DNA from: Bacteroidota bacterium | GTDB taxonomy: Bacteria > Bacteroidota > Bacteroidia > Cytophagales > UBA9547 | NCBI GenBank assembly: GCA_004293915.1 | Contig: RDZG01000079.1 | Location: 1-64,000 of the forward strand | Reading direction: 5' to 3' | Length of the DNA stretch: 64,000 nt | Part shown: positions 1-64,000 of the stretch, piece after piece | How positions within the stretch are numbered: the first letter of the stretch is position 1 | Layout: each line of letters begins with the position of its first letter | Notes under the pieces: generated by a model | The model's input: the letters and a program-made list of their open reading frames with translations, nothing else | The model's database searches: none | What the model was told of the DNA's origin: nothing | Position numbers and translations under genes: made by a program

Positions 1-72
1 CCTTCCCCAAAATTTAATATTTTTGTCAAAAGTGTTTCTAATTTATCCATATAGCTTTTTAGGCAAATCTAA

Positions 73-417
73 TATTTTCATTCTAAATACTGTAGTGCCG
101 AATTTATTTTATGTGTTTCAACCGAAATTTTAGCAGAATACGCAGAGATTATTGAATCTAAAATGGGACATACTGCCTCAGAAAGTTTGCTTGGTTTAAT
201 AGAAAATTTAAGTAATATCGAACTAGTTACATCATACTTTAAGTTTGGTTTATTAAAAGACTTGGATGATAATAAATTTGTTGATTGTGCTATTGCTTGC
301 AACGCAACTTGTATTGTTACGCATGATACTGATTTTAACGTACTTAAATCTGTAGCCTTTCCTAAAGTAAATTGTTTAGATACTGCCCAGTTTAAAGATT
401 TGTTTTTTTCAATTTGA
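73..417 (+). pseudogene. 5'-truncated PIN-domain toxin remnant
   Basis: The reading frame is open from just after a TAA at 70-72 to a stop at 415-417, although its first ATG is at 163. Translation upstream of that ATG still reads as PIN-domain sequence (CVSTEILAEYAEII), which in intact PIN toxins of the COG1569 type lies about 40-50 residues in. The C-terminal half keeps the acidic positions DDNKFVDCAIA and THDTDF. The N-terminal first beta-strand with its DTN motif is missing: it is not found in any frame between 1 and 72. I infer a decayed or recombination-truncated VapC-like gene. The 84-residue protein from ATG 163 could still be made but would lack part of the catalytic acidic cluster. 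No antitoxin gene is seen beside it. Confidence 0.6.
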
Positions 418-642
418 AATTTAGGTTTTTTTGTGCATTCGTGGCAAAAATTTAGTAAGAATAATTTTAATTCTATCTTTAATGTAATATCTTAAAGTCC
501 TATTTTGTTGTAAATTTCAGTACATAGCTCATTTAATATAAAAACAGTTTATTGCTTAAAAAACATACGAATACTGATTTTGTCTAAAAATATTTTTTTT
601 CTAAAATTTATTTGATAAATTTATAATTATAAAGTTACAAGT

Positions 643-831
643 ATGTTAGAAATCTTAGTAAAGTCAGAAAGCAAAGAAACAAACGATAAGGTTTTGAATT
701 TTTTAAAAGAATCAAACATAGAATTTACTTCAAAAAACATCCATCCGCTCGAAAAATGGATTCAAGAAGGCAGAGATTCTGGTTTACATTCAGCAGAAGA
801 AACAAAATTGTTTTATGAATCTTTTAAATAA
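643..831 (+). CDS. small protein, putative antitoxin of an overlapping pair
   Basis: A 62-residue, charged, probably helical protein (many E and K), without signal peptide or membrane segment. Its stop codon overlaps the next start as TAATG at 829-833, so the two genes are translationally coupled. Small acidic first gene followed by a roughly 90-residue second gene is the usual order in type II toxin-antitoxin modules. I do not recognise a named antitoxin family. The role is inferred from size, overlap and the toxin-like second protein. About 225 bases upstream carry no gene. Confidence 0.5.
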   Translation: MLEILVKSESKETNDKVLNFLKESNIEFTSKNIHPLEKWIQEGRDSGLHSAEETKLFYESFK

Positions 832-1097
832 TGAAGGTTATACAAACAAATAGGTTTTTAAATGATTTCTCAAATCTTGAAGAAAGCCAAAAAAATATTA
901 TTGCAACATTCGTCAATAATCTAATTGATAGCGATCACATAGATATAACCAATTACGAAAGTATAGTCGGCTTTCCCTACATCCATAAAATTGATTTTTT
1001 TGAAAAATATATTGTTTTTTATTTTTCAACACACACAAACACAATTGAACTTTCTGGAATAGTACCAAAGGGCAATGAATTAACTTTGTTTTTTTAA
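831..1097 (+). CDS. putative RelE/ParE-like toxin
   Basis: An 88-residue protein starting at the ATG that overlaps the stop of the gene before it. The pattern is compatible with the RelE/ParE fold: an N-terminal helical half (FLNDFSNLEESQKNIIATFV) followed by beta-strands with alternating hydrophobic residues (YIHKIDFFEKYIVFYF, IELSGIVPKGNE). No catalytic residue can be assigned with certainty, and some RelE-like hallmarks such as an Arg-rich third strand are weak. If it is a toxin it would be an mRNA interferase or gyrase inhibitor. That is inference from size, position and secondary-structure pattern. Confidence 0.45.
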   Translation: MKVIQTNRFLNDFSNLEESQKNIIATFVNNLIDSDHIDITNYESIVGFPYIHKIDFFEKYIVFYFSTHTNTIELSGIVPKGNELTLFF

Positions 1098-1436
1098 ATC
1101 CTTAGTACAAGCAAACTGCTTACACCAAAAACAACAAAACTTCCAGCTTTAAACTTCCTTTAAAATTAAAAAAGCCATCCAAACTCAAGGTTTAATTTTT
1201 TATAAAAACTCAAGCCACCAGCCAGATTTAACAATAATTTAACATTAATCCACTTATAAGATACAAAAAGTACCCCTAGGGGTTATTTTTTGTTAGTTTT
1301 TTTTGCTATAATTTTGAAAACGAAATATTTAAGGTTAGAAATGAACATAAAATTTATTGCAAAACTTCTAAAAAATATTTCAAAAGTATTTGGTTTACCT
1401 TTTTAGCCTTTTAATACTAAGCTTAAAATATAATTT
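1098..1436. other. 339-bp intergenic region with palindrome and upstream mini-ORF
   Basis: No gene of normal size. It holds the perfect palindrome ACCCCTAGGGGT (1272-1283), flanked by A-rich sequence on the left and a T run on the right, so it may be a weak terminator for the small gene pair upstream. A Bacteroidota-type promoter box follows at 1309-1316. A 21-codon ORF (1341-1406, MNIKFIAKLLKNISKVFGLPF) lies in the leader of the next gene. It is hydrophobic and basic and may be a leader peptide or chance. Confidence 0.4.
1289..1316 (+). promoter_or_regulatory. candidate TTTG / TAnnTTTG promoter
   Basis: TAATTTTG at 1309-1316 matches the Bacteroidota -7 element TAnnTTTG. A TTTG at 1289-1292 could be the -33 element, but the 16-base spacer is shorter than the usual ~19. 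It would start a transcript near 1323, about 115 bases before the thioredoxin-fold gene. Confidence 0.35.
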
Positions 1437-2567
1437 ATGAAAGCGTATTTAGCTATTTACTTAGGATTAATTTTTAGTGGCTCATTTGCTGGCAATGTTA
1501 TTATCGAAAACAAATCTTTTGATGAATTGAAAGCAATGTCCAAAGCTGCCAATAAAAACCTTTACATCGATGTATATACCACTTGGTGTGGACCATGCAA
1601 AATGATGGAGAAAGAAACTTTTTTGCAACCAGAGGTGCAAAAAGCCTTTGCCAAAGACTACATAGCAGCCAAAATAGACCTCGAAACTCCAAATGGTACA
1701 CTACTTGGTACATTGTTCCAAATAGAGTCTATTCCAACCTCTCTGTTTTTCAATGTCGAAGGCGAACTCTTGGGTATATATAAAGGAGCATATCTCAAAG
1801 AAAAATTTATGCCACTACTGCAGCTTCATGCCAACAATCAAGTATCTCTCGATAAAAAACTAGCGATGATGAAATATTCGTTGGAGCATCCAAATGGCGT
1901 TGGTAATTTTTTGACCTATTGGTACGAAAGCGGCACCATGAACGATGCTAAGTTAGAGCAATTTATTTTTGAACTCAAGCCCTCCGTTTTTGTAGCCAAA
2001 AGTACGCAAGATACACTGCTTGATTTTGTATCTACAAAAACAAAAAAGCTTTTTGATTACTATCTAAATAAAACTGCCGAACTAAATAAGAGCCTTGGGG
2101 TTATTTATTCTGACACGTTGATCCGTAATTTAAACGAAGATTATTTGATAGTGCTGCTCGTTGATGGTAAAGCGAATTTAAAATTCAAATTGGCAGAAGT
2201 GGAAACCTTCCGTAAAAAATACCCAAAAGAAAAATATATTGGAAATTTGCTAAATGCATATGCGTACCAAATGGAAACCAATAAAACTATCTTTGTAAAA
2301 GAGCTTAAGATATTTGATTCAATTGTAATAGTGCCAATGATGCACGTAGAAAGGCATAGTAAATATATTGATTTAGCAAATAATCTGCTTCAAGGGCATA
2401 ACGACAAAAAAGTGGTGAATTTGGTAATAGATTGGTTGCGTAAAGCCAACAAAATAAAAACTACATATACAAGTTATTATTTAATGGCGTATGCCTATTA
2501 TGTTTTAAGTGATTTGAAACAAAGCGACCGACATGCACTAATGGCTATAGCACAAGCAAAAAAATGA
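1437..2567 (+). CDS. periplasmic thioredoxin-fold protein
   Basis: A 376-residue protein with a signal peptide (residues 1-19, cleavage near FAG-N) followed by a thioredoxin domain. The redox motif WCGPC has cysteines 51 and 54, and the cis-proline lies in SIPTSLFF (Pro100). It therefore resembles the periplasmic disulfide-exchange proteins of Bacteroidota. Residues 140-376 form a mostly helical extension with no family I recognise. The reading frame stops just after an A7 run (2559-2565). In the +1 frame the sequence continues as MNVPEEEYAYVKDLI to a TAA at 2609-2611, so a one-base indel would give a 391-residue protein. The annotated stop may therefore be an artefact or a slippage site. Confidence 0.8.
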   Translation: MKAYLAIYLGLIFSGSFAGNVIIENKSFDELKAMSKAANKNLYIDVYTTWCGPCKMMEKETFLQPEVQKAFAKDYIAAKIDLETPNGTLLGTLFQIESIPTSLFFNVEGELLGIYKGAYLKEKFMPLLQLHANNQVSLDKKLAMMKYSLEHPNGVGNFLTYWYESGTMNDAKLEQFIFELKPSVFVAKSTQDTLLDFVSTKTKKLFDYYLNKTAELNKSLGVIYSDTLIRNLNEDYLIVLLVDGKANLKFKLAEVETFRKKYPKEKYIGNLLNAYAYQMETNKTIFVKELKIFDSIVIVPMMHVERHSKYIDLANNLLQGHNDKKVVNLVIDWLRKANKIKTTYTSYYLMAYAYYVLSDLKQSDRHALMAIAQAKK

Positions 2568-2634
2568 ATGTGCCTGAAGAAGAATATGCCTATGTGAAGG
2601 ATTTAATCTAAGCAATACATCAAAAATAATATCT

Positions 2635-2730
2635 AAAAGGAGCTTCCGAAAATCCTGCAAAGAGTAGGGGAAAAATTAATAATTTTAAAAAATGAAAAAA
2701 AACAACCAATCTTTTAAAATTAACTTATAA
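2635..2730 (+). promoter_or_regulatory. repeated leader motif, copy 1, with 12-codon leader ORF
   Basis: The stretch GAGCTTCCGAAAATCCTGCA with its continuation to AGAGTAGGGG (2639-2670) recurs almost unchanged at 5531-5565. In both places it is followed after about 20 A/T-rich bases by ATGAAAAAA. Here that ATG (2692) opens only a 12-codon ORF (MKKNNQSFKINL, stop 2728-2730), and the real gene starts at 2744. At the second copy the equivalent ATG is the gene start. I cannot match it to a known riboswitch or RNA family. CCT...AGG can pair weakly. It is probably a cis-regulatory leader or a piece of duplicated gene start. Confidence 0.5.
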
Positions 2731-2743
2731 AACTCTTAAAAAA

Positions 2744-3487
2744 ATGAATATATACAACTCACTTATTAAACGAAAATGTGCTAATCTTTTAGGTTTTTTG
2801 TTTCTTTTTTTTATATCTTTATTGTCCTGTTCAGATAAAAAAGATCCAACTCCCTCAAACAATTCTAATAATAGTAATACACAACCTACCTATAAATATG
2901 GAAAAGGAAATGGTAAGCTGTTGGTGTATATGAAATATGATTGCGGAGACGGGACAATAGATGTTTCAAGAAATGGTAATTTTATTGGTACACTTACTGC
3001 ATTTTATTCTGCTGACGTTAATTGTGATGCAACCGCTGGTGTAGTTACTGAAAATTTAAAAGCTGGTACTTATCTGTTAAGTGCAGTTACGGAGGGTGGT
3101 AAATATCAGTGGCGTGATTATTCTTTTACGATAAAAGAAAATGAATGTACATTAATTCCTTACGATTGCAGTTTTGCCAGTTCAGGTTCAGGTTCAGGTT
3201 CAGGCTCTGGTTCAGGCTCTTCAAGTAGCCAATATGCTGCTTGTAGCAGTTGCATCTCATATAGTTTATATAAAGAAATTGATAATTGTGGAGCATATGG
3301 AACTTGTTACAATTATACTGTAAGAGTAACTAATTCATGTAGTTCAAGTTATGATGTTAGATTTACCAACCCTGCGAAACCAAATACTCCTTCACTAGTG
3401 ATTATGAAAGGAAATAGTTCGCAGACAGCAACTTTAGATATTTACGACTCAAATGACAATATTATTTATAATGTCCAATGTAAATAG
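2744..3487 (+). CDS. secreted lipoprotein with Ser-Gly linker
   Basis: A 247-residue lipoprotein: hydrophobic signal with lipobox LLSC, lipidated Cys29, then an Asn/Ser-rich spacer. Residues 50-142 form one beta-rich, Cys-containing domain (KLLVYMKYDCGDG, LKAGTYLLSAV) reminiscent of PEGA/Ig-like folds. A low-complexity (SG)n linker at about 147-162 is encoded by a hexanucleotide repeat. A second Cys-rich domain (residues 165-247) includes ACSSCISYS and CGAYGTCYNYTVRV. No enzyme motif is visible. It sits 50 bases before a T9SS cargo gene, so the two may be co-transcribed. Function unknown; most likely a surface or periplasmic binding protein. Confidence 0.7.
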   Translation: MNIYNSLIKRKCANLLGFLFLFFISLLSCSDKKDPTPSNNSNNSNTQPTYKYGKGNGKLLVYMKYDCGDGTIDVSRNGNFIGTLTAFYSADVNCDATAGVVTENLKAGTYLLSAVTEGGKYQWRDYSFTIKENECTLIPYDCSFASSGSGSGSGSGSGSSSSQYAACSSCISYSLYKEIDNCGAYGTCYNYTVRVTNSCSSSYDVRFTNPAKPNTPSLVIMKGNSSQTATLDIYDSNDNIIYNVQCK

Positions 3488-3536
3488 ACTCAAAAAATTG
3501 TGTTAATAATATTATAAATATACTTATACAAAAAAA

Positions 3537-5507
3537 ATGAAAAAGATAATTACTTTAACTATTTCTTTATTTATTATATCAAATATAATATATGCTCAGC
3601 AACCAGCATTACTAAATATTGGTTTTTTTTCTGATACTCCAAATAATTCTAAATCAATTTCAACTGATAAAAATGGCAATTTGTTTTATGCTAACAATTA
3701 TCGAAATAGTGGTGTTAAAAATGGGTTTAATAACTCACAAATTAATTTAGATTTTTTAATACCTTCACAGCCGTATCTACTAAAATATGATAAAAATAAG
3801 AAATTTCAGTGGGTGGTTACATTCCAAAATGGATTTGATATTACAAACGTGATATCAGATCAAAAAGGAGGATGCTATGTATTTATGCGCAAAACACAGG
3901 CATATGACAAGGATTTTAACTTTGTAAAAGTCAATTCAAATGGAGTAATTGAAATTGAAAAAACTATTTTAAAATATGGCACATATTTAGCACAACGACC
4001 AAATGGATGGTATGATGGGCAAAACCTACGCACTTTTATATTTTATGGAAACTATGATGTTGATTTTAATGCTGGTAAATTAGATTCTAAAGGGAATATA
4101 TATTTAGTAGGAAGACATAATAATATTGCTAGATTTGGTGATGATTACCTAGGGTTTATTTACAAAATTTCTAGTACTGGTGAAATAATATCTTCCACCT
4201 TTTTTGAAAAACGACATAATAGTGTATCAGATATTAATTTTGATGATAATGGAAATATTTATCTTTGTGGTTATTATGATTCAGAATATTATCCCGATCC
4301 TTCATATACCACACTTCCTTTAACTATATCAAATGTATATCCATACCAATCAAAATTCGGATTTTTTAGTAAATATGATTCTACCTTAAACTTAATTTGG
4401 TCTAAACGAATTGAAGTGTTAACTACTGCTGGAAGTGCTGAATGTAAATCCATTTCAATTGATTCTAACAATGATATATTGGTAACGGGTAATTTTAATG
4501 GTATAGTAGATTTTGATCCATCTTCAGGTGAAGCTATTCGGACAGGTAGTCGTTCGTGGCATTATAATACTTTATTTGTTGCCAAATATGATAATAGCGG
4601 TAATTATAAATTTGCAAGTTTTGTGCGTGGTAATCGTATGTATCATAATTCTCCTAATTTTAATTCTATTGTGAATTATGGTGCAATTCTTACAAATAAA
4701 AACAGTATATTTTTTACTGGAACAACATACGCTGATACAATTACTGATCAGAATGGAAATATCTTAACTACTAGAAAAGTTACACAATCATTAAGAAATT
4801 TAATTGGAGAATGTGATTCCAATGGCAATTTTTCTAATTTAAATTTTCTGTCGCCTACTTTGGGTGGAGTAGAAATTATAAAATCAGATTATAACTCATT
4901 CTATATAACTAATAGTTATAATAATGGTCAGTTTATTGATTTTGACTTTGATAAGGGTATTTCAAATTTAGGTTTGAATATTTTTGGAGGAAGGGTTGTG
5001 CTAGAATATAACTTTAAAAAGAAACAATATCTGATAGTTGACAGTATTCCTATTTTGAAAAACTCAAAACATAAAATTAAGTACACAAAAGGTGAAACAG
5101 GTAATAATGTTAGTTTTTCATCATCTGATAGCTCTATTTTTCGAGTTTCTCAAGATTCAATAATTATTATTAATAATGGTATTGCTGAATTGTCAGCTTT
5201 TCAGCAAGGAAATACTATTTATAACGATGCACAAGTTCATCAAACTATTACAATAAGTGGATTTAAAAAAACAAACTTAAATACGGTAAAGTCTGAAAGG
5301 GTAGATTTTAGCATATATCCAAATCCTTCTTCTGGTAATTTTATTATAGAAAATTCTATTCCATTTGATTTCTGTATCTATAGTCAGGTTGGAGTAACTG
5401 TACGAAGTGGTTCAGAAAAATCTATCAAGCATCAAATTATAGGATTAAATCCAGGCATTTATTTTGTCAAGATCAATAATTTAGTAAAAAAAATCATTGT
5501 ACAATAA
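3537..5507 (+). CDS. T9SS type A-sorted beta-propeller-like surface protein
   Basis: A 656-residue protein with a signal peptide ending at IIYAQ. The body has repeated units of about 50-60 residues with motifs such as DKNGNLFYA, DSKGNIYLVGRH, DDNGNIYLCGYY and DSNNDILVTGNFNG, typical of SBBP/NHL-like propeller blades found in Bacteroidota secreted proteins. The last ~75 residues form a type A T9SS C-terminal domain: FSIYPNPSSGNFIIE, then GLNPGIYFVKINN and the terminal KKIIVQ. Such CTDs direct export by PorKLMN/Sov and are removed on attachment to A-LPS. No catalytic residues are recognisable; probably an adhesion or binding protein. Confidence 0.8.
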   Translation: MKKIITLTISLFIISNIIYAQQPALLNIGFFSDTPNNSKSISTDKNGNLFYANNYRNSGVKNGFNNSQINLDFLIPSQPYLLKYDKNKKFQWVVTFQNGFDITNVISDQKGGCYVFMRKTQAYDKDFNFVKVNSNGVIEIEKTILKYGTYLAQRPNGWYDGQNLRTFIFYGNYDVDFNAGKLDSKGNIYLVGRHNNIARFGDDYLGFIYKISSTGEIISSTFFEKRHNSVSDINFDDNGNIYLCGYYDSEYYPDPSYTTLPLTISNVYPYQSKFGFFSKYDSTLNLIWSKRIEVLTTAGSAECKSISIDSNNDILVTGNFNGIVDFDPSSGEAIRTGSRSWHYNTLFVAKYDNSGNYKFASFVRGNRMYHNSPNFNSIVNYGAILTNKNSIFFTGTTYADTITDQNGNILTTRKVTQSLRNLIGECDSNGNFSNLNFLSPTLGGVEIIKSDYNSFYITNSYNNGQFIDFDFDKGISNLGLNIFGGRVVLEYNFKKKQYLIVDSIPILKNSKHKIKYTKGETGNNVSFSSSDSSIFRVSQDSIIIINNGIAELSAFQQGNTIYNDAQVHQTITISGFKKTNLNTVKSERVDFSIYPNPSSGNFIIENSIPFDFCIYSQVGVTVRSGSEKSIKHQIIGLNPGIYFVKINNLVKKIIVQ

Positions 5508-5530
5508 TGCAACAATCATTTTATTATCAA

Positions 5531-5566
5531 AAAAGAGCTACCGAAAATCCTGTAAAGAGTAGGGAA
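5531..5566 (+). promoter_or_regulatory. repeated leader motif, copy 2
   Basis: GAGCTACCGAAAATCCTGTA continuing to AGAGTAGGG, the second copy of the motif at 2639-2670. There are single differences (T/A, C/T) and one missing G. It starts about 25 bases after the stop of the propeller gene and ends about 20 bases before the start of the papain-like gene. The C/T change lies in a loop-like position between CCT and AGG. It is a candidate cis-regulatory RNA or binding site. Confidence 0.5.
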
Positions 5567-5585
5567 ACAAATAAATTTAAAAAAA

Positions 5586-6242
5586 ATGAAAAAATATATA
5601 ATTTGCATTAGTTTGTATATAGTTAGTTGTGGTCCTAATCAAAGTGTGATACCTCAAAACAATAATACCTCTCCACCAAATTATAATACCCCAAATCAAA
5701 ATAATACACCTCAGCAAAATAACAATTCGACTTCTCAAAATCTGAAGAATATTGACCTTGGAATTCAAAATATTACTCAATTAACAAGCAATTGGTGCTG
5801 GGCTGCAGTTTCAGAACAAATCATAAATTGGTTAAAAGGAAATTCTCCTAATCAATGTCAACTTGTAGCTATGGCTTATAATGCTAGTCCTGATTATTGT
5901 TGTTTATATCCTCAAAGTTGCAATACTCCTGGATCACTTCAACAAATTCAAACATTGATATATTATTATGGCGGTCGTTATTCTTCAATTACTCCACCAG
6001 CAAATGAAATTGCTATTTATAATACATTATCTCAAGGTAAGGCTATAATTTTATTTATTAAATCATCACCATATCAATCAATTGGACATTTTGTGGTATT
6101 AAGAGGCATAAACTGGATGCCAAATCTCAATGGTGGATACTCTGCTCAATTGTTAATTAATGATCCTATGTCTTATTTTATTCAACCAATATTGTTTAAT
6201 GATTTAATGTACTATTGGCAAGCAGCAATTGTTGTAAATTAA
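5586..6242 (+). CDS. papain-like cysteine protease lipoprotein
   Basis: A 218-residue lipoprotein: short signal, lipobox YIVSC with Cys15, and an Asn/Gln/Pro-rich spacer to residue 55. The domain that follows matches papain-like C39/C70 (AvrRpt2-like) proteases. Nucleophile Cys71 lies in SNWCWAAVSEQI, the catalytic His168 in IGHFVVLRGI, and the third residue Asp193 in LLINDP. A Cys cluster (YCCLYPQSCN) sits between them. The family cleaves proteins, or peptide leaders in export. Here lipidation places it on the outer membrane or periplasmic face. It is downstream of the second copy of the leader motif. Assignment rests on motifs and spacing only. Confidence 0.75.
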   Translation: MKKYIICISLYIVSCGPNQSVIPQNNNTSPPNYNTPNQNNTPQQNNNSTSQNLKNIDLGIQNITQLTSNWCWAAVSEQIINWLKGNSPNQCQLVAMAYNASPDYCCLYPQSCNTPGSLQQIQTLIYYYGGRYSSITPPANEIAIYNTLSQGKAIILFIKSSPYQSIGHFVVLRGINWMPNLNGGYSAQLLINDPMSYFIQPILFNDLMYYWQAAIVVN

Positions 6243-6280
6243 AATCAAATCCCACTATTGCAATAGAATTCTGAACCTAA

Positions 6281-6385
6281 AACATACCCGACAAAAGCCT
6301 TCAAATCAACAACAAAGACCAGCACCCCAAAACCAATGTAAGCTCAAGTGTGCAAACAGTATGGGAAGGGTGGAAGTTGAAATAA
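6281..6385 (+). pseudogene. possible C-terminal gene remnant
   Basis: Between the protease and MORN genes one frame is open from after a TAA at 6278-6280 to TAA at 6383-6385. It reads as ordinary protein sequence (INNKDQHPKTNVSSSVQTVW, ending EGWKLK) but has no start codon. It may be the tail of a gene lost by deletion. The family is not recognised, and chance is possible at 34 codons. Confidence 0.25.
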
Positions 6386-6414
6386 ATCGAACTGTTACAT
6401 TAATATTTTAAACC

Positions 6415-6966
6415 ATGAAAAAAATATTACTACTTCTTTCAATCACTTATTTACTTATTACAAATAAGTCATTTGCTCAAAAATGTGAGGGCAATTGCAT
6501 TAATGGTTATGGCAAGCTAACTTACGAAGACAATTCTACTTTTGAAAGTGAATGGGTTGAAGGCAAACCTAATGAAGTAGGAATTTATATCGTTCCTAAC
6601 GAAATAGAATGTACAATATCATTTCAAGATGGTATAATGGATACTAAATCTATTAAAATTAAATTTTTGAATGACAATCCGAAAAATGTAGGTATTCCAG
6701 CGAACTGTTTTGAAAAGCCATCAAATGTTTTAAAATATGTTGGATTAAAAAATAGTAATGGTTGCTATCATGGTCAAGGAACAGTTTATTATAAAAAAGG
6801 GGTAAAATATTCAGGTGAGTGGAAAGATGGATTTAAAAATGGACAGGGAATATTAACTTTTCCTACTAATTATGTAAAAGAAGGAAATACACATTTAAAT
6901 GATGGGTTTACTAGAACAGGTTTTTGGTGGACAGATTATTGTATTAATTGCGAAATAATCAAATAA
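6415..6966 (+). CDS. secreted MORN-repeat protein
   Basis: A 183-residue protein with a signal peptide cleaved after SFAQ (residue 22). It has MORN-type repeats: an early degenerate one (NGYGKLTYEDNSTFESEW) and clear ones near residues 120-145 (CYHGQGTVYYKKGVKYSGEW, KDGFKNGQGILTF). MORN repeats form elongated beta-hairpin sheets used in protein or membrane contacts; bacterial secreted versions have no agreed function. Cysteines CEGNC near the start and CINC at the end may form disulfides. Its frame is clean and ends 118 bases before the next gene. Confidence 0.7.
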   Translation: MKKILLLLSITYLLITNKSFAQKCEGNCINGYGKLTYEDNSTFESEWVEGKPNEVGIYIVPNEIECTISFQDGIMDTKSIKIKFLNDNPKNVGIPANCFEKPSNVLKYVGLKNSNGCYHGQGTVYYKKGVKYSGEWKDGFKNGQGILTFPTNYVKEGNTHLNDGFTRTGFWWTDYCINCEIIK

Positions 6967-7087
6967 AAAATATTAATTGAAATTTTATAAAATTGTACTA
7001 CTCAATTTTTTTTCTTTGAATAACTAAATAAACGTATTTTTATAAAATTGGTGAATTTGAATCTTGCATTTTAATTTAATAAACTAA

Positions 7088-7825
7088 ATGAAAATCCTAA
7101 CCATACCCGATTTGCATGGAAAAGATATTTGGACAAAAATAGACTTTGCTCAATATGATAAAGTTGTTTTTGTGGGAGATTATGTAGATTCTTTTACGCA
7201 TACCGATCAAGATATTTTAGACAATCTTCGAGCTATTATAGAATTTAAAAAAGCCAATCATACCAAAGTAGAATTATTACTAGGCAACCATGATATTCAG
7301 TATTTATTTCAAAAAAAATACCGTTGTAGTGGGCATAGAATATCAATGGATGAAACATTGCATACAGAATATGCTCAAAATCAAGAACTGTTTAAGTATA
7401 TATTTCAGCTAGGTAAGCATGTCTGGACACATGCAGGCATTTCTAATGCCTGGTTTAACCACATAAAACCTATATTGCCACATTATGGGTTTGAGCCAGA
7501 TTCATCTTCTACACAAAGTAGTATTAATATATTGGCTAAATATGAATTTAATAAATTGGTAATGGCATCGAGCTTAAGAGGAGGTAGCGATAAAGCCAGT
7601 AGAATATTTTGGGCTGATATTAGGGAGGTTGAATTTGATAATTTGATAGGAATACACCAATATGTAGGTCATTCAAAAGTAAAAAAAATCATACAACATA
7701 CCAAAGCTGACTGGAATGTGTATTTTCTAGATTGCTTAGATACTGTAAATGATTTTTTAGAAATTGAATTGCCTGATTCTGATATAGATGCAAAGCCAAT
7801 ATATAGTATTAAAAATGTAGAGTGA
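7088..7825 (+). CDS. calcineurin-like metallophosphatase
   Basis: A 245-residue cytosolic protein with the metallophosphoesterase signature in order: D8-x-H10 (IPDLHG), GDYVD at 30-34, GNHD at 66-69, and the later His in THAGIS (115) and VGHSKV. These ligate a di-metal centre. The GDYVD/GNHD/HAG set resembles PPP-type Ser/Thr protein phosphatases and ApaH-like enzymes, so the substrate may be a phosphoprotein or nucleotide. There is no signal peptide. It stands 43 bases ahead of the membrane-protein/lipoprotein/CAP unit and may share its transcript. Confidence 0.8.
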   Translation: MKILTIPDLHGKDIWTKIDFAQYDKVVFVGDYVDSFTHTDQDILDNLRAIIEFKKANHTKVELLLGNHDIQYLFQKKYRCSGHRISMDETLHTEYAQNQELFKYIFQLGKHVWTHAGISNAWFNHIKPILPHYGFEPDSSSTQSSINILAKYEFNKLVMASSLRGGSDKASRIFWADIREVEFDNLIGIHQYVGHSKVKKIIQHTKADWNVYFLDCLDTVNDFLEIELPDSDIDAKPIYSIKNVE

Positions 7826-7868
7826 AAAAAGTTTAAAATATATTTTATTTCAAATTAAATGAGCCCAT

Positions 7869-8825
7869 ATGAAAAAAGTACATGTAATTATTGTCATTTT
7901 AATGTGTTTAAAATGCTTTTTTCTATTTCTTAAAACACCAGCACATAGTTCTTTTTACTTTTATGGTTTTTCATATATTGTGTTAGCAATTATAGCTTTT
8001 TATATCGCAATAAATATTAACACAGCAAAACTATATAGCCTACTTCCCTTTTTATTTATTGTGTTTGTCTTATTAGCTTTTTATCTTTCTTTTCAAAGAG
8101 AGTTAGCAGAAACAAATTTATATCCATTAATTGCCAACACAGGCTTTATAGATTTAAATTATTTTAAAATAATCATTCAATATAAATACGCATTAATTAT
8201 AGTTTATCTTTTGGTTTATCTCGTTTTAGAAGATTCTCAGGTACTAAAATCAACATCAATAATTGGTAAAGCATTTATATTTAGTATCAAATACCAAATA
8301 GGGTTTCTTGTATTTTTATGGTTTTCATCACCTATTGCAATAGTAGGGTTGATGAGTTTGCAGCTTTTTGTTATTTCAAAGTCACGTGCTATTTGGAAGG
8401 GCAAAAAATTAAGTTATTATTTGACTACTCTAGGTAGTACATTATTTGCAATTTGGAATTTGGTACAAGCACAAATGACATTTATTTACACTATTAATAA
8501 TTCACTTCAAACCAAAAGCTACCTTTCTTCACTACCAATTTTTGTATTATTGTTGATAGTGATATATCAGTTATTTTTTAACCCTGAACTAAAAAAAGTG
8601 CCATTTTTGAATATGCTCCAATTTCAGACTTTTGCTTTAGCGGTTATAGTAATGTACTTGGGTTCTGTATTAGAAGAAATATTTTATGTTTATAATGAAA
8701 ATTCACAAATAATTTTAGGGAGTTTCATTTTCGGGCATTCGTTTACTATTATTTGCTTTGGGTTTTTATATGGAATTTGTTGCAACACAAAATTCAAAAG
8801 TTTTACAAACAATTACCAGTTATGA
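7869..8825 (+). CDS. polytopic membrane protein of unknown function
   Basis: A 318-residue protein made of about nine hydrophobic segments with short polar loops; the N-terminus MKKVHVIIVILMCLKCFFLF is itself hydrophobic. I recognise no transporter or enzyme motif. Its stop overlaps the following start as ATGA (8822-8825), so it is translationally coupled to a lipoprotein that is in turn coupled to a CAP-domain protein. The three probably work at the same membrane site. Confidence 0.6.
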   Translation: MKKVHVIIVILMCLKCFFLFLKTPAHSSFYFYGFSYIVLAIIAFYIAININTAKLYSLLPFLFIVFVLLAFYLSFQRELAETNLYPLIANTGFIDLNYFKIIIQYKYALIIVYLLVYLVLEDSQVLKSTSIIGKAFIFSIKYQIGFLVFLWFSSPIAIVGLMSLQLFVISKSRAIWKGKKLSYYLTTLGSTLFAIWNLVQAQMTFIYTINNSLQTKSYLSSLPIFVLLLIVIYQLFFNPELKKVPFLNMLQFQTFALAVIVMYLGSVLEEIFYVYNENSQIILGSFIFGHSFTIICFGFLYGICCNTKFKSFTNNYQL

Positions 8826-9667
8826 TAATATATAAAAATTTAGCAGAAAAATACTTTAAAGTATTTTTTGCCATACTTTTAGTATCAATAAGTATTTATT
8901 TTATTGGCTGCGATAAGCCTAGAGAGACTGTAGCCGATAAGCATTCTTTAACAAAATTATATGTTAAGTTTATGGTAGATACTTTGCCAGAGGATATAAG
9001 TCGAGACTCTGCCGTTTTTATCAAAGAATTTGCAAAATCAAATTTTGATTTAGAACTACTGAAATCCATAGTTGATACTTTGGATAAAGACACTATACAC
9101 TACTATTTTAGAAATTGGTTAGTACAAAATACAGTTAAGCATTGGAGCAAAAATCAATATCTCGACACTACGTATCTTTCATATTTTGTTTATGCAATGC
9201 CAATGCTAGAACTGGATTCAAATAGTACATTTTTTAAACTAGTTCAAGCTAATAAAGAAGAATTTATGCATTCAAAGGTGCATTATTTAGCAGGTAAAAT
9301 AATGGTAGAAATTATTACAAACCATTTAACAGAAATAAATAAAAGATATAGTTTTAAAGAGAAATTCAGCTTAGAAGACCAAAAAAGATATAATCATTTA
9401 ATGTTATTAATGCCAGTATATGGCTTAGATACCAATTCAGCACTATATTTATATACTCAACTTATGTTTTATGGCAAAACACATCACGTAGTAAAAACCA
9501 TAGAAACTATAGAAAAATTAATAAAGGTAAATAATGATAAACTTGGGGCATATCTCCGTATCTATGAAGAAGCCTTATCAGAAAACATGCCAAATGATAC
9601 AATTGAAGCATATTGGATTAAAATTGATAAAATGATTCTTCAAAAAGATGTTCAGCATAGAAGATGA
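8822..9667 (+). CDS. lipoprotein of the CAP-gene unit
   Basis: Started at the ATG of the ATGA overlap, not at the in-frame upstream ATG at 8753 that lies inside the membrane-protein gene. This gives 281 residues with a signal segment (VFFAILLVSISIYFIGC) and a lipobox Cys followed by DKPRETV. The rest is soluble and mainly helical, rich in D, K and Y, possibly TPR-like (pairs of helices such as KHWSKNQYLDTTYLSYFVYA), but no family is recognised. Its end overlaps the next start as ATGA. Confidence 0.6.
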   Translation: MIIYKNLAEKYFKVFFAILLVSISIYFIGCDKPRETVADKHSLTKLYVKFMVDTLPEDISRDSAVFIKEFAKSNFDLELLKSIVDTLDKDTIHYYFRNWLVQNTVKHWSKNQYLDTTYLSYFVYAMPMLELDSNSTFFKLVQANKEEFMHSKVHYLAGKIMVEIITNHLTEINKRYSFKEKFSLEDQKRYNHLMLLMPVYGLDTNSALYLYTQLMFYGKTHHVVKTIETIEKLIKVNNDKLGAYLRIYEEALSENMPNDTIEAYWIKIDKMILQKDVQHRR

Positions 9668-10326
9668 AGTTTGTTACGACATATTATTTAGTAGTTATTG
9701 TATTTTTAACCTTTAGTTGCAACGCACTAATTATATTTAGAAATCCCAAACATGTGGTTCAAGAAACCAAGTTGCTGTTGCTTACAAATTCCATGCGTAC
9801 AAAGCCACAAAAATTCTTGAATAAAAAAATAATTCCTTATTTAATTAGCAACAATTACGACACCATCCAAAATAAATATGCAAGGACTGTAATTGATGAT
9901 ATGCGAAAGACCAAAAAGCTTAAACCCTTGCACATGAGTATGTATGCCACAGTGTGGGCTTGGTTGTTTGCTAAAGAAATGGGTCGTACTAGTGGTATTG
10001 GACACTATTGTAGGCGTTATGGTAGCTTGGTTGATAGATATAGATTATTATACAACTTGGGTTTTACAATTGGCGAAAATTGTGATTATCCAAATAGAGA
10101 GCCATTGGCTATGGATATTTTGATGGATTTGATGATTGATGAAGGAGTTGCTGGATATGGTCACCGAAAAAATTTACTTACACCTGAGTTTAGGCGAGTA
10201 GGCATCGCAATATGTTCGCACAAAAGGTATCAATACAATTGTGTAATGGATTTTTGGGGCTGGGAACTCAAGAATAAGAAAAAAAGAGTTTTAAATTCAA
10301 AAAATAAAAGACCAAAAAGTAGATAA
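9664..10326 (+). CDS. CAP (SCP/PR1) domain protein
   Basis: A 220-residue protein with an N-terminal signal or lipoprotein segment (VIVFLTFSC). The CAP fold is shown by the order of motifs: an N-terminal helix (LLLLTNSMRTKPQKFLNKKI), LKPLHMSMYATVWAWLFAKEM, then GFTIGENCDY, and DEGVAGYGHRKNLLTPEFRR with VGIAIC. These correspond to the CAP2/CAP1 signatures, including the His-Glu cavity residues. Bacterial CAP proteins are secreted and their activity is mostly unknown; metal, lipid or glycan binding has been proposed. It closes a unit of three genes coupled by 4-base overlaps. The C-terminus is very basic (KKKRVLNSKNKRPKSR). Confidence 0.75.
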   Translation: MKFVTTYYLVVIVFLTFSCNALIIFRNPKHVVQETKLLLLTNSMRTKPQKFLNKKIIPYLISNNYDTIQNKYARTVIDDMRKTKKLKPLHMSMYATVWAWLFAKEMGRTSGIGHYCRRYGSLVDRYRLLYNLGFTIGENCDYPNREPLAMDILMDLMIDEGVAGYGHRKNLLTPEFRRVGIAICSHKRYQYNCVMDFWGWELKNKKKRVLNSKNKRPKSR

Positions 10327-10385
10327 ATCATTTTATTTCGTGGTAATTTTTATAACCTTACACACCCACCAGTGAAACCGTCTGG

Positions 10386-10513
10386 CTTGTACCACACACA
10401 GCCCAACAATACGTTTTAATTTGATGAATGATACTAATTTGAAACATATTTGGTGCAAATATGCATCTTTAAACCTAAAGTGTTGGTGGAGTAGGTATAT
10501 AGCTTCAGTTTAT
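10386..10513 (+). repeat. 128-bp direct repeat, left copy
   Basis: About 128 bases that recur ungapped at 13077-13204, with roughly 80-85% identity in the 98-base core (compared by eye, for example TGATGAAT, ACTAATTTGAAACATATTTG, TGTTGGTGGAGTAG). The two copies flank the nucleotidyltransferase/antitoxin/ATPase island. This copy has a 35-codon ORF starting at the ATG near 10425 that is interrupted in the other copy, so coding is unlikely. Confidence 0.7.
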
Positions 10514-10538
10514 ATGAAATGCCACTAAGGGTAATACG

Positions 10539-11165
10539 TTATCTCAAATATTCAGAAACTTTTTGGCTAATTACAAGCTTTACAGATTCCCACGTTTGGT
10601 TTTTGAGGCTTATTGGGTCTGGACTTTCTTCTGCCTCTGCAAAATAGCTAATTGCCTGAGGTACGGTAATAAAAAGATTTTGAGAAGCGTATTTTTGTTT
10701 GTGAAAGGTAATAAAATCAGATACAGAATAATGTTGTAATAGTTCTGCAATATCCCAAAAGTCTTTTTTCTTAGCTCTACCCAATACAGCTTGTACTTTC
10801 ATGGCAATAATGTCTTCTGGAGCAAACATGCGTATTCCCTCAATTTCGATTGTTGGTTTAATAAGTGGGTGTGGAAATCGAATCATATCTACTTTTACTT
10901 CTTGTATATTGGCAAATATACCAAAATGCATAGGTTTGTCTTCGAGGATAATTTGATTGCTATATTTTGCAAACAGTGATTTTGTAATAAATTGATTATC
11001 AAATGGTTTTGTAGAAAATAAATCTAAATCTACCGATATTCTGTGTCCATACAAAAGGGATAAAGCTGTTCCTCCAACAAGATAAAAATCTTGAAGCTCT
11101 GGCATAGCAATCAGCTGCTTTAATAAGGAAAAAGCGTGGGGGTCGACTGTCTGAGTTTGTAACAT
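10539..11165 (-). CDS. AbiEii-type nucleotidyltransferase toxin
   Basis: A 208-residue protein of the AbiEii/AbiGii toxin (DUF1814) nucleotidyltransferase superfamily. The fingerprint GG-T-A-L (residues 31-35, LVGGTALSLLYG) is followed by RISVDLDLFS with the catalytic Asp pair D46-x-D48, then VKVDMI for the third acidic strand and IRMFAPEDIIAMKVQAVLGR, a conserved helix of the family. AbiEii toxins modify nucleotides or tRNA and act in abortive phage defence with an upstream antitoxin. It overlaps the small gene before it by 46 bases. It lies inside the repeat-flanked island. C-terminal helices look complete. Confidence 0.8.
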   Translation of the reverse strand: MLQTQTVDPHAFSLLKQLIAMPELQDFYLVGGTALSLLYGHRISVDLDLFSTKPFDNQFITKSLFAKYSNQIILEDKPMHFGIFANIQEVKVDMIRFPHPLIKPTIEIEGIRMFAPEDIIAMKVQAVLGRAKKKDFWDIAELLQHYSVSDFITFHKQKYASQNLFITVPQAISYFAEAEESPDPISLKNQTWESVKLVISQKVSEYLR

Positions 11166-11416
11166 CTAAATGCTTCTAAAGGTTGTAGTATAACGGCACT
11201 TGCCAAATACATTCTTGTTTCAGGCAAAAATTTGGCATTGAGCAGGGCTTGACTTACTTTTTCATCGCCATAAAAACGCCTACAGTTGCGGATGTCTTCT
11301 ACATCTCCACGCTCAAAAACTCTTTCAATAACAAAATTGGCATACTTTTCATAATCTAATTTTTCAAAATCTATATCCCAAAAAATTCGCTTATTTAAAA
11401 TCGGTTTTTCTATCAT
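11120..11416 (-). CDS. small antitoxin-like partner (DUF6922-like)
   Basis: A 98-residue protein that begins ILNKRIFWDIDFEKLDYEKY and continues into a conserved-looking helical segment (FVIERVFERGDVEDIRNCRR). This is the layout of the short DUF6922-type proteins commonly encoded just ahead of AbiEii-like nucleotidyltransferases in Bacteroidota. It is co-directional with and overlaps the toxin gene. I infer an antitoxin or cofactor role. The last ~20 residues overlap the toxin start and are less conserved in character. Confidence 0.65.
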   Translation of the reverse strand: MIEKPILNKRIFWDIDFEKLDYEKYANFVIERVFERGDVEDIRNCRRFYGDEKVSQALLNAKFLPETRMYLASAVILQPLEAFRCYKLRQSTPTLFPY

Positions 11417-11497
11417 AACAAAGCAAAGTTAATAAAAATCAAGAATTATTGAATACTGTAATTTTTAAAGTAAATATTTTATGGGCTTTCTATGCTA

Positions 11498-12916
11498 TTA
11501 AAATAAATCTTCTAACTTCAATTCTTGGGTAATGGTGCTGAGGTAATATTCGTTTTTCTGCACCCCATTGCTGCAAAGCAGGGTAATAAATATATTTTTT
11601 TTGGTTTTAGATTTCTCTTTGAATATTTCTCTTTTCAATTCAAGCTGCTGTGCATACTCTTTGCTTATCTCAAATGGAGCATCTCTAAATTTTAATTCAA
11701 AAAGATGTAAGCAATTGTCGCTTCGCTCAAGAATAAGGTCTATTTGAGCCCCTTTTTCGGTTTTTGAACCTTTATATACCCACGAGTATTCATTGGTGAT
11801 CATGCCCTGAATGCCTAATACATGCTTTATTTTGAGTATATGCCTGAAACATACATTTTCAAATGCAAATCCAGACCATATTTTAAATGATTGGGTATTG
11901 GTTATATACATCCAACTATTGTTTGCTTTGGAGTTTTGTAAAAATTTGAAATAGAAGATCGAGTATTCATCCATTAAGCGAAACAGTATATCTTCTTTTT
12001 TATTGCCTAATGGCATGATTTGCATCAAAAATCCACATTGAACGAGTTCGTCTAACAGCATACTGAATCCACCACCACTACTCAAGCCTGTACTTTGTAT
12101 AATTTCATTTCTAGTCATCCCTTTGTGAGCGAGAGCCAGTACTCCCACTATTTTTTGATGCAAGTCACTGTTTTTGAATAGAGAAGCGTATAGGTTTTTA
12201 AACTCATTTTTGAGCGATGCCTGTGGTACAAAAAAAAGTTGATCTAAAATTTGCGGCACACTCAAGCCAGGCTTAATATCTTTGAGGTAATAGGGTACGC
12301 CTCCTATGCACATATATAATAATGCTAAGTCTTTGGCGGTAAGCCTCACTTGCTGCATGGCTAGATACTGCTTGGTTTCGCTTAATGTAAATGGTTTTAG
12401 GTGGATATGGCAAGTTACTCTATTATGAAGCCCTCCTTTGTTGTTGATTACTTTGTCTATAATCCATGATGCTGCCGAGCCACATATTACCAATAGTATG
12501 TCGTTTCTTTGGGTGCAAAAGGTGTTCCAAAAATTGTCTAAAGCAGCCAAAAACCCCGATTTTGGAGTTTCAAACCAAGCCACTTCATCGAGAAAGATTA
12601 CTTTTTTTTGTTTCCCTTTTAGTGATTTGATATGTTGCTTGAGTGAATGAAATGCTTGCAGCCATGTATTTGGCATGGGTGGTTTTTCTCCATTTATTTT
12701 TTCAATTAATGACAACCAAAAATTTTCTAATTGTTGTGGCATTTCTTTCTCATGAATCCCACTACAATCAAACACCATTTTAGATTCGTACACCTGACGA
12801 ATAAGGTAGGTTTTGCCAATTCTACGCCTGCCATACATTGCCAAAAACTCTGAATTTGAGCTTTCAACCAATCGTTGCATGATATGTATTTCGTCTTCTC
12901 TGCCTGCAACTTTCAT
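11498..12916 (-). CDS. AAA-type ATPase of the DUF234/archaeal-ATPase family
   Basis: Started at the ATG giving MKVAGREDEI (472 residues). A start 48 bases further out would lie within the operator palindromes. The N-terminal ATPase domain has the P-loop YGRRRIGKT (residues 28-36), Walker B KKVIFLDEVAWF and a sensor-like ILLVICGSAASWI. These are followed by a winged-helix region (GMTRNEIIQSTGLSSGGGFS) and a C-terminal PD-(D/E)XK-like part (KGAQIDLILERSDNCLHLFE with ELKFRD). This arrangement is typical of the widespread prokaryotic ATPases with DUF234-type C-termini. Cellular role unknown; mobile or defence association is common. Confidence 0.8.
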   Translation of the reverse strand: MKVAGREDEIHIMQRLVESSNSEFLAMYGRRRIGKTYLIRQVYESKMVFDCSGIHEKEMPQQLENFWLSLIEKINGEKPPMPNTWLQAFHSLKQHIKSLKGKQKKVIFLDEVAWFETPKSGFLAALDNFWNTFCTQRNDILLVICGSAASWIIDKVINNKGGLHNRVTCHIHLKPFTLSETKQYLAMQQVRLTAKDLALLYMCIGGVPYYLKDIKPGLSVPQILDQLFFVPQASLKNEFKNLYASLFKNSDLHQKIVGVLALAHKGMTRNEIIQSTGLSSGGGFSMLLDELVQCGFLMQIMPLGNKKEDILFRLMDEYSIFYFKFLQNSKANNSWMYITNTQSFKIWSGFAFENVCFRHILKIKHVLGIQGMITNEYSWVYKGSKTEKGAQIDLILERSDNCLHLFELKFRDAPFEISKEYAQQLELKREIFKEKSKTKKNIFITLLCSNGVQKNEYYLSTITQELKLEDLF

Positions 12917-12929
12917 TTTAGTAATAGAT

Positions 12930-13031
12930 TTATTATTCGCCAAATGTACTAAAAAAATATACAACTTGGCGAATAATAAAATTATTATTCGCCAAGTTGG
13001 CTAAAAAAATATGCAACTTGGCGAATAATAA
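12930..13031 (-). promoter_or_regulatory. twin long palindromes ahead of the ATPase gene
   Basis: Two 50-base units (12930-12979 and 12982-13031), each an inverted repeat with left arm TTATTATTCGCCAA, right arm TTGGCGAATAATAA and an A-rich centre with ATATxC. In the second unit the arms are perfect over 18 bases (TTATTATTCGCCAAGTTG). They begin 13 bases upstream of the ATPase start codon. Their position suggests operators for autoregulation or, if transcribed, strong hairpins that control translation. The matching dyads also occupy the only room for the promoter. Confidence 0.65.
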
Positions 13032-13076
13032 AAATTTATATCTTCGAGGGTTAAGCCCCCGAAAGGTAATATCTCG

Positions 13077-13204
13077 CTTGTAACAAAAACAGTAAAACGT
13101 CAAGCTTTAATTTGATGAATAATACTAATTTGAAACATATTTGGTGCAAATAGGTGGCTTTAAACAAAAAATGTTGGTGGAGTAGTGTTATATCTTTAAT
13201 CTAT
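13077..13204 (+). repeat. 128-bp direct repeat, right copy
   Basis: Right-hand copy of the repeat at 10386-10513, same orientation and same length. It has a TAG where the left copy's short ORF reads on. With its partner it brackets about 2.56 kb containing three minus-strand genes. Neither copy has inverted termini or a transposase nearby. Confidence 0.7.
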
Positions 13205-13388
13205 AATCCCAGTGTTGAAGTCAGGAAGAAGTCCCACAAAAATGGGACTTTTCATTCTACAGGGTAACCCTTTCTCTGAAAGGTTGCTCCTCAGCAGAGC
13301 CTTTTTCCTTTTTGTATTATGTTATAAAAATAGTACGACTTTTAGAAAAATTTACCAACCATTTTTGACCACATTACCTTTAACCCAA
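13205..13388 (+). terminator. hairpins between repeat and queA
   Basis: AAGTCCCA-CAAAAA-TGGGACTT (13229-13250), followed by TTC, forms an 8-bp stem that can act as a terminator, better on the plus strand than for the queA transcript. Farther on AAAGGTTGCTCCTCAGCAGAGC followed by CTTTTT (near 13278-13305) makes an imperfect hairpin. Read on the minus strand it is the nearest structure downstream of queA. The rest of the interval shows no gene. Confidence 0.45.
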
Positions 13389-14435
13389 CTAAATAATCAA
13401 CATAGCATCTCCATAAGTTAATAAGCTGTATTTTTCTTCAATAGCTACTTGGTATGCATGTTTTACAAATTCAAAACCACCAAACGCACTTGCCATCATC
13501 ATTAAAGTAGATTCTGGTTGATGGAAATTAGTTATAAACGAATTACAAATTTTGAAATCATAAGGAGGAAACATAAATTTATCTGTCCATAAATTTGTTG
13601 GTTTTACTCTATTTCCAGCAGAAACAGAAGATTCTAAACTTCTCAAAACTGTACTTCCAACTGCACAAACTCGTTTTTTATTATCTAAGGCAAAGTTTAC
13701 TGTTTCGGCAGTTTTTTCAGGAATGATAAATTGCTCAGAATCCATTTTGTGTTTTGTCAAATCTTCAACATCAACAGCTCTAAACGAACCTAATCCAACA
13801 TATAAGGTTGTTTTTTCGAGATGAGCACCTTTCAGCTCGAGTCTTTTAACCAACTGTTTTGTAAAATGCATACCTGCAGATGGGGCAGCAACAGAGCCTA
13901 ATTTATCGGCAAAAATAGTTTGAAAACGATCTCTATCTTCGGGTTCTACTTTTCTTTTTATGTATTTAGGAAGTGGAGTTTCTCCAAGTTCGTCAATAGC
14001 TTTCATAAAATCATCTGGTGTACCATCAAATAAAAATCGAATAGTTCTACCTCTTGATGTAGTATTGTCAATAACTTCGGCAACTAACTCTCCATCGCCA
14101 AAATAGAGCTTATTCCCTACCCTGATTTTACGAGCTGGATCTACAAGTACATCCCATAAATGACCTTCGTTTGTGAGTTTTCTAAGTAAAAAAACTTCAA
14201 TTTTTGCTCCAGTTTTTTCTTTATTTCCATACAAACGAGCAGGAAAAACCATGGAATCATTTACTACTAAAACATCATCTTCATCAAAATATTCGAGTAA
14301 ATCTTTAAATTTTTTATGTTCTATCGTTTTTGTAGCTCGGTTTAAAACCATCAAACGACATTCATCGCGATTTTCTGATGGGTATTGAGCTATTAATTCG
14401 GGAGGTAAATTGTAACTAAATTCGGATAACTTCAT
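13389..14435 (-). CDS. queA: S-adenosylmethionine:tRNA ribosyltransferase-isomerase
   Basis: A 348-residue protein, the full length of QueA. Characteristic segments in order: [59 protein letters not shown] and [44 protein letters not shown], and [19 protein letters not shown]. QueA transfers the ribosyl group of SAM to 7-aminomethyl-7-deazaguanine in tRNA, making epoxyqueuosine at the wobble position. No other queuosine genes are adjacent. It is separated from the dioxygenase gene by about 115 bases on the same strand, so the two may not be one operon. Confidence 0.95.
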
Positions 14436-14552
14436 TGTAATCTCATTACGGTTCGATTAATATAATACTAAAAAATGGAGTGCAAAAGTACACTTTTTTT
14501 AGTATTTTGGTGCTTACATTCTAAAATATTTTCGAACTTCTGTAATTTACAA

Positions 14553-15491
14553 TTAAAATTTGCCCCAGTTTTCTACCTCTTCTTTCGACCATAAATCGGG
14601 AAAAAACATTTTTTTCTGAAATCGAGGTGGCAAATATTTGTGCCAATTTGTGCCGCCAGTTGCTTCTAAAACTTCGGGTTTTTTATCCAAATATTTTGAT
14701 GCCGTACGATAATGAACCAACTGCCAATCGACATTAAATATTTTATCAAAATCCCTTAAATTAGTTTTTAATTCTGTACTCAATTCTTGCTTTGCCGCAA
14801 GTTTTTTAACCACTTGCCACAAATTTTTTGTCGAATACATATTTGCATTTCGCAAAAGTTTTCGGGTATATTTTTCTTCAAATTGTTTTAGTGTCAATGT
14901 TTTTTTGCCACTCGAAAGTTCTTGCGCACCATGTTTCCAATATAAATGTTCGAAAAGAATTTCTATACTTGGTGTTTCAGAAAGGCTTTCTCTATATTTT
15001 GCATCAACCAAATTATATAAATCGGTACAATAAATTTCTATCAATCGAAACTGAAAAGATTGAAACCCGCTAGCTGGCAAAAGAGCCATTCTAAAATGCA
15101 TAAATTGCTCCATTTCCATTCCTTTTGTCATCACATCATACGAATGAATAAGATTATCAAAATATCGAACCAAACGAGAAACTTTTTCTTGCAAAAAAAC
15201 ATCGGTAACCTGCTTACAATCAGCAACTTGTTTTAGCTCCCAGTTTACAAGTTTGAAATATAATTCGGTAATTTGATGATAAATAATAAATATTAATTCG
15301 TCAGGAATGTCGGTTCGTGGTCGCTGAAGCGAAAGCAAAGTTTCGAGCTGGATATAATCAGCATAATGCAAATATTTAGAATAGAGCAATCCATCCAAAT
15401 AAGAAGACACATCTTGACCCATCGAATCATATTTTTCTTCAAGTTTTTTAAACTGTGCTAAAAATTTTGGATCTATATTTTCTGGGTTCAT
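14553..15491 (-). CDS. tryptophan 2,3-dioxygenase family protein
   Basis: A 312-residue protein with TDO-family segments: YLHYADYIQLETLLSLQRPR, DELIFIIYHQITELYFKLVN, and FRMALLPASGFQSFQFRLIE (the conserved SGFQS). Near the end come WQLVHYRTASKYL and TGGTNWHKYLPPRFQK, with the His that would ligate haem and the GGT motif near the substrate site. TDO oxidises L-tryptophan to N-formylkynurenine, the first step of the kynurenine route. Kynurenine-pathway neighbours are not seen here, so the product could serve NAD synthesis or catabolism encoded elsewhere. Family assignment is firm; exact substrate (tryptophan) is inferred. Confidence 0.88.
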   Translation of the reverse strand: MNPENIDPKFLAQFKKLEEKYDSMGQDVSSYLDGLLYSKYLHYADYIQLETLLSLQRPRTDIPDELIFIIYHQITELYFKLVNWELKQVADCKQVTDVFLQEKVSRLVRYFDNLIHSYDVMTKGMEMEQFMHFRMALLPASGFQSFQFRLIEIYCTDLYNLVDAKYRESLSETPSIEILFEHLYWKHGAQELSSGKKTLTLKQFEEKYTRKLLRNANMYSTKNLWQVVKKLAAKQELSTELKTNLRDFDKIFNVDWQLVHYRTASKYLDKKPEVLEATGGTNWHKYLPPRFQKKMFFPDLWSKEEVENWGKF

Positions 15492-15626
15492 GTTGCAAGT
15501 ATACTATTTTTTTTAGTCCCTAAAAATTGAATTTATGTGTTTTTCAATATTAAACCAAGTTTTTATTTTGATGAATAAATATTTAGTTTATTTTTGAAAC
15601 ATTATTTATTATAACTAAAAATATTT

Positions 15627-16175
15627 ATGCGTAGCATCACTTATTTAATCGCCACAGCAACCCTAGCGTTTGCACTCCAATCTTGTAAAAAACAAGAACC
15701 AGTACAAGAAACAACTTCTGATCAAGTTGCAGATAATTCTTCGACCAAAATCGAGTACAAAAGTGCCGAAAACTTAGATTCTCTTACTGCTATTTTAGTT
15801 CGTTCATTAAAAGATAAAAACAAAGATTTATATTTGAGCTATTGTTTTACATCTGAACAAGAAGAAAAATTAGCTAATTTGATTGGCGATAAAAAGAAGA
15901 AAAAATATTTTCAACGCGAATTTGGTTTTAGCTTACACGAAGAAGTGGTTTATTTTGAAAATATTTTAAAATACATCGAAAAAACAGGAATAGATTTGAA
16001 TAAAATCGAATATTCAATTATTGAATCAATCAATTATAACAAAAGCAATTATGATCCAGTAGAATTAAAAGAAGTAATTATTCCAATTATTCAAGAAAGT
16101 TTGGAAAGAGATATTGTTTTTGTTGGTGTGCAAATCGATGGAAAATGGTATTTTACTTCTGAATTGAGTTTATAA
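15627..16175 (+). CDS. lipoprotein of unknown function
   Basis: A 182-residue lipoprotein: signal MRSITYLIATATLAFALQSC with the lipobox Cys at residue 20, then KKQEPVQETTSDQ. The mature part is mixed alpha/beta, charged, with SAENLDSLTAILVRSLKDKN near the start and VFVGVQIDGKWYFTSELS at the end. The pattern of a final beta-hairpin is seen in several small Bacteroidota lipoproteins of unknown role. It is followed by a strong terminator at 16194-16227, so its transcript mostly ends before tdk. Confidence 0.65.
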   Translation: MRSITYLIATATLAFALQSCKKQEPVQETTSDQVADNSSTKIEYKSAENLDSLTAILVRSLKDKNKDLYLSYCFTSEQEEKLANLIGDKKKKKYFQREFGFSLHEEVVYFENILKYIEKTGIDLNKIEYSIIESINYNKSNYDPVELKEVIIPIIQESLERDIVFVGVQIDGKWYFTSELSL

Positions 16176-16193
16176 TTATAATATTAAAATTTC

Positions 16194-16227
16194 AAGCCCA
16201 TTTTGATTTTCAAAATGGGCTTTTTTT
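16194..16227 (+). terminator. rho-independent terminator overlapping the tdk start
   Basis: AAGCCCATTTTG-ATTTT-CAAAATGGGCTT followed by five more T: a perfect 12-bp stem with 5-base loop and T tail. It ends the lipoprotein transcript. The ATG that best starts thymidine kinase (16215) lies in the 3' arm of the stem. Confidence 0.85.
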
Positions 16228-16793
16228 ACTTATTTCCAACATTGAATCAACCAGCAGGACATATAGAAATTATTTGTGGATGTATGTTTTCGGGAAAAAC
16301 CGAAGAGCTGATTTCTCGTATCAATTTGGCAATTTCCGAAGGAGAAACAGTTGCTGTTTTTAAGCCAAAACTTGATAATCGATATGATTTAGAAGATATA
16401 GTATCACATAATAACAAACGTTTTTCGGCAAAAGCATTAGATTCGTCAAATGATATATTAAAAATGTCTGAAAATGCAGATGTAATAGCAATTGATGAAG
16501 CACAATTTTTTGATTCTAACATCGTTTTAATAGCAAACACTTTAGCAAATTTGGGAAAAAGAGTAATAATTGCAGGTTTAGATATGGATTTCAGAGGAAA
16601 TCCTTTTGGTTCGATGCCTCAGTTATTAGCTGTGGCAGAGCATGTTACAAAACTAAAAGCAAAATGTGCTATTTCTGGCGAAGATGCTTCTTTTTCGTTT
16701 CGATTAAACAATGAAAACGAAACAGTAGTTTTAGGAGCAGCCGAAAAATATCAACCTCGAAATAGAAAATATTTTTTTGCAGCAAATACATGA
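16215..16793 (+). CDS. tdk: thymidine kinase
   Basis: A type II thymidine kinase, 192 residues from ATG 16215 (a TTG 12 bases upstream is possible, as is TTG 16242). It has the P-loop GCMFSGKTEEL (residues 22-32), VAVFKPKLDNRY, Walker B-like DVIAIDEAQFF and GLDMDFRGNPFGSM. It phosphorylates thymidine to dTMP in salvage. The usual structural zinc site, two CxxC-like pairs in the C-terminal lasso region, is degraded: only one Cys is kept (CAISGE), and the final pair is replaced by RNRKY. The start codon lies in the preceding terminator stem. The gene overlaps porZ by 4 bases (ATGA), so it may supply translation for it. Confidence 0.9.
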   Translation: MGFFYLFPTLNQPAGHIEIICGCMFSGKTEELISRINLAISEGETVAVFKPKLDNRYDLEDIVSHNNKRFSAKALDSSNDILKMSENADVIAIDEAQFFDSNIVLIANTLANLGKRVIIAGLDMDFRGNPFGSMPQLLAVAEHVTKLKAKCAISGEDASFSFRLNNENETVVLGAAEKYQPRNRKYFFAANT

Positions 16794-19156
16794 AAAAGTT
16801 AATTATAGCATTTTTGTTTTTTTCATTTTTTGTAACTCATGCACAAAAAAGTGGCATTGGAGTTGGAAAATGGCGATTACACACAGATTTGAGTCGTGCA
16901 AATTGTGTGGAAATCACAAAAGAAAGAGTGTATTGTGGCACAGATGGCGGACTTTTTTATATTGATAAATCAACAAAAGAAATTAATCGTGTTTCAATTA
17001 CCGAAGGATTTAGTGATTTGAGTGTTTCGGCAATTAAATATAGTTCAACTTATGATGTTTTAGTAATTGCTTATCAATCGGGAAATATTGATATTTTGAA
17101 AGACAATCAAATTATAAATATCCCACAAATCAAAAATACAAACCGAACAGGCTCAAAAAAAATAAATCATATCAGTTTTATCAAAAATTTTGCCCTATTA
17201 TCTTGCGATTTTGGCGGAGTTTTGCTCGATTTGCAACGTTTAGAAATCAAAGAAAGTTACTTAAATATTGGTAAAAACGGCAGCATTCTTTCTGCTTTTG
17301 CCTCTGTAATTGCAAATGATTCTATTTTTTTGGCTACTTCGCAAGGATTGTTGAAAGCAAAATTCACAAACCAAAACTTGCTCGATTTTAATAGTTGGAA
17401 AATTATTACTTTTGCAGGTATTAATAATGTAACAGCATCTGGTATTCAAGCAATTACCGAAAAAGATGGCAATTTATTTGTTGCCCAAAACAACAATGGA
17501 ATTTTCTCAAATCAATCTGGAACATGGCAAAAAATCACATCTATAAATTCCAAAATTTATAACCTAACTAATTTAGATAAAAAAATATATGGAATGGTTG
17601 ATAGAAAAATTTTAGTTTATAACGGCACAACCTTTGATTCGCTAAAAAGTATTTCTACAAACATCCCAACAGATTTAAAAATGGATACCGATGGCAGTTT
17701 ATGGCATTCGGACTATATTACTTCGATAGTTAAATTTAATACACAAAATCCAGAACGTTTTTTCCCAAACACACCTACATCTTCAAATATTTTTAGGCTT
17801 AAAGCAATTGAAAACGTTGTATTTGCATTGCCAAATGGGTTTGACAATATCACAAATTGTAGCTTACCAAAATTCGAAGGACTAAGCATGCTTATAAATG
17901 GTTTATGGAATGTGTATATTCCTGGTCAGAATTTCAATCCATTTATACCCGATATTTGTGATGTTGCTTATGATAAAACAAATAAAAAAATCCATTTTTC
18001 TGCTAATTGTAGAGGTGTATATTCGTATGATTTTGATATTTTAAATCCATCAAACGAATTTAAAAATCCAGTAATAACAGACAAAACTTCAACAGGCTGC
18101 GAATTGCAAGGACAAGCAAGAGCTACAGCCGTAGCAATTGATGACAATTCTAGTGATTTATGGATTGCAAACCCACTCGAATCGATTTGTATTTTCAAAA
18201 AAGATAACACTGGAAAATGCAGTTCATATTCTTTTATAAATGGCTATCGTGATATAAATGGGACATCAATCAGTCTGGGAAGTTTGGCATATCCTGTTCA
18301 AATAATTATTGATGATTATAGTAATAAATGGGTAAGATTAAATCCCGCTCAAGGTGGTGGAATTTTGGTTTTTAACGAAACTAAAGGGTTGATTGAAAAT
18401 ACTCCATTGGGTATGTTTTTGTATAGTGGCAAATCGAGAGGCGATTTACCATCGACAAGTGTTAGAGCAATGGCGAAAGATTTGGAAGGAAATATTTGGT
18501 TAGGTACAGATAAAGGTATTGCTATTTTTCAAAACAATGGCGATTTTTTGCCCTCTACAAACTCACCTGCTTCAATACAAACTTGGCCCAAACCAATTGA
18601 TGCAAAATTTCCAATAGTTGAAAATAGACCCTTATTATTTGACCAAATTATTACTGCTTTAGATGTGGATGGTGGAAACCGAAAATGGATTGGCACATCA
18701 AATGGATTATATTTAGTAAGTGCTGATGGTACACGAACTGTACAATTTTTTAATAGCGAAAATAGTCCGCTACCTTCAAATTCGATTACTGATGTAAAAG
18801 TAAATCGTAAGACAGGCGAAGTATTGATTGGTACAGATTTAGGCATTATTTCTTATGGTGGCGATGGCACAATTGGTAGAGAAGACGAACATGATGAGCT
18901 TACTATATTTCCAAACCCAATGAAAACTTCGTATACTGGTATGGTCGGAATTAGAGATATGGGAGCAAATGCAATGGTAAAAATTATTGATATTGCTGGA
19001 CAATTGGTTTATGAAACACGAGCAAATGGCGGTATGGCATCGTGGAACGGAAAAAGATACAATGGCGAAAAAATAAGTCCTGGTGTATATATTGTTTTGT
19101 CGTCAAAAGATGATGGAGAAATACCTGTTTCAGGAAAATTATTTGTAATAGAATAA
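16790..19156 (+). CDS. porZ: T9SS component PorZ, double beta-propeller with CTD
   Basis: A 788-residue protein with a signal peptide (to THAQ, residue 19). The N-terminal half starts GVGKWRLHTDLSRANCVEIT and RVYCGTDGGLFYID, the PorZ N-terminal propeller pattern. A second propeller includes two-component-regulator blades (LEGNIWLGTDKGIAIFQNNG, VLIGTDLGIISYGG). The C-terminus has a T9SS sorting-like domain (DELTIFPNPMKTSYTG ... GEKISPGVYIVLSSK). PorZ acts with the PorU/V/Q complex at the cell surface to deliver A-LPS for cargo attachment. The size (about 780 in studied homologues) fits. It is translationally coupled to tdk. The identification comes from domain order and N-terminal motif. Confidence 0.8.
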   Translation: MKKLIIAFLFFSFFVTHAQKSGIGVGKWRLHTDLSRANCVEITKERVYCGTDGGLFYIDKSTKEINRVSITEGFSDLSVSAIKYSSTYDVLVIAYQSGNIDILKDNQIINIPQIKNTNRTGSKKINHISFIKNFALLSCDFGGVLLDLQRLEIKESYLNIGKNGSILSAFASVIANDSIFLATSQGLLKAKFTNQNLLDFNSWKIITFAGINNVTASGIQAITEKDGNLFVAQNNNGIFSNQSGTWQKITSINSKIYNLTNLDKKIYGMVDRKILVYNGTTFDSLKSISTNIPTDLKMDTDGSLWHSDYITSIVKFNTQNPERFFPNTPTSSNIFRLKAIENVVFALPNGFDNITNCSLPKFEGLSMLINGLWNVYIPGQNFNPFIPDICDVAYDKTNKKIHFSANCRGVYSYDFDILNPSNEFKNPVITDKTSTGCELQGQARATAVAIDDNSSDLWIANPLESICIFKKDNTGKCSSYSFINGYRDINGTSISLGSLAYPVQIIIDDYSNKWVRLNPAQGGGILVFNETKGLIENTPLGMFLYSGKSRGDLPSTSVRAMAKDLEGNIWLGTDKGIAIFQNNGDFLPSTNSPASIQTWPKPIDAKFPIVENRPLLFDQIITALDVDGGNRKWIGTSNGLYLVSADGTRTVQFFNSENSPLPSNSITDVKVNRKTGEVLIGTDLGIISYGGDGTIGREDEHDELTIFPNPMKTSYTGMVGIRDMGANAMVKIIDIAGQLVYETRANGGMASWNGKRYNGEKISPGVYIVLSSKDDGEIPVSGKLFVIE

Positions 19157-19164
19157 CAATTAGT

Positions 19165-19359
19165 ATGAAAATTATACAATACATCAGTTTAGTAATGGCA
19201 ATTATTTATTTAGTTGCTGGACTTTGGATAGGCTTTGGAAAATATTTTTTCGAAAATATGCCCGATTTGCCAAATCCAATGATTTTAGGAGGATTATTAT
19301 TTTTATATGGTTGTTTTCGATTATACAGATTTATAAAAATCACTAAATCAATAGATTAG
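19165..19359 (+). CDS. small two-helix membrane protein
   Basis: A 64-residue protein with two hydrophobic segments (ISLVMAIIYLVAGLWIGFG and NPMILGGLLFLYGCFRLYRF). It begins 8 bases after the porZ stop and so is probably in the same transcript. Similar tiny membrane proteins sit next to T9SS or phosphate genes in Bacteroidota, but I cannot name it. Confidence 0.6.
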   Translation: MKIIQYISLVMAIIYLVAGLWIGFGKYFFENMPDLPNPMILGGLLFLYGCFRLYRFIKITKSID

Positions 19360-19415
19360 AATTGATATTAGTTTTATTTTTAAGAAAATTAGTAAAAAAA
19401 TCGACACAAAAAGAT

Positions 19416-19423
19416 TACATTTG
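19416..19423 (+). promoter_or_regulatory. candidate -7 box TACATTTG
   Basis: Matches the Bacteroidota consensus TAnnTTTG, 38 bases ahead of the GTG start of the epimerase gene. No clear TTTG is found at -33. Confidence 0.4.
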
Positions 19424-19460
19424 AAGTCGGAAAAGCATAAATAATTAAATCGTAAAAGCC

Positions 19461-20420
19461 GTGTTTGCAATTAAAATTGAACCTTTTGGAAAAATAACTC
19501 AAGTAAAATTAATTAACACACAAACAGGTGAATATGTGGGTGTATTAGCTGATTGTGGTGCTGCATTAAACTGTTTAGTGTTAAAAAAAGGAGACAAATT
19601 ATTTGATTTAATTGATGGTTCTGAAACATACGAACAACTTTTGACGAATGGGCTTTCTACTTTTAAAGGCTCATTTTTATTTCCATTTACAAATAGATTA
19701 GCAAATGGAAAATATACTTTTGAAAATAAAACCTATTCATTTGATATAAACGATTCTGGCAATTTAAACAATGCATTGCATGGATATTTAGTTGATGTAA
19801 AGTTCAATATTAAACGTTTTGAAGTTTTTGAAGAAAAAGCAGAATTAGAACTTATATATGAAGAATCGGGACAAAACTCTTCTTACCCATTTGCCTGCGA
19901 AGTAATTATTAAATATACTTTTCATGCACATAATGGCTTATCCATTCAAACAACTGTAAAAAACTTAGATACTCACAATATTCCTATAGGTTTTGGTTGG
20001 CATCCCTATTTTAAAACTTCTGGTAAAGTAGATGATATTATGCTTCAACTGCCCGAAATTGAGGAAATCGAAATTAACTCAAATATGATTCCTACGGGCA
20101 AACTTATTCCAACATCAATTTTCAAACACACCGATAGCGTAAATAATACCCAATTAGATACTGGGTTTAAACTCAAAAATACTGCTTCAAAAGCAATAAT
20201 TTCAATAATTGACTCTGCAAATTCGGTTCGAGTAAATATTTGGCAAGAATCAAAAGACACAAAATTTAATTTTTTACAAGTTTACATTCCGCCACATCGC
20301 AAAACAATAGCCATTGAACCTATGACTTGTGCAGCAGATGCTTTTAATAATGGAATGGGACTTCAAATCATAGCTCCAGAACGCACAATGGAGGCTTCTT
20401 GGGGAATTGAATTAAAATAA
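19461..20420 (+). CDS. aldose 1-epimerase (galactose mutarotase)-like protein
   Basis: A 319-residue protein from a GTG start, cytosolic. Mutarotase-fold landmarks are GSFLFPFTNRLANGKY (Arg79), NALHGYL (His107), GFGWHPYF (His181, the usual catalytic acid position) and IAIEPMTCAADAFNNG (Glu286, the usual base). Family members interconvert alpha and beta anomers of aldoses or hexose-6-phosphates. The neighbours do not indicate a sugar. Its last codons (TTGAATTAAAATAAGTTT, 20407-20424) are repeated exactly at 22177-22194 beyond the next two genes. Confidence 0.85.
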   Translation: MFAIKIEPFGKITQVKLINTQTGEYVGVLADCGAALNCLVLKKGDKLFDLIDGSETYEQLLTNGLSTFKGSFLFPFTNRLANGKYTFENKTYSFDINDSGNLNNALHGYLVDVKFNIKRFEVFEEKAELELIYEESGQNSSYPFACEVIIKYTFHAHNGLSIQTTVKNLDTHNIPIGFGWHPYFKTSGKVDDIMLQLPEIEEIEINSNMIPTGKLIPTSIFKHTDSVNNTQLDTGFKLKNTASKAIISIIDSANSVRVNIWQESKDTKFNFLQVYIPPHRKTIAIEPMTCAADAFNNGMGLQIIAPERTMEASWGIELK

Positions 20421-20424
20421 GTTT
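20407..20424 (+). repeat. 18-bp direct repeat, left copy at epimerase 3' end
   Basis: TTGAATTAAAATAAGTTT spans the last codons, stop and first untranslated bases of the epimerase gene. The same 18 bases occur once more at 22177-22194. It could be an attachment or target-duplication remnant; the AT-richness makes chance possible. Confidence 0.4.
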
Positions 20425-20473
20425 GATTTACAAAAATAATTTTTAGAAGCACTATCCCAGTATTATGTATTGA

Positions 20474-20540
20474 TATTGTGCATGACTGTCTACGGATTAC
20501 TAAAAGAGACAGAGTTTTTAACTAAAAAATAAAAAATGGA
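20474..20540 (+). repeat. 67-bp direct repeat, left copy
   Basis: Begins TATTGTGCATGACTGTCTAC plus GGATTA (26 bases identical to the copy at 22048), then 12 diverged bases, then GAGTTTTTAACT and an A-rich tail ending GGA. It lies just upstream of the EEP-fold gene. Confidence 0.65.
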
Positions 20541-20644
20541 GCATTTATAAATATTCAAGTGGGCTTTTTTTTTAACTAAAAAATTAATTTTGAAAAATTA
20601 AAAAAAAATAGTTTTTTTTGTTCAAAATAATAAAAAAAGAAATC

Positions 20645-21319
20645 ATGCCAATAAGAGTTGCGACATGGAATGTATATTATGGAGTTGTAAATGGAGAAAC
20701 TGCTTTACAACGTATACAAAGGTTTATAAACAATTCTCTGTTTGACATTGCAGTGTTTCAAGAAGTGCCTCAAGCACTCTTACCAATTGCAGGAAATTTA
20801 AACTTACCACCAAATATTGCAGTGGTTACTATGGATACAGAATATCCACCAGGCACAACTCCAAACAGTGTAAGTGCAGTATGCTATTTAATTGTATTTA
20901 ATACGTTAAGAGTTACATTAGTGCCTAATACTCTTCCTTTTTTCTTTCAACCACAAGCATTTGTGATTGGAAACAATGTTCAAGGTAGACCACCCGTTCA
21001 AATACAATTTGTTGAAGTGGGTACAAATACAGCATTTAATGTGCTTACTTGGCATAATGAAATTGGAGGAATAGCTACCCTTTTAAATGATGTACTTGGT
21101 CATGGAGTAAACAATCAAGTTGCTGGATTGTGGATAATTGCAGCAGACTTAAATGTAAATGCTAATGCTATAGCAAATCCTAACTACAACGGTTTGCGTG
21201 CAGTTCACAATGGAGTAGATTATATAATTACAAATGCAAATGCAATTCAGAACGGCATTTGTGATGATGACTATACTAGCGATGCTCATCTAGCCGTTTT
21301 TGCAACAATAAATCTTTAA
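20645..21319 (+). CDS. endonuclease/exonuclease/phosphatase-fold protein
   Basis: Started at ATG 20645 (MPIRVATWNVYYG, 224 residues); a TTG 27 bases upstream would add a non-conserved tail. EEP superfamily signature: WNV-Y near residue 8, FDIAVFQEV (metal-binding Glu), IIAADLNVNAN (Asp-x-Asn) and DYTSDAHLAVFATI at the end, matching the terminal SD/DH motif. The catalytic set is that of DNase I-like nucleases, phosphodiesterases and sphingomyelinases. No signal peptide. It is paired with a helical protein 16 bases downstream, and the two genes sit between nested direct repeats. Whether it is a nuclease toxin or a housekeeping enzyme cannot be told from sequence. Confidence 0.7.
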   Translation: MPIRVATWNVYYGVVNGETALQRIQRFINNSLFDIAVFQEVPQALLPIAGNLNLPPNIAVVTMDTEYPPGTTPNSVSAVCYLIVFNTLRVTLVPNTLPFFFQPQAFVIGNNVQGRPPVQIQFVEVGTNTAFNVLTWHNEIGGIATLLNDVLGHGVNNQVAGLWIIAADLNVNANAIANPNYNGLRAVHNGVDYIITNANAIQNGICDDDYTSDAHLAVFATINL

Positions 21320-21335
21320 ACTAAAATATTATAAA

Positions 21336-21884
21336 ATGCCAAATATATTAGGTAGTGCAGATATAGTGTCTCATATCATAGACGCATACGATCCAAGTGT
21401 GAGTTTAATTGCCCAATCAAATCCAAATGATGTAGCAGCTCAAAAGGTAATTAATGGCTTGATAGAGTTAATTGAAAAGATGATAGAAAATTTTAAACCT
21501 CCATTTCTTCGTGATTTAAATGCATTGGAGTATGACTTTAACCTAGCAGTTACGGAATCTAAATTCCCACTTGTATGTGATTATAAAACAAAATATACTG
21601 CATTAAAACCAGATTTAGATACTTTTCTTCAAAAAGTTATTTCCGCAATCGATTATATACAAAATCCATCGAACATCAATCGTTTTAATCCAAAGTTTTT
21701 AGATTTTCTTAATGCTGTAATTAATCAATTGAATTCAGATTTAGTATCACTATCAGCTTTAATTCAGCAAGCAAGTGTAAATTACTTAGCAAACGATTGG
21801 GTTCAAATACAAAATAAATATAGCTGTATTAAGCAGTATACAACCAATACTTGGTGTTCGTTAATTCAGGTGGGTTTGTGGTAA
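21336..21884 (+). CDS. helical protein of unknown function, partner of the EEP gene
   Basis: A 182-residue protein predicted by eye to be almost all alpha-helical with long amphipathic runs (VINGLIELIEKMIENFKPP, LDFLNAVINQLNSDLVSLSA). No signal peptide, no membrane segment, three Cys. It starts 16 bases after the EEP-fold gene in the same direction. I recognise no family. In a two-gene cassette with a nuclease-like protein it could be an immunity or adaptor protein; that is inference. Confidence 0.5.
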   Translation: MPNILGSADIVSHIIDAYDPSVSLIAQSNPNDVAAQKVINGLIELIEKMIENFKPPFLRDLNALEYDFNLAVTESKFPLVCDYKTKYTALKPDLDTFLQKVISAIDYIQNPSNINRFNPKFLDFLNAVINQLNSDLVSLSALIQQASVNYLANDWVQIQNKYSCIKQYTTNTWCSLIQVGLW

Positions 21885-22047
21885 AAAACGAATCCGTTTG
21901 CATACACAATAGAAACCTATCATTTAAATATACAGTTTATTTTTCAGTATACCTATTTTCATTGAAATTAATATAGTCCATATTCTCAACCTATTGCAAT
22001 ATTTATCCCACTATCCACTATCCACTATCCATATTCTTGTGTGTTAG

Positions 22048-22115
22048 TATTGTGCATGACTGTCTACGGATTAGCAAATGAAATTGAGTTTTTAACTCAA
22101 AAAATAAAAAAAGGA
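22048..22115 (+). repeat. 68-bp direct repeat, right copy
   Basis: Second copy of the element at 20474-20540, same orientation, with the first 26 bases identical. The copies are 1574 bases apart start to start and bracket the EEP-fold gene and its partner. Confidence 0.65.
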
Positions 22116-22176
22116 TTATTTTTGTTCTATATATATTTGATAATCCGTAATGCTACTATGCGAACTCTACTGATAG

Positions 22177-22194
22177 TTGAATTAAAATAAGTTT
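22177..22194 (+). repeat. 18-bp direct repeat, right copy
   Basis: Exact copy of the epimerase-gene end at 20407-20424 (TTGAATTAAAATAAGTTT). It lies outside the 68-bp repeat, so the two repeat pairs are nested in the order 18, 67, genes, 68, 18. Confidence 0.4.
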
Positions 22195-22235
22195 ATCATC
22201 TTAAAAAAACAGTTAAGAAATTGATTATTCAGTAC

Positions 22236-25200
22236 TTACTTAGCAATAATCAATTTCTTTGTAATGTTATAATTGCCATCAAAATAGATTAATAAATAAT
22301 ATAATCCATTTTCAAAATCAGATGTATTGATACTTAACTCAGTATTTTTTTGATTTTCTAGTTGCATAATTTTTTTTCCTGCAATATCACTAATGATAAT
22401 CTTTTTTACTTGATTTTCAGCCTTGATTTTGACTTGATTTTGAGCAGGATTAGGATATATTTCAACTAAGTTCGATTGATTTTCAATACTTTGCAAACTT
22501 GTTGGCAATGGTAAGTTTGTATTGTTTGGTCCATTGTATACTGCTTGTAAAACAGATTTTGTGCTAGAATTTTGAATAAAACCTACAAAACCCAACATAG
22601 CTTGATTAGAAATAAGATTTGTATTATACGGCAACGAAACCACTTTTGACTGACCAATCGACCATGTTTGATTAAAAACTGTACCAGCAGGATTTGGAAT
22701 TAAATAACGCAAAACACTCTCAAATTTAGTTTGCCCATTTACTCCATTTTTTCTCACAACACGTTCAATTTGAGCAACTTGCAGCACTAATGGAGAAGTT
22801 GATGTATAATTAATTCTCGACAAAACAGTAACACTAACCATATTTGTTGAAGTCGAAACATTCATAGTTAAGTCAAAATCGGGAGAAAGCAATGTTTGAA
22901 GCGAAGCCAAACGTTTTAAACTGTCTTCTAATGTGGTATTTCTATTTGCAAACGTGTTAGCGGCAAACACATTTCCATCTAGAATAGTATATGGAACATT
23001 ATTTACCTCATAATCTAACACTCTTACACTCACATCAGAAGGGTTTTGTAAATTAAATGCGTCTTCTTTTGGAAATGCAGTATGATATTTTATGGCAACT
23101 ATATTATCAGGTGCACTATTTATAATTGAATCAACTCCAATTAATCCATAACCAAACAAATCGCCATTTGCACCTCGAGTAGCATACTTGCTTTCTGTAC
23201 TAGATTCGTTTTCGAAATGTTCAATTAATGTAATCTTACTACGTTGATTAATTTTAAAATTATCAATTGCAATACCTTCATAAGTAGAATCTGATAAAAT
23301 AGTAGCATCTGCACTAGAAAATGCAAGCCTAAATCTAACTTTTGAAGAATCTCTTATTGCATCTAAAGTATGCCTAACCGAAAATGCTTTTTTAGATTCA
23401 TTTATCAACCCACTCCAACCTTGTGGAGCATTTGGATTATCGCTTGGCAAACTCAATATAGATTCTGAATTGTACCAATTAATACCATTACCTAATCCTC
23501 CTAACGAAATCCAGCTTTTTGCTCCATCAACAGAATATTGTAAAACCGCACCATCAGCACCAGAACGTGTATTTACAAACAAATCCAAATTTATCATCGG
23601 TTTTTTAAAACCAGTAAAATCGAAACATGGACTATTCAAATATGATTTCTGACTTACAGGATATGATTTTCCACCTAACGTATTTACATACCAAGATTGA
23701 TTAATTCCAGAAGCATTCATAAATGGTTTATTAGGAATACCATAAGTCCACGTATTTAAAGATTCTTTTCCGATTTTTGAATCAGAAAACCAGGCGGCTT
23801 GCGTAGGATTTGAAAAATCTTGAAAATGTCCATTTGAAGAAACTAAATTGATTTTTTCTAAAATAAAAGTATTCCCTGAAGTTGTTCCAATACATCCCAA
23901 ATCCGAAACCACAGTCATTGTAACTAATTTATTGCCTAACGAGTTATACAAATGACCAGTTATGCTTTCATTAGAAATTCCATTTATATTATTTATATAA
24001 TAATAGGTCTGTGTATCTCCAAAATCTATTGTACGTTCAAATATTTTACCATTTGCTATTGTTGATTTGTCAATAATTCGAGTTGAATCGTTTTGGCAAA
24101 TATCGGTAATATTTAAAATTGCATTTGGCGTTGGACCAACTCTAACAAGCCTAGTGTTCGTATTTTGACAGCCAAATTGTGTTGTTACTTTTAGTTGTAT
24201 ACTTTTGGTGCCTGGCGAAAATAAACCATTATAACCAGCCAAAGAAACAGTTGGATTGGATGCAGAAATTTCATTTCCTGTCCACTTGTAATTGATTGCA
24301 GAACCAATAACAGTAGAAGCTGGTTGCAAAAACCCTGTCAATGTGCTTATTAAAGTAATTGGAATTTGTTCGCATTTACTGTCTTCTAAAAATGATATTG
24401 TAGGATTGGCATAAAGCATTTTAGTAAAAGAAATGCTATCTGAACATCCTGATGAATTTAGTGTATATTTATATTGAAGTCTAATTTGTGCAGCATCAAG
24501 TGAATTTCTAATTGCAGGATTTTGAAATAAATCAAAAGGCAAAAAATTACCAGCAATTGAGCTAACATAATTATTACTATTATTGTAAATAGTTACTAAA
24601 GCAGTCCCATTTATATTTTGATTGTTATTTAATACCAATGGATAACTTTCGTTTTGAGTTGCACAATAACCAGTTAAAGATGTTGAAGTTGCATCTTTGA
24701 TAATCAAAGACATATTTCCAGGAATTTTATTAATTTGGATTGTTACCTTTTTACTATCTGTGCAGCCTGTTGTTAGCTCGGTGTAGGTATAATCAATAGC
24801 AGATGTGTTATTAAATCCTAAAAAAGTAATTGTTGGATCAAAAGTACAAGTACTTCCAACGTTTGTAAAACCAGAAAAAGTAGAAGAGAAATTTCCTCCT
24901 AAACTCGAACCCAGAAATGTAGCTATTGGCTCTGTGCTGCAAAAACTAATTTGGTTGTTAGTTATTGGTTTTGAAGTAGTTATTGATAAATTTGGTAATG
25001 GTTTTATTACATATTCATTTGTCGCCAAAGGGCTTTCGCAGCCTGTAAATCCTGTTTGAATATAATGTGTTTGAGATGCACTATAAAAACTTACATTAGC
25101 TGTCAAATTATTTATACTTGGTCTGTAACTAGAACCCGATGAGACACCAACTCCAAGAGTTGTTCCAATGTACCAGCGATATAAAGGTCCACCCATTGAT

Positions 25201-28200
25201 GCTCCTGAAACGATCAATGGTGTGATAGGTAATCCAACACAAATTCCAGTAAGACTTACTAGGTTTGGTTTAGGAGGAATAGGATAATATATAACTGAAT
25301 CTTTGCGAGGCAACGATGTGCAACCAGCAAATGTAAAATTTGGATTTACTACTAATCCATCATGTATAGTCTGTGTATTATAAAAATAAAATATCATTGG
25401 ACTAGCAACTGATGTGTTGTATGTCCAAATTGGAGCAGATGTTGCAGTAATTGTTTCTGCTGTGTTATAACTTGTTGTAGTGGCGATTATTGTTGATAAA
25501 GTACTGGAATTGTACCATTTTAGATTTCTTAATCCACTTTGAGCAACTAGCACTGGGAGCTTATTTCCAACACAAATTTTTTCTTTACCTATAGCAAGTG
25601 GAATATTAGTTGGAATAGCAGGATTAGTTCTTAATAGAACATTCAAATTTCGAGATGTGCTAAAACATCCGTTTACATTTTGCCTAACCGATAAAGTATA
25701 AGAAGTATTATTTTCAGGAAAATTAGCACCTAAAAAAGAAGTAGAAAGTGCTTCTTGATAACGAGTATTTCCTGTAGTGGTAGAAATTTGATTGATACCC
25801 AGTATCGAAGTATTATAACTCCATTCAAAATCTTGATTTGGCAAAATCAAGGCGTCTGCACGTACTAATCCGTGTGTTACAGTTCCTGCACAATAAGCAG
25901 TATCATACGTATTGGGTCTTATTGGTGTATTTCTATATTCAAAAGAAATAATGTTTTTATTACTAACACACAAATCTTTGTCAGTAACATCTGCTAAAAA
26001 ATAATATAATCCAGATACTGTATTTGTAATAAATCCGCGTGATAATGGATTAAATGATTTTGTAGGATTAGTTCCAGAAATAGATGCATTTAATACTGTT
26101 CCTGTTACAGACGAAAACCAATTTATAAAACCACTTGGAATTGTAGTACTTGCAATTAAATCTGGCATTGAAAAACCTGTACAACTATAATTCAATCCAG
26201 CAATAGTTATAAATGGAGGTGTAACGATATCATTTACTATAACATTAATTTTGCGTGTCAAACTTTTGCATCCATTTGCTATTTGTCCAATATTATAAAC
26301 ATTTACTCCTGGCACACTTTTATACATTCCTGTTGAAAAAACACTATTAACAGTTGATGTAATAGTAGTTAAATAATAAATAGGAGATGTTTCAAAACTT
26401 GATAATCTTATTCCAATAACCGTGTTTGGACTTAAGTCATAGCAATAAGGTTTTTGATTTAGTATTGTATCTGTTGCCAACAGAAAACCGCTCATATCGT
26501 CTTTAAAAACTGATGGTGGTTCCGGAATTTGAAAAACAGATACGGTAATAGGCAAATAGTTTACACTTTTGCAAGAAGATGCTAAATCGATTGCTTTTAA
26601 ATAAAAAGTATTATTTATGGGAATAGCTGAGCTTACTGAAGTACTAAAAACTCCTTTATGAAAAATCCCCGGCAATGTTGAAACAGTTCCAGTTATTGTT
26701 GATGCAGTTGCCCCTCCAGTAGTTGTTGCCGTATACCATCTAAAATTTACCTGACTTGTAAATACACCTTGTACAGTAACAGGATTAATAATATCTCCCA
26801 AACAATAATTATTAAAACCTACAACAGTAGGTAAAAGTGGTCGAGCAATAAAATTTAATGAAGCCGATCTTACAGTTGGATTTGCACCTAAAAGTGTGGA
26901 AATAAACTCATTACTCGAACATCCATCAGCAAAAGTAGTAAGATAATAGATTGCTGATGAATTAACTGTAACTACATCGGATATAGTATTTGAGCTATAA
27001 ATATTAATGCCAGCAGCAGTAGGGAAAAGATTATGCCAATTGTATGTATACCCAACAACCGTAGTCGATGGCGAGAAAGAAACACTATATGTTGTATCAG
27101 AACAAAAAGTGGTTTGGGCAGAAATAATGCCAGGCACAGTAGGTACAGATTTGATACGAATTATAAAATTTATTGTATCACTTTCGCAACCTGCAATTCT
27201 TTTTTGTGTTCCACAAAAAGTGTAAACTCCAACTGGCGAAGCATTTGTAACTCCAAGTGTTGTAACCAATACTGAAACGCCTACAGTTGTAGTAGTTAAA
27301 ATTTTGGCATTTATGCCAGTACCTGTTACTCGATACCATTTTATAATAGCTCCACTTACGTTATTTTTTACTTTCAATTCAGCAGTATTATCAACATTAC
27401 CTAAACAAAAGCTTTGTATCAGAGGTACATCTCTACTTAATTTACTAATTGCTTGTGCAATATTTACCTCTTGTTTGGTGTTTAAATATGAAAATGGTTG
27501 GCCTCTTGGCAAAGCACCATTTGTTAATGTATCTGCCATTAAATATAAAGGATAACTCGTTGTTGTAACAGTTATTAAAGAAGGAGAAAATCTGAAGTTA
27601 TTAGCATTTCCATAACCTAAACCCGGAGCTGTAGTTACTCCATAATTTAATCCAAAATCTCCTCCAGAAACAGTAGTAAATAAAGGCGTTGGAGCAGTAA
27701 TACTAACTCCTCTTCCCAAAAGCGAAGTTGGGTAAAACTGACTAGGCTGTAAAATACCTGTTAGTGTGTTTAGAGAGATGCTATATTGCTGAAAGTCATT
27801 TATACAAAACCATCCGATTAAAGTCGAAACCTCTTGCAATAGTGGTGGAACAGGATTAAAATTTAAGATAGAAGAAGGATCATAAACGGTAAATGCTCTT
27901 GATTGTATTCCAGTACAGCCAGTTACATTATTAATTGTATGGATATTCAAATTAATAATTTTAGGGGGATATGGTCCGGCAACAGCATTGGGATAAAAAT
28001 ATTTTCCACTTACTCCTTCGCCAGAAAAAGAAAAAGTATGCCCCATAAGATTAAAACTCGGAAGCAATTCTACTCCTTGTGTATTTGTGTAAGGATGCGA
28101 AAAATCAATAAGGTTATTAAACCCTAGTGAAATGTTAGAATTATTATCAGCTTCTCGATACATTTGGTTGCATCCATTAATGCTAATAGGAAATGTATAT

Positions 28201-28883
28201 GTTAATTGTATGTCATTTACTCCAGTGCTAAAACATAATGGATTTATAAATAGCTTACTGCCAGTAAAAGTATAAGATGAGGTATTTGAACAAATATTGT
28301 TCATTGAAACTGTACCACCTGTTGGAAACAAATCTATACTGTATATTGGGGCATTTCTACAAACCTCAGTCTGCCAACCAGCAATATTACCCGAAACAAC
28401 AGACTGTAAACGAGCCAATTGGCTACCAAGTCCAAATCCTGCAATTGCATCTCCAAATTCAGCAGATTTGAAAATACTTGTATTTTCAAAAGCATTTGAT
28501 TCTGATTTTATTTTTAATCCCGAAATTGTAATGCCATCCAATCCAGATAGCATAAGGTTGGTTCCAATAACACTAACATAAACAATTCCTGAAGTGATGG
28601 AAATAACTGCATTTGTGATTTCGGTTCCTGCTCTCAACACATTACCCGTATTTGCTTTAAATTCAAAACCACTTGGTGCATTAAAACTAAAAACTGATGA
28701 AAATGGACCAACCACACCACCAAAATCATAACCTAAATTTTCGTCTATTTCTATATTTCCAATATTTGAATAAAAACCTGATTTGTTGCACATCCCCGAA
28801 ACCGTAGGTACAGTAATAGAAACCGCAGAAAAACTATCTAATCCTAAAAAAAACAAAAACAGGCTTACTAATATTTTTTTCAA
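22236..28883 (-). CDS. large T9SS type A-sorted Ig-like-repeat surface protein
   Basis: A 2215-residue secreted protein (signal MKKILVSLFLFFLGLDSFSA). Residues ~180-1590 are a string of Ig-like domains of about 80-110 residues with a Cys or Tyr in CxG-type contexts and motifs like VPGIISAQTTFCSDTTYSV. Around 1640-1850 comes a jelly-roll-like segment (KSYLNSPCFDFTGFKKPMIN, VLQYSVDGAKSWI). At about 1850-2110 a region resembles the Omp28-type thioredoxin-like domain (TLIEHFENESS, AIKYHTAF, NNVPYTILDG) without its cysteines. The final ~75 residues are a T9SS type A CTD (VEIYPNPAQNQVKIKAENQV, GLYYLLIYFDG). Probably an adhesin or matrix protein attached to the outer membrane. Confidence 0.85.
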   Translation of the reverse strand: MKKILVSLFLFFLGLDSFSAVSITVPTVSGMCNKSGFYSNIGNIEIDENLGYDFGGVVGPFSSVFSFNAPSGFEFKANTGNVLRAGTEITNAVISITSGIVYVSVIGTNLMLSGLDGITISGLKIKSESNAFENTSIFKSAEFGDAIAGFGLGSQLARLQSVVSGNIAGWQTEVCRNAPIYSIDLFPTGGTVSMNNICSNTSSYTFTGSKLFINPLCFSTGVNDIQLTYTFPISINGCNQMYREADNNSNISLGFNNLIDFSHPYTNTQGVELLPSFNLMGHTFSFSGEGVSGKYFYPNAVAGPYPPKIINLNIHTINNVTGCTGIQSRAFTVYDPSSILNFNPVPPLLQEVSTLIGWFCINDFQQYSISLNTLTGILQPSQFYPTSLLGRGVSITAPTPLFTTVSGGDFGLNYGVTTAPGLGYGNANNFRFSPSLITVTTTSYPLYLMADTLTNGALPRGQPFSYLNTKQEVNIAQAISKLSRDVPLIQSFCLGNVDNTAELKVKNNVSGAIIKWYRVTGTGINAKILTTTTVGVSVLVTTLGVTNASPVGVYTFCGTQKRIAGCESDTINFIIRIKSVPTVPGIISAQTTFCSDTTYSVSFSPSTTVVGYTYNWHNLFPTAAGINIYSSNTISDVVTVNSSAIYYLTTFADGCSSNEFISTLLGANPTVRSASLNFIARPLLPTVVGFNNYCLGDIINPVTVQGVFTSQVNFRWYTATTTGGATASTITGTVSTLPGIFHKGVFSTSVSSAIPINNTFYLKAIDLASSCKSVNYLPITVSVFQIPEPPSVFKDDMSGFLLATDTILNQKPYCYDLSPNTVIGIRLSSFETSPIYYLTTITSTVNSVFSTGMYKSVPGVNVYNIGQIANGCKSLTRKINVIVNDIVTPPFITIAGLNYSCTGFSMPDLIASTTIPSGFINWFSSVTGTVLNASISGTNPTKSFNPLSRGFITNTVSGLYYFLADVTDKDLCVSNKNIISFEYRNTPIRPNTYDTAYCAGTVTHGLVRADALILPNQDFEWSYNTSILGINQISTTTGNTRYQEALSTSFLGANFPENNTSYTLSVRQNVNGCFSTSRNLNVLLRTNPAIPTNIPLAIGKEKICVGNKLPVLVAQSGLRNLKWYNSSTLSTIIATTTSYNTAETITATSAPIWTYNTSVASPMIFYFYNTQTIHDGLVVNPNFTFAGCTSLPRKDSVIYYPIPPKPNLVSLTGICVGLPITPLIVSGASMGGPLYRWYIGTTLGVGVSSGSSYRPSINNLTANVSFYSASQTHYIQTGFTGCESPLATNEYVIKPLPNLSITTSKPITNNQISFCSTEPIATFLGSSLGGNFSSTFSGFTNVGSTCTFDPTITFLGFNNTSAIDYTYTELTTGCTDSKKVTIQINKIPGNMSLIIKDATSTSLTGYCATQNESYPLVLNNNQNINGTALVTIYNNSNNYVSSIAGNFLPFDLFQNPAIRNSLDAAQIRLQYKYTLNSSGCSDSISFTKMLYANPTISFLEDSKCEQIPITLISTLTGFLQPASTVIGSAINYKWTGNEISASNPTVSLAGYNGLFSPGTKSIQLKVTTQFGCQNTNTRLVRVGPTPNAILNITDICQNDSTRIIDKSTIANGKIFERTIDFGDTQTYYYINNINGISNESITGHLYNSLGNKLVTMTVVSDLGCIGTTSGNTFILEKINLVSSNGHFQDFSNPTQAAWFSDSKIGKESLNTWTYGIPNKPFMNASGINQSWYVNTLGGKSYPVSQKSYLNSPCFDFTGFKKPMINLDLFVNTRSGADGAVLQYSVDGAKSWISLGGLGNGINWYNSESILSLPSDNPNAPQGWSGLINESKKAFSVRHTLDAIRDSSKVRFRLAFSSADATILSDSTYEGIAIDNFKINQRSKITLIEHFENESSTESKYATRGANGDLFGYGLIGVDSIINSAPDNIVAIKYHTAFPKEDAFNLQNPSDVSVRVLDYEVNNVPYTILDGNVFAANTFANRNTTLEDSLKRLASLQTLLSPDFDLTMNVSTSTNMVSVTVLSRINYTSTSPLVLQVAQIERVVRKNGVNGQTKFESVLRYLIPNPAGTVFNQTWSIGQSKVVSLPYNTNLISNQAMLGFVGFIQNSSTKSVLQAVYNGPNNTNLPLPTSLQSIENQSNLVEIYPNPAQNQVKIKAENQVKKIIISDIAGKKIMQLENQKNTELSINTSDFENGLYYLLIYFDGNYNITKKLIIAK

Positions 28884-29266
28884 TTTATTTTATTTTAAAA
28901 TCTTTATTCAATAAAATTATTTCTCTAGCTAAACTTAATACTATTTCTCTCTGATATGTAAGTTTTATACTGATAAAAAACCACATTTATAGCTAATAAA
29001 TATTTTACGAATATATAAATAAAAAATCAATCTCACGTTTTGGAGGTTTTAAAAAGTATAAAAAAGTTTTTTAAAAGCAAAAAGACAGCTTTATTTCAAT
29101 TTTTATTTATAAAAACAGCTAAAAGTGCATTTCAAAAAAAGAGACATATTTGTCATTTTAGCATGCAAACTACTTTTGCACAAATATAAAAATGTTTGTA
29201 CCTGTTTAACGTTTACCAAGGTTTTACAACCGTTGGAAACGTTTTTTCATTCTCCATTCTCAACTC
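28884..29266. other. intergenic region upstream of the 2215-residue protein gene
   Basis: No gene in 380 bases. On the minus strand CAAATATA at 29181-29188 reads TATATTTG, a -7-type box, about 290 bases ahead of the start. Its end (29241-29282) carries five imperfect heptamers (CATTCT, CCATTCT, CAACTCT, CAATTAT, CCACTAT), the same type as at 30440-30481. Confidence 0.4.
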
Positions 29267-29430
29267 TCAATTATCCACTATTTTCATCACTTTGGCTATG
29301 TGTTTGCCCAAACGTTAGGTGGTGGTTTTGAAAAAATACATGCCATTGGAATATGCACTCAAATCAATATTGGTTTCGTTGGATGAGGTTGTGAATGTTT
29401 GCAATGTTTTGCCTGTTAAATCAGTTAAAT
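29267..29430 (-). pseudogene. orphan T9SS sorting-domain fragment
   Basis: Read on the minus strand this is the last ~50 codons of a type A CTD nearly identical to those of the two metalloproteases: LTDLTGKTLQTFTTSSNET, then LSAYSNGMYFFK. An in-frame TAA replaces part of the KITN segment, after which RLGKHIAKVMKI continues. It begins directly after the stop codon of the Rpn-like gene. It is a remnant of a third protease copy, broken off at the Rpn gene. Confidence 0.75.
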
Positions 29431-30339
29431 TTAAAGTTTTTCAATATCGTTTATTGAAAGTCCAGTAGCTTTGATAATTATTTCTACCGAAACTCCATTT
29501 GATTTTAATGCTTTTGCAACTTCGATTTTCCCTTCGATTTTACCTTCGATTTTACCTTGTATTTTCCCTTCGATTTTTCCTTTTTCTAAACCTTTTTCTA
29601 AACCTTCTTTTGTGGCTGTTTCCAAAGCATAATCAAATGTGTTTTTATTATCTCTAAAAACTTTTAAGCTATATTCGTAGCTATCCATTTCTAGTTGGTT
29701 AAATTTGGCTATTTCGGCTTTTTCAAAAGCTTGGGTAAATACCTCATCTTTAAAAAACACGGGAATAGTTTCAAAATCTTCAAGATTTTTGATAAAATAC
29801 AACCATTTGTCGAGCCGTGTTTTTAGCTGTTCTTCGCCTAAAATGAAATTTGGCATTTCAAGATAAATATAGGTCAATTTATCATAAAATATTTTTCCAT
29901 GTTGATCTTTGAGTTTTATTGTATGTACAACTTCGCTTTTTTCTGGCTCTGTTTCATAATCTTCAAAAGTGAAATCTAAAATTCCTACACAATATACTTC
30001 ACTTAGGTTGTAGTTCCAGTTTCCTTTTTCGGCTTGTTCTCTGATTGGAAAAGTAGAATAATAAATGGTGCGTTCTATAAAATAGTTTTGTTTAGCTTTT
30101 TGCAGCTCAACAATAAATTTTTCGCCATTTTCGCTTTCGCAATAAATATCATAAATAGCTTTTCTGTCTAGTTCTGATTGTCCTAGTTGCTCTGTTTTTT
30201 TGAAATTAATGTCTATAATTTTGTTGCAATCGGGCAAAAGGGCATTTAAAAAATCAATAAGCAAAGGTTTGCTTGCCTCCTCGCCAAATATTTTTTTGAA
30301 TCCAAAATCGGTAAATGGATTGATGTACTTTGCTTTCAT
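29431..30339 (-). CDS. Rpn-family PD-(D/E)XK nuclease / recombination-promoting protein
   Basis: A 302-residue member of the PD-(D/E)XK nuclease-family transposase group (PF12784). It starts with the typical KYINPFTDFGFKKIFGEEAS, followed by the nuclease core DIYCESENGEKFIVELQKAK (D...ExQ) and ERTIYYSTFPIREQ. The C-terminus has a low-complexity GK/EGKIEGKI stretch (about residues 253-275) then VSVEIIIKATGLSINDIEKL. Related Rpn proteins promote RecA-independent recombination. It stands where a third metalloprotease copy seems to have been, ending exactly at a sorting-domain remnant. Its own promoter region is short and shares heptamer arrays. Confidence 0.85.
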   Translation of the reverse strand: MKAKYINPFTDFGFKKIFGEEASKPLLIDFLNALLPDCNKIIDINFKKTEQLGQSELDRKAIYDIYCESENGEKFIVELQKAKQNYFIERTIYYSTFPIREQAEKGNWNYNLSEVYCVGILDFTFEDYETEPEKSEVVHTIKLKDQHGKIFYDKLTYIYLEMPNFILGEEQLKTRLDKWLYFIKNLEDFETIPVFFKDEVFTQAFEKAEIAKFNQLEMDSYEYSLKVFRDNKNTFDYALETATKEGLEKGLEKGKIEGKIQGKIEGKIEGKIEVAKALKSNGVSVEIIIKATGLSINDIEKL

Positions 30340-30439
30340 TGTTAATGTATAACTAAATCACTAAGCAAATTTAAGCTATTTTTGTTAGCTTTTTACAATT
30401 TTGCCTCCAATACACAAATTTTTACACCACAATGTGTCT

Positions 30440-30481
30440 CCATTCTCCATTATCAATTCTCAATTCTCAATTACCCACTAT
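30440..30481 (+). repeat. imperfect heptamer array
   Basis: Six consecutive 7-mers CCATTCT, CCATTAT, CAATTCT, CAATTCT, CAATTAC, CCACTAT, overlapping the last codons of the metalloprotease gene on the minus strand. They match the consensus C(A/C)A(C/T)T(A/C)T seen in other intergenic arrays of this window. Confidence 0.6.
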
Positions 30482-32272
30482 TTTCATCACTTTGGCTATG
30501 TGTTTGCCTAAACGGTTAGTGATTTTGAAAAAATACATGCCATTGGAATAGGCACTCAAATCAATATCGGTTTCGTTGGATGTGGTGGTGTATGTTTGCA
30601 AAGTTTTGCCTGCAATATCTGTTAAAACTATTTCGCTCTCGCCATCAAAACCTGTGGTAAGGTGGACTTTCGAGGTGGTGGGGTTGGGAGAAATAGTTAT
30701 TCTTGAACCAGTTGCGTTTACTTTATCAATATGCTCAGCACTTTCAGTTGCTTCAAACCTTCCTGTATTGCTTTGTGGATTGCAATCTGTAAAATTAACA
30801 CGTGTTGCCCTAAAAAACGAGCCTGATTTGGCTCTAAAATTACCAGAAATCCTTATTTGATCTCTTGCATGAAAAGTAACTTCTGAACCAGATTCTATGG
30901 TATAAGGCAAATTTGAAGTGATATTATGAGCTGTAATGTTCTCAATATTATTGTTATTAACCGTTTGAGGAGGTACTACCACATTTTGTATAAATGGAAA
31001 CAAACCTGCTAAAGTTGGAAATTGCTCATTTAAAACTCTAGCATTATTAGAACTTTTACAAGCTAATAAATGTCCAAAAACACCACCAAAAACACTAGCG
31101 GCAACACATGCAACTACATCTTGATTAGTACCTGTGGCAACACCTTGATAATTTATATTTGGATTTGACCAATAGGGTACTTTTAAATATTCATTTCCAC
31201 TGTTATTATATGCCATTACTGTTCGATATTTATTACCATTTGCCGTTTCAAACCTGTTACCATGTCCGTACATCCGAAACGGAATTGGCGAAGCACTTGA
31301 AATATTATGCTCAGCTCCAAATAAATGCCCAATTTCGTGTGCAAAAGTAAGAATAGGATTAGTTGATGCTACTATGCAGAAACCTTCATCATAATCATTA
31401 GCACCAATTGACTCTGCGACTCCTCCTGCGTCATCAAGTAATCCTGTTAATAGCACACATATATCAGCTTGGTAATAAACACGCTGTGTATGGATTTCAT
31501 CTATTTTACCATCATCTTCATCTTGAAAATCTTCTAAAATATCATCAATGTCTTTATTTTGAGCATCATCATAATTTACTTTCATCGTTTTAGCTAATTT
31601 TATTTTTGCGTTGATATTACTGTTTTCGAAAGTAATATTAGTTTGAGTAATATAATCATGTATCATATCATTGATTTCTCTATATCCCCTAATAATAGCT
31701 TGACTCTCAGCTTTGCTGGTGTATGCCACCAAAACCCTTACAACACAATCAGCATATGGATATATGCTATTATTATTTATTGCAGTATTCTGTTGAAAAA
31801 TACTATTACTATTTTGATCACCATTATTATGTCTTCTTATTTTTCTATTTACACTTGCTGAATCCATTGGGTCAATTTGAACATTTGGAGGAGTATAAGT
31901 GTCATTTTTTAAATTTATAAAACCTGATGTTTCTGATAAATTGTATTGATAAAGGTAGTTTTTACCACTTAATTGTATTGAAATTCTATACAATAGCGTA
32001 TCAGTATAACAGATAAAAATTTGTTGTAAAGTAGAATCATTACTTCCAATTATAGATTTATATTTTTGATAGATGTTGCCTGAATGATTTTTTACAAGAT
32101 ACACGTCTGTTTTATTTTCATAAACCACTAAAATTCTATTATAATAATTTTTAAAATTGATGTAATTCACAATTACATAGGAAGAATCTACTTTTTTATT
32201 TAAATTTATAACTAAATCATTGTAAGAAAAACAGCATGTTGAAGCAAGTAATATGAGTAAAGCAATTTTCAT
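30467..32272 (-). CDS. secreted metzincin metalloprotease with T9SS CTD (copy B)
   Basis: A 601-residue protein with a signal peptide (MKIALLILLASTCCFSYN). The catalytic domain contains the metzincin zinc motif HEIGHLFGAEH (HExxHxxGxxH, about residues 310-320) and a Met-turn YRTVMAYN, placing it with reprolysin-like peptidases. A coathanger-stack-like region follows (ENITAHNITSNLPYTIESG, VTFHARDQIRISGNFRAKSG). The C-terminus is a type A CTD (ISPNPTTSKVHL, LTDIAGKTLQTY, GMYFFKITN). It is secreted and anchored by the T9SS. Its lipoprotein partner ends 8 bases upstream. It is a paralogue of the 32904-34670 gene; the CTDs are nearly identical, the N-terminal regions much less so. Confidence 0.85.
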   Translation of the reverse strand: MKIALLILLASTCCFSYNDLVINLNKKVDSSYVIVNYINFKNYYNRILVVYENKTDVYLVKNHSGNIYQKYKSIIGSNDSTLQQIFICYTDTLLYRISIQLSGKNYLYQYNLSETSGFINLKNDTYTPPNVQIDPMDSASVNRKIRRHNNGDQNSNSIFQQNTAINNNSIYPYADCVVRVLVAYTSKAESQAIIRGYREINDMIHDYITQTNITFENSNINAKIKLAKTMKVNYDDAQNKDIDDILEDFQDEDDGKIDEIHTQRVYYQADICVLLTGLLDDAGGVAESIGANDYDEGFCIVASTNPILTFAHEIGHLFGAEHNISSASPIPFRMYGHGNRFETANGNKYRTVMAYNNSGNEYLKVPYWSNPNINYQGVATGTNQDVVACVAASVFGGVFGHLLACKSSNNARVLNEQFPTLAGLFPFIQNVVVPPQTVNNNNIENITAHNITSNLPYTIESGSEVTFHARDQIRISGNFRAKSGSFFRATRVNFTDCNPQSNTGRFEATESAEHIDKVNATGSRITISPNPTTSKVHLTTGFDGESEIVLTDIAGKTLQTYTTTSNETDIDLSAYSNGMYFFKITNRLGKHIAKVMKIVGN

Positions 32273-32280
32273 TTTTAACT

Positions 32281-32736
32281 TTATTTTAATTTATGAATTT
32301 TTATATAGGCAAAATTATCGAAGTATCCATGTTCAATTATTTTATAACCAACTGTATCAATATATCTATATCTTAAGTTATTTACAACTACTTTTTTAGA
32401 ATTTTTGTCAATGTATAAATCGTATTTCAAATTTTTAACTTTAATAGTAAAATAAGATTTATCGGCTGAACCAGTAATTATACCATTAAAAAAAATACTA
32501 TCATTATTTAGTAACTTTAAAGGATTGCATTTGCATATTTTAATTATTTCCTCTTTGTATGCATAGGTTGTTGTATCACCATAAATAGGATCATAAACAT
32601 CAAATGGTCGAGTTCTACAAGGAAGTACTTGATCACCAGAATTTGAACCTGACGAAGAAGTCATACAATCGCTAGGGTTTACTTTTTTACCGCATGAGCA
32701 AAAGCATATTATCAATATAAATATTATATTTTTCAT
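32281..32736 (-). CDS. lipoprotein partner of metalloprotease copy B
   Basis: A 151-residue lipoprotein (MKNIIFILIICFCSC, then GKKVNPSD). It is a diverged paralogue of the lipoprotein at 34678-35139: both have a Ser/Asn-Ser-Gly stretch followed by DQV, an ICxC(Y/N) segment with KLLNNDS, and the end pattern Y-x-DT(V/L)GY. Both precede a metzincin gene by less than ten bases. Tight coupling suggests an inhibitor, pro-factor or surface anchor for the protease. That role is inferred. Confidence 0.65.
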   Translation of the reverse strand: MKNIIFILIICFCSCGKKVNPSDCMTSSSGSNSGDQVLPCRTRPFDVYDPIYGDTTTYAYKEEIIKICKCNPLKLLNNDSIFFNGIITGSADKSYFTIKVKNLKYDLYIDKNSKKVVVNNLRYRYIDTVGYKIIEHGYFDNFAYIKIHKLK

Positions 32737-32740
32737 ATCG

Positions 32741-32903
32741 CTATTTTTTATAGTTTATTTTTTTCTCTAATTCAATAATATACAAAGTAAGTTCTTCTAT
32801 TTTTTTCATTTGTAGTTTGAGCATCATTTTTTTCGACTTCGCTTCCTGCTGGTACTCCTGGCAAATGTTTGTTTTTAGCGATTTAGCTTTCTACATCTTT
32901 TAG
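32741..32903 (-). pseudogene. duplicated tail fragment of the fibre-like gene
   Basis: A copy of the 3' end of the gene at 35144-35914. It reads KNKHLPGVPA, GSEVEKN, then after a frame change LKLQMKKIEELTLYIIELEK. A stop codon (TAA after KDVES) and the frameshift make it non-functional. The last ~90 bases up to the next lipoprotein ATG are almost identical to those at 35144-35230. It marks the left boundary of the duplicated unit. Confidence 0.8.
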
Positions 32904-34670
32904 TTACCCTTTGCTCAACATTACTTTGGCTATGTGTTTGCCCAAACGGTTGGAGATTTTGAAAAAATACATGCCATTGGAATAGGCACTCAAATCAATA
33001 TCCGTTTCGTTGGATGTGGTGGTGAACGTTTGCAAGGTTTTGCCTGCAATATCTGTTAAAACAATTTCGCTCTCGCCATCAAAACCTATGGTAAGGTGGA
33101 CTTTTGAGGTGGTGGGGTTGGGGAAAATTATTATTCTTGAACCAGTTGCGTTTACTTTATCAATATGCTCAGCACTTTCAGTTGCTTCTAACCTTCCAGT
33201 GCTAGAAGAAGTAGAACAATCAACAAAATTAGAATTTTTTGCATGGAAGTTTGAGCCTGACTTTGCATGAAACCCAGAAGAAATTCTTATGTTATCTCTG
33301 CCATGAAAAACAACTTCTGCATTTGGTTCAATTATATAATTACTACCTGAAAATATAGTATGAGCTGTAATATTTTCTAAATTATTTGATACAACGGTTT
33401 TGCCAAATACCACTTTATTTGATTGAAAAGGAAATAAACCTGCCACTACATGAAATTGCTCATTTAAAACTCTTGCATTATTTGCAGAAGATCTACAAAG
33501 GAAACAACTTGGTGGATTTGTACCTGTTGCAACTCCTTGAAACAATACATTAGGATTTGACCAATGATTTATTTTTGTATATTCTGCAGGTGGTATATTA
33601 TCAGTATCATAAGCCATTATTGTTCTATATTTAACACCATTATTGCCCGTAAATCTGTAGCCATATCCATAGTTTCTAAAATTAAATGGAAACCATGTTG
33701 CATCTTCAATATTATGTTCAGCACCTAGCAAATGACCTATTTCGTGAGCAAAAATAAAATTAGTTTCAATGTCCGCTGCTACCACAAAACAAAACGCCTC
33801 ATCTGCTTCATCTGCACCTATTGCATAAGCCCTACCTCCAGCATCTTCAATTCTACCTGTTAATAATACACAAATATCAGCATCGTACAAGGATCGTTGT
33901 AAATGAATTTCATCCATTTTTCCATCATCATCGTCTTGAAAAGCATTTACTATTTCGCTAGAACTTTTATTCGTTTCGTCATAATTAACTTTCATACTTA
34001 CTGCTAATTTAAGTCTTACATTTACATTGCTATTCATATAACTTTGATTTGTAGTAATAATCTGCTGTTCAATATGAGCAGCAATACCTCTTCCATCTTC
34101 TAATAACGCAGTATTAATAGCACCATCTGTATAAGCTACTAAAACTCTAATAACACAATCTGCATGATTTTCTGTCCATGAATTGGCACTCAAATTGTTA
34201 GGTTCATTATGATTAGGAATGTGGTCATTTGAATTTGTAATAGTGTCTATTAAATGAGATTTTTTGGTCGCACACTTAAAATCTACTTTATCAAGTATAT
34301 CAATAAGCATTAAAAGGTTTTTACTTTTATTAAACACATAGTTTTTGTTATTGATATTAAACTCAAATGAATTTAAAGTATCATTTTTAAAACTTAATTT
34401 TAATGATGATGCGTTGATTTCATTATAGGCAAATATTAAATCTACAATTTTATTTTCATCTTCGCTTTGAGCATCATGAAATACTTTATATAAACCAATA
34501 GTATTATTGTCAATAATTACATTTACAAAGTCATAGTTATCATAGCTAATATTAGAGTTAAGCTTATAATTGTTAAGATTTGAAATCAATTTTAAATCAA
34601 ATATGGGTTTAGCTTCTAAATTATTAATTATGAATAATGTATAAATTAATGCTTTAAGATTAGGTTTCAT
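32904..34670 (-). CDS. secreted metzincin metalloprotease with T9SS CTD (copy A)
   Basis: Started at MKPNLKALIYTLFIINNLEA (588 residues). The longer start would run into the lipoprotein gene. Metzincin motif HEIGHLLGAEH near residue 307 with Met-turn YRTIMAYD; CxxC (FLCRSS) in the second part; the same coathanger-stack-like domain (ENITAHTIFSGSNYIIE, VVFHGRDNIRISSGFHAKSG). The type A CTD (FPNPTTSKVHLTIGFDGESE, GMYFFKISN) ends VMLSKG. Beyond the zinc motif the two copies are very similar, and the CTDs differ at only a few residues. The gene follows its lipoprotein by 7 bases. It ends against the fibre-gene fragment. Confidence 0.85.
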   Translation of the reverse strand: MKPNLKALIYTLFIINNLEAKPIFDLKLISNLNNYKLNSNISYDNYDFVNVIIDNNTIGLYKVFHDAQSEDENKIVDLIFAYNEINASSLKLSFKNDTLNSFEFNINNKNYVFNKSKNLLMLIDILDKVDFKCATKKSHLIDTITNSNDHIPNHNEPNNLSANSWTENHADCVIRVLVAYTDGAINTALLEDGRGIAAHIEQQIITTNQSYMNSNVNVRLKLAVSMKVNYDETNKSSSEIVNAFQDDDDGKMDEIHLQRSLYDADICVLLTGRIEDAGGRAYAIGADEADEAFCFVVAADIETNFIFAHEIGHLLGAEHNIEDATWFPFNFRNYGYGYRFTGNNGVKYRTIMAYDTDNIPPAEYTKINHWSNPNVLFQGVATGTNPPSCFLCRSSANNARVLNEQFHVVAGLFPFQSNKVVFGKTVVSNNLENITAHTIFSGSNYIIEPNAEVVFHGRDNIRISSGFHAKSGSNFHAKNSNFVDCSTSSSTGRLEATESAEHIDKVNATGSRIIIFPNPTTSKVHLTIGFDGESEIVLTDIAGKTLQTFTTTSNETDIDLSAYSNGMYFFKISNRLGKHIAKVMLSKG

Positions 34671-34677
34671 TTTATAA

Positions 34678-35139
34678 TTATTTTTTGTATACAATAAAAC
34701 TATGATATTCTTCTGAACAATTTCCATTCATAAAAGTATAACCTAATGTATCTAGTCTATTGTAGATACTATTATTAAACTTAAAACTAGCACTTGTGCT
34801 ATCTAATTTAAATTCATATTTTTTTTCATTTCTTTTTAAAAAATAATATCCAGTACAATTTAAAGGCTTGCCAGATATTTTTTCAAATTTAAGCGAATCA
34901 TTGTTAAGCAACTTATAATAATAACATGTGCAAATTGTATTTTGTGCTAAATAACGATTTAGAGTGTCTTTTGCTAAATCATTTCCTACTCTAATTTCAC
35001 TGTTGCATTTTACAACTTGGTCTGCAGAATTTTTATTTGAACCATTCATACTATTTCCACAAGCATCTAATACATCCTTTTTGCAACTTAATATTGTTAG
35101 AATAAAAATAATATACATTAATTTTGAAATATTTTTCAT
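34678..35139 (-). CDS. lipoprotein partner of metalloprotease copy A
   Basis: A 153-residue lipoprotein (signal MKNISKLMYIIFILTILSC with lipid Cys19, then KKDVLDACGN). It has SGxNxxSADQV and the CTCYYYKLLNNDSLKF core that align with the copy B lipoprotein, and the common end RLDTLGYTF. It lies between the fibre-gene tail and the protease, in one probable transcript. Function is not recognised. Confidence 0.65.
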   Translation of the reverse strand: MKNISKLMYIIFILTILSCKKDVLDACGNSMNGSNKNSADQVVKCNSEIRVGNDLAKDTLNRYLAQNTICTCYYYKLLNNDSLKFEKISGKPLNCTGYYFLKRNEKKYEFKLDSTSASFKFNNSIYNRLDTLGYTFMNGNCSEEYHSFIVYKK

Positions 35140-35143
35140 ATCG

Positions 35144-35914
35144 CTATTTTTTATAGTTTATTTTTTTCTCTAATTCAATAATATACAAAGTAAGTTCTTC
35201 TATTTTTTTCATTTGTAGTTTGAGCATAGCTGGTACACCAGGCAAATGTTTGTTTTTAGCGATAAAGTTTTCTACATCTTTTAGTTTCATTAAGTCATAA
35301 TTTTTGTCAAAAACATAATCGCACCATGTGCCATTGGTGTTTACACAAACATCTTTTGCTCCAAGATTACCTACTATTCGTGTATTGCCATTTACAGCTA
35401 AAAGTGTACCAGCACAACAATCTGCTGAAAATGGAGTCCAAGGGTCTTGAATTTTGATAGCACCTACTATCAACCCACCACCTTCGGTAAATATCTGTAC
35501 TTTTCGTGCAGGATATGCTTTGCCATTGCCAGTGCCTCCAAATATATTCAAATATTCATCGGTGCCACTAGTACCAAGTTTTATACTTGCGGCATTACCA
35601 TCGGGCAACCCTACACGAGGTCCAAATTGTAAAGCATATTGGCCTTTAATCCAAACATTGCTATTTACCTCTATCTGACCATCAAATGTTGCCCCACCTT
35701 CATTAAAGAATCTTATTCTACGGTTGCTACCTGTTGTACCAGCACCAACAATACACAACGCACCAGTATCAAATGTTCCATATCCAATTTTACCTGCACT
35801 TTGTTCTTTTACCAATCCTGCCCCAAATTCCAACACATTGTTTCCTGTAATTTGTACATTTCCACCATAAGAAATTGAATTTCCATTGATTGCCCATGGA
35901 TTAATTTCGTTCAA
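35144..35914 (-). CDS. C-terminal part of a frameshifted fibre-like protein
   Basis: A 256-residue frame that continues the upstream gene (35920-37944). The bases before its first ATG read FPDGTKISSLNEINPWAING in this frame, directly joining the sequence PSYIGINK of the other part. The C-terminal ~50 residues (VENFIAKNKHLPGVPA, IEELTLYIIELEKKI) are the tail-fibre/S74-like ending common in Bacteroidota secreted fibre proteins. Compared with the fragment at 32741-32903, a short GSEVEKN-type stretch after LPGVPA is missing here. The intact gene would be about 933 residues. As it stands the second part has no signal peptide. Confidence 0.7.
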   Translation of the reverse strand: MNEINPWAINGNSISYGGNVQITGNNVLEFGAGLVKEQSAGKIGYGTFDTGALCIVGAGTTGSNRRIRFFNEGGATFDGQIEVNSNVWIKGQYALQFGPRVGLPDGNAASIKLGTSGTDEYLNIFGGTGNGKAYPARKVQIFTEGGGLIVGAIKIQDPWTPFSADCCAGTLLAVNGNTRIVGNLGAKDVCVNTNGTWCDYVFDKNYDLMKLKDVENFIAKNKHLPGVPAMLKLQMKKIEELTLYIIELEKKINYKK

Positions 35915-35919
35915 TGAAC

Positions 35920-37944
35920 TTATCTTTGTACCATCAGGAAAAATATTTTGTTGATACCAATATAGCTAGGTTGGTTTAGTGCCTCTGGCGTTTTAATCAC
36001 TAGCGAACGATGTGCTAAGAGTTCGGCTTTTGTAATCCCATTTGTATTTTGAATACTAATCGGTGCTGTTATAAATTCTAGTTGAGCTTCATCAGCATTA
36101 AATCGAATACATGAGCCAAGATTATAGTTAGCTGGATATGTGCCATTTCCTGAATAGTTTTGAAACCTTACATAAGCTGTATCCCTTGCATAAATTGACT
36201 TAAACCTTCCTCCATTTAATCCTTCTTCAAAAACCATATTACCAAAAATAAACGACTCTGGTATTCGATTTACATTTTTAACTGCACCATTGCCATTACC
36301 AGGTCCATAAATTTGAACCGAAGTTATGATTCTACTAAAGTCTTGCAAAACTAATGTGCCAATTTTTAGCTGTTTATTATCTCCTAACGTATCGCCTGTA
36401 AGCTCTAACTCGGATGCTGTGATTTTTCCCGTTACTTTCAAGCCTCCATTTATGGCTACTTTATCAAAACTTGTCAAAGGAGGTGCTGCCATTCCGATAC
36501 CCACTCTGCCTCCATTTTTATTAATTTCAGTATTCTGAAACCCACTTCCCGAAACACCACCTAAATATAACGAATTTGTACCAATTTTCAACTTACCTTG
36601 CACATTTACATTTTGTGGGTAGGTTAGATAATTATTAGTCATTTCCCAGTTGCTACCAGCCGTAGTTTGCACACTGCCATCTGCAAATTGCAAAGCTTTG
36701 TGTATTTTCACGGTTTGGTTGGCATCCCAACTTAGGGCTAGTTTTGTGCCTGTGGTGTTCCAATTGCTGTTTGCGGTGCTGCTGCCCAATGCACCTCCGT
36801 TTTCGCCAAACACTACTGGTCCTGAATAGCCACCAACGCCTCCGAAATCATTTGCTTTGCGTATGCCGTTGTTAAAATTGCCTGTATTGCCAAAATACAT
36901 GGCATTATCGTTTAAATATGGCGAACTATTAAAATTGATTTCGCCATATTGGCTCATGCTCAATACAGGTTTGTTGTCATTATATTGTCCTTGCACAGGG
37001 GTATAAAACTCCAATGCCGAACCTGTGTAGTTTATTCTGTTGCCTACAAAAGTCAAGTTTTGCACCGCTAATCCACTCAAACTCACATTTGTAGTTTGTC
37101 CGTTCACCACAGCTTGGTTTATTTTTGAGGCAGAATTTATAAATGTGCCATCATCAAAAATCAAACCTGTGCCTGTGCCAGTAAGGTTGATGTTTCCTGC
37201 CACAGAAAGTTTTTGGGTGGGTGCTGTGGTGCCAATGCCTACATTGCCATCGGGAGTGATGCGTAGTTTTTCGGTATTATTGGTAACTATTTTTAGGGCT
37301 TCGTTGTTTACACTTCCAAAAAACTGTGTGCTAGCTACAGTATTGCCTTGCAACGACCACATACCAGGCAAAATGGGGTTGGTGGTGGTATTGGTTATTT
37401 TTCCGTTTATTACTAAATCTAATCCTGTGGCTTCGCCAAAGCCTGCTGCTTCGTACACATCGGCAGGGTTACTAAAAATATAAAATCGCAATTCGATAGG
37501 CGTTTGTATGCCTGTGAGCGAGCTTAGGGTAAATGTTTGGGCTTGGGTAGGCGTAGCGATAGTTTTGTTTGAAACATTTACCAAATTCGATTGGGCATCG
37601 ATATATGATAAATTAAAAGTACGGTTGCGGTTTTGCGAAAACCCTTGAATAGCTACACTGCTAATATCGATGGCAAAGTTTGGGTTTGGCGAAATCGTAA
37701 CACTTATATAATATGCGGGAATGACACCAATGCCATTTTTGGCTTGGGCTAAGGTTGTAGCCGATAGGTTTGTTACCGAATAGGAGTTTGTAAAAGAACT
37801 AGAAACTTGTATGTTTCCACTTGTGGCGATGGTTGCCGAGCCTATGCCTGATGCCAATGTTGGCGTAGTGTTTGCGTTTGCAAAATCCCAAGTGGCAAGT
37901 TGGGTGGTTTGGGCAAAAGTAAAAATAGAACCCAATACAAGCAT
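35920..37944 (-). CDS. N-terminal part of a frameshifted fibre-like protein
   Basis: Starting at the ATG in KLISIMLVLGSIFTFAQ (the upstream 48 codons are unlikely), this is about 674 residues. It has a signal peptide, a DUF-like lectin/sandwich domain (TTQLATWDFANANTTP, SSVAIQGFSQNRNRTFNLSY), then collagen-poor beta-helical fibre repeats with TPDGNVGIGTTAPTQKL and GRVGIGMAAP, the 'variant GIGT' pattern of trimeric fibre proteins. It stops at 35920 through loss of one base in an A/T run (near 35940), after which the frame carries on in the C-terminal part. It begins just downstream of a (GT)7 tract. Confidence 0.7.
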   Translation of the reverse strand: MLVLGSIFTFAQTTQLATWDFANANTTPTLASGIGSATIATSGNIQVSSSFTNSYSVTNLSATTLAQAKNGIGVIPAYYISVTISPNPNFAIDISSVAIQGFSQNRNRTFNLSYIDAQSNLVNVSNKTIATPTQAQTFTLSSLTGIQTPIELRFYIFSNPADVYEAAGFGEATGLDLVINGKITNTTTNPILPGMWSLQGNTVASTQFFGSVNNEALKIVTNNTEKLRITPDGNVGIGTTAPTQKLSVAGNINLTGTGTGLIFDDGTFINSASKINQAVVNGQTTNVSLSGLAVQNLTFVGNRINYTGSALEFYTPVQGQYNDNKPVLSMSQYGEINFNSSPYLNDNAMYFGNTGNFNNGIRKANDFGGVGGYSGPVVFGENGGALGSSTANSNWNTTGTKLALSWDANQTVKIHKALQFADGSVQTTAGSNWEMTNNYLTYPQNVNVQGKLKIGTNSLYLGGVSGSGFQNTEINKNGGRVGIGMAAPPLTSFDKVAINGGLKVTGKITASELELTGDTLGDNKQLKIGTLVLQDFSRIITSVQIYGPGNGNGAVKNVNRIPESFIFGNMVFEEGLNGGRFKSIYARDTAYVRFQNYSGNGTYPANYNLGSCIRFNADEAQLEFITAPISIQNTNGITKAELLAHRSLVIKTPEALNQPSYIGINKIFFLMVQR

Positions 37945-37961
37945 TATACTTATAAGTTTAC

Positions 37962-37975
37962 GTGTGTGTGTGTGT
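37962..37975 (-). repeat. (GT)7 dinucleotide tract near the fibre gene start
   Basis: GTGTGTGTGTGTGT, 17 bases ahead of the start ATG. On the minus strand it is (AC)7. Such tracts can change length by slipped-strand mispairing and alter expression or frame. Confidence 0.6.
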
Positions 37976-38163
37976 AACAGATTGCAATTTAATAAATGAA
38001 GATTTAGCGGTTGTAAAATTTTTGGTAAGTATAAATACAAATATTGAGAAAAACAAATGGGGATAGAAAATGAAATTTGAAAAAACATAAAAAATAGTGC
38101 TTTAGTTTAAAAAAGGAGTTACAAATAAACTAAAAAATAATTTTAAAGAAACTATTAAAAGCA

Positions 38164-38189
38164 AAAAAGACAGCTTTCGCTGTCTTTTT
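38164..38189 (-). terminator. rho-independent terminator of the giant adhesin gene
   Basis: AAAAAGACAGC-TTTC-GCTGTCTTTTT, an 11-bp perfect stem, just after the stop codon at 38198 in the minus direction, with a T-rich continuation. Symmetric, so it may also stop plus-strand transcripts. Confidence 0.8.
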
Positions 38190-38197
38190 GTTTCTTA

Positions 38198-41100
38198 TTA
38201 TCTAACCAAAGTTACTGAACCTCGAATATTTTTCTTGCCTTTTTCTTGGTCTTCGTACTGCGATTCGTATTCAATCAAATATGGATAAACCCCAATCGGC
38301 ATTGGCGAACCATTGTATGTGCCATCCCAACCATCGCTTGGTACTTTTGAATCAAAAATTACTTCCCCCCAACGGTTGTAAATACGCATGCGATAGTTTT
38401 TGAAATAATTACCAAATACTACAAATACTCTATCAACTGGATTTGGACCATCAGGTATAAATGCACCCGGCACAAATACTTTTGGTTTACACGATTGTTT
38501 CACAACCACACTATCCAAAACATTACAATTATTCGATTTATTGAATACTTTAAAATAGTATTTAAGCGTGTCATACACAATTTCTTTCTGTCCCGTGTTG
38601 CCCGAAGCCAACCACAAATACCTAAAGTCTCCCGCACCAGCATCGAGTTCGAAGCCTCCATTTTTGGTATCATCAATACATTTAGACACCAATGATTCGT
38701 TTTTCACCACAGGTTTTGCATTGAAGCTAACATTCGATGTATCAAACGCAATACACTCGCCAATTTGGAATTTAGCAATGTATCTTCCTGCACCTTTAAA
38801 AGATTCTGTTACACCCAAAACAGAATTTGTATATGGAACAACTTGATTAAAATTACCTTGAGTTGTAGTAATCGCTATACCATCAACAGACCAAGTAATA
38901 CCAGCAAAGAATGTTGTATCACGAATAGAAGGTGCTGGTCTATAACTAATTTTAATTGGCGAAACCACCGTTAAAGGTTGTGCATTTAACAATGCAACAT
39001 CTCCTGCACAAATCGAATAATCTTTCATGGTCATAATTGGTCTTGGATGTGTTTTTATACGAATAGTATCATCTAAAAAGCAACTCAAACCATCTGTAAC
39101 ATCTATTACTCTAACCACATATTTTATGCTATCTACCGAAACACCTGCCACTTGAATAGATGGTTTATTTAGTTCTAATGCAAAATTTGAACCATTGTAT
39201 GTGCTATTCCAATTCACGAATACTCTATTATTAAATCGCATCGAATCTATTGCGTTTATACCATTATTAACTCTCTTAAGTTGATTAATAAATCCATTTG
39301 CATTGCTCCATGCCAAAGCAGTGGTATTTACTAACGAATCCCTAGTTTTTACAATATAAGGTGTCATTTCAAACGGAGAGTCTTTACAAACTACTTTTCC
39401 ATTAGTCCTCAATTCTGGTAACCCTCTTACCAAGGTTGTGTCAGTTGTAGAACAAACAAATTTAGTGTATGACAATATATATAAACCTGGGTCAGCTTTC
39501 AAACCTGTTGTATCGTTTGCACCAAAATTATTCAACTGTACATTACCTCTATACCATTGGAATTTACCTCCTTGTGCATTTACAGGAATATCATTTATTT
39601 TTTTACCACTATTATGACTTGAGGCACTTGCAGGAAGTGTCAATGTTGGAGAAAAGCATATTTTTGGCAATAAATTTAACGAAGGCAATGTCAATGTTTT
39701 AATAATGATAGTATCCAAAGCAATACAACCATAGCGATCATCTTTTGCACGCAATACATAAACAGAATCATCATAATTTGTAAATACATCAACTGTTGTA
39801 ATTCCAGGTGCAGAAATAATTCCCAAAATAGTATTGATTGGAGCCATCCAAGTATAAGTAACTCCATCCACAATAGTTGCTACATTTAGTCGTTGAATTT
39901 GATTTCTACAAACAATTACATCCGAACCAGCAAAAACATCTGGATTAGGTTTTTTCTTCAATTCTAAATCAAACGAATTTTGTCTGTATCTACACAATCC
40001 TCTACCTTTTGTAGTAAGTGTAATCTTCACAAAAGACGCACCAGTTACACTATTTGTAGGTACTAAATCAGCTTGTGATGGCACATAAACAGGATTTTGG
40101 TCTGCTCTTGTAACTCCAAATCCACCCGTACCAGATGTAGACCAAATCATAAACGCCACATTTGCAGTATCAGCTCTAAGTTGTATTGCAGTTATCGTAC
40201 AAATCGAAATATCTGGATTGATATTTACAATTGGCAATGGCGTTAGTAAAACTGTAATTGAATCTTTCACCGCAGGACATGCACTCGATGGTGTATTTGA
40301 AGATAAATACAATTTAACACCCGTTAAATTTCTATCGTTAGTTGATGGTACATACACATTGCTTAATGTTGTAGTAGGCGAACTAAACACACCACTTGCT
40401 GGACTTGCTGTTGTCCAAATTGCACGAGTCGTATTTAATACCGAACCAGTAAGCGAAATGCTATTTGTATCCGCACAAACACTACGGTCTAAACCAGCAT
40501 CAACTTGAATCAATTTGTCGATTTTCAATATCACGCGAGCCGTGTCGCCAAAGAAACAGCCAGGAGTACTAGTCGATTCTAAGAATAAATTTATCGTTCC
40601 TGCTGCAATATCTGCTGGGTTAATTCTATATGTATCAACAAAATTTAAACCTGAAGTCGAAGCTAAATTTGCTCCTGGATTAGTACTATTGGATGCAAAA
40701 TTACCTAACCCAACAGTTCTCCAAGTGGCACGAGCAATTCCTTGCGCATTTACGTTTAAGCCTAGAGTTGTAGTGCTTTCGCAAAGTGTAAAGTTCTGAA
40801 TTGCAGGCGAGAATTTAGGAGGCTGTGTTATTTGTAAATCCACAGTACGAGACAATTCTCCACATGTACCCATATTTTGAGTTACAAATGTAAAACGAAC
40901 CGTTCTATCTCTTCCATCATTTAGCATATCTGCAGCAGATGGCGTATAGGTAATTCCTGTTACCGTTGGTGGATTATTAACCACATTTGATGGCGACAAT
41001 TGCCCAGTACCACCCGTAAAACTCCATTTTCCTTCTAATGCAACTGGATTAGTAAATAGCCCAGTTAAAGTTACTGGTCTAATATCGTTTTTACAAATAG

Positions 41101-44100
41101 TAGGAATAACTGGAATTTGTATCGTTGGTCGAGATGTAAATGTTACTTGCATATCGTCAGGATAAACATTTGATGCACAAGCCCCCAGACCATTTACAGT
41201 TAAAGTCATTATTATTTTTTGATCTGTAAATCCAGCAAAAACAGCTTTTGTTGCACCTAATGTATCTTCAACACTTGGTGTATAAGAAGCATTCAAATCA
41301 TTGCTTGTTGGTGCAAAAGTACCTCTACCACCTATACAAGTACCACAGAATGAATTAGTTAAAAATCCAGCACCTGACGGTTTAGATGGAACCCAGCCTG
41401 GATTTGCACCATTTTGTACAAAACCATTTAGATTAATAAGCCTATTATCTGCACAAATAATTTGGTCTATACCCGCACTAACCACCACGACTGGTGCTTT
41501 ATCAAAGAAAATAGACATATAATCTTTTACAATTTTACAAGGATTTGGACCTGTGGAAGCTAACTCTAACACAACTTGACCGCCATTTCTATCGCTTGCA
41601 GAAGGCACATAAATATCTCCAAGTAAGGTAGTTATAGCTAAACCAGAGCCAACAAATGTACCTGTACCAAACGAAGTCCAGATGATTCCAGTACTGGTCG
41701 TAATTCCAGTAATTGTTTTCGAAGGATTTGTAAAACCAATACCCGTAAGCGAAACCTGTGCAATATCAGCACAAAATGTACGATCACTTCCTGCATTTAC
41801 AAACGGTCTGCCCGTAATTGAAACTGTAATGTTATCACTATATGTTTTACAAGTTCCATTTCCAGAAGTTGATACTGTTATTCCTATTACAGTTGCAAAA
41901 GGGTTTGCATTTTCTGCTGATGATAAATCGTATCGAATGATGGTTGGAACTGGCAAAGGCGAAGTGCTTGAAGATGGCGAGAACGAACCACTACCAGTTG
42001 TATACCAATCGGCTTGCAATGCTCCTGTTAATGTAGAAGTCAATTCGATATAGTTTGTGTCTGCACAAATACTATTAGGTACTAAATCAATTCTGATGGT
42101 AGGAATTTCTTCATATGTAACTCCAGTTGAAGAAATGACTTGATTACAAGATGGTGTAGTTGCATACGTGCCTGTGGTTGTAGCTACAAAAAGCATACCT
42201 GAAACTGATGAAAGTATATCTTCAGCACTTGGATCATATACACCTGAAAGCATAGTACTTGAGCCTAATAAGAAACTACCATTACCAGGAATAGTGCAAT
42301 TTCCACCAACACATCTAAAAGCAGACCACTGAACACCCGTTGCAACTGCAATATTTGCAGAAACAGTTAAATCATCAATATCACGACATTTAAACTGATT
42401 TGCAGAAAGTGTTAAAGTCGGTTTTGGTGAAATTAAAATATTCGTAACCCTAACTATTGGTTTACAGGTTCCTTGACCTGTTGCTGTAATAGTAAATGAT
42501 ATATTTCCAAATGTTCTATCATCATCGCTTACAACATAATTTGCAGGTAAAGTTGCTCCATTTCTTGCTAATGTAGAAAGCACACCTGAACCATTAGTTC
42601 TCCAATTAAAACCAGTTACAGAAGTAAAAGTAGTATTTCTTAAATCTGTACCACTTAATGTAAACGAGTTTAAATCACCGCAAATAGTTGGTAAAATATT
42701 GGCTTGTATATCAGGTTTTGGACTAATTGTAACCGTTAATGGTGCAGATATTGCTCCAAAACAAGAACCATTATCCGTAGAAGAAAGACTAAATACAATA
42801 TTTACTGGTGTAGGAGAACTTAACTCAGCAGCAGATGGCAAATAGGTAAATGGATCAGATGCAGAACCCCAATTTGTACTTCCAGATATTGCTCCAGAAC
42901 CTGACGTACTCCAAAGTCCGCCTCCTGCTTGCCTTATACTTCCAAATACATCTATCGAAGTTTGATCGGCACAAATACCATTTAAAGTTGTGGTAATTGT
43001 TGCAATTGGCGATTTATAAAAACGCACCTCTAGGGTATCAACAGCAGGATTACATGCTGCACCTCCTATTGTACTTGTGATTACATAAGCAGTAATTAAT
43101 CGTAAAATAATTGGCTGGTTTGCTGTGGCAGTATCTGCATTTGAAGCAATGTAGATATCATCAACATTTAAAATACTATTCAGTGCAGTTCCACTTACAG
43201 AGAACGTTCTTCCAATTGCTGAATTAGAAGATAGAAAATAACCAGTTCCACTTATAACCTGCCAAAAAGCTGCATTGGTTGGTGTTGCCAAACTATCTGT
43301 GCTGTTTGGTGTTGGTAATAATACACTACCCGAAACAGAAACTCCAGCAATAGTTGTATTAGCCACATTGCCACAAATCAAAATATCATCTGCTTTTGAT
43401 GCAGCACTTGGTGGAGCTGTAAAAATGAGAGAAAGGGTATCTTTAGACTCATTATCACACAAACTTGAACCATCATTCACCGATTCCATTGTTAATAATA
43501 CTTTTCCAGCTGCATAATCGGCTTGAGTAGGAATATAGGTTGCATTTATAGCATAATGTGTTAATGCTAATGTAGGAGAACCTGTTGTTGTAAAACTCCC
43601 AATTAATGTACCAGCTACTTCAACAGTATCTGCATTAGAAGCAGTAAATATACCTGTACCTGAAGTTCTCCATTTACTAAACGAAGTTCCAACTACGGTT
43701 CCACTCAATACCGGGAATTTGTTTTTACAAATGGCAATGTATCTTTTAGGAGCAGCTTTTATAAACATACCTGGAGTTAAATACCATGATACACTTGAAG
43801 AATTTAAAACACCGCAACCTCCAGGAGGTGGAGTATAAGTAAGCGTAAATGTTACCGAACCTGCTTCTCCAAATGCGGGAACATATCTATCATTCATTTT
43901 GGTAGTAGATTTTGTACCAGTAGACGCAAAGTTACCCAAACCTGTTGTACTCCATGTGCCTGCTGCACTATTAGGACCAGCTTGCAACACGAGTGCATTC
44001 AAATCTGTACCACATACTGTACGAGGACTGCCCGCATTTGCAACTGGCAATCCTGCAAAAGTATATACCACGTTAGCAAAAACAGGATTACATCCTGGTT

Positions 44101-47100
44101 CGGCCGCAGTCAAACGATATGTAATTGTATTTGATGGCACACCAGCACCTGTAATACTTGTATTGCGAGTTACTGACATCTCACCACTTGTTACAGTATA
44201 AATTTCAGTATCAAACAATGCACCTGCAGGAGTAACTACACTCCATTGATTACCAGTAGTTATAGATAACGCAGGAGTAATTGAACCACTAAGTTGGAAT
44301 CCAATTCCAGGCAATGAACATACTGTACCACCATTTCCAGCATCTACCACAGGAGCAGTTTTTATATTTATATTTAATGGTCTAGTATAATTATTACAAC
44401 CTGCTTTTGAAGCTGTAAAAACTAAACTTGCCAAATTATTCGAAATTTCTGATGCAGAAGGGTTGTAAACTCCAGTAATAGAATTTATACTATTTGTATT
44501 AGATCCTGCAAACGAACCTTGTGGCAAAACTACAGAATTTGATCTCCATTGAAACGATGCACCACTTGCAGTAACTATTCCACTTACCGTGATTCCTGTA
44601 TTGATATTAGAACAATATAATGTAGTTCCAGTAACCGATTGAATTGTAGGTGCTTCCGTTATTGCCACTTGAGTAGTAAATACTTGATTTGGACAAACAT
44701 TTATGCCTGTTGTAGAAGCCGTAAATCGAATAAACGATGAGTTTTGATCGTTTGCAGTAAGTGTATATGATGGAGTCAATTCAAATCTACTAGCAAAGAA
44801 ATTTGTACCTGAATTTCCATTGCTATTTACAGCAGTCCAACTTAAACCTTCGCCTCTAACTGGCTGAAAACTTTCATCATTCCATCCACTTAATGGACTA
44901 GAATCGTATCCTAAATTAATCGTTGTTTGATCACTACACAATACACTTGGTCCAGTTAATGTAATTATAGCAATTTTTTGTAACGATAATCTAGTTGTAT
45001 CTTTATAGACATTGTTACATATTCCTAATCCAGTTACATTATAAATAAAGTCATTTGATTCTCCATCACCAACTGCAACTTGAAATACCGCATTTGTTAC
45101 TGAAGTTGTATTTGTAACTAGACTAAAATTTCTATCGCTATTAGCAATAAATGTACCAGCCGTAGAGTTAGGAGAAATAATACTGCGTTGCCATTGTGTC
45201 CTATATGTTTCTGGTCCACTAATTGTGCCAGAAAAAGTTACGGTTTTGCCAGGCAATAAACATTCAACAATTTGTGGTGTTGCAGTTAGGGTTGGAGCTC
45301 CAGTAAATGTTAATACAACAGCATCGCTATAACTCAAACATGCAGCTTCAGTTCCTAAAGAAAAATCTCGCAAGGTAGTTGCCCGAATCGTAACTCGTTT
45401 GGTCGTATTTTTGTCATCAAAACTTGGCACATAACCAATATTACCGTTTAATCCAGCTGTGGTAATTGTAAATCCACCCGAACCCGTACCCGACACCGAT
45501 ACATTTGCAAAAGATGACCCTAAAACTGGAATATTAACTATATTATTAAAATCTGAACAAAGTTGAAGATCAGAACCTAAATTAACTACAGGTTTTGGCA
45601 AAACTGTAACATATAATGTATCAACCGCTGGTTTACAAGTTCCATTTCCAGTTGTTGATAGCACTAATTTAATATCTCTTGCTGCTACATCACTTGCTAA
45701 TGGCACAAAAACAGGTGTTAAACTATTTGCATTTGGCGAAAAATTACCTCCTGTATTAGTTCTGTTTGTGAAATTAGTCCATTGAACACCTGTAGTTGTC
45801 AACGTTTTTGTAGCACCAGCGATTGTAATACCTGGGCTATCTTCACATATTGTAAAATCTAAACCTGCATTTATTTGCGGTCTTGGATTAATTTTGAATC
45901 TAAATGGTCTTGTAGCTACTGGACACAGATTTGTACCCAATGCTGAAATAGTAATGGTAACAACATTATTAATTGAAGTTACACTATCCGCTTCTGTCCA
46001 ATAATATAATGTACTCAAATTAGTTGGAATATCAAAATTACCTGTACCGCTCGAACCCCAACGTACAGATGTTTGATTATTAACACTAGCATTAACAGTA
46101 ATTTCTTTTACATCGCTTGCACAAATCGTTTGATTTGGAATTGCCGCAATAGTAGGTGCTCTTTCAAACAAAATGGTTTTTGTTGCAAATGTCTCAAAGC
46201 AAGTTCCACCAGTTGTACTTCCAAAAGTGCTTAATGTTAAAATTACTGAACCTAATGCTTTTTCTGCCGCACCTGGAATATAAATCAAACTATTAACTGT
46301 TTTTATTTGTCCAGATCCTGATAATGTGGCATTTACAGATGTTAAAGTAGTAACAAATCGACCTTGTGGCGATGATGATGTCCATGTAACACCAGAAGCA
46401 ACTGTAACTGTAGCTAAATTCAAATCAACAAAATTTACACTTTCGCAAACTGTAGTATCCGAACCTGCATAAACCTGTGGCGGTCTAGTAACAGTAATTT
46501 TTGCAGAATCTAATCTAGCTGGGCAAACTCCAGTTGGACCTGAACTTAAATATACCGTTAATGGATTGCCTGTATTTATTGCATTTTGTCTTTCGGATTG
46601 TAATAAACCTATTTGAACAGTAGATACAGATGAAGAATTTGGAGAATATCCACCAGGATTAGCAATAGACCATGTTCCAGTTCCTGTTCTACTCACACCG
46701 TTAAAAAATACACTTAATGCATCACCACAAATAGTAGGATTTTTGATTAATGAATTGTTAGAACCCGTGATTGTTACACCTGGAATGGTTGTTAAAACTA
46801 TGTTTTTATTTCTGATTTCATTATTACAACCAGCAAATGTAACTGTATATTGAAATCCTAATGTGGTTGTAAGTGTTGCAACATCTGCACCAGAAACGGT
46901 ATATAAAGCTGGTGTTCCACTTGAACCAGATGCCAATTGCACCAAATTACCAGTTCCATTTACAGCTGTCCATCTACCAGCAACTGTTGAAACGCCAGAA
47001 AGCGTTATCAATCTTGTATCACCACAATAAGTTTCAGTAGTAGCACCTAAATTAACTGTTGGTGCATCAAAAAATGTAATCACTTTAGAATCTGTAACGG

Positions 47101-50100
47101 CTGTACAAGAACCAATTCCAGCAGCTGTTACAAAAACAGTTACAATTTTATTTGTTATACGCTCTCTAGTCGATGGAAAATAAACAGGATTTGTACCCGA
47201 GCCGTTGGTTATGATAATATTACTCGAAATACTTCCAACAGGAGCAATGGTGTTTGAAACACCCCATGTAACTGCTGGGGCAGTTCCAGTAACTGTCATT
47301 CCTGCACCTGCTAAAGTTATGGCTGTCAGATTATTACAAAGTAGTTCATCTGGTCCTGCATTAATTGTTGGTTTTCCAGTAATAGTTACTGTAACAATAT
47401 TTGAAGCTACTTCGTTACACAAGCCACTTCCTAAAGAAAGCATCACAAATCGAACTATTCCTGCATTTTTATCTGCTTGCGTTGGTGTGTAACTTACCGA
47501 AGTTCGAGTATTGTCTAATACAAAAGTATTTGTACCCGTAGTAGACCACACAATACTTGGCGTACCTGTAAATGTACCTGTTAAATTAAAAAACGGAACA
47601 TCAGAACATACTTCGGCAGGAGCACCAGTAATGGTAACTAATGGACCATTAAAGAATGTAAATGTAACTGTATCTTTAGGTAAAGTAGCAGCAGTATAAA
47701 ATCCAGATAAACCCGATGGAACTGTTGCTGTTAATTCAAAAGAAACTTGTCGAGGAGGGTTATTTTTATCTGCAATTGATGGTGAATAAATAGCACCAAC
47801 CACACTTGTAGGATTAACTATGGCTTGGTTTCCTAAAATTCTACGCCAAATACCAGGTGCTGAGGTTGTCAAAATCCCATTATAAAATATTTGTCCAGCC
47901 AAAGTAAGTGTATTTGATGTGGCATCATTACATAAATTTGTACTAATACCTGCATCAACTGTGATTCTTGGCAAAATCAACACACTAATTACAGTTGAAA
48001 CATTGCTACATGGAGCTGTACCACCTCCTGTAAATGTAAAATTCACAAAGCCATTTGCTACATCTGTTGGTGTAATTCTATACGTATCTCTAACAGGACT
48101 AACAGTAAAATTAGTAAAACTTGTGCCAGTTGATGTAAACGAGCCTGTACCACTTGTTGCAAATATACCACCAGTTATTCCTGTTCCAGTTGCCGTTAAT
48201 GGTATGAATATATCGTTACCTGTAATGGTTGTTGTTGGTACAACGATACTAACAACTGGTGCAGATAAAACAGTAACTAAAGCATCAGAAGTTACAGATG
48301 GACAATTAGCTGTAGGATTTGTAGTCCACCTAAAAGTATAAATCGTACCCCCTGGTGTAGTAGAAGGTGGAGTAAAGGTATCTATTAATGTTGTACTAGT
48401 AGCTGCATTTGTAGAACCAAAAACGCCAGGTCTAAGTGGGATTGTACTCCAACCGCCAGCCGAGCCACTTGCATTTAAACTTATTGGAAAATCATTTACA
48501 CAAACTACTTGATTTGGACCTGCATTCGCTGTAGGCGAAGTGCTAAAACTTAAATTAAATCGATCTGTAACTGCATTACACGATCCATTATTGATTGATG
48601 TCAAACGTATTTGTATAGGTGTAGCAGCACCTTTATCTGAAACAGAAGGAGTATACGTAGCAATACTTACTCCATTTACGGTTGCATTGGCAAAGGTACC
48701 TGTGCCTGAAGATGTCCAAACTCCCATCGTAGTAATGCCTGATATTGAGCCAATGGCATTAATAGTAACAGGGGTAGAAGTATTTTGAATACAAACCACT
48801 TGATCGCCTCCAACTGAAACTACTGGACTAGGATTGATTTGGACTGTTGTAACGTCAAAAACTGGACTACAATTATTTATTTCGCCTTGTGAAGCAAACC
48901 TAAAAGGGATACTACCTGTAGCAATTTCGGCTGGAGTTGGTGTATAATTTGCTGTAAATCCAGAAGCTACATTGCCCGAAACCACAATTGGATTTGTTCC
49001 TCCAGTCCATAAACCACCAGACGCACCTGATATTGTGCCTCGCATAGTAATGGCTGAATTATTTTCGCAAACTGGCGAATTTGATGAAACAATTTTTATA
49101 GTAGGACCATTTGTAATGTTGTAAGAAAATGATGCAGTTGTAGCAGCACAATTATTTGCTCCATTAACTGTTAAAATTAAATTTACAGTTCTGGCTGCTA
49201 TTTCGGCTGCACTTGGTGTATAAAACAAACTACCTATGGCTGAAAATCCTGAAATAGTAAACGAGTTGTTATTTATTGAATATGTACCAGCTCCCCCACC
49301 CCAAAATCCTCTTGTTGAGGCTGTAACATTTGGGGCTCCAGTAATAGTAGCCGAAATTGTTGCACTTGGATTACTTTCACAAATAGCTGGCAAAGTTGGA
49401 AAAAGTACACTTGGTGGATTCGTAAATGTAATACCCATTGTTGTAGAAACAGGTGTACAAGTACCTGAAATAGTGCCAATTGTAGCACCCGTAGTTTGCA
49501 AACGCAAGGTAACTGACCCAGCCGAAACATCTGCATTATTTGAAATATAAATATCGTTTAATCTTGTAGATGTATTTGTACCAGTCGAACTAAATGTACC
49601 ATTTCCAGTAACGATACTCCATACTCCACCAGTGGCTGGAAAAGTAACTTGACCATTCAATTGAGCAAACAAATTATTAACGCAAATTTGTTGGTCTGGA
49701 CCAGCATTTACTGTTGCTGGATCAAAATAAGAAACATCAGTGGTGTCAAAAACAGCCAAACAATTGTCTGTACTTCGGTCTGCCCTAACTATAATTCTTG
49801 TACCTGTTATAGATACAGGATTTGATGGCGTAGGAGTATAGGCAGTGTTCAATACACTATTACTAGGACTAAAAACGCCAACATTACTTGCAGACCACAA
49901 TACTGTAGTTGCGGAACGCAATGCAGATGTAGCTCCAAATACTACAGCTTGCAAAGGCAACTGCGGATTATTTTTACATGCTATAGCCGTAGGTGAAGGT
50001 ATAATAGTTACGCCAGGTGATGGATTCATTACAATGCCTGATGTGATGGAAACTGGCAAACATTGTCCATTTAATGTAGTCATAAGCCTTATTGAACCAA

Positions 50101-53100
50101 AATCTGTAAAATTGTTGCCATTTCCTGCCAAAAATCCTGCCAATGATGTTGGATTTATAACTACTTGTGTTGTAGTTCTAAATCCTCCACCTGCTAATGT
50201 GGTTCGATTGGGACTTAAACTTCCAGAACTAAAAGCTATACCTAACAAGGTTGCTCTATCAACTGGAGTAAAAAAGGCTTGGCTAACACCTACAAATGTG
50301 CCTGTAATAGTAAAGACTGGATTGTTTTGACAAATTGCTAATAAAGGAGATAATGTAACCCTTGGCGGGGCAGTAATTCTTACACCAACTGTTGTAGATA
50401 CATTTAAACAGCTTCCATTGGTTGTTATAATTCGTGTACTTAAAGTAAGGATGAGGCTTCCAGCAATTGAATCTGCTGCTGATGGAATATAAGATATACC
50501 TGACAATACGGTAGACGAACTAGTATTTGTTGAACTAAACCTTCCAGTACCCGAAGTAGTCCAAATTCCGAAATTACTTGGATTTGTAGTTGTACCAGAA
50601 ATTGTGAAAACAGCATTATTCCCACAAACTGTAACACCAGAACCTACACTTACAGTTGGATTTAAAGCAACTGGTGCAATTCCTATTCTAATTGTGTCTG
50701 CTGTTGTCGAACATAATCCATTATTAGTAGACTCTAATAAAAGTAAGGCAAAACCTCTGGATGGCGATGCATCATGCAATGTAAAACCGCCTCCGCCAGT
50801 GGCAGTAGAAAAAATATACGTATCTCCTAAAATTGTACTTGGGCTATTGGTTCCGCTGCTAGCAAATACACCAGTACGCAAACCCGAAACTGTTAAAATT
50901 CGCCATCTACCACCAAAATTTCCTCCTGAGCTACTTCCTGTTACTATTCCATTTAATCTGTATCTTAAATTATTTCCACAAACTGTAAAATCTGGACCTG
51001 CATTTATTTGAGGGCTATTTTCTACAGTTATCGAACCTGGTACAGTAACTGATGCTGATGGACATGCACCATTGCCCCAAGATGTTAATGTTAAATTCAC
51101 AACATTACCTGGAATTAATTCAGATGGTGCCATCGCATAGCGTGTAAATCGAACTACATTTGTACCAGCAAAAGAATTAGTTCCTGGAAAAGTTCCCAAA
51201 CCACCATTCCAGATCCCACCAGTTGCAACTGTAATCAAACCAGTTAGTGTAATGTTTGGATTATTTAAACAAACTCCTGTACCAGTAGCAGCTGCTGTAG
51301 GCTGTGCTTGTATCACAGTAATTCTTCTTCCAAAAGAACTTGTACAACCGTATTGTGTGATACACGTTCCTGTAACCGTATAAAATATAGACGGGTTGGC
51401 GTATTCATATCTTACCCTTGGTAAAAACATAGTATTCATACCCGTAAGATCCAAACCTGGAGTGGTTGTTAAATAGCTGGTAGATGTGGTAAGTGGGTTA
51501 AATCCTAATAAAGTAGTTCTTGGTGCAATCCCTGCTGTTGTAACACCACCTGAAGTCCAAGAAATTGGCACCCAATTTGTGCCTGTTGTTGTAGCAGGAA
51601 CATTACCTAAACCTGTTAAAGATAATAATTGTATAACTCCATCACCAAAATCCCAAACAATGGATGTTACTCTAGCTCGTTGTGCTAAACTAGGTGGAGT
51701 ACGTTTGGTTTGTACAGGCAACCCTGTAAAAGGTTGTGCCCATTTAACATTTATCCAACCTGTAAAATTTACACAATTTGTATCTGCATTTATACCCGTA
51801 AAACTATCAACCCAAACCAAAGGAAAAGGATTTGTAGCTGGATTTGTCCAAAGCGAATTACCTGAAATAGTGGTAATTCCTCCTGCAACTGGGTTTACAT
51901 TTGTTCCATTAGTAGTTGTCAAGGAGTGCATATCAAAAATCACAGGAACTCGAACGCAAATATCACCTACTGGTTGTTGAAACCATCTCGTGCGAAGAGT
52001 AGAGAAATTAACCAAATGAAATGCTGAATCGGCACAACCTGTACCTCTATTTTGAACAACTAATTTTACATAATAATTTCCGGGATCCACAAAATTGAAT
52101 GCTGTAGCAGGATTTGCTGCATTACTAGTGTTTGCTACTGGAATTTGATTATCTTCGACTAGTGTTACATTGTCAGTTAAAATTCTTCGTTGTTGCTTAA
52201 AGCCATAAGTGTTAGATGTATTTGAAGTATCTGTATATCTATCTTTTCCAAAATCCCAATAAAAAGTATTACTCAAAAATGCTTCGCCTGTACTACTGTT
52301 TATTATTGGAATTGTTGGACTTCCACAACCTACTGTAACTGAACTTCCATTAAAATTAAAATTACCTTGCATATTTGCCAATGCTGGCAATGGGCAAACC
52401 AAAACCCTAAACTGATAATCTCTCGTGATTTCCCCTAAAAACTCACCTGTACCTTTTTTAAATTCTCTAGCTCTAATACTTACTACATATAAACCAGCTG
52501 GTACACGTGGTTTGATTACTAACAATCCTGTTGCAGTATTTATAACTATACCAGGCACACTAGAAGGATTTACAGGTGTAAATGGAATACCTAATGGATG
52601 AACTGCACTATAGTTTGTAAGGTAAGTTAAAAGTGGAAAAGTATTCAAATTTACGTTATTTGGATAGGTAGAAGGTGCTCCAAAAGGCATTGTTGCATAC
52701 ATTCTATCTGCTCCATTATTAAATACAGTACCATTTATATTTGTCCCACTTGCTCCATTCCAGATTCCTTCATACGGTCTAGGATTTTCATCAAAAGAGG
52801 GAACGATGGCATAGGTCAAAGAATCGTCATCTACATCAGTTGCACCGTTATCGTAATCATCGTTTTGGTTTAATCCTAATGCTTCTACTATATTATTAGA
52901 TTGACAAACAAATAAAGGAGGAGTAGATTTAAAACTTGGAGATGAATTTCGAATTAAGCCTTGAATACCAGTACCTATTCTTCCATTCGTATTTAAGACA
53001 TGCCCAGTTGAAGTAACACCTACACCAAGCGAAGTAGTGAGTCCCAATCCAGCAAGTTCGTTTGATAGTTGCGAAAATGTAGCATTAACTCCTAAGATTG

Positions 53101-54055
53101 TTTTTTCAGGATTAAGAATAAAATTGGTAATACCCAAAAATGATAAATTTTGTATTGAAGTTACATTATTTCCAGGCGTAAAATTACTAGCTGCAGTGTA
53201 GGTTTGAGAGCGATAACTAAACACAGTGCCATTAAGCGTGCCAGAAAGTGTAATTGTATTGATTCCAATAAAAGTTGTATTAGTAGCAATACCTATCAAA
53301 TTACCAACTATGTTTAAAACTATTGGAGCTGTAGATGCAGGTGAACCAGTTATGGTACCTGCATTTATAGTCATTGTGTTTCGATTATTTCTAAATGTAC
53401 CATTTAGACCTCCCGAACCAGTATAAGTATCAACTGTGGAAGGATCAAATCCAATAATAGAAATGTTAAGATTTGAATTTACAATACGACTTAAAGTGTT
53501 TTGTGAAGTAACAGTAACATTCATCCTCGAATTATCGTATACTGCAGCATCAGGTATACGAGCATATACGGAGTAAGAATCAGGATTTACATTTTGTACA
53601 GCATTATTTCTACAACACAATCTAAATGTTAAATGATATCCACCTGGTATGTTAGGCAAATCTACCACACGAATGTATTCTGCATATTGAATACGAACAT
53701 TAGGAGAAGAAACGCAAGTAGAAACCACATTTTGAGGCACACAAACCCTCACATTTGGATTAAGTACATTAAATGCATTACAATCATCTGGATTTGCCGA
53801 CCATGGCGATAAATCGCCAAGTGCATTTCCGCCTGCATCGCAAACACCAATTGTAAACCCATATCCATCTCTCAATCCATTGTTTTGTGTATAATTAGCA
53901 CCACTATATAATGGGTTTTCATAATATGGTAAGCCAGAAGTTCGGGCAATGATGGTATTTCCATTTTGAGAAGCACCTAATGCACCATTTCGAACAGTCA
54001 ATGTATCTAATGGAGAATTACAACCGATATTAAAATCACGAATAAATTTCGCCAT
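38198..54055 (-). CDS. giant T9SS type B-sorted adhesin (main frame)
   Basis: The longest frame in the window, 5285 residues. After an N-terminal ~600-residue region it is a chain of roughly forty Ig-like repeats of ~85-100 residues, each opening like VNAGPDQVVC or VCxNN, with WSTSGTGTF, YxPSxADxxxG and a closing TSxGxGxC element. Near the end come several longer domains. The end is the gliding-motility-associated type B CTD (FVPGAFIPDGPNPVDRVF, MRIYNRWGEVIFDSKVPSDG, PIGVYPYLIEYESQ). It is SprB-like in organisation, and a PorP/SprF gene stands next to it. Its true N-terminus is in the preceding frame (54007-54366), joined by a single-base indel near 54040. Confidence 0.85.
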   Translation of the reverse strand: MAKFIRDFNIGCNSPLDTLTVRNGALGASQNGNTIIARTSGLPYYENPLYSGANYTQNNGLRDGYGFTIGVCDAGGNALGDLSPWSANPDDCNAFNVLNPNVRVCVPQNVVSTCVSSPNVRIQYAEYIRVVDLPNIPGGYHLTFRLCCRNNAVQNVNPDSYSVYARIPDAAVYDNSRMNVTVTSQNTLSRIVNSNLNISIIGFDPSTVDTYTGSGGLNGTFRNNRNTMTINAGTITGSPASTAPIVLNIVGNLIGIATNTTFIGINTITLSGTLNGTVFSYRSQTYTAASNFTPGNNVTSIQNLSFLGITNFILNPEKTILGVNATFSQLSNELAGLGLTTSLGVGVTSTGHVLNTNGRIGTGIQGLIRNSSPSFKSTPPLFVCQSNNIVEALGLNQNDDYDNGATDVDDDSLTYAIVPSFDENPRPYEGIWNGASGTNINGTVFNNGADRMYATMPFGAPSTYPNNVNLNTFPLLTYLTNYSAVHPLGIPFTPVNPSSVPGIVINTATGLLVIKPRVPAGLYVVSIRAREFKKGTGEFLGEITRDYQFRVLVCPLPALANMQGNFNFNGSSVTVGCGSPTIPIINSSTGEAFLSNTFYWDFGKDRYTDTSNTSNTYGFKQQRRILTDNVTLVEDNQIPVANTSNAANPATAFNFVDPGNYYVKLVVQNRGTGCADSAFHLVNFSTLRTRWFQQPVGDICVRVPVIFDMHSLTTTNGTNVNPVAGGITTISGNSLWTNPATNPFPLVWVDSFTGINADTNCVNFTGWINVKWAQPFTGLPVQTKRTPPSLAQRARVTSIVWDFGDGVIQLLSLTGLGNVPATTTGTNWVPISWTSGGVTTAGIAPRTTLLGFNPLTTSTSYLTTTPGLDLTGMNTMFLPRVRYEYANPSIFYTVTGTCITQYGCTSSFGRRITVIQAQPTAAATGTGVCLNNPNITLTGLITVATGGIWNGGLGTFPGTNSFAGTNVVRFTRYAMAPSELIPGNVVNLTLTSWGNGACPSASVTVPGSITVENSPQINAGPDFTVCGNNLRYRLNGIVTGSSSGGNFGGRWRILTVSGLRTGVFASSGTNSPSTILGDTYIFSTATGGGGFTLHDASPSRGFALLLLESTNNGLCSTTADTIRIGIAPVALNPTVSVGSGVTVCGNNAVFTISGTTTNPSNFGIWTTSGTGRFSSTNTSSSTVLSGISYIPSAADSIAGSLILTLSTRIITTNGSCLNVSTTVGVRITAPPRVTLSPLLAICQNNPVFTITGTFVGVSQAFFTPVDRATLLGIAFSSGSLSPNRTTLAGGGFRTTTQVVINPTSLAGFLAGNGNNFTDFGSIRLMTTLNGQCLPVSITSGIVMNPSPGVTIIPSPTAIACKNNPQLPLQAVVFGATSALRSATTVLWSASNVGVFSPSNSVLNTAYTPTPSNPVSITGTRIIVRADRSTDNCLAVFDTTDVSYFDPATVNAGPDQQICVNNLFAQLNGQVTFPATGGVWSIVTGNGTFSSTGTNTSTRLNDIYISNNADVSAGSVTLRLQTTGATIGTISGTCTPVSTTMGITFTNPPSVLFPTLPAICESNPSATISATITGAPNVTASTRGFWGGGAGTYSINNNSFTISGFSAIGSLFYTPSAAEIAARTVNLILTVNGANNCAATTASFSYNITNGPTIKIVSSNSPVCENNSAITMRGTISGASGGLWTGGTNPIVVSGNVASGFTANYTPTPAEIATGSIPFRFASQGEINNCSPVFDVTTVQINPSPVVSVGGDQVVCIQNTSTPVTINAIGSISGITTMGVWTSSGTGTFANATVNGVSIATYTPSVSDKGAATPIQIRLTSINNGSCNAVTDRFNLSFSTSPTANAGPNQVVCVNDFPISLNASGSAGGWSTIPLRPGVFGSTNAATSTTLIDTFTPPSTTPGGTIYTFRWTTNPTANCPSVTSDALVTVLSAPVVSIVVPTTTITGNDIFIPLTATGTGITGGIFATSGTGSFTSTGTSFTNFTVSPVRDTYRITPTDVANGFVNFTFTGGGTAPCSNVSTVISVLILPRITVDAGISTNLCNDATSNTLTLAGQIFYNGILTTSAPGIWRRILGNQAIVNPTSVVGAIYSPSIADKNNPPRQVSFELTATVPSGLSGFYTAATLPKDTVTFTFFNGPLVTITGAPAEVCSDVPFFNLTGTFTGTPSIVWSTTGTNTFVLDNTRTSVSYTPTQADKNAGIVRFVMLSLGSGLCNEVASNIVTVTITGKPTINAGPDELLCNNLTAITLAGAGMTVTGTAPAVTWGVSNTIAPVGSISSNIIITNGSGTNPVYFPSTRERITNKIVTVFVTAAGIGSCTAVTDSKVITFFDAPTVNLGATTETYCGDTRLITLSGVSTVAGRWTAVNGTGNLVQLASGSSGTPALYTVSGADVATLTTTLGFQYTVTFAGCNNEIRNKNIVLTTIPGVTITGSNNSLIKNPTICGDALSVFFNGVSRTGTGTWSIANPGGYSPNSSSVSTVQIGLLQSERQNAINTGNPLTVYLSSGPTGVCPARLDSAKITVTRPPQVYAGSDTTVCESVNFVDLNLATVTVASGVTWTSSSPQGRFVTTLTSVNATLSGSGQIKTVNSLIYIPGAAEKALGSVILTLSTFGSTTGGTCFETFATKTILFERAPTIAAIPNQTICASDVKEITVNASVNNQTSVRWGSSGTGNFDIPTNLSTLYYWTEADSVTSINNVVTITISALGTNLCPVATRPFRFKINPRPQINAGLDFTICEDSPGITIAGATKTLTTTGVQWTNFTNRTNTGGNFSPNANSLTPVFVPLASDVAARDIKLVLSTTGNGTCKPAVDTLYVTVLPKPVVNLGSDLQLCSDFNNIVNIPVLGSSFANVSVSGTGSGGFTITTAGLNGNIGYVPSFDDKNTTKRVTIRATTLRDFSLGTEAACLSYSDAVVLTFTGAPTLTATPQIVECLLPGKTVTFSGTISGPETYRTQWQRSIISPNSTAGTFIANSDRNFSLVTNTTSVTNAVFQVAVGDGESNDFIYNVTGLGICNNVYKDTTRLSLQKIAIITLTGPSVLCSDQTTINLGYDSSPLSGWNDESFQPVRGEGLSWTAVNSNGNSGTNFFASRFELTPSYTLTANDQNSSFIRFTASTTGINVCPNQVFTTQVAITEAPTIQSVTGTTLYCSNINTGITVSGIVTASGASFQWRSNSVVLPQGSFAGSNTNSINSITGVYNPSASEISNNLASLVFTASKAGCNNYTRPLNINIKTAPVVDAGNGGTVCSLPGIGFQLSGSITPALSITTGNQWSVVTPAGALFDTEIYTVTSGEMSVTRNTSITGAGVPSNTITYRLTAAEPGCNPVFANVVYTFAGLPVANAGSPRTVCGTDLNALVLQAGPNSAAGTWSTTGLGNFASTGTKSTTKMNDRYVPAFGEAGSVTFTLTYTPPPGGCGVLNSSSVSWYLTPGMFIKAAPKRYIAICKNKFPVLSGTVVGTSFSKWRTSGTGIFTASNADTVEVAGTLIGSFTTTGSPTLALTHYAINATYIPTQADYAAGKVLLTMESVNDGSSLCDNESKDTLSLIFTAPPSAASKADDILICGNVANTTIAGVSVSGSVLLPTPNSTDSLATPTNAAFWQVISGTGYFLSSNSAIGRTFSVSGTALNSILNVDDIYIASNADTATANQPIILRLITAYVITSTIGGAACNPAVDTLEVRFYKSPIATITTTLNGICADQTSIDVFGSIRQAGGGLWSTSGSGAISGSTNWGSASDPFTYLPSAAELSSPTPVNIVFSLSSTDNGSCFGAISAPLTVTISPKPDIQANILPTICGDLNSFTLSGTDLRNTTFTSVTGFNWRTNGSGVLSTLARNGATLPANYVVSDDDRTFGNISFTITATGQGTCKPIVRVTNILISPKPTLTLSANQFKCRDIDDLTVSANIAVATGVQWSAFRCVGGNCTIPGNGSFLLGSSTMLSGVYDPSAEDILSSVSGMLFVATTTGTYATTPSCNQVISSTGVTYEEIPTIRIDLVPNSICADTNYIELTSTLTGALQADWYTTGSGSFSPSSSTSPLPVPTIIRYDLSSAENANPFATVIGITVSTSGNGTCKTYSDNITVSITGRPFVNAGSDRTFCADIAQVSLTGIGFTNPSKTITGITTSTGIIWTSFGTGTFVGSGLAITTLLGDIYVPSASDRNGGQVVLELASTGPNPCKIVKDYMSIFFDKAPVVVVSAGIDQIICADNRLINLNGFVQNGANPGWVPSKPSGAGFLTNSFCGTCIGGRGTFAPTSNDLNASYTPSVEDTLGATKAVFAGFTDQKIIMTLTVNGLGACASNVYPDDMQVTFTSRPTIQIPVIPTICKNDIRPVTLTGLFTNPVALEGKWSFTGGTGQLSPSNVVNNPPTVTGITYTPSAADMLNDGRDRTVRFTFVTQNMGTCGELSRTVDLQITQPPKFSPAIQNFTLCESTTTLGLNVNAQGIARATWRTVGLGNFASNSTNPGANLASTSGLNFVDTYRINPADIAAGTINLFLESTSTPGCFFGDTARVILKIDKLIQVDAGLDRSVCADTNSISLTGSVLNTTRAIWTTASPASGVFSSPTTTLSNVYVPSTNDRNLTGVKLYLSSNTPSSACPAVKDSITVLLTPLPIVNINPDISICTITAIQLRADTANVAFMIWSTSGTGGFGVTRADQNPVYVPSQADLVPTNSVTGASFVKITLTTKGRGLCRYRQNSFDLELKKKPNPDVFAGSDVIVCRNQIQRLNVATIVDGVTYTWMAPINTILGIISAPGITTVDVFTNYDDSVYVLRAKDDRYGCIALDTIIIKTLTLPSLNLLPKICFSPTLTLPASASSHNSGKKINDIPVNAQGGKFQWYRGNVQLNNFGANDTTGLKADPGLYILSYTKFVCSTTDTTLVRGLPELRTNGKVVCKDSPFEMTPYIVKTRDSLVNTTALAWSNANGFINQLKRVNNGINAIDSMRFNNRVFVNWNSTYNGSNFALELNKPSIQVAGVSVDSIKYVVRVIDVTDGLSCFLDDTIRIKTHPRPIMTMKDYSICAGDVALLNAQPLTVVSPIKISYRPAPSIRDTTFFAGITWSVDGIAITTTQGNFNQVVPYTNSVLGVTESFKGAGRYIAKFQIGECIAFDTSNVSFNAKPVVKNESLVSKCIDDTKNGGFELDAGAGDFRYLWLASGNTGQKEIVYDTLKYYFKVFNKSNNCNVLDSVVVKQSCKPKVFVPGAFIPDGPNPVDRVFVVFGNYFKNYRMRIYNRWGEVIFDSKVPSDGWDGTYNGSPMPIGVYPYLIEYESQYEDQEKGKKNIRGSVTLVR

Positions 54056-54366
54056 CTACCTAGTCCACTAACTGGCGGAGTATAGCTATCAATTCCCCCC
54101 TTAAGTACAGGGTCATATCCTAACAATGTATCTCCTCTACATTCTATATATGCACTACCAGGAAACCATGGATTACCTGCAGCATCACGCCAAAGTTTCA
54201 GTCTTATTTTATAACGCGTAGAGTTTGGCAAACTGCCAGGTCCCATAGCGGTATATTCTAAAACCCCACCCACAACGTGTGTTGCAAAGGTGTTTTGAGT
54301 GTTAAATAGCAACAATGCTAGTACAAAAATAAAATTTAATATAAAAGATTTTATGTTTATATACAT
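54007..54366 (-). CDS. N-terminus of the giant adhesin, frameshifted
   Basis: From ATG 54366 (MYINIKSFILNFIFVLALLL, signal peptide, then THVVGGVLEYTAMGPGSLPN). This frame reads to a premature stop at 54007. The sequence GLGRWR just before the join continues in the other frame as KFIRDFNIGCNSP if one A is restored. The 'ATHVVGG-E-Y' opening is standard for large Bacteroidota T9SS/PKD-type adhesins. The combined product would be about 5389 residues. Confidence 0.75.
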   Translation of the reverse strand: MYINIKSFILNFIFVLALLLFNTQNTFATHVVGGVLEYTAMGPGSLPNSTRYKIRLKLWRDAAGNPWFPGSAYIECRGDTLLGYDPVLKGGIDSYTPPVSGLGRWRNLFVILISVVILH

Positions 54367-54417
54367 CTTTATTGTGTTTGTATAATTATAATTCATACGA
54401 ATTTGGGCAATTAAATT

Positions 54418-54425
54418 CAAATATA
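54418..54425 (-). promoter_or_regulatory. candidate -7 box TATATTTG for the adhesin
   Basis: CAAATATA on the plus strand equals TATATTTG on the minus strand, 52 bases upstream of the adhesin start. It is an exact match to TAnnTTTG. No clear -33 TTTG was seen. Confidence 0.45.
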
Positions 54426-54520
54426 ATTCAATTTTAATATTTCCTTAAACATTTTTATAATACGTAAGTGAGTCATAATGGTTGGAATAATTAAAATTTG
54501 TATTATAATTGTGCTTTATT

Positions 54521-55615
54521 ATGTTCAAATACAGATTATTAGTTTTTTTATTTATTTTTAATATACTTTTAAGTGTACAAATTTATGCTCAAAACGACCC
54601 TGCGTTTTCGCAGTTTTATGCTTCAGGCATTTATTTAAACCCCGCTATTGCAGGTTTAGAACACCGATTTGCCATTACAGGCATACATCGTTCGCAGTTT
54701 AAACTCGACCAAACACAAAATGGCTCTGCACCAACAACAGGTTTTTTATATCAAACCAATTCGCTTTCTATCATTATACCATCGCATAGCAAAGGCGAAG
54801 ATAGCTACCACCGTGGCGGATTTGGAATAAATATTTATCAACAAGGTTCTGGAGGTGTTGCCAATGTTTTAGGTGCTTCACTTACAGGTGCTTATAATAT
54901 TAAATTTAGTTCATCTATTCCTCAAAACATCACTTTTGGACTTCAAGCAGGGTTTGTTCAACGCAGTTATTCAACTGAAAATATTAGGCTAGGAAGTGGC
55001 TACGATGGTGTTGGCGGATTTAATCAAGTTACATCTACAGACCAACTTATTCCGGGAAGCACCATTTCAAAAATCCATCCAGACTTTACAGTAGGACTAC
55101 TATATTATTATAATGCAGGAAGAAATATTTATGCACCTGGTATCAGTTTTTATTTGGGATTAGTAGGTTCGCATTTGAGTCGTCCAAATGCTTCGCCTTT
55201 TTTAAACAAAACCGACCGTGTTCCATTTATTTTTAAATTACATTCAGGAGTTGAAATTCATTTGGCACGAAAATTAAATGCTTCTCCAAATGTTTTTTGG
55301 ATTACAAACGGCACAAACAATGCTTTTACTCTTGGTGCATCTTTTACGTATTTAATACCAGATCATGACGAATATTTCAAACCAACACGCTTGGTTTTTG
55401 GCTATTCGTATCGTTTTGGCGATGCCATGATTTTTCAGATTGGTTTTGGCAGCAAATATTATGGTGTAGGTTTTAGTTACGATTTATATACTTCTGCTAT
55501 AAGTCAATATAGAAAAGGATTTTTGGGCAATGCTTTTGAAGTTTCGTTTAAAACAACACTACATATAAGTAAAAAAGCTAAAAAATCATCTAAATTCCAT
55601 ACACCGCTTATGTAG
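54521..55615 (+). CDS. PorP/SprF family T9SS membrane protein (first copy)
   Basis: Started at ATG 54521 (364 residues; a TTG 12 bases earlier is possible). Signal peptide to IYAQ, then the PorP/SprF opening NDPAFSQFYASGIYLNPAIAGL, the 'QFY-NPA-AG' pattern, with later beta-barrel strands (ITFGLQAGFVQRSY, GLLYYYNAGRNI, RFGDAMIFQIGFGS). PorP/SprF proteins are outer-membrane barrels that help export or attachment of SprB-type type B cargo. It is divergent from the giant type B adhesin and is its likely partner. The last ~20 residues are basic (KKAKKSSKFH). Confidence 0.9.
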   Translation: MFKYRLLVFLFIFNILLSVQIYAQNDPAFSQFYASGIYLNPAIAGLEHRFAITGIHRSQFKLDQTQNGSAPTTGFLYQTNSLSIIIPSHSKGEDSYHRGGFGINIYQQGSGGVANVLGASLTGAYNIKFSSSIPQNITFGLQAGFVQRSYSTENIRLGSGYDGVGGFNQVTSTDQLIPGSTISKIHPDFTVGLLYYYNAGRNIYAPGISFYLGLVGSHLSRPNASPFLNKTDRVPFIFKLHSGVEIHLARKLNASPNVFWITNGTNNAFTLGASFTYLIPDHDEYFKPTRLVFGYSYRFGDAMIFQIGFGSKYYGVGFSYDLYTSAISQYRKGFLGNAFEVSFKTTLHISKKAKKSSKFHTPLM

Positions 55616-55622
55616 TTGTTAA

Positions 55623-55757
55623 TTGATAGTTGATAGTTGATAGTTGATAGTTGATAGTTGATAGTTGATAGTTGATAGTTGATAGTTGATAGTTGATAGT
55701 TGATAGTTGATAGTTGATAGTAGTTGATAGTTGATAGTTGATAGTTGATAGTTGATA
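55623..55757 (+). repeat. TTGATAG tandem heptamer array
   Basis: Fourteen perfect TTGATAG units (55623-55720), a TAG interruption, then four more and a partial. It is intergenic, beginning a few bases after the first PorP/SprF stop codon. Copy number is likely unstable. Confidence 0.9.
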
Positions 55758-55816
55758 AAATTTGAAATTTTATTATAGCATTACAAAAAAAAGTTATAAT
55801 TTTATTTAATTATTAT

Positions 55817-55893
55817 ATTCATAATTCATAATTCATAATTCATAATTCATAATTCATAATTCATAATTCATAATTCATAATTCATAATTCATA
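55817..55893 (+). repeat. ATTCATA tandem heptamer array
   Basis: Eleven perfect ATTCATA units ending 15 bases before the TTG start of the second PorP/SprF gene. Its closeness to the start could influence transcription or spacing. Confidence 0.9.
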
Positions 55894-55908
55894 ACTAATT
55901 AAATTGAT

Positions 55909-57000
55909 TTGAAAAAAATACTTCTGTTTTGTTTATTTTTAGTTTCTTTTTTAGAAATCAAGGCACAAGATCCTCAGTACTCTATGTTTTATATGGTGCC
56001 AATGTACATCAATCCTGCTTTTGCGGGTAGTCGCCATGCAAATAGAGTGATGCTACACAACCGTGCACAATGGACTAACCAACCTGGTAACTTTTTTCCA
56101 CAAACTTTTTTCTCGTTCGATACTTACTCTACAAAATATAAAAGTGGTATAGGTGCAACACTAATGTACGATTCGCAAGGAAACAATCCTGGTTTTGAAA
56201 ACGGAAAAGTAAAAGCTTTGAAACTAGGTTTAACTTATGCTTATGAACTACGAATAAATAGCAATAATACCATACGTTTTGGGCTTCAAGGTGGTTTTAT
56301 CCAACAAGAAGTTGTTGTTGAAAAATTGCCTAGTCAATACAACCCAACAACAGAAACATTTAGTAACATAACCACTGTTTATAATGTTATCAAACCCGAT
56401 ATTACAGCAGGGCTATTATATTTTGCTAAGCGATTTTATGCTTCGGTTTCAGCAGGGCATTTGAATAGACCAAATATGACCATTTTTAACAGTGACAACG
56501 CACGATTGCCTATAAAACTAGAAGTTACACTTGGATACAAAATACCATTGATATTAAACACAGGTGCAGCAGGTTTGCATAGTGGAAACCCTGTAATGAT
56601 GTCACTTACTCCTACCATGACCTATAAAAAACAATTAACTAACGATCAAATTGATATTGGATTGTATTGGGCTTATAAGTGGATTATTGCTGGTGTGTGG
56701 TATCGTGGCATTCCATTTAAACAATTTAAAAGAGACATTCAAGGCGGAAATGCAGCACAAAGTCTCCAAAACAACGAATCGGTGGTATTTTTGGTTGGGG
56801 CAAGTTATATGGGTTTTGGTATAGGCTATTCGTATGATTTAACGGTTTCTTCGCAAGGGCTTGGCACTGGTGGTTCGCACGAATTAAATTTGTCGTATGT
56901 TTTTAGAACTAGATATACTAAAAAACCTGTCAAATCGCTACCTTGCCCAGATTTTGAGTACGATATTTTGCAACGTGGCGGGGCTGGAAGGGTTAAATAA
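55909..57000 (+). CDS. PorP/SprF family T9SS membrane protein (second copy)
   Basis: A 363-residue protein from a TTG start (MKKILLFCLFLVSFLEIKAQ, no nearby ATG). Family opening DPQYSMFYMVPMYINPAFAG, followed by alternating beta strands (NNTIRFGLQGGFIQQEVVV, DITAGLLYFAKRFYASVSAG, DIGLYWAYKWIIAGVWYRG) and a short Cys-containing tail. It keeps the same role as the first copy: outer-membrane barrel partner of type B cargo. The copies are not closely similar. It is preceded by heptamer arrays and followed after 33 bases by an MBL-fold gene. Confidence 0.88.
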   Translation: MKKILLFCLFLVSFLEIKAQDPQYSMFYMVPMYINPAFAGSRHANRVMLHNRAQWTNQPGNFFPQTFFSFDTYSTKYKSGIGATLMYDSQGNNPGFENGKVKALKLGLTYAYELRINSNNTIRFGLQGGFIQQEVVVEKLPSQYNPTTETFSNITTVYNVIKPDITAGLLYFAKRFYASVSAGHLNRPNMTIFNSDNARLPIKLEVTLGYKIPLILNTGAAGLHSGNPVMMSLTPTMTYKKQLTNDQIDIGLYWAYKWIIAGVWYRGIPFKQFKRDIQGGNAAQSLQNNESVVFLVGASYMGFGIGYSYDLTVSSQGLGTGGSHELNLSYVFRTRYTKKPVKSLPCPDFEYDILQRGGAGRVK

Positions 57001-57033
57001 TTTTTTATTTCTACATATATTACCCTTACTAAA

Positions 57034-57876
57034 TTGCAAATTTTCGCTATAAACACTGGTCTTTTCAAACTCGATGGTGGTGCCATGTTTGGAGTTGTAC
57101 CAAAAACCATTTGGCAAAAACTGAACCCAGCCGATGAAAATAATTTATGCACTTGGGCAATGCGGTGTTTGCTAGTTAAAGATGGCAAAAAACTAATTTT
57201 AGTTGATACAGGTTGTGGAAACAAACAAGATGAACGTTTTTTTAAACATTATTTTTTACATGGAAATGATACACTCGAGAAATCGCTAAACAACTTGGGC
57301 TTTTCGACCGATGATATTACAGATGTAATTCTCACACATTTGCATTTTGATCATGTGGGAGGAGCATTAAAATGGAATTTAGATAAATCAAAAACTGAAT
57401 TAACATTCAAAAACGCCACTTATTGGTCTAATAAAGCCCATTGGTTTTCGGCATCGTATCCAAATCCGAGAGAAGCAGCCAGTTTTTTGAAAGAAAATTT
57501 TAAAGGAATCGAAGACACAGCCCAACTCAAATACATTGGAAAAGATGCTGATTTTAACCATCCCGAATTTAGTTTTAGTATTGTGAGCGGACATACCGAA
57601 AGTATGTTAATTCCAAAAATAAAATACAAAAACAAAACAATTTGCTTTATGGCAGATTTGATACCATCTGTTGGACACATTTCAATTCCTTATATTATGG
57701 CTTATGATATGCGTCCACTAGAGGCAATGAAAGAAAAAGAAAGTTTTTTGAAAGAAGCTCTCGAAAATAATTATATTTTATTTTTTGAACACGACCCCAC
57801 CAACGAATGTGCTACCTTAAAACAAACCGAAAAAGGAATAAGAGCAGATAAAACATTCAAATTGAGCGAGTTATGA
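57034..57876 (+). CDS. MBL-fold metallo-hydrolase
   Basis: A 280-residue cytosolic protein beginning at a TTG (MQIFAINTGLFKLDGGAMFG). Zinc-binding motif THLHFDHVGG (His102, His104, Asp106, His107), an earlier Asp in LVDTGCG, and later metal His residues in VSGHTESM and FEHDPTNE. It resembles the quorum-quenching lactonase / RNase Z-like branch of MBL proteins; the substrate cannot be told from sequence. It overlaps the next gene by ATGA, so the two are coupled. Confidence 0.85.
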   Translation: MQIFAINTGLFKLDGGAMFGVVPKTIWQKLNPADENNLCTWAMRCLLVKDGKKLILVDTGCGNKQDERFFKHYFLHGNDTLEKSLNNLGFSTDDITDVILTHLHFDHVGGALKWNLDKSKTELTFKNATYWSNKAHWFSASYPNPREAASFLKENFKGIEDTAQLKYIGKDADFNHPEFSFSIVSGHTESMLIPKIKYKNKTICFMADLIPSVGHISIPYIMAYDMRPLEAMKEKESFLKEALENNYILFFEHDPTNECATLKQTEKGIRADKTFKLSEL

Positions 57877-58670
57877 GAAATTATATAATCGCATTTGGTT
57901 TTATATTTAATCTTTGTTTTGCACAAAATTCTGTAAAAATAGTTTCTTGGAATGTTTTAAATTTAGGTTTTTATACCTCAAACGAAAAAATAGATTTTAT
58001 CGTTTCTTACATAAAAGATGCTGATATTGTGGTTTTACAAGAAATAAAATCAAACAAATATGGTACCGAAGATTTTAAAAAACTATTTTCAAAACTCAAT
58101 CAATCTGAAAAAAGCTGGGAATACACTTTGAGTGGTGCCACATCTGGACCTGGACACGAACAATACGCCTATATTTGGAAAAAAAACAAAATTAAACTTA
58201 AAGAAGCAGCTTGGCTCGACCAAACCATTGAAAAAGAAATTGATAGAGAACCTTATTTAGCTCGATTTGAATACAATAACAAAAATTTTACCTTGGCTAA
58301 TTTTCATGCTGTGCCACAAAAAAAAGCACCTTGGGAAGAAATTAAGCAATTGCCGCAACTGCATAAAGCCTATTTGGCTGATAATCTGATACTTTGTGGC
58401 GATTTTAATTTAACTTACAAAGACAGAGCATATGCCGAATTATATAAAAATGGCTACGAAGCATCGCTCAAAAACCAAAAAACGACTATAAAAGGCGAAG
58501 AAAAAAACGGAGAACGACTAGCCAACGATTTTGATAATTTTTATTTCGAAAAAGCTTTTTTTAATATCCAATCTAGTGGAGCAATTGATTTTACACCAAA
58601 ATTCAATTCGCTAAAAGAAGCTAGACTAATGTCGGATCATTTACCAATATATTTGGTGTTGAAATTTTGA
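57873..58670 (+). CDS. secreted endonuclease/exonuclease/phosphatase-family protein
   Basis: A 265-residue protein with a signal peptide (MRNYIIAFGFIFNLCFAQ). EEP motifs: VSWNVLNLGFY, ADIVVLQEIKS (metal Glu), AYIWKKNKIKL, LILCGDFNLTY (Asp-x-Asn) and the ending LMSDHLPIYLVL (SDH). These residues fit a DNase I-like nuclease or phosphodiesterase active outside the cytoplasm, for nutrient salvage or defence. It is coupled to the MBL-fold hydrolase upstream. Confidence 0.85.
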   Translation: MRNYIIAFGFIFNLCFAQNSVKIVSWNVLNLGFYTSNEKIDFIVSYIKDADIVVLQEIKSNKYGTEDFKKLFSKLNQSEKSWEYTLSGATSGPGHEQYAYIWKKNKIKLKEAAWLDQTIEKEIDREPYLARFEYNNKNFTLANFHAVPQKKAPWEEIKQLPQLHKAYLADNLILCGDFNLTYKDRAYAELYKNGYEASLKNQKTTIKGEEKNGERLANDFDNFYFEKAFFNIQSSGAIDFTPKFNSLKEARLMSDHLPIYLVLKF

Positions 58671-58693
58671 TAGTATTTTATAACTTTTTTTTC

Positions 58694-58701
58694 TAAATTT
58701 G
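58694..58701 (+). promoter_or_regulatory. candidate -7 box TAAATTTG
   Basis: Exact TAnnTTTG match 22 bases ahead of the antitoxin-like start. A TTTG at 58666-58669 could be the -33 element, though the spacer (24) is slightly long. Confidence 0.5.
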
Positions 58702-58723
58702 TTAATGTAATAGTTCAATAATC

Positions 58724-58945
58724 ATGGTAGAATTTAAGTTACAACTCGAAGATAATTTTGTTGAAACATTTGGGCATTTAGAAATAGAAAAACAACTTCA
58801 AGAATTTAAAAAAAAAATTGTTTTAAAACTTGCGGCTAAAGATATTTTGAAAGACTATAAAAATGAAAATATCGAAAATGATTTAGAATGGCAATTGAAT
58901 AGAAAAAATGTTTGGGAACAAGAAAAAAGTAAATATTTTTCATAA
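58724..58945 (+). CDS. putative VapB-like antitoxin
   Basis: A 73-residue acidic/basic helical protein directly upstream of a PIN toxin gene (adjacent, no gap). It contains FGHLEIEKQLQEFKKKIVLK and NVWEQEKSKYF. No DNA-binding fold is recognised, but the position and size are those of the antitoxin of a PIN module. Confidence 0.65.
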   Translation: MVEFKLQLEDNFVETFGHLEIEKQLQEFKKKIVLKLAAKDILKDYKNENIENDLEWQLNRKNVWEQEKSKYFS

Positions 58946-59368
58946 ATGTTAGATTATGTGGTTGATGCAAATGTTTTAATGAGTGTTTTGATTAGTCAAA
59001 AAGCAAGCTATAAACCTATCTTAACTCATTATAATTTTATTTTTCCTGATTTTGTATTATTGGAAATTGAAAAATATAAAACTATATTAAAACAAAAAAC
59101 CAATAATAATGAAGATGCTTTTTTACATTGGTCATATTTTGTTTTTTCTCGATTAACCATACTTCCACAATATGTATTAACAAATGAAAGTATTGAAAAA
59201 TCTAAAAAACTTTTAGAAAAAATAGACCCAAAAGATACAGCTTATGTTGCTTTAGCAATGCAATTGGATTTGCCACTTTTAACAAGAGATATTATTTTAT
59301 ACAATGGCTTACGAAAACAAGGATTTAGAAAGATTATTTTATTCAATGATTTCTTAAATACAATTTAA
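58946..59368 (+). CDS. PIN-domain toxin, VapC-like
   Basis: A 140-residue PIN protein with its acidic residues in order: D in VVDANVLMSVL, E in DFVLLEIEKYK, then D in IDPKDTAYVAL and D in LPLLTRDIILYNG. These form the Mg-binding site of VapC-type RNases. It is paired with the small gene before it, forming a complete module in contrast to the broken PIN copy at the window start. Confidence 0.85.
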   Translation: MLDYVVDANVLMSVLISQKASYKPILTHYNFIFPDFVLLEIEKYKTILKQKTNNNEDAFLHWSYFVFSRLTILPQYVLTNESIEKSKKLLEKIDPKDTAYVALAMQLDLPLLTRDIILYNGLRKQGFRKIILFNDFLNTI

Positions 59369-59379
59369 AACAAAAAACC

Positions 59380-60318
59380 TTAAGTTACAGCAAACTTTTT
59401 GGCTAAAAAACGAGAAAATGGCAGCAAGCACAAAATAATAAGTGCATAAAAAATTCCTAAAAAAACAACTGCTATTGCTGCATCCAAAATTATGACTCCA
59501 ATCACAGCAGATTTTACTGCAAAGCGAATGGGATCGGGTTTGCCTTCGGCAGAAATTGCCGAAAAAAGTGGTTTCATAACTGTATTAAAAAACAAAATCA
59601 AAAATGGAATTTGGCTTATAAAAATATATACACCAAATTTTTTATCGCTTTGCAATGCAGCAATCGATACCACTAAAAATATAAAAATATAAATTCCTAA
59701 GCCAATAAATAAATTTTCTCGGCTTGCTCCATGCACTTCTCCCCTACTTATATAAGTGATAGCAAAAATATAAATCAAAGGAATTGCCATCCAAAATGGA
59801 TGCAAAAACAAAGAAGCTGGAACAGCACTAATGCCCAAAGCCAGATTTGAAGCTCGACATAATCCCATATTTAATGGACCAAAAAATGCGTGTTTTTTTG
59901 CAAATGCATCGTAACATAAAGTGAGCAAAACAATCAAAAAAGCAATTAATCCAGCTACATAATTTACACAAAATGCAGACAAAACACCTACCGCATACAA
60001 AGCAATGCCAAAAAAACAAGCTTGTTTAAGCGAAATTTTACCACTCGGAATTGGTCGTTCGGGTCGTTCGATTGCATCTAATTTGGCATCAAAAAAATCA
60101 TTCATTACCACACCACCTCCATACAAGCCAGTGGTTGAAAGCAATAAAAAAAACAAATTCAAAGGCGTATCTATTTGAAAATCAAGCGAAACAATGCTTG
60201 GAAAAGAAACAATAGCACCAGAAATTGCAAAACCCAACAGAATATTTGCCCAAGCTGTAATGATATTTGCTGGCCGCATGAGTATGAGCCATGGATTTTT
60301 TATTAAATTTTGAATCAT
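59380..60318 (-). CDS. UbiA-family prenyltransferase, EboC-like
   Basis: A 312-residue membrane protein with about nine transmembrane helices. Motifs: WLILMRPANIITAWANILLG and the prenyl-binding NDFFDAKLD (Asn73-Asp81) followed by AIERPERPIPSG. The second half carries LCYDAFAKKHAFFGPLNMGL with CRASNLALG, the pattern of EboC-type UbiA proteins. UbiA enzymes attach isoprenoid chains to aromatic or other acceptors. The other eboABDEF genes are not in the window, so the substrate is unknown. It overlaps the M23 gene by one base. Confidence 0.8.
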   Translation of the reverse strand: MIQNLIKNPWLILMRPANIITAWANILLGFAISGAIVSFPSIVSLDFQIDTPLNLFFLLLSTTGLYGGGVVMNDFFDAKLDAIERPERPIPSGKISLKQACFFGIALYAVGVLSAFCVNYVAGLIAFLIVLLTLCYDAFAKKHAFFGPLNMGLCRASNLALGISAVPASLFLHPFWMAIPLIYIFAITYISRGEVHGASRENLFIGLGIYIFIFLVVSIAALQSDKKFGVYIFISQIPFLILFFNTVMKPLFSAISAEGKPDPIRFAVKSAVIGVIILDAAIAVVFLGIFYALIILCLLPFSRFLAKKFAVT

Positions 60319-61289
60319 TACCCTAAAGATTGATTTTCGGCACCTGCAATTTTTATTAATTCTTCGTATTCACTTGAAGATAAATCATTGAAAAAATAAT
60401 GAATTGGATCAACTGTTGAACCATTTTTATGTACTTCGTAATGCAAGTGTGGTGATGTTGCTGTACCCGTACTACCAACAAACCCAATAATTTCGCCTCT
60501 TTTTACTTTTTGTCCTTGTTTTATTTTTATTTTATCGCAATGTCCATAGCGTGTCATAAACCCAAAACCATGTTCGATTTCGATGCAATTCCCGTAGCCT
60601 TCAAAGTCTTTTTTTACTTGTGCAATACCATTTCCAGTGGCATAAATTGGAGTTCCACGCACGGCAGAAAAATCGCAACCTGCGTGAAAACGCATTACTT
60701 TATATATAGGATGCATCCGCATTCCATATCCCGAAGCAAAATGCCTTAATTCTTTATCAGAAACGGGTTGAATAGCTGGAATTGAAGCCAACATATCTTG
60801 CTTTTTTAGTGCAATATTTAATAATTCATCAAATGATTTGGTTTGAGTTTTAAGTTTTAGATTTAATTCATCCACCATATCATATGTAATATTTACCAAT
60901 TCATTTTTATCCATTTTGGCAAATGATGCAAATGATTTGTATTTTTCTTGTCCCAAATTAGCCGAACCAGCAAAATCTCTTTGTTTGGTTTCAAAAATAA
61001 CTCTATAAATAGCATTATCTTTTTCTTTAAGACTACGAAGTGAAACTAAAATTTGATCAAATTTATCATGAAGCAAATGGTAATTGGTTCGTAACTCATC
61101 GTTTTCGATTCGTAATTTTCGCTCTTTGGCAGAATCAAAAAAATTGACATATGCCAAAAACATACAGCCAGAAAATACCGCACTCAAAACCGAAAAACCA
61201 GTAAAATTTAATAATACATCCTGCCAACGTGTAACCACACGCTCATATCTGCATGTATTTGTATCATAATAATATTTTACCTTTGCCAA
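60318..61289 (-). CDS. M23-family (LytM) peptidase
   Basis: Started at a TTG to give MAKVKYYYDTNTCRYERV, the usual beginning of this Bacteroidota family (323 residues). It has one N-terminal membrane anchor (SVLSAVFSGCMFLAYV), a coiled coil (ERKLRIENDELRTNYHLLHD) and a C-terminal LytM domain with zinc ligands in FHAGCDFSAVRG (H, D) and SPHLHYEV (HxH), plus the GHC loop. It cleaves or regulates peptidoglycan cross-links from the periplasmic side of the inner membrane. It is transcribed into the UbiA gene with a TAATG junction. Spacing suggests one operon. Confidence 0.85.
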   Translation of the reverse strand: MAKVKYYYDTNTCRYERVVTRWQDVLLNFTGFSVLSAVFSGCMFLAYVNFFDSAKERKLRIENDELRTNYHLLHDKFDQILVSLRSLKEKDNAIYRVIFETKQRDFAGSANLGQEKYKSFASFAKMDKNELVNITYDMVDELNLKLKTQTKSFDELLNIALKKQDMLASIPAIQPVSDKELRHFASGYGMRMHPIYKVMRFHAGCDFSAVRGTPIYATGNGIAQVKKDFEGYGNCIEIEHGFGFMTRYGHCDKIKIKQGQKVKRGEIIGFVGSTGTATSPHLHYEVHKNGSTVDPIHYFFNDLSSSEYEELIKIAGAENQSLG

Positions 61290-61836
61290 TTTTTTATTGA
61301 ATATTAGAATTAAAAACCTGATAACATTTTGATTTAAAACCGAAAAAGTTATCAACATGTTGGCAATTTATCAAAATTTTTTAATTCTAGCTTCATCTTT
61401 AAATAAAATATTTTTTCAAAAACTTAGACTTTAAAATGTTATTGTATTATTAATTCATTTAGTATTTATTAATAATTATTTCATGATTTAATAATCTATA
61501 AAAAAAGTATAAAAATTACTAAAAAAAAGAAACTATTAAAATTTTAAAAAAAAGAAAAAATAGGTTTTAAAATTGATTTCATGAATTTTGAGTAAAATAT
61601 TTTTTTAATAAATTTTATTTTTTCGATATTAAATATAACTTTTCAAAGTTCCTTTCGTAAAAAGACTATTTTTTCATACACGACCTATTTACATTTTGAT
61701 TTTTTTTTACTATGTTTGGAGGCTAACCTTAAGTATTTATCACAAAATATTATTTAGAAAATTTAAAGATTTTAAACAATATTATTAAGAAAAATATTTA
61801 GAAAATATAACGAACATTAAGTAGCAATATTTACGA
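61290..61836. other. AT-rich intergenic region upstream of the glutamate synthase gene
   Basis: About 550 bases with no gene. It is very A/T-rich with many T and A runs, and holds the promoters of the divergent M23 and glutamate synthase genes. TATGTTTG at 61711-61718 is an exact -7 box for the plus-strand gene, giving a 110-base leader. Nothing else was recognised. Confidence 0.4.
61711..61718 (+). promoter_or_regulatory. candidate -7 box TATGTTTG
   Basis: Matches TAnnTTTG, preceded by a T tract, 118 bases ahead of the glutamate synthase start. No -33 TTTG at ideal spacing. Confidence 0.4.
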
Positions 61837-64000
61837 ATGACAAACGAACAAAATGATGGTCTTTATCATCCCGAATTTGAGCATGATGCCTGTGGGATTG
61901 GTTTTGTAGCAAACCTTAAAGGAAGAAAATCGCACAAGACTGTTTCAGATGCACTGCACATGCTTACACGTATGTATCACCGAGGAGCTTGTGGTTGCGA
62001 GGAAAATACAGGCGATGGTGCTGGAATTTTAATTCAAATTCCGCACACTTTTTTATTAGAAGAGTGTTTGAAGTTAGGGTTTAAGCTTCCAAATTTTGAA
62101 AAATATGGAGTTGGAATGATATTTTTCCCTGCCGATGAAGTTGTAAAAGAAGATTGCAGAGAAATTTTAAATAGGAATATCGAAAAACTTGGCATGAAAT
62201 TGCTTGGTTATCGAGTGGTGCCTACTGATAATAAAAAAGCAGATGTTGGACCAACGGCATTATCAAAAGAACCAATTATGGAACAAGTTTTTATTGCTTG
62301 TCCAGATGATATAACCGACCCAGCTGAGTTTGAACGCAAACTTTTTGTACTTCGTAATTATACTACTCGTTTAGTAAAAGATTCGGTTGAAAAAGCCAAA
62401 AGCGATTTTTATATCGCTACGATGTCGTATAAAGTAATATGCTATAAAGGTCAATTAACAACCAATCAAGTAGAACCTTATTTTGCAGATTTACAAAACA
62501 AAGATGTAACTTCTGCCATTGCGGTTGTACATTCACGTTTTTCTACTAACACATTTCCTTCTTGGAAATTAGCTCAGCCATTTAGATACATTGCACATAA
62601 TGGAGAAATAAACACGGTTAGAGGAAATGTAAATTGGATTCGTGCAAACGAAAATATATTTGAGCCTGGCACATTTACGAGAGAAGAATTAGATATGATT
62701 CTTCCTATTTGTGATGATAAACAATCGGATTCAGCCAATTTAGATAATGTAGTTGAGTTATTAACCCTTTCGGGTCGTTCGCTACCACATGTGATGATGA
62801 TGTTGATTCCAGAAGCTTGGGACGGAAACGAACATATGGAAGAATACAAAAAAGCATTTTACGAATACCATGCTTCAATCATGGAACCTTGGGATGGACC
62901 AGCATCTATTTCATTTACTGATGGAAAAATTGTTGGGGCAACATTAGATAGAAATGGTTTGCGTCCATCTCGCTATACTTTATTAGATGATGATACATTA
63001 ATAATGGCTTCTGAAGCGGGTGTTGTAGATTTTGATCCTTCAAAAGTAGTAGCAAAAGGTAGATTACAACCTGGAAAAATGTTTGTTGTAGATTTAGAAG
63101 CTGGAAAAATCATTGCCGATGAAGAACTCAAAAAAGATATTTGCACACGCAAACCATATGGAGAATGGTTAAATAAATTCAAAATCAAATTACAAGATTT
63201 GCCAGCTGCACATCGTAGTTATTTGCCGCTCGAAGGCGATTTGCTTTTGAAAAAACAATTAGCATTTGGATATTCTTCTGAAGATTTGAAAATGGTAATT
63301 GCTCCAATGGCAGAAGATGGCAAAGAGCCAATAGGCTCAATGGGTCAAGACACGCCTTTGGCTATTTTATCAGACCAAGCACAGCATTTGTCAAGTTATT
63401 TCAAACAACTATTTGCCCAAGTAACCAATCCGCCAATCGACCCAATCAGAGAACGTATGGTGATGTCGCTTGTAAGTTATATTGGAGGTGTAAGTAATTT
63501 GCTTGACGAATCACCGAATGCTTGCCACATTGTATCGTTAAAACAACCTGTTTTGACAAACAAAGATTTGGAGCGTTTGCGTTATGTAGATCATGCACAT
63601 TTTCAAACCAAAACAATTCCAATTACTTTTTATGCTCAAGGCAATAAATCGGGAATGTTGGAACGTTCGATTGAAAAAATATGCCAATATGCTGCCGATG
63701 CAGTAGAAGATGGTTATGAAATTATTTTACTTTCAGACAGAGGTATAGATTCTGACCATGCTCCAATACCTTCATTATTAGCCGTTTCGGCTGTGCATCA
63801 TCACTTAATTCGCAAAGGTTTGCGAACAAAAGTTGGTTTGGTTGTAGAAGCCGGTGATGTTTGGGAAACGCATCACTTTGCTCTTTTGGTTGGTTATGGT
63901 GCATCGGCTATCAATCCATATTTGGCTTTTGAATCCATAAACACACTTAAAAAAGAAGGAATTATAAAAGCTGATTTAACCGAAGATAAATTACAATATA
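61837..64000 (+). CDS. gltB: glutamate synthase large subunit, N-terminal part (runs off the window)
   Basis: Open from ATG 61837 (MTNEQNDGLYHPEFEHDACG) to the window end, 721 codons. Cys19 in DACGIGFVAN is the N-terminal nucleophile of the glutamine amidotransferase domain, with the preceding ~18 residues a propeptide. It continues with RMYHRGACGCEENTGDGAGI, VVHSRFSTNTFPSWKLAQPF, HNGEINTVRGNVNW and the central domain. The enzyme makes glutamate from 2-oxoglutarate and the amide N of glutamine with an electron donor (NADPH via a small subunit or ferredoxin). The rest of the gene and any partner lie beyond the window. Confidence 0.95.
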   Translation, partial: MTNEQNDGLYHPEFEHDACGIGFVANLKGRKSHKTVSDALHMLTRMYHRGACGCEENTGDGAGILIQIPHTFLLEECLKLGFKLPNFEKYGVGMIFFPADEVVKEDCREILNRNIEKLGMKLLGYRVVPTDNKKADVGPTALSKEPIMEQVFIACPDDITDPAEFERKLFVLRNYTTRLVKDSVEKAKSDFYIATMSYKVICYKGQLTTNQVEPYFADLQNKDVTSAIAVVHSRFSTNTFPSWKLAQPFRYIAHNGEINTVRGNVNWIRANENIFEPGTFTREELDMILPICDDKQSDSANLDNVVELLTLSGRSLPHVMMMLIPEAWDGNEHMEEYKKAFYEYHASIMEPWDGPASISFTDGKIVGATLDRNGLRPSRYTLLDDDTLIMASEAGVVDFDPSKVVAKGRLQPGKMFVVDLEAGKIIADEELKKDICTRKPYGEWLNKFKIKLQDLPAAHRSYLPLEGDLLLKKQLAFGYSSEDLKMVIAPMAEDGKEPIGSMGQDTPLAILSDQAQHLSSYFKQLFAQVTNPPIDPIRERMVMSLVSYIGGVSNLLDESPNACHIVSLKQPVLTNKDLERLRYVDHAHFQTKTIPITFYAQGNKSGMLERSIEKICQYAADAVEDGYEIILLSDRGIDSDHAPIPSLLAVSAVHHHLIRKGLRTKVGLVVEAGDVWETHHFALLVGYGASAINPYLAFESINTLKKEGIIKADLTEDKLQY

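What the first reader, a model, noticed from the sequence alone, without database searches (positions are those of the whole stretch)
10386..13204. 128-bp direct repeats bracket an AbiEii/ATPase defence-like island
Ungapped direct repeats of equal length flank a minus-strand block with an AbiEii-type nucleotidyltransferase, its small partner, and a DUF234-type ATPase. Neighbouring genes outside are core or secreted proteins. No transposase is present. This suggests insertion or excision by homologous recombination, or an undescribed element.
Basis: partly seen in the sequence, partly recalled or inferred. Interest (0 to 1): 0.6.

Follow-up and report, generated by a model that had tools for sequence, protein, structure and literature searches.

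The report
Secretion-gene tails flanking toxin–ATPase island
The two "direct repeats" around a small toxin-like and defence-candidate gene island are leftover tail ends of a secreted-protein gene that have recombined, not the ends of a mobile element; the less ordinary part is a family of ATPase–nuclease genes that mostly carry long palindromes in their own promoter.

Summary
The repeat is real: 134 nt, ungapped, 80% identical, at 10381-10514 (A) and 13072-13205 (B), with only these two copies in the genome. It is neither an att site, an IS end nor an RNA. The last 48 nt before a shared stop codon encode YLVQIxxFKxKxxVE*, the end of a type IX secretion (T9SS) sorting domain. In a congeneric genome (G002) the position of A is held by an intact T9SS gene, followed by the same AbiEii-DUF6922 pair and a truncated end of the ATPase. 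Repeat A is a mosaic: its left half matches only B (80%), its right half only G002 (91%), and the junction falls in the T9SS tail. So recombination between secreted-protein gene tails shaped the locus. No dedicated element or excision is shown. The island consists of two independent modules: a conserved AbiEii-DUF6922 toxin-antitoxin-like pair, and a PDC-S27 ATPase with ORC/Cdc6-like fold and a C-terminal nuclease motif. By-product: PDC-S27 genes carry ~50-bp interrupted palindromes over their promoter (55/84 versus 19/293 controls), probably autoregulatory operators. In one Spirosoma-like genome the ATPase is deleted and the palindromes remain.

The parts
10381..10514 (+). Direct-repeat copy A: decayed 3' end of a T9SS secreted-protein gene; mosaic (left half B-like, right half orthologous to G002)
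10447..10494 (+). Last 16 codons of the sorting domain in A (YLVQICIFKPKVLVE*), the mosaic junction zone
   Evidence: 83% to G002, 85% to B
10539..11165 (-). AbiEii-type nucleotidyltransferase (toxin-like)
   Evidence: PF08843 E 2.8e-19; 83% identical in G002
11120..11416 (-). DUF6922 small protein, overlaps AbiEii start by 46 nt; probable antitoxin partner
   Evidence: PF21956 E 1.3e-23; paired directly upstream in most AbiEii loci examined
11498..12916 (-). PDC-S27 ATPase: ORC/Cdc6-like AAA+ with C-terminal PD-(D/E)XK-like motif
12930..12979 (.). Promoter-proximal interrupted palindrome TTATTATTCGCCAAATG..CAACTTGGCGAATAATAA; contains -7 box TACATTTG on the minus strand (12941-12948)
12982..13031 (.). 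Second interrupted palindrome TTATTATTCGCCAAGTTG..CAACTTGGCGAATAATAA (18-bp arms)
13072..13205 (+). Direct-repeat copy B: decayed T9SS gene tail on the queA side
13138..13185 (+). Last 16 codons of the sorting domain in B (YLVQIGGFKQKMLVE*)
   Evidence: 75% identity over 16 aa; 85% DNA identity to G002 tail

Best explanation
Repeats A and B are decayed 3' ends of T9SS secreted-protein genes (sorting-domain tails) on either side of a two-module island: an AbiEii-DUF6922 toxin-antitoxin-like operon and a PDC-S27 ATPase-nuclease. Shown: the tail coding sequence, the intact T9SS gene at the A position in G002, and the mosaic structure of A. Inferred: an ancestor had a T9SS gene next to the island as in G002 and a related tail (B) beyond it. 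Unequal crossing-over or gene conversion between the two tails then made A, because B-type left half plus original right half is exactly the joint expected when the island is duplicated by a crossover between its flanking tails. The T9SS gene body was later lost. The island modules work independently of the repeats: AbiEii is a nucleotidyltransferase toxin presumably restrained by DUF6922, and the ATPase probably represses its own promoter by binding the palindromes over it.
For: Only two copies in the genome. G002 contig L159 is 89.5% identical to window 10446-11612, from the second half of A through AbiEii and DUF6922 into the ATPase 3' end. L159 ORF 150-1265 is a Por_Secre_tail protein (PF18962 E 7.2e-12) ending YLVQIGSFKQKVMVE*; left 66 nt A-B 80%, A-G002 20%; last 48 nt all about 85%; 45 nt after the stop A-G002 91%, A-B 40%. 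B alone matches the G002 tail at 81% over 68 nt, E 1.6e-14. A whole-genome search with the G002 sorting domain recovers B among about 60 T9SS tails of the own genome. No RNA family, no folding signal (z -0.75 to 0.49). The AbiEii pair sits elsewhere without the ATPase in G001 and others, and the ATPase elsewhere without AbiEii.
Against: The coding tail is only 16 codons. The 66 nt to its left has stops in the same frame and no clear match to other sorting domains, so its origin rests on being contiguous with the tail. The G002 contig ends 3.2 kb on, so its far side cannot be compared. The order of events (duplication versus gene conversion, direction) is not determined. Neither autoregulation nor toxin activity was tested.
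Confidence: 0.75

Rival explanations
1. The island inserted as a unit and the 134-nt repeats are a long target duplication or the scar of Campbell-type integration.
For: Some other PDC-S27 loci are bracketed by direct repeats made of host gene 5' ends: L073 270 nt 95%, L069 65 nt 95%. Direct repeats >=80 bits in tight geometry: 7/78 ATPase genes versus 4/256 other genes in the same loci.
Against: A's left and right halves have different closest relatives, which a simple target duplication does not predict. AbiEii-DUF6922 is already beside an intact T9SS gene in G002. No integrase or transposase seen in the island frames. Repeats only 80% identical.
Confidence: 0.17
2. An undescribed mobile element uses the 134-nt repeats as ends or att sites.
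For: Equal-length ungapped repeats bracketing accessory genes; uneven conservation with a 47-nt core.
Against: Unit found nowhere else in its genome nor in full in 148 relatives, absent from phage and plasmid collections; contains a T9SS gene tail; no terminal inverted repeats or fold.
Confidence: 0.05
3. The palindromes of the ATPase are target or end sites for mobility of the ATPase-nuclease (homing-like), not operators.
For: Palindrome copies also lie just after the stop codon in several loci (L055, L117, L138, L104, L074, L079, L119); invariant D, E, K of a PD-(D/E)XK motif; profile similarity to TnsC.
Against: Palindromes overlap the -7 promoter box in 28/60 versus 4.6 in shuffles; downstream palindromes are not enriched over other genes; in G103 versus Spirosoma 48-14 the site is vertically shared and the ATPase deleted, not inserted.
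Confidence: 0.2

Closest known systems
T9SS C-terminal sorting domain (Por_Secre_tail, PF18962)
   Same: Repeat copies end in YLVQI..FK.K.LVE* and a stop; the orthologous position in G002 is an intact PF18962 gene
   Different: In the window both copies are isolated decayed tails; the upstream part carries stops
AbiE type IV toxin-antitoxin system (AbiEii)
   Same: AbiEii nucleotidyltransferase domain, two-gene overlapping operon
   Different: Partner is DUF6922, not an AbiEi-type antitoxin; protein shorter (208 aa)
PDC-S27 (PADLOC phage defence candidate; ATPase_2 family)
   Same: Full-length match E 1.1e-185; AAA+ plus C-terminal nuclease-like motif
   Different: Promoter palindromes are not mentioned in the literature I could search; antiphage activity untested
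Archaeal Orc1/Cdc6 initiators and PABY2304 (2qen)
   Same: Foldseek best matches; AAA+ fold; Orc1/Cdc6 bind inverted repeats near their own gene (own knowledge)
   Different: Carries a PD-(D/E)XK-like C-terminus; no replication context

Membership tests
T9SS sorting-domain gene tail (PF18962) | Por_Secre_tail domain match | tested here: inconclusive
   Met for the orthologous G002 gene (E 7.2e-12); the window copies keep only the last 16 codons, too short for the domain model
Mobile element with terminal direct repeats or att sites | Transposase, integrase or relaxase inside | tested here: not met
   Only AbiEii, DUF6922 and ATPase genes in the island
Mobile element with terminal direct repeats or att sites | Relatives with a single copy and no island | tested here: inconclusive
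   Locus not conserved in G001; G002 keeps the AbiEii part next to an intact T9SS gene
Integron attC or structured RNA | Complementary ends, stable fold or family match | tested here: not met
AbiE type IV toxin-antitoxin | AbiEii nucleotidyltransferase | tested here: met
AbiE type IV toxin-antitoxin | AbiEi antitoxin partner | tested here: not met
   Partner is PF21956 DUF6922, conserved as partner in relatives
AbiE type IV toxin-antitoxin | Toxin neutralised by partner | not testable with these tools
   needs expression assay
PDC-S27 | Match to PADLOC profile over full length | tested here: met
   E 1.1e-185, residues 18-488
PDC-S27 | Phage defence activity | not testable with these tools
   candidate only; PMC12988326 lists experimental validation as pending for most such candidates
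PD-(D/E)XK nuclease | Conserved D...ExK active-site motif | tested here: met
   D393, E407, K409 invariant in 54 homologues
PD-(D/E)XK nuclease | Nuclease fold of the C-terminal domain | not tested
   whole-protein model (pLDDT 92.7) not searched domain by domain

The most novel reading that the evidence does not exclude
PDC-S27 ATPase-nucleases form a coherent, so far undescribed protein-plus-palindrome system: each gene carries its own set of ~50-bp palindromes over its promoter, sometimes in tandem arrays of up to six and sometimes copied behind the stop codon. The protein reads these sites (as Orc1/Cdc6 does) to control its own dose and possibly its copying or cutting of DNA, and the unit tends to sit between recombining duplicates of host gene ends.
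Probability: 0.3. Interest if true: 0.65.

Novelty: new member of a known kind. Interest (0 to 1): 0.35.

Why it matters
It removes a tempting false lead: long direct repeats around defence-like islands in Bacteroidota can simply be the tails of secreted-protein genes, of which this genome has about 60. Such tails may still act as recombination anchors that reshape these islands. The promoter palindromes of the PDC-S27 family give a concrete, testable handle on a widespread defence candidate of unknown mechanism.

Tried and rejected
Repeat as RNA gene or riboswitch: no Rfam match, fold z-scores -0.75 to 0.49. Repeat as dispersed element: other hits in the own genome and in three relatives are short, and those inspected are chance matches, almost all inside genes such as uvrC. 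Phage or plasmid origin: no match. Reading the repeat's open frame LMNDTNLKHIWCK as a protein: no support; the real coding signal is in another frame and covers only the 3' part. Loose pattern GCCAA..TTGGC as a palindrome census: its reversed control is CpG-biased, discarded. Co-evolution of palindrome half-site with protein sequence (Mantel): not significant overall, r 0.07-0.11, p 0.05-0.14. L057 119-nt flanking repeat looks like a MITE with inverted ends, unrelated. L103 285-nt repeat is a decayed gene duplicate 4 kb apart, not a tight bracket.

Full report
Observation. The window has two direct, ungapped copies of a 134-nt sequence, A 10381-10514 and B 13072-13205, 80% identical. A whole-genome search finds no other copy; the remaining hits are 16-39 nt long and, where inspected, almost all lie inside genes. 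In 148 relatives only three fragments of 25-45 nt appear, all inside genes. Differences between A and B are clustered: 47 nt carry one mismatch while the other 87 nt carry 26 (permutation p about 0.0008). No Rfam family fits and neither strand folds better than shuffled sequence.

Island content. On the minus strand lie an AbiEii nucleotidyltransferase, a DUF6922 protein overlapping it by 46 nt, and an ATPase_2-type protein that matches the PADLOC candidate PDC-S27 at E 1.1e-185. No transposase or integrase is seen. The AbiEii-DUF6922 pair is a conserved module: in about 20 of 24 AbiEii relatives examined, DUF6922 lies directly upstream, usually with overlapping frames. AlphaFold2 gives a confident ATPase model (pLDDT 92.7, pTM 0.90). 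The closest solved folds are PABY2304 (2qen) and archaeal Orc1/Cdc6, and the profile also touches TnsC of Tn6677. D393, E407 and K409 are invariant in 54 homologues, as expected for a PD-(D/E)XK nuclease.

What the repeats are. A search for AbiEii relatives brought in contig L159 of G002, a congeneric genome. It is 89.5% identical to window 10446-11612, starting in the middle of A and running through AbiEii and DUF6922 into the last ~115 nt of the ATPase gene, where it diverges. In L159 the A-like sequence is the 3' end of an intact gene with MBG domains and a Por_Secre_tail T9SS sorting domain (PF18962, E 7.2e-12), ending YLVQIGSFKQKVMVE*. In the window A reads YLVQICIFKPKVLVE* and B reads YLVQIGGFKQKMLVE*. 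Searching the G002 sorting domain against the own genome finds about 60 T9SS tails, and B itself among the weakest. At the DNA level B matches the G002 tail at 81% over 68 nt, E 1.6e-14.

Mosaic. Compared in register: the 66 nt left of the tail are 80% identical between A and B but only 20% between A and G002. The 48-nt tail is 83-85% identical among all three. The 45 nt after the stop are 91% identical between A and G002 but 40% between A and B. A therefore joins a B-type left half to the original island flank inside the tail. That is the joint expected when a crossover between two T9SS tails in direct orientation duplicates the island between them; gene conversion would give the same joint. 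The events and their order are inference.

Recombination is supported, but the repeats are not the ends of an element. The locus is not syntenic in G001. In G002 the ATPase is truncated and the AbiEii pair persists. Other AbiEii-DUF6922 pairs and other PDC-S27 genes occur without each other.

By-product: promoter palindromes. Between the ATPase start (12916) and B are two ~50-bp interrupted palindromes (12930-12979, 12982-13031). I fetched 80 homologues from named genomes, mostly Bacteroidota with some Planctomycetota, Chlamydiota and others. Interrupted palindromes scoring >=11 lie within 150 nt upstream of 55/84 ATPase genes, versus 19/293 other genes with intergenic upstream regions in the same loci (odds ratio 27, p 1.7e-28; the homologues are related, so this p overstates independence). 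Arm sequences differ between homologues but remain complementary. The Bacteroidetes -7 box TANNTTTG (scan also allowed a one-base longer spacer) falls inside 28/60 palindromes versus a mean of 4.6 in shuffles. Tandem arrays of up to six occur.

Specificity of the palindromes. In 391 genomes of the order, the window's palindrome pattern occurs twice or more only in G000, G001 and G103. In G000 and G001 it is at the ATPase. In G103 the pair lies in a region syntenic with the ATPase locus of Spirosoma sp. 48-14, with flanks 75-78% identical. There the ATPase coding sequence has been deleted, leaving the palindromes and about the last 16 codons. Thirty loci, one per genome apart from those at the known ATPases, were fetched; most sites fall inside long open frames and none of these loci holds an ATPase.

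Bracketing repeats in the family. Twelve of 81 ATPase loci have an upstream-downstream repeat of >=80 bits, versus 1 of 6480 cross-locus pairs. In tight geometry it is 7/78 versus 4/256 other genes. Some are palindrome copies (L055, L117, L138, L104). Others are 5' ends of host genes (L073, L069). These units therefore often sit among small duplications, but no common mechanism is shown.

Literature. PDC-S27 appears only as an uncharacterised candidate (PMC12988326). Searches for palindromes with this ATPase family, for DUF6922, and for T9SS tails as recombination sites found nothing relevant.

Noticed in passing
L249 (G103:C12:806000-818000) versus L060: Natural deletion of the ATPase coding sequence at a syntenic site; promoter palindromes and about 16 terminal codons remain.
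   Followed up: yes
L069 4723-4787, 6437-6593, 9010-9166: Three copies of the 5' end of an SDR gene (a capsule-type nucleotide-sugar enzyme) separate an ATPase cassette and DUF1016/YhcG-like genes; looks like stacked insertions at one gene start.
   Followed up: partly
L073 4617-4885 and 6624-6893: 270-nt, 95% direct repeat (5' end of an MBL-fold gene) bracketing the ATPase with its palindromes.
   Followed up: partly
L055 2439-2602 and 4018-4181: Promoter-palindrome block of the ATPase duplicated behind its stop codon as a 164-nt direct repeat.
   Followed up: yes
L159 2187-2390 (G002:C144): ATPase 3' remnant of about 115 nt next to AbiEii-DUF6922: the ATPase has been lost in this congener.
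   Followed up: yes
G000:C81:43790-43918: Fragment resembling the queA 3' end (67% identity, stops inside) elsewhere in the own genome.
   Followed up: no
window 13229-13256: Hairpin AAGTCCCACAAAAATGGGACTT followed by TTCATT just right of B, plus-strand orientation; possible terminator of the former T9SS gene.
   Followed up: no
L057 (G002:C273) 119-nt repeats at -646 and +3315 of the ATPase: Repeat with inverted ends, MITE-like.
   Followed up: no
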